Assembly (NCBI GenBank): GCA_016931955.1
Contig: JAFGDV010000042.1
Span: 1 to 8,775, forward strand
DNA: 8,775 nucleotides
DNA from: Candidatus Altarchaeota archaeon
GTDB taxonomy: Archaea; Altiarchaeota; Altiarchaeia; IMC4; QMZM01
Direction of reading: 5' to 3'
Positions 1 through 8,775 of this stretch are shown here, piece after piece (position 1 is the stretch's first letter; every line of letters begins with the position of its first letter). The notes under the pieces were generated by a model. It saw only the letters and a program-made list of their open reading frames with translations. It was not told the origin of the DNA and ran no database searches. The position numbers were made by a program, and so were the translations under genes.

Positions 1-24
1 ACTTTGAAGTCGCAGATGAATGCC

Positions 25-405
25 TCATACTTGCCGACTTTGTAAGTTCATACCACACCCTTTAGGGTGTGGTTGTTGATTTTTTTTCCGTTTTTTTTTG
101 GTGAGTCCACGCTGGTCGGCGGTGAGTATGAGTCCCTGCTTTAGGTGGTGGCGTTCCATGGCTTCGAGCAGTCCCACAGTCTCTCGTTCTCTGCTTTTTT
201 CGTAGTCCGCAGTTACCTGAATTGCAGTCGTGACTTTTCCGCCTGAGCGAACCAAAAAATCGCATTCCTTGTATTCTCTGTGGAAGAATATCTCTCCGCC
301 TGTCTTCTTCAGGGTGAGGTAGACTATGTTCTCGAGGAGTCTTCCGTAGTCTTCCGTTGGCCGGAAGCCTACGATTCTCGCCAGCGCAGGGTCTATGAAA
401 TGCAC
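25..405 (-). pseudogene. Remnant of DUF4143-type archaeal ATPase (C-terminal part only)
   Basis: The 126-residue product matches the C-terminal DUF4143 part of the AAA-type 'archaeal ATPase' family. Recognisable elements are FIDPALARIVGF (3-14), EDYGRLLENIVYL (18-30), ECDFLV (47-52), AIQV (61-64) and GLILTADQ (91-98). Family members are normally around 400 residues with an N-terminal P-loop ATPase and a winged-helix domain; both are missing. The GTG at 405 is only the first start codon in the frame. The frame stays open upstream to about 465, but that stretch is made of the palindromic repeats and does not resemble the family. The natural C-terminus is also lost: after residue 100 (about position 106) the reading becomes lysine-rich and runs through T-tracts and the hairpin. 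Truncation at both ends argues for a dead fragment. The function of the parent family is poorly known. Confidence 0.7.
52..73. repeat. Perfect 9-bp inverted repeat (hairpin), possible IS200/IS605-type end or terminator
   Basis: The sequence is ACCACACCC, loop TTTA, GGGTGTGGT, a perfect 9-bp stem with a 4-nt loop. On the plus strand it is followed by a run of eight T at 80-87 and nine T at 91-99. Two readings fit. It could be the subterminal hairpin of an IS200/IS605-family element, whose ends carry short imperfect or perfect hairpins; the homology of the adjacent ATPase remnant stops just beyond it, as an insertion would cause. Or it could be a hairpin plus T-tract terminator for a plus-strand gene coming from the left. 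No transposase gene is visible in the 51 bases to the left, and no assignable gene lies in positions 1-51, although short frames are open to the edge on both strands. Confidence 0.5.
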
Positions 406-415
406 TTTAAATATT

Positions 416-430
416 TGGTCTATCAGACCA
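416..430. promoter_or_regulatory. Palindrome 1 (operator-like, TGGTCT-N3-AGACCA)
   Basis: Six-base arms TGGTCT and AGACCA are separated by ATC and preceded by AATATT-type sequence. A near-copy lies 33 bp downstream (centre 423 versus 456), about three helical turns away on the same face. The arm sequence resembles operators of GntR/FadR-family regulators, which recognise GGTC..GACC-type sites; assigning a regulator here is inference. It sits upstream of both the ATPase remnant and the plus-strand HTH/GIY-YIG gene. Confidence 0.45.
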
Positions 431-447
431 CAATTTAAGCCAAAATA

Positions 448-464
448 TTGGTCTGTCAGACCAA
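448..464. promoter_or_regulatory. Palindrome 2 (operator-like, TTGGTCT-N3-AGACCAA)
   Basis: Seven-base arms TTGGTCT and AGACCAA surround GTC, again preceded by AATAT. It is the better of the two copies. Both palindromes with their A/T-rich left flank also form an imperfect direct repeat on one strand. They could be a tandem operator, or a target or end sequence of a mobile element that removed the front of the ATPase gene. Confidence 0.45.
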
Positions 465-542
465 ATTACTGCTCACCCCCTACCCTATCAATCCCTTTCT
501 TTACCGAAAGAAAAACGCAGGCGAAAAAGAAACATAAAAGGA

Positions 543-580
543 TATTTATACTCTATTATAATGTGTATCTCTTTTATTTG
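543..580 (+). promoter_or_regulatory. Candidate TATA region for the HTH/GIY-YIG gene
   Basis: The A/T-rich stretch contains TATTTATA (543-550, preceded by the purine-rich AAAAGG, BRE-like) and TTTTATTTG (572-580). The second lies about 27-35 bases before the ATG at 607 and would give a nearly leaderless mRNA; the first would give a leader of about 30 bases. No clear Shine-Dalgarno sequence precedes the ATG, which fits a leaderless archaeal transcript. The rest of the gap 406-606 holds the two palindromes and no credible gene. Confidence 0.3.
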
Positions 581-606
581 GCTTGATGAACTAAGTTATA
601 CCAACT

Positions 607-1122
607 ATGAATAATGATTTTATATCAATAGGTGAGTGTGCGAAGCTTCTTAACATTGATAGGTCGCATCTACTGAAGTATATCAAAGCGGGGAAATTCG
701 GGCCGATTCAACTCGAATTCAGAAGAGATAAGGATAAGCAAAACCAAAAGGTAGCGACGATTTCTAAGAAAGATTTCAAGCTAATAAAGAAGATTCGGGA
801 ACAAGAAGGGTTTGGGAATTCCAAAATTGTGAAGTCAACCAAAGGCCATTTCTATGTAGTTCAAACAAATCCCGACAGTATCCCTTCAAGATACAAGTTC
901 GGATTCACAAATGATTTAGATAACCGAATAAGGAGCTATAAATCCGTATGCCCCAACCTCAAGATTGTTGCGACATTTCCCTGCGATTCGATACATGAAT
1001 TACCTCTAATCAAGATGGTTTCAAAATATGGGAAGCGGGCAGGACAGGAACTCTTTGAGATTAAAGACATAAATACGGTGATAAAAGACATAAAAGAAGT
1101 TCTCAGCAAATTGATTCCATAG
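607..1122 (+). CDS. HTH domain fused to GIY-YIG/T5orf172-like nuclease domain
   Basis: The 171-residue protein has two parts. Residues 5-62 read as an excisionase/MerR-like helix-turn-helix: ISIGECAKLLNI, then RSHLLKYIKAGKFGP, then an ISKKDFKLI helix. Residues 80-152 resemble the GIY-YIG superfamily, closest to the T5orf172/Mug113 type: FYVVQ (82-86) takes the place of 'GIY', YKFGFT (96-101) takes the place of 'YIG', followed by DLDNRIRSY (103-111) with the expected Arg107, Glu131 in HELPL, and GQELFEI (146-152), like the family's GEWF end. These are the positions usually needed for catalysis, so an active endonuclease is possible but inferred. By eye it is AT-richer than the biosynthetic genes, fitting accessory DNA. 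It converges on guaA with only four bases between the stops. It could be a regulator, a homing-type nuclease or a phage or defence accessory protein; the sequence does not decide. Confidence 0.7.
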   Translation: MNNDFISIGECAKLLNIDRSHLLKYIKAGKFGPIQLEFRRDKDKQNQKVATISKKDFKLIKKIREQEGFGNSKIVKSTKGHFYVVQTNPDSIPSRYKFGFTNDLDNRIRSYKSVCPNLKIVATFPCDSIHELPLIKMVSKYGKRAGQELFEIKDINTVIKDIKEVLSKLIP

Positions 1123-1126
1123 ATCT

Positions 1127-2665
1127 TTATTCCCATTCTATTGTTCCTGGTGGTTTGTGTGTTAGGTCGTATACTACTCGGTTCACTTCAGGTATTTCGT
1201 TGGTTATTCTCGTGGATATCCTCTCCAAGACATCATATGGTATCCGGGCGAAGTTGGCGGTCATGCCGTCGACGCTTTCCACTATGCGGAGAGCTATCGT
1301 GTTCCTGTAAGTGCGGGCGTCGCCTTGAACGCCGACGGTCTTAATCGGCAATAGGATGGCGAAAAACTGCCACAGGCCGGGCGCAAGACCGGATTCCCTA
1401 ATCTCTTCCTTCACGATTGAGTCAGCCTCACGTATGATCCTCGCAGACTCAGGCGTAACCTCTCCAATGATCCGGATAGCGAGACCCGGACCCGGAAAAG
1501 GATGTCGGTCAACTATTTCTGGAGGCAGATCCAGTTTTCTGGCAACCACTCGGACTTCGTCTTTATACAAGTCCTCCAATGGCTCTACTATCCTCAAACC
1601 CAGCTTCGCCGGGAGGCCGCCGACGTTGTGGTGACTTTTAATGGTGAAGGCATGCTGCGAGCCGCTCTCGATCCTGTCGGGGTAGATCGTTCCCTGGATG
1701 AGGAATTCAGCGTTTATCTCCCTAGCAACCCCCTCAAAGACCCTGATAAAGGCTTCCCCGATCCTCTTACGTTTCTCCTCCGGGTCTTCAATGCATCTAA
1801 GAGCGGAGAAGAATCTCTCTCTTGCGTCAACCATTCTGAAATCTAGGTCGAATTTGCCCGAGAAGGTCTCCTCTATGAGCGCTGGCTCGTTCTTTCGCAT
1901 GAGGCCAGTATCCACGAATACTGCAGTAAGGTTTTTTCCGATGGCTTTGCCTGCGAGAACCGCTGCAGTGCTGGAATCGATTCCTCCGGAAAGGGCGATT
2001 ATTGCCTTCTTTTTACCTACTTTCTTTTTTATCTTCTCTATTGAAGACTCGATGAAGTCCTCCATGACCCAGTTTCCAGCGCACTTACAGACGTCTCTCA
2101 CAAAATTCTCGAAAATCTTTCTCCCATGTCTGGTATGCACTACTTCAGGATGCCACTGAACGCCGTGGATTTTTTTCTCCCTATGCTGGAATGCCGCGAC
2201 TGGAGTATTGTCGGTGTGCGCCAGTATCTCATAGGTTGATGGCATCTCTTTTACAGTATCAGAGTGACTCATCCATACGTCTTCTTCCTTTGAGAGACCG
2301 GCTAGTATTCCTACTGGTTTATCTATGAAAGCCTTCGTGATCCCATATTCTCCCTGCTCCCCAGCTCTCACTAGACCGCCTTCCATGTATGCTATCAGCT
2401 GGTGGCCGTAGCACAGTCCCAGGATTCCGAGGTCGAGGTCCAGAATCCGTTTATCAAGCTTAAGAGAGTCTTTATCGTAGACGCTCTGCGGACCACCTGA
2501 TATGATCAGTCCTCTGACTTTGTATTTTTTTCCGCACTCTTCTATGTCCTCTGGTGTCGTCTTCGGCGAAACAATCTCAGAATAGACGTTCAGTTCTCGG
2601 ATCCTTCTAGCGATTAGGTGGCAGTATTGGCCTCCGAAGTCCAGCACCAAGATGCAGTCAGTCAT
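1127..2665 (-). CDS. guaA: GMP synthase (glutamine-hydrolysing), fused single chain
   Basis: Makes GMP from XMP, ATP and glutamine, the last step of GMP synthesis. The 512 residues match the usual length of the fused enzyme. Domains: class I glutamine amidotransferase (about 4-192) with oxyanion region ISGGPQSVY (55-63), nucleophile Cys85 in GLCYGHQ, and His172 and Glu174 in WHPE; N-type ATP pyrophosphatase (about 202-395) with PP-loop SGGIDS (226-231) and QGTIYPDRIES (324-334); C-terminal dimerisation domain ending in KPPGTIEWE, with RITNEIPEVNRVVYD just before it. All key residues are present. Its ATG overlaps the carA stop (ATGA, 2662-2665), so translation is probably coupled to carA. Many euryarchaea encode this enzyme as two separate subunits, so the fused form in an apparently archaeal setting is notable and may reflect lineage or transfer. 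Confidence 0.97.
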   Translation of the reverse strand: MTDCILVLDFGGQYCHLIARRIRELNVYSEIVSPKTTPEDIEECGKKYKVRGLIISGGPQSVYDKDSLKLDKRILDLDLGILGLCYGHQLIAYMEGGLVRAGEQGEYGITKAFIDKPVGILAGLSKEEDVWMSHSDTVKEMPSTYEILAHTDNTPVAAFQHREKKIHGVQWHPEVVHTRHGRKIFENFVRDVCKCAGNWVMEDFIESSIEKIKKKVGKKKAIIALSGGIDSSTAAVLAGKAIGKNLTAVFVDTGLMRKNEPALIEETFSGKFDLDFRMVDARERFFSALRCIEDPEEKRKRIGEAFIRVFEGVAREINAEFLIQGTIYPDRIESGSQHAFTIKSHHNVGGLPAKLGLRIVEPLEDLYKDEVRVVARKLDLPPEIVDRHPFPGPGLAIRIIGEVTPESARIIREADSIVKEEIRESGLAPGLWQFFAILLPIKTVGVQGDARTYRNTIALRIVESVDGMTANFARIPYDVLERISTRITNEIPEVNRVVYDLTHKPPGTIEWE

Positions 2666-3747
2666 CCTATCATTTCTATGAATTCATCGAATAAATAATA
2701 GTTATACCATGGTCCAGGATGCGCTTCTGGGTGATACTGTACCGCCTTGATGGGGAGTTCCTTATGTGTGAGACCCTCCACTGAGCCGTCGTTCAGGTTA
2801 GTGTGTGTGACTATTATGTCTTCTGGCATGGATTCGGCGTCGACCGCAAACCCGTGGTTCTGGGATGTTATATGTGCTCTGCCAGTCACTAAGTCCTTCA
2901 CGGGCTGGTTGGCTCCGCGGTGGCCGAACTTCAGTTTATAGGTTCTCGCACCGAAGGCTAAGGCGAGGATCTGCAAGCCGAGACAGATCCCGAACATGGG
3001 AGTTTCTTCAGAGATCAGTTTCTTCACTGTTTCAACCACGTAGTCAGCCCTTTCAGGGTCTCCTGGGCCGTTGGAGACTAATACGGCGCTAGGTTCGTAT
3101 TCAAGGATTCTGTTCGCGGATGTTTTGGCTGGGACTTGGATTACGTTAACGCGCCTATCTAAGAGGCATTGGATGATGCTCTTCTTCACTCCGCAGTCCA
3201 GTAAGGCGATGGTTTTTTTTCCTTTTGCGTTATAGTTTTTGGGTTCTTTTGTTGATACTTGGCTTACGAGGTCGAGTTCTGAGATGTTGGGCAGTTTCTC
3301 GGCTTTTTCTTTGAGTTCTTCTATCTCTTTTTCTTCGTAGGGGTATTTTAGGATGCCATTCAATGTCCCATGGACTCTGATTTTTCTTGTCAGGGCTCGT
3401 GTGTCTATTCCCTCCATACCTGGGATGCTGTAGTCTTTGAGGAATTCGTCCAAGGTCTTCTCTGCCATGTGGTGGCCAATATGCTTTGAAAGCTCTCTGA
3501 TTATGAGGCCCTCCGCTTGTATCCTATCTGATTCAGAGTCTTCGCCGTTGATTCCGTAGTTTCCCATCAATGGATAGGTCATCATCAGGATCTGGCCCTT
3601 ATATGATGGGTCAGTCAGTGCTTCCTGGTAGCCGCCCACGGAGGTGTTGAATACGACCTCCCCCTTGACCTCTGTTTTTGCGCCGAAGCCTTTTCCTTGA
3701 ATAACTGTTCCGTCTTGCAGAACAAGCACAGCGTTTTTTCCATCCAT
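2662..3747 (-). CDS. carA: Carbamoyl-phosphate synthase small (glutaminase) subunit, copy 1
   Basis: Hydrolyses glutamine and passes ammonia to the large subunit CarB, giving carbamoyl phosphate for pyrimidine and arginine synthesis. The 361 residues are full length. The N-terminal CPSase_sm_chain domain (about 4-134) shows GEVVFNTSVGGYQEALTDPSY (29-49). The class I amidotransferase domain (about 178-360) shows NGPGDP (226-231), nucleophile Cys255 in GICLGLQ, KFGHRGANQPV (273-283), NHGFAVD with His298, and YHPEA with His339 and Glu341. The residue after CLG is Leu where bacterial CarA usually has His; the second copy shares this. A GAGGGT about 10 bases before the ATG at 3747 is a possible ribosome site. 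It overlaps guaA downstream by four bases. No carB is in the window. A second carA lies at the right end, with tracts identical at the DNA level. Confidence 0.96.
   Translation of the reverse strand: MDGKNAVLVLQDGTVIQGKGFGAKTEVKGEVVFNTSVGGYQEALTDPSYKGQILMMTYPLMGNYGINGEDSESDRIQAEGLIIRELSKHIGHHMAEKTLDEFLKDYSIPGMEGIDTRALTRKIRVHGTLNGILKYPYEEKEIEELKEKAEKLPNISELDLVSQVSTKEPKNYNAKGKKTIALLDCGVKKSIIQCLLDRRVNVIQVPAKTSANRILEYEPSAVLVSNGPGDPERADYVVETVKKLISEETPMFGICLGLQILALAFGARTYKLKFGHRGANQPVKDLVTGRAHITSQNHGFAVDAESMPEDIIVTHTNLNDGSVEGLTHKELPIKAVQYHPEAHPGPWYNYYLFDEFIEMIG
3275..3345. repeat. 71-bp tract identical to 8705-8775 (in carA copy 1)
   Basis: This tract encodes the linker around residues 135-158 of copy 1 and is base-for-base identical to the last 71 bases of the window in copy 2, so the identity may extend beyond the window. 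Other perfect tracts at the same 5430-base offset are 3200-3230 / 8630-8660 (31 bp) and 2893-2937 / 8323-8367 (45 bp). Sequence between the tracts is clearly diverged. Confidence 0.9.
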
Positions 3748-3772
3748 TCCATAATACCCTCAGAACTCCGAC

Positions 3773-3802
3773 ATAAATACGGCAGGTTTGTTTTTTAAAC
3801 CC
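3773..3802 (-). promoter_or_regulatory. Candidate promoter region for carA-guaA
   Basis: Reading the minus strand, two TATA-like boxes precede carA: TTTAAAAAAC (about 3802-3793) and TATTTATG (about 3780-3773). The first leaves room for a short leader containing the GAGGGT at 3763-3758; the second would start transcription close to the ATG. The 107-bp gap between the upstream membrane-protein gene and carA leaves room for an independent promoter, but co-transcription is also possible. Confidence 0.3.
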
Positions 3803-3828
3803 AATCAGAAGATTTATTTCAATAAAGA

Positions 3829-3845
3829 AACCGATTTTAGCGGTT
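3829..3845 (-). terminator. Weak hairpin followed by T-rich stretch after the DUF6498-like gene
   Basis: On the minus strand, AACCG, a 7-nt loop and CGGTT form a 5-bp stem starting about 10 bases past the stop of the membrane-protein gene, followed by TCTTTATT. The stem is short, so this is a tentative terminator. An overlapping A/T inverted repeat (TTTATT-TC-AATAAA, 3813-3826) adds to the low-complexity character here. Confidence 0.22.
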
Positions 3846-3854
3846 GAAAGGTAT

Positions 3855-4568
3855 TCAGGTTATTGTTTTTTTCTTCATTAGTTTGAGGATTTTTTCAGGG
3901 TCTGTGTGCTCTATGTCGTGCATTATGACATCAGCAACAGTCTTCAGTAGCATGAAGAAGACTAGTAAGGCGGCAGAGCCTGTATCCGGTAAACCCAGGG
4001 TGGATGAGATTATGCCAAAGAATACGAGAACCCACACACCGAAGATGATGGTGAAATGCATTGGTATTATCCTCGCGTAAGGCATGATCATTATCACGCC
4101 GATGTATTGTTTTCTCTTCATGTCCTCTCGCAGGTTATAGGCGAGAGAGAAAAGGTGGTTGAAGAAGAAAAGACCGACGGCGAACAGGAAAGGGAAAAAA
4201 TCTTCTCCGTTACCGGATCCTAGAAAACCCGATCCTGTGAGGAGAAAAGCAGCGTATACCACATGAAAGAATCCGTAGTGGAATGCAAAAAAGATTGCAA
4301 ACATGATTTTCGTGCCGACGGTGGGTTTAACCTCTTTATCGTTTATCTTTACCCCCTCAGTGGAGAAATCCCGCAGCGAAAGAATGCGTATGAAGTTGGA
4401 AAAACCGATTATGATGTTTTGAAACCAGTACACCCAGAGCACTGAGAGCAGGCTCCAGCCTTCCAGGAATGCAATAACAGCAGTCAGCAGATTAGACCCT
4501 ATCAGAGCCCAGGCGGTCGGATCCACTCTTACACGCCTGACAATATCTGATTTAAGGCCGGCCATCAT
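3855..4568 (-). CDS. Multi-pass membrane protein, DUF6498-like
   Basis: A 237-residue hydrophobic protein with about six predicted membrane segments (near residues 20-34, 40-62, 86-110, 124-144, 168-190 and 197-215) separated by short charged loops, and a Lys-rich cytoplasmic-type tail. Conserved-looking features are the aromatic YWFQNIIIGF (47-56), the paired His residues in FHYGFFHVVY (96-105), PYARIIPMHFTI (163-174), and the final KTVADVIMHDIEH (209-221). This pattern fits the DUF6498 family, whose function is unknown; I recognise it from pattern only. The several intramembrane His residues could bind metal or carry protons, which is speculation. The start could be 4568 or the adjacent ATG at 4565. 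It is divergent from the Dph6 gene with 41 bases between starts and lies 107 bp upstream of carA on the same strand. Confidence 0.75.
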   Translation of the reverse strand: MMAGLKSDIVRRVRVDPTAWALIGSNLLTAVIAFLEGWSLLSVLWVYWFQNIIIGFSNFIRILSLRDFSTEGVKINDKEVKPTVGTKIMFAIFFAFHYGFFHVVYAAFLLTGSGFLGSGNGEDFFPFLFAVGLFFFNHLFSLAYNLREDMKRKQYIGVIMIMPYARIIPMHFTIIFGVWVLVFFGIISSTLGLPDTGSAALLVFFMLLKTVADVIMHDIEHTDPEKILKLMKKKTIT

Positions 4569-4577
4569 AATAAACTT

Positions 4578-4597
4578 GGAAATGCATATATATTACC
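4578..4597. promoter_or_regulatory. Shared divergent TATA-like box
   Basis: The palindromic ATATATAT (4586-4593) lies midway in the 41-bp gap between two divergent genes, about 20 bases from each start codon. GGAAA just to its left is BRE-like for the plus strand. With so little room both transcripts would be essentially leaderless, and one box may serve both directions. The spacing is a few bases shorter than the usual archaeal TATA-to-start distance, so another box or a start further inside one of the genes cannot be excluded. Confidence 0.4.
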
Positions 4598-4609
4598 TTA
4601 GTGAATTAA

Positions 4610-5278
4610 ATGAAACTAGCGGCGTTGACGTCTGGTGGGAAGGATTCCCTCTACGCAGTGTACTTGGAAAAGAGCGAAGGCCATGATATACGCTATCTGC
4701 TATCGATGAAGCCTCTCAGCGATGAAAGCTACATGTTCCACCACCCCAACATCGAACTAACTGGATTACAGTCCGCGCTAATGAACATACCTCTTCGGTT
4801 CAAGGTAACTCCGGGAGAGAAAGAAAAAGAACTCATAGACTTGGAGAAATTGTTCTTGGAGATCAAACACAAAGTCGATGGGATCATAACAGGAGCTATC
4901 GCCTCAAACTACCAGAAGGAGAGGATAGAGCGGATCTGCTCGAAGCTCGGCTTGGAGTGTGTTTCCCCGCTCTGGCATATTGATTCGGAAAAGTACTGGA
5001 GCGATCTACTTGATGCGGGATTCGAGGTCATAGTCTCAGGGGTCTCGGCGCAGGGCCTGGGTGAGGAGTGGTTGGGAAGGATAATAGACGAAAAAGCCCT
5101 GGATGAGCTGAAGCGGATAAGGGATAAACATGGAATACACATGGCCTTTGAGGGCGGGGAAGCGGAGACATTCGTCCTAAATTGTTCAATGTTTTCGAAG
5201 GGAATCAAGGTCTTAGAAGCAGAAAAAAACTGGGACGGACAGAGGGGAACATACAATATAAAGAAGGTGACACTATAG
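4610..5278 (+). CDS. dph6: Diphthine-ammonia ligase-type ATP pyrophosphatase (DUF71/Dph6 family)
   Basis: This family performs the last step of diphthamide synthesis on elongation factor 2, amidating diphthine with ATP and free ammonium. The 222 residues match the archaeal MJ0570-like form, shorter than the eukaryotic protein with its extra C-terminal domains. Key motifs: PP-loop SGGKDS (8-13), GAIASNYQKERIE (95-107), PLWHID (120-125), SGVSAQGLGEEWLGR (143-157) and EGGEAETFVLNCSMF (181-195). No glutaminase domain is present, in line with direct use of ammonia. Its ATG follows a TATA-like box by about 20 bases with no clear ribosome site, so leaderless translation is likely. Its last six bases, CTATAG, are shared with the end of the convergent asparagine-synthase-like gene. 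Some DUF71 members have other or unknown substrates, so the exact role is inferred from family. Confidence 0.88.
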   Translation: MKLAALTSGGKDSLYAVYLEKSEGHDIRYLLSMKPLSDESYMFHHPNIELTGLQSALMNIPLRFKVTPGEKEKELIDLEKLFLEIKHKVDGIITGAIASNYQKERIERICSKLGLECVSPLWHIDSEKYWSDLLDAGFEVIVSGVSAQGLGEEWLGRIIDEKALDELKRIRDKHGIHMAFEGGEAETFVLNCSMFSKGIKVLEAEKNWDGQRGTYNIKKVTL

Positions 5279-6127
5279 TTCTTCCAGATACATCCTAACG
5301 TAGTCTGTTCTATCAACTTCGGATGCCTTCTTCTTGTAGTTTTTCTTTCTGGCGATTTTCTCCAACATCTTTTGTGTGCCGGAGCCGTACTGCGCAGCCT
5401 TCTTCTTCCTGTGGAGCACCGAGTCCGGTACCCCTACTTCCTTACCCAGAAGTCGCAGGATGTATTTGCGCACATATTTTTCTTCCCCGACTTTATCCAC
5501 ACACATATATTCCTCACAGTTCCTTATCCTGTCCTCCATGGGCAGAGAAAGGACGTAGTCTATAAAAGAGGGATCCATGTATGGAGCCCGAAGCTCTATT
5601 CTATTCGCTTTGCAGACAGCCATGTCTTTACTCAGCTGAGACTCGTACATACGCTCTATGTCGGATCGCATCATGTCCTCGACTTTCTCGTAGCCTTCTT
5701 TCAAGGATTCGATGTACCTCGCATAACCCCCAAAGAGTTCATCAGCGCCCTGCCCGCAGAGCATCACCTTAAGACCGTCTTCACTCGCATGCTTTGAGGC
5801 GAAATAGAAGGGGACCTCAACGGAAACCTTCACAGGATTACGATCACTAATCGCTGAGATAATAGCTCTTAGAGAATCCTCCACCATGTCTTCTTCAAGC
5901 ATCACGTATCGCACATCAAAGCCGAGTCCTTCACATTTTTTAGCATACTCCAGATCAGATGCGCCCTCTAAGCCGCAGGCGTAAGCAGTAACCTCTGAGA
6001 ACCTGGATGATAGAATCGCGATGATGAGGGAATCAATGCCTCCGGAAAAAACAATCCCAACCTTTGATTCACAGCTCCTCTCAACGGCTGCGGAAAGAAG
6101 CCGCTTGAGTTCATCTACTTTACTCAT
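5273..6127 (-). CDS. Stand-alone asparagine synthase C-terminal (ATP pyrophosphatase) domain protein
   Basis: The 284 residues match only the synthetase half of AsnB-type asparagine synthases: PP-loop SGGIDS (28-33), [11 protein letters not shown] (125-135), the [10 protein letters not shown] segment (176-185), and a Lys-rich [11 protein letters not shown] (240-250). The N-terminal Ntn-type glutaminase domain, about 200 residues beginning with catalytic Cys2, is absent. This is not a truncation artefact, because the ATG at 6127 overlaps the hisF stop (ATGA) and upstream sequence is HisF. Similar short forms occur in archaea. It may use free ammonia, or receive it from a separate amidotransferase; the substrate could be aspartate or another carboxylate. 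It is the last gene of the overlapping carA2-pdxT-hisH-hisF run and ends on the shared CTATAG with the Dph6 gene. Confidence 0.88.
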
Positions 6128-6942
6128 TTCTGTAATCTGACGTGGACTCCGTTTTTGTCTAAATATTTTTTGACTTCTTGAATCGAGTATTCTCCGTAGT
6201 GGAAGATGCTCGCAGCCAAGGCAGCCTGCGCTTTAGTCTTCTTGAAGACCTCCAGCATGTGCTCCGGGCTGCCGCAGCCCCCGGAGGCGATGACTGGTAT
6301 CCTAACTGTTTCGGCCACGGCCTTCGTCAGCTCGATGTCGAAGCCGTCATAGGTGCCGTCCCTATCCATGGAAGTCAGAAGAATCTCTCCAGCGCCTCGT
6401 TCCTCGACCTCGAGGGCCCACTTCAAGGCGTCGATTCCAGTGAATTCCTTGCCGCCGTACATGGAGCACTCAAACCAGCACTCGCCTTCTTCAGTATTCA
6501 CAACCTCCCTGCCTTCGAGGTTGTCGTATCTTCTCTTAGCGTCTATTGCAACAACGCAGGCCTGGCTTCCGTAAGCCCCGGTTATTTCATTAACCAGGGA
6601 GGGGTTCTTTATGGCGGCAGTGTTTACGCCGACCTTGTCCGCCCCAGAGTTAAACACTGCTCGGGCGGCTTCTACGCTATTTATGCCGCCTCCCACTGTT
6701 AGAGGGATGAAGACCTTCTCAGCTACCTTCTTTATGACGTTCGTCATCGTGTCTCGTCTCTCATTTGAGGCGGTTATGTCCAAGAAGACAAGCTCGTCAG
6801 CCCCATCCTTGGAGTATCTCTCAGCAAGCTCCCATGGAATCCCAGCATAACGTATCTTTTTAAACTCGACGCCTTTCACGACCCGGCCCTCTGGGACAGC
6901 AAGGTCGCAGTCCAGACAAGGAATAATCCTCCTAGCTAACAT
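6124..6942 (-). CDS. hisF: Imidazole glycerol phosphate synthase cyclase subunit
   Basis: Uses ammonia channelled from HisH to convert PRFAR into imidazole glycerol phosphate and AICAR, the fifth step of histidine synthesis. The 272 residues form a complete (beta/alpha)8 barrel. Visible motifs: RIIPCLDCD with catalytic Asp11, GRVVKGVEF (19-27), FLDITAS (53-59), TVGGGI (82-87), [11 protein letters not shown] with catalytic Asp134, [15 protein letters not shown] (183-197), IASGG (218-222) and [13 protein letters not shown] (240-252). The loop after Asp11 (CDLAVPEGR) is longer than the bacterial VKDGR form and matches archaeal HisF. Its ATG lies inside the end of hisH (7-bp overlap), preceded by GTGAGGG as a possible ribosome site, so the two partners are probably translated together. 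Confidence 0.97.
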
Positions 6943-7535
6943 CTCACATCCCTCACGAAATTATTTAGGATTAAAAGACCTTTATCCCCTGATTTTTCTG
7001 GGTGGAATTGAACCCCAGAGATGTTGTCTCTGACTACGACGGAGGCGAACTCAACTCCATGGTCAGTGGTCGCAGCGACCACTTTCTTGTCTACTGGAAC
7101 ACAGTAGTAGGAGTGCACGAAATAGAAGAAGTCGCCGTCACTTACTCCCTCAAGCAGGCGGCAGTCCATCCTTAATCTGACTTCATTCCAGCCGATCTGC
7201 GGTACAGAAACGTCTTCTGGAAGCCTTATGACCTCCCCCCTGATCGCCCCGAAGCCTCTGCCCGCCCCTTCCTCACTGCTCTCGAATAGGGCTTGCATGC
7301 CCATGCAGATGCCAAGAAAAGGCCTGCCTTCTCCAAGAAGTTTGAGGATTTTTCCTCGGAATGGTTCTAAATTGCTCATGGTCCTCTCAAAGGAGCCCAC
7401 TCCGGGGATTACTAGTGCATCAGGATTATCCAAGTCTTCAACCTTCCTAACAACCTGAACCTCTGCACCCGCCTTCTCTAAGGCATTCCTTATGCTGAAT
7501 ATATTGCCCATGCCGTAGTCTATTACTGTGATCAT
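6936..7535 (-). CDS. hisH: Imidazole glycerol phosphate synthase glutaminase subunit
   Basis: Class I glutamine amidotransferase that feeds ammonia to HisF. The 199 residues are of normal length and start directly with [16 protein letters not shown] (44-49) forms the oxyanion strand, nucleophile Cys77 lies in [15 protein letters not shown] is at 115-120, FVHSYY at 139-144, and His178 and Glu180 lie in QFHPEKSG. All catalytic residues are intact. The start is supported by the ATGA overlap with pdxT (7532-7535), and the end overlaps hisF by seven bases. No other histidine gene is present in the window, so this pair sits apart from the rest of its pathway at least locally. Confidence 0.97.
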
Positions 7536-8092
7536 TTTCTCAGGGATAGGAAGTATCTAATCAATCGTGTGTCGGAAGTCAATTCAGGGTGGAAGGCTAC
7601 AGCGAGAAGATTACCCTGTTGAGCCATGATTACTCTGTTGTCGTATTCGGCCAGGACCTCAACCCCTTTACCTGTTTTCTCTATCACAGGCGCTCTTATG
7701 AAGACCGCATGATAGGGTTCTTTCCCTAATCTTAGGATTTTCAGGTCGACTTCAAAGCTTTCTCGCTGCCTGCCGAAGGCGTTTCTACTCACAGCGATAT
7801 CCATCAACCCCAGATTACTGAGCAAGATAAGGCCGGCACAGGTGCCCATGATAGGCACCTTTTTTTTCGCAAGATTTTTTATCTCCCTATCTACTCCATA
7901 CTCTTTCAGCAGTTTCAATATTGTAGTGCTCTCTCCGCCGGGGATTATCAACGCATCCAGTTCTCTGACTTCGTCAGGGTTTTTGACTGCATAGACATCT
8001 CCTCTAATGCTTAAATCCTTCATCGCCTGCCTTGTGTGGTGGACATGTTCAGAAACATCCCCTTGCAGGCTGAGAATTCCGATCTTGATCAT
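7532..8092 (-). CDS. pdxT: Pyridoxal 5'-phosphate synthase glutaminase subunit
   Basis: Releases ammonia from glutamine for PdxS, which builds pyridoxal 5'-phosphate from ribose 5-phosphate and glyceraldehyde 3-phosphate. The 186 residues are the usual length. Family motifs: GILSLQGD (5-12), PGGEST (51-56), nucleophile Cys85 in MGTCAG, RNAFGRQ (103-109), FIRAP (131-135), and His168 and Glu170 in AFHPEL. Its partner gene pdxS, often adjacent in bacteria and some archaea, is not in the window. It overlaps the second carA upstream (ATGA, 8089-8092) and hisH downstream (ATGA), so it is embedded in a run of amidotransferase genes rather than with its own pathway. Confidence 0.97.
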   Translation of the reverse strand: MIKIGILSLQGDVSEHVHHTRQAMKDLSIRGDVYAVKNPDEVRELDALIIPGGESTTILKLLKEYGVDREIKNLAKKKVPIMGTCAGLILLSNLGLMDIAVSRNAFGRQRESFEVDLKILRLGKEPYHAVFIRAPVIEKTGKGVEVLAEYDNRVIMAQQGNLLAVAFHPELTSDTRLIRYFLSLRK

Positions 8093-8775
8093 TTCATCAT
8101 CTTCAAGAATTCATCGAACAGGTACAGGTTATACCTTGGTCCGGGGTTGGCTTCTGGGTGATACTGTACAGCGGTTATGGGATGCTCTCTATGCCTTATC
8201 CCCTCAACGCTCCCATCGTTTAGGTTTATGTGAGTGATCTCAAGGTTTGTGTGCTTTGTGGATTCAGGGTCGACTGCAAAACCGTGATTCTGTGAAGTAA
8301 TATGTATCCTCTCGGTTTTTAGGTCCTTCACGGGCTGGTTGGCTCCGCGGTGGCCGAACTTCAGTTTGTAGGTTTTGGCCCCCTCAGCTAACGCGATGAT
8401 CTGTAAGCCGATGCAGATCCCGAACATGGGAACACCTTCCTTGATTAATCCCTTGATCGTTTTTATCACGTAGTCTGCCTTAGTAGGATCCCCCGGACCA
8501 TTAGAAACAACGACGCCGTCTGCTTCGTAGTTTAGGATCTCATTCAAAGAACTCCTCGCAGGTACCCTGATGACGTTAACGCCCCTCTCCATTAATGCGC
8601 GAATTATGCTTTCTTTGGCGCCGCAGTCTAGTAAGGCGATGGTTTTTTTTCCTTTTGCGTCATAGCTTTTAGGTTCTCTTGTGGATACGCTGTTTATAAG
8701 ATCAAGTTCTGAGATGTTGGGCAGTTTCTCGGCTTTTTCTTTGAGTTCTTCTATCTCTTTTTCTTCGTAGGGGTA
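8089..8775 (-). CDS. carA: Carbamoyl-phosphate synthase small subunit, copy 2 (5' end beyond window)
   Basis: The visible 228 residues correspond to residue 135 to the end of copy 1; the N-terminus lies outside the window, and the frame is open to the last base. The Met at 8592 is internal, because the reading upstream (YPYEEKEIEELKEKAEK, later KTIALLDCG) is clearly CarA. Catalytic features are intact: NGPGDP, Cys in FGICIGLQ, KFGHRGANQPV, NHGFAVD, YHPEA. Thus it is probably functional, not a pseudogene. Copies 1 and 2 align with a constant offset of 5430 bases over most of the shared region, with one extra codon in copy 2 near its C-terminus (after FAVDPES). Identity is concentrated in blocks that are identical even at synonymous sites. 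Its stop overlaps the pdxT start by ATGA. Whether it pairs with CarB or another synthetase is unknown. Confidence 0.93.
   Translation of the reverse strand, partial: YPYEEKEIEELKEKAEKLPNISELDLINSVSTREPKSYDAKGKKTIALLDCGAKESIIRALMERGVNVIRVPARSSLNEILNYEADGVVVSNGPGDPTKADYVIKTIKGLIKEGVPMFGICIGLQIIALAEGAKTYKLKFGHRGANQPVKDLKTERIHITSQNHGFAVDPESTKHTNLEITHINLNDGSVEGIRHREHPITAVQYHPEANPGPRYNLYLFDEFLKMMK
8705..8775. repeat. 71-bp tract identical to 3275-3345 (in carA copy 2)
   Basis: This is the partner of the copy-1 tract, in the same orientation (both genes on the minus strand). It makes a direct repeat about 5.4 kb apart that brackets guaA's upstream neighbour region, dph6, the his pair and pdxT. Recombination between the copies would delete everything between them. 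Confidence 0.9.

Follow-up and report, generated by a model that had tools for sequence, protein, structure and literature searches.

The 8,775 bp of the window make up contig C16 from end to end, not an excerpt of it; the contig belongs to an archaeal genome bin of 1.55 Mb, assembled in 46 contigs and 92% complete. Five class I glutaminase domains are encoded there, by guaA, pdxT, hisH and two carA genes, along with hisF, an asnB-like gene, dph6 and a DUF6498 gene. All had been named in the initial annotation, and family models confirm each of them at about the same positions. With the exception of dph6, all genes are on the minus strand. carA2 (8089..8775), encoding the glutaminase (small) subunit of carbamoyl-phosphate synthetase, is cut by the contig end and spans positions 132-360 of the TIGR01368 model; the truncated product falls short of the cut-off of this model (296 vs 307 bits), yet passes that of NF009475 (271 vs 221). 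Next come pdxT (7532..8092; pyridoxal phosphate synthase glutaminase; TIGR03800, 203 bits vs a cut-off of 106), hisH (6936..7535; imidazole glycerol phosphate synthase glutaminase; TIGR01855, 221 vs 105), hisF (6124..6942; ammonia-accepting synthase subunit; TIGR00735, 377 vs 295) and the asnB-like gene (5273..6127; PP-loop ligase, PF00733). These five genes form a string in which 4 to 7 bases are shared at every junction, pdxT overlapping both carA2 and hisH by 4 bases. On the opposite strand, dph6 (4610..5278, plus; diphthine-ammonia ligase; TIGR03679, 270 vs 197) converges on the asnB-like gene, overlapping it by 6 bases at the 3' end. A second tight string, with a 4-base overlap, is formed by carA1 (2662..3747; TIGR01368, 486 vs 307) and guaA (1127..2665), which encodes a GMP synthase with both glutaminase and synthetase domains (NF000848, 714.7 vs 400). 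The DUF6498 gene (3855..4568; PF20108, E = 1.5e-45) encodes a membrane protein outside the glutamine theme, and is separate from both strings.

Of the catalytic triad, the cysteine and the HPE motif are kept in all five glutaminases. The best CarA matches among named genomes, at 52-58% identity, are from Archaeoglobi and Methanopyri. A single sub-threshold match, taken as fortuitous, was returned by an Rfam scan. The genes had been described as one island. The clustering is evident, but with two overlapping strings, the DUF6498 gene apart and dph6 on the other strand the locus is not one unit, and the overlaps would rather point to translational coupling within two transcription units.

The contig end and the two carA copies

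CarA1 and CarA2 are 76% identical as proteins, and are sister copies in the tree (support 0.999). Their genes have in common an exact tract of 131 bases, suggestive at the sequence level of gene conversion between the copies. The contig breaks at carA2 because of this tract, and ends inside it. The missing part is found at the end of another contig, C13, which encodes CarA residues 1-133; placing C16, reverse-complemented, behind C13 with one base in between yields an intact CarA2 of 362 residues. The join is backed by a relative, G009, in which the order trm56-carA-pdxT-hisH-hisF is found. The last gene of C13 before carA2 is indeed trm56, a tRNA methyltransferase gene, and carA2 starts 20 bases after it and may share its promoter. 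A gene located about 9 kb upstream of carA2 reads, by eye, like gatE of tRNA amidotransferase.

The C13 genes upstream of carA2, as read by eye, are mostly involved in translation and RNA processing, and no amino-acid or nucleotide operon is found among them. The locus is therefore not a place where ordinary his, pyr and pdx operons happen to abut, as far as the joined flank is concerned; on the other side the contig ends at base 1. A check of the flanking genes for further glutamine users had also been proposed; in this flank, none was recognised next to carA2 on C13.

Linkage in the genome, in relatives and in other archaea

A census of PF00117 in the genome identified seven class I glutaminase domains, five of which are on C16; the other two, TrpG and PyrG, are encoded outside the cluster. 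When genes were placed at random with carA counted once, 7 of 2,000,000 trials brought four of six into a 6.6-kb span; with carA counted twice, no trial brought five of seven together. Measured against random order, as had been suggested, the clustering is beyond chance. The partners of these enzymes had been noted as absent from the window, and all map to other contigs. carB is split across C26 and C27, and hence does not adjoin carA as in the classical carAB operon; pdxS is on C12, hisD on C7 and a hisA-like gene on C2. The other his genes found are scattered singles too. Glutaminase genes of four pathways (pyrimidine/arginine, vitamin B6, histidine and GMP) are accordingly arranged in overlapping strings, with synthase partners elsewhere. 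glmS is located on C46, and the ammonium and glutamate genes make up a cluster of their own on C43, with gltB genes, glnK, Lrp, amt, a further glnK and glnA.

The survey of related genomes that had been proposed included 12 genomes of the same family, making 13 members with the genome under study; identities of nitrogen-gene families were checked on examples. The gene set recurs within the family in changed orders. The string carA-pdxT-hisH-hisF is followed by the asnB-like gene in G001, where guaA is on another contig, a few kb from gltB, and by guaA in G002, across two contigs meeting within hisF. The guaA contig of G002 also holds Lrp-like, HdrB-like and gltB genes, the asnB-like gene, dph6, Lrp and amt-glnK-glnA. 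Other arrangements are glmS-carA-hisH-hisF-guaA (G004), carA-hisH-hisF-guaA (G010), carA-hisH-hisF (G007) and carA-guaA (G006). carA is preceded by amt-glnK-glnA in G005 and G012, and by glnA in G011. In G008 glnA adjoins the asnB-like gene; in G003 nothing comparable is found, except for an Lrp gene adjoining the asnB-like gene. Linkage among carA, hisH, pdxT and guaA was looked for in G003, G008, G011 and G012, and none was found. carB and carA are on separate contigs in all 12 family members for which the first half of carB is listed; carA was therefore freed from carB before or while the cluster formed.

The same genes are thus linked in several relatives in shuffled order, and the linkage is absent from outgroups. 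In 25 archaea outside the family, comparison of listed positions revealed no two of carA, hisH, pdxT and guaA within 10 kb. Such a pair is present in at least 8 of the 13 family members, or 9 if G005 is counted, where carA and guaA are 9.5 kb apart; for 8, Fisher's test gives p = 2.6e-5, a value to be taken as a guide only, as the test ignores relatedness and contig breaks. In named genomes carB is the usual neighbour of carA, and the carA flanks show none of guaA, hisH, pdxT and glnA. No match for carA/hisH/guaA clusters, or for nitrogen clusters including glutaminases, was retrieved by a search of the open-access literature.

Origin of hisH-hisF and position of the asnB-like gene

The clustered hisF genes have a peculiar history. 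In a HisF tree, the copies of the genome under study and of G001, G004, G007, G009 and G010 group with HisF of two archaea outside the class, and apart from HisF of the remaining family members; a single clade for all HisF of the family is rejected (AU p = 8e-20). In the nearest of these outside relatives, G041, the hisH-hisF pair adjoins glnA. The native hisF of G003 follows ilvC, and G005 and G006 appear alike by eye. Most likely, hisH and hisF were acquired together from a foreign source, settled next to carA and took the place of the native hisF. The insertion may have been a single event; with a single origin of the hisF-linked form possible, the genomes featuring it do not count as independent. 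A role of the pair in sugar amidation of the HisF2/WbpG type was considered and discarded: HisF is above the cut-off of TIGR00735, and below those of the WbuZ and AglZ/HisF2 models.

The asnB-like gene and dph6 had been included in the set of ammonia-using enzymes as genes of PP-loop ammonia ligases lacking a glutaminase. A domain search found no glutaminase domain in either protein. The nearest solved relative of the AsnB-like protein is E. coli asparagine synthetase B, but only the PP-loop domain is present, and against the full asparagine synthase model the protein scores 141 bits (cut-off 267); it does not qualify as a glutamine-hydrolysing asparagine synthase. The place of both genes in the glutamine theme is doubtful. 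Across the family, no constant link joins the asnB-like gene to glutaminase genes. It lies tail to tail with dph6 in G002 as in the genome under study, and a Woesearchaeota contig carries the two genes in tandem; in G004, G005, G010 and G011 the neighbours of the asnB-like gene are infB and a short dph2-like gene. A fusion of AsnB with DUF71 (Dph6) has been described in Methanohalophilus mahii and others, methanogens (PMC3541065). The present pair resembles it in that an AsnB-type PP-loop is linked to Dph6, but consists of two convergent genes, and the AsnB-like product has no glutaminase domain. The two genes probably represent a separate, diphthamide-linked association, and are no proof of the glutamine theme.

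Interpretation of the neighbourhood

The arrangement is best explained, with fair though not full confidence, as a family-specific neighbourhood of genes whose products use or supply glutamine, held together for co-expression with nitrogen supply. The shuffled joins within the family, the adjoining amt-glnK-glnA, glutamate synthase and glmS genes, the location of the pathway partners on other contigs and the lack of such pairs in all 25 controls support a clustering around glutamine use and nitrogen supply, a shared substrate having been suggested already in the initial annotation. The foreign hisF and the varied junctions argue for repeated recruitment. Co-expression would allow glutamine consumption to be adjusted to its supply, and a predicted nitrogen-responsive promoter or regulator would drive the strings. 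Each glutaminase would still pair with its own usual synthase, and Dph6 and the AsnB-like protein would owe their place to the separate link to diphthamide synthesis. Co-regulation of the cluster by nitrogen status, also put forward at the outset, is a prediction of this model. The only motif searched for, the NrpR-type operator GGAAN6TTCC, is absent from the window, the C13 end and C43. Three proteins of the relatives, Lrp2 and the HdrB-like and glutamate-synthase-like ones, were not found in the genome under study, which is 92% complete; a distant HdrB relative (35% identity) is encoded on C5.

Chance assembly kept by descent is a less likely alternative. In that case carA, once separated from carB and with guaA present beforehand, would by accident have received the foreign hisH and hisF behind it, and the string would then have been inherited without any shared function. 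The clustered hisF genes form one group in the tree, which fits one insertion; his genes elsewhere in the genome are likewise dispersed, and carA2 is close behind trm56. Against this stand the several distinct junctions (carA-guaA, glmS-carA, glnA-carA, guaA near gltB), several of them with tight overlaps, and the 25 controls, where no two of these glutaminase genes come within 10 kb of each other. An error of assembly is very improbable. The contig does end exactly inside the tract common to both carA genes, where the order may have been mis-joined, but trm56-carA-pdxT-hisH-hisF in G009 and carA-guaA in G006 independently reproduce both sides of the join, and the alternative join leaves a circle of about 5 kb. 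That local duplication of one glutaminase gene made the whole set is hardly credible: CarA1 and CarA2 are recent sisters, but carA alone is duplicated, and GuaA, HisH and PdxT each score highly in their own family.

Overlapping reading frames, which suggest translational coupling, and the detection of one carB, itself split, for two carA genes might call to mind a common complex, in which the clustered glutaminases form one assembly supplying each other's synthases, with two CarA on one CarB. Glutaminases of these types are activated by their own synthase, and channel ammonia to it. A shared complex runs against this known coupling, each protein is canonical and above its own family cut-off, its own partner is present in the genome, and the data do not need any exchange; such a complex is accordingly given little credence. 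Scarcely more probable is a physically organised glutamine-spending unit, in which the glutaminases of unrelated pathways, including two CarA for one CarB, would be made from coupled frames to be assembled or dosed together, possibly with exchange of glutaminases or ammonia. The exchange of ammonia between glutaminases and synthetases, suggested in the initial annotation, finds no support in the evidence collected.

Under the preferred reading, a neighbourhood of glutamine users and suppliers, the locus can be set beside known systems. Pairing of GlnK and AmtB is known in archaea (PMC3831643). Known amtB-glnK-glnA clusters are made of uptake, sensing and assimilation genes; in the present family the genes similarly join, or lie near, amt, glnK, glnA and glutamate synthase genes, but glutamine-using enzymes of several biosynthetic pathways are added. 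carA and pdxT encode canonical proteins, but carA is away from its split carB, whereas archaeal carA genes in named genomes mostly adjoin carB, and pdxT is not in a pdxST operon, pdxS being on another contig. Of the his operon the hisH-hisF pair is kept, with hisA and hisD on other contigs. Operons are usually organised by pathway or complex, and the known examples of Uber-operons are pathway or machinery sets. The set described here is likewise conserved with shuffled order, but its common factor is a substrate, glutamine. What is new is a conserved functional neighbourhood, of a known sort, built around a shared substrate.

The gene set suggests that the cell manages glutamine spending as one unit, and the AsnB-like/Dph6 pair points to a candidate partner in diphthamide synthesis. 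If the interpretation is true, whole-cell nitrogen economy can shape gene order, native and foreign genes alike being repeatedly drawn beside those for ammonium uptake and glutamine synthesis. The family thus offers a concrete set of genes for the study of nitrogen control in uncultured archaea.

Duplicated carA

Two carA copies are found, versus a single split carB. One is located at window 2662-3747, the other at 8089-8775 and at the end of contig C13, which holds its first 133 residues. The copies share an identical 131-base tract in a background that is 77% identical, a pattern suggestive of gene conversion between them.

Left end of the window

A hairpin at about 52-73 (ACCACACCC-TTTA-GGGTGTGGT) adjoins a 126-aa DUF4143 protein fragment that weakly matches the end of this family, and this region (1-405) looks like a decayed gene or a mobile-element remnant. 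The 171-aa protein encoded at 607-1122 appears to begin with a helix-turn-helix and matches MUG113 weakly, slightly under the cut-off; NCBIfam gave no match for it.

Additional glutamine-related genes in the family

A protein of about 530 aa turns up repeatedly in the archaeal family to which the window genome belongs; it gives a weak match to the glutamate synthase domain, and its gene has glnA, guaA-type synthetase genes or Lrp-like genes as neighbours (compared loci L164 6128-7720, L166 3146-4747, L167 2769-4370, L037 2340-3944; coordinates within each locus). In three genomes the glutamate-synthase-like gene is adjoined by another GMP synthase synthetase domain, this second one stand-alone and about 315 aa long (L166 2202-3149, L167 4373-5311, L177 4617-5555). 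The family member G011 features a divergent HisF and HisH pair, accompanied by a gene resembling WbpG-type sugar amidation enzymes (L049 2624-5377). This system is separate from the clustered hisH-hisF.

asnB-like and diphthamide genes

Several archaea carry dph6, or a short dph2-like gene, near the asnB-like PP-loop gene (window 5273-6127 and 4610-5278, L043 6426-7298, L136 14992-16404, L036 4087-5210). In four genomes asnB-like is adjoined by short open frames of 87-107 aa (L036 4087-4350, L034 6510-6773, L030 10112-10408, L031 8592-8915), which resemble just the N-terminal portion of the Dph2 (diphthamide synthesis) family, the Pfam comparison covering two of the four. The association with diphthamide genes is independent of the glutaminase cluster, and the asnB-like product is a candidate partner in diphthamide synthesis.
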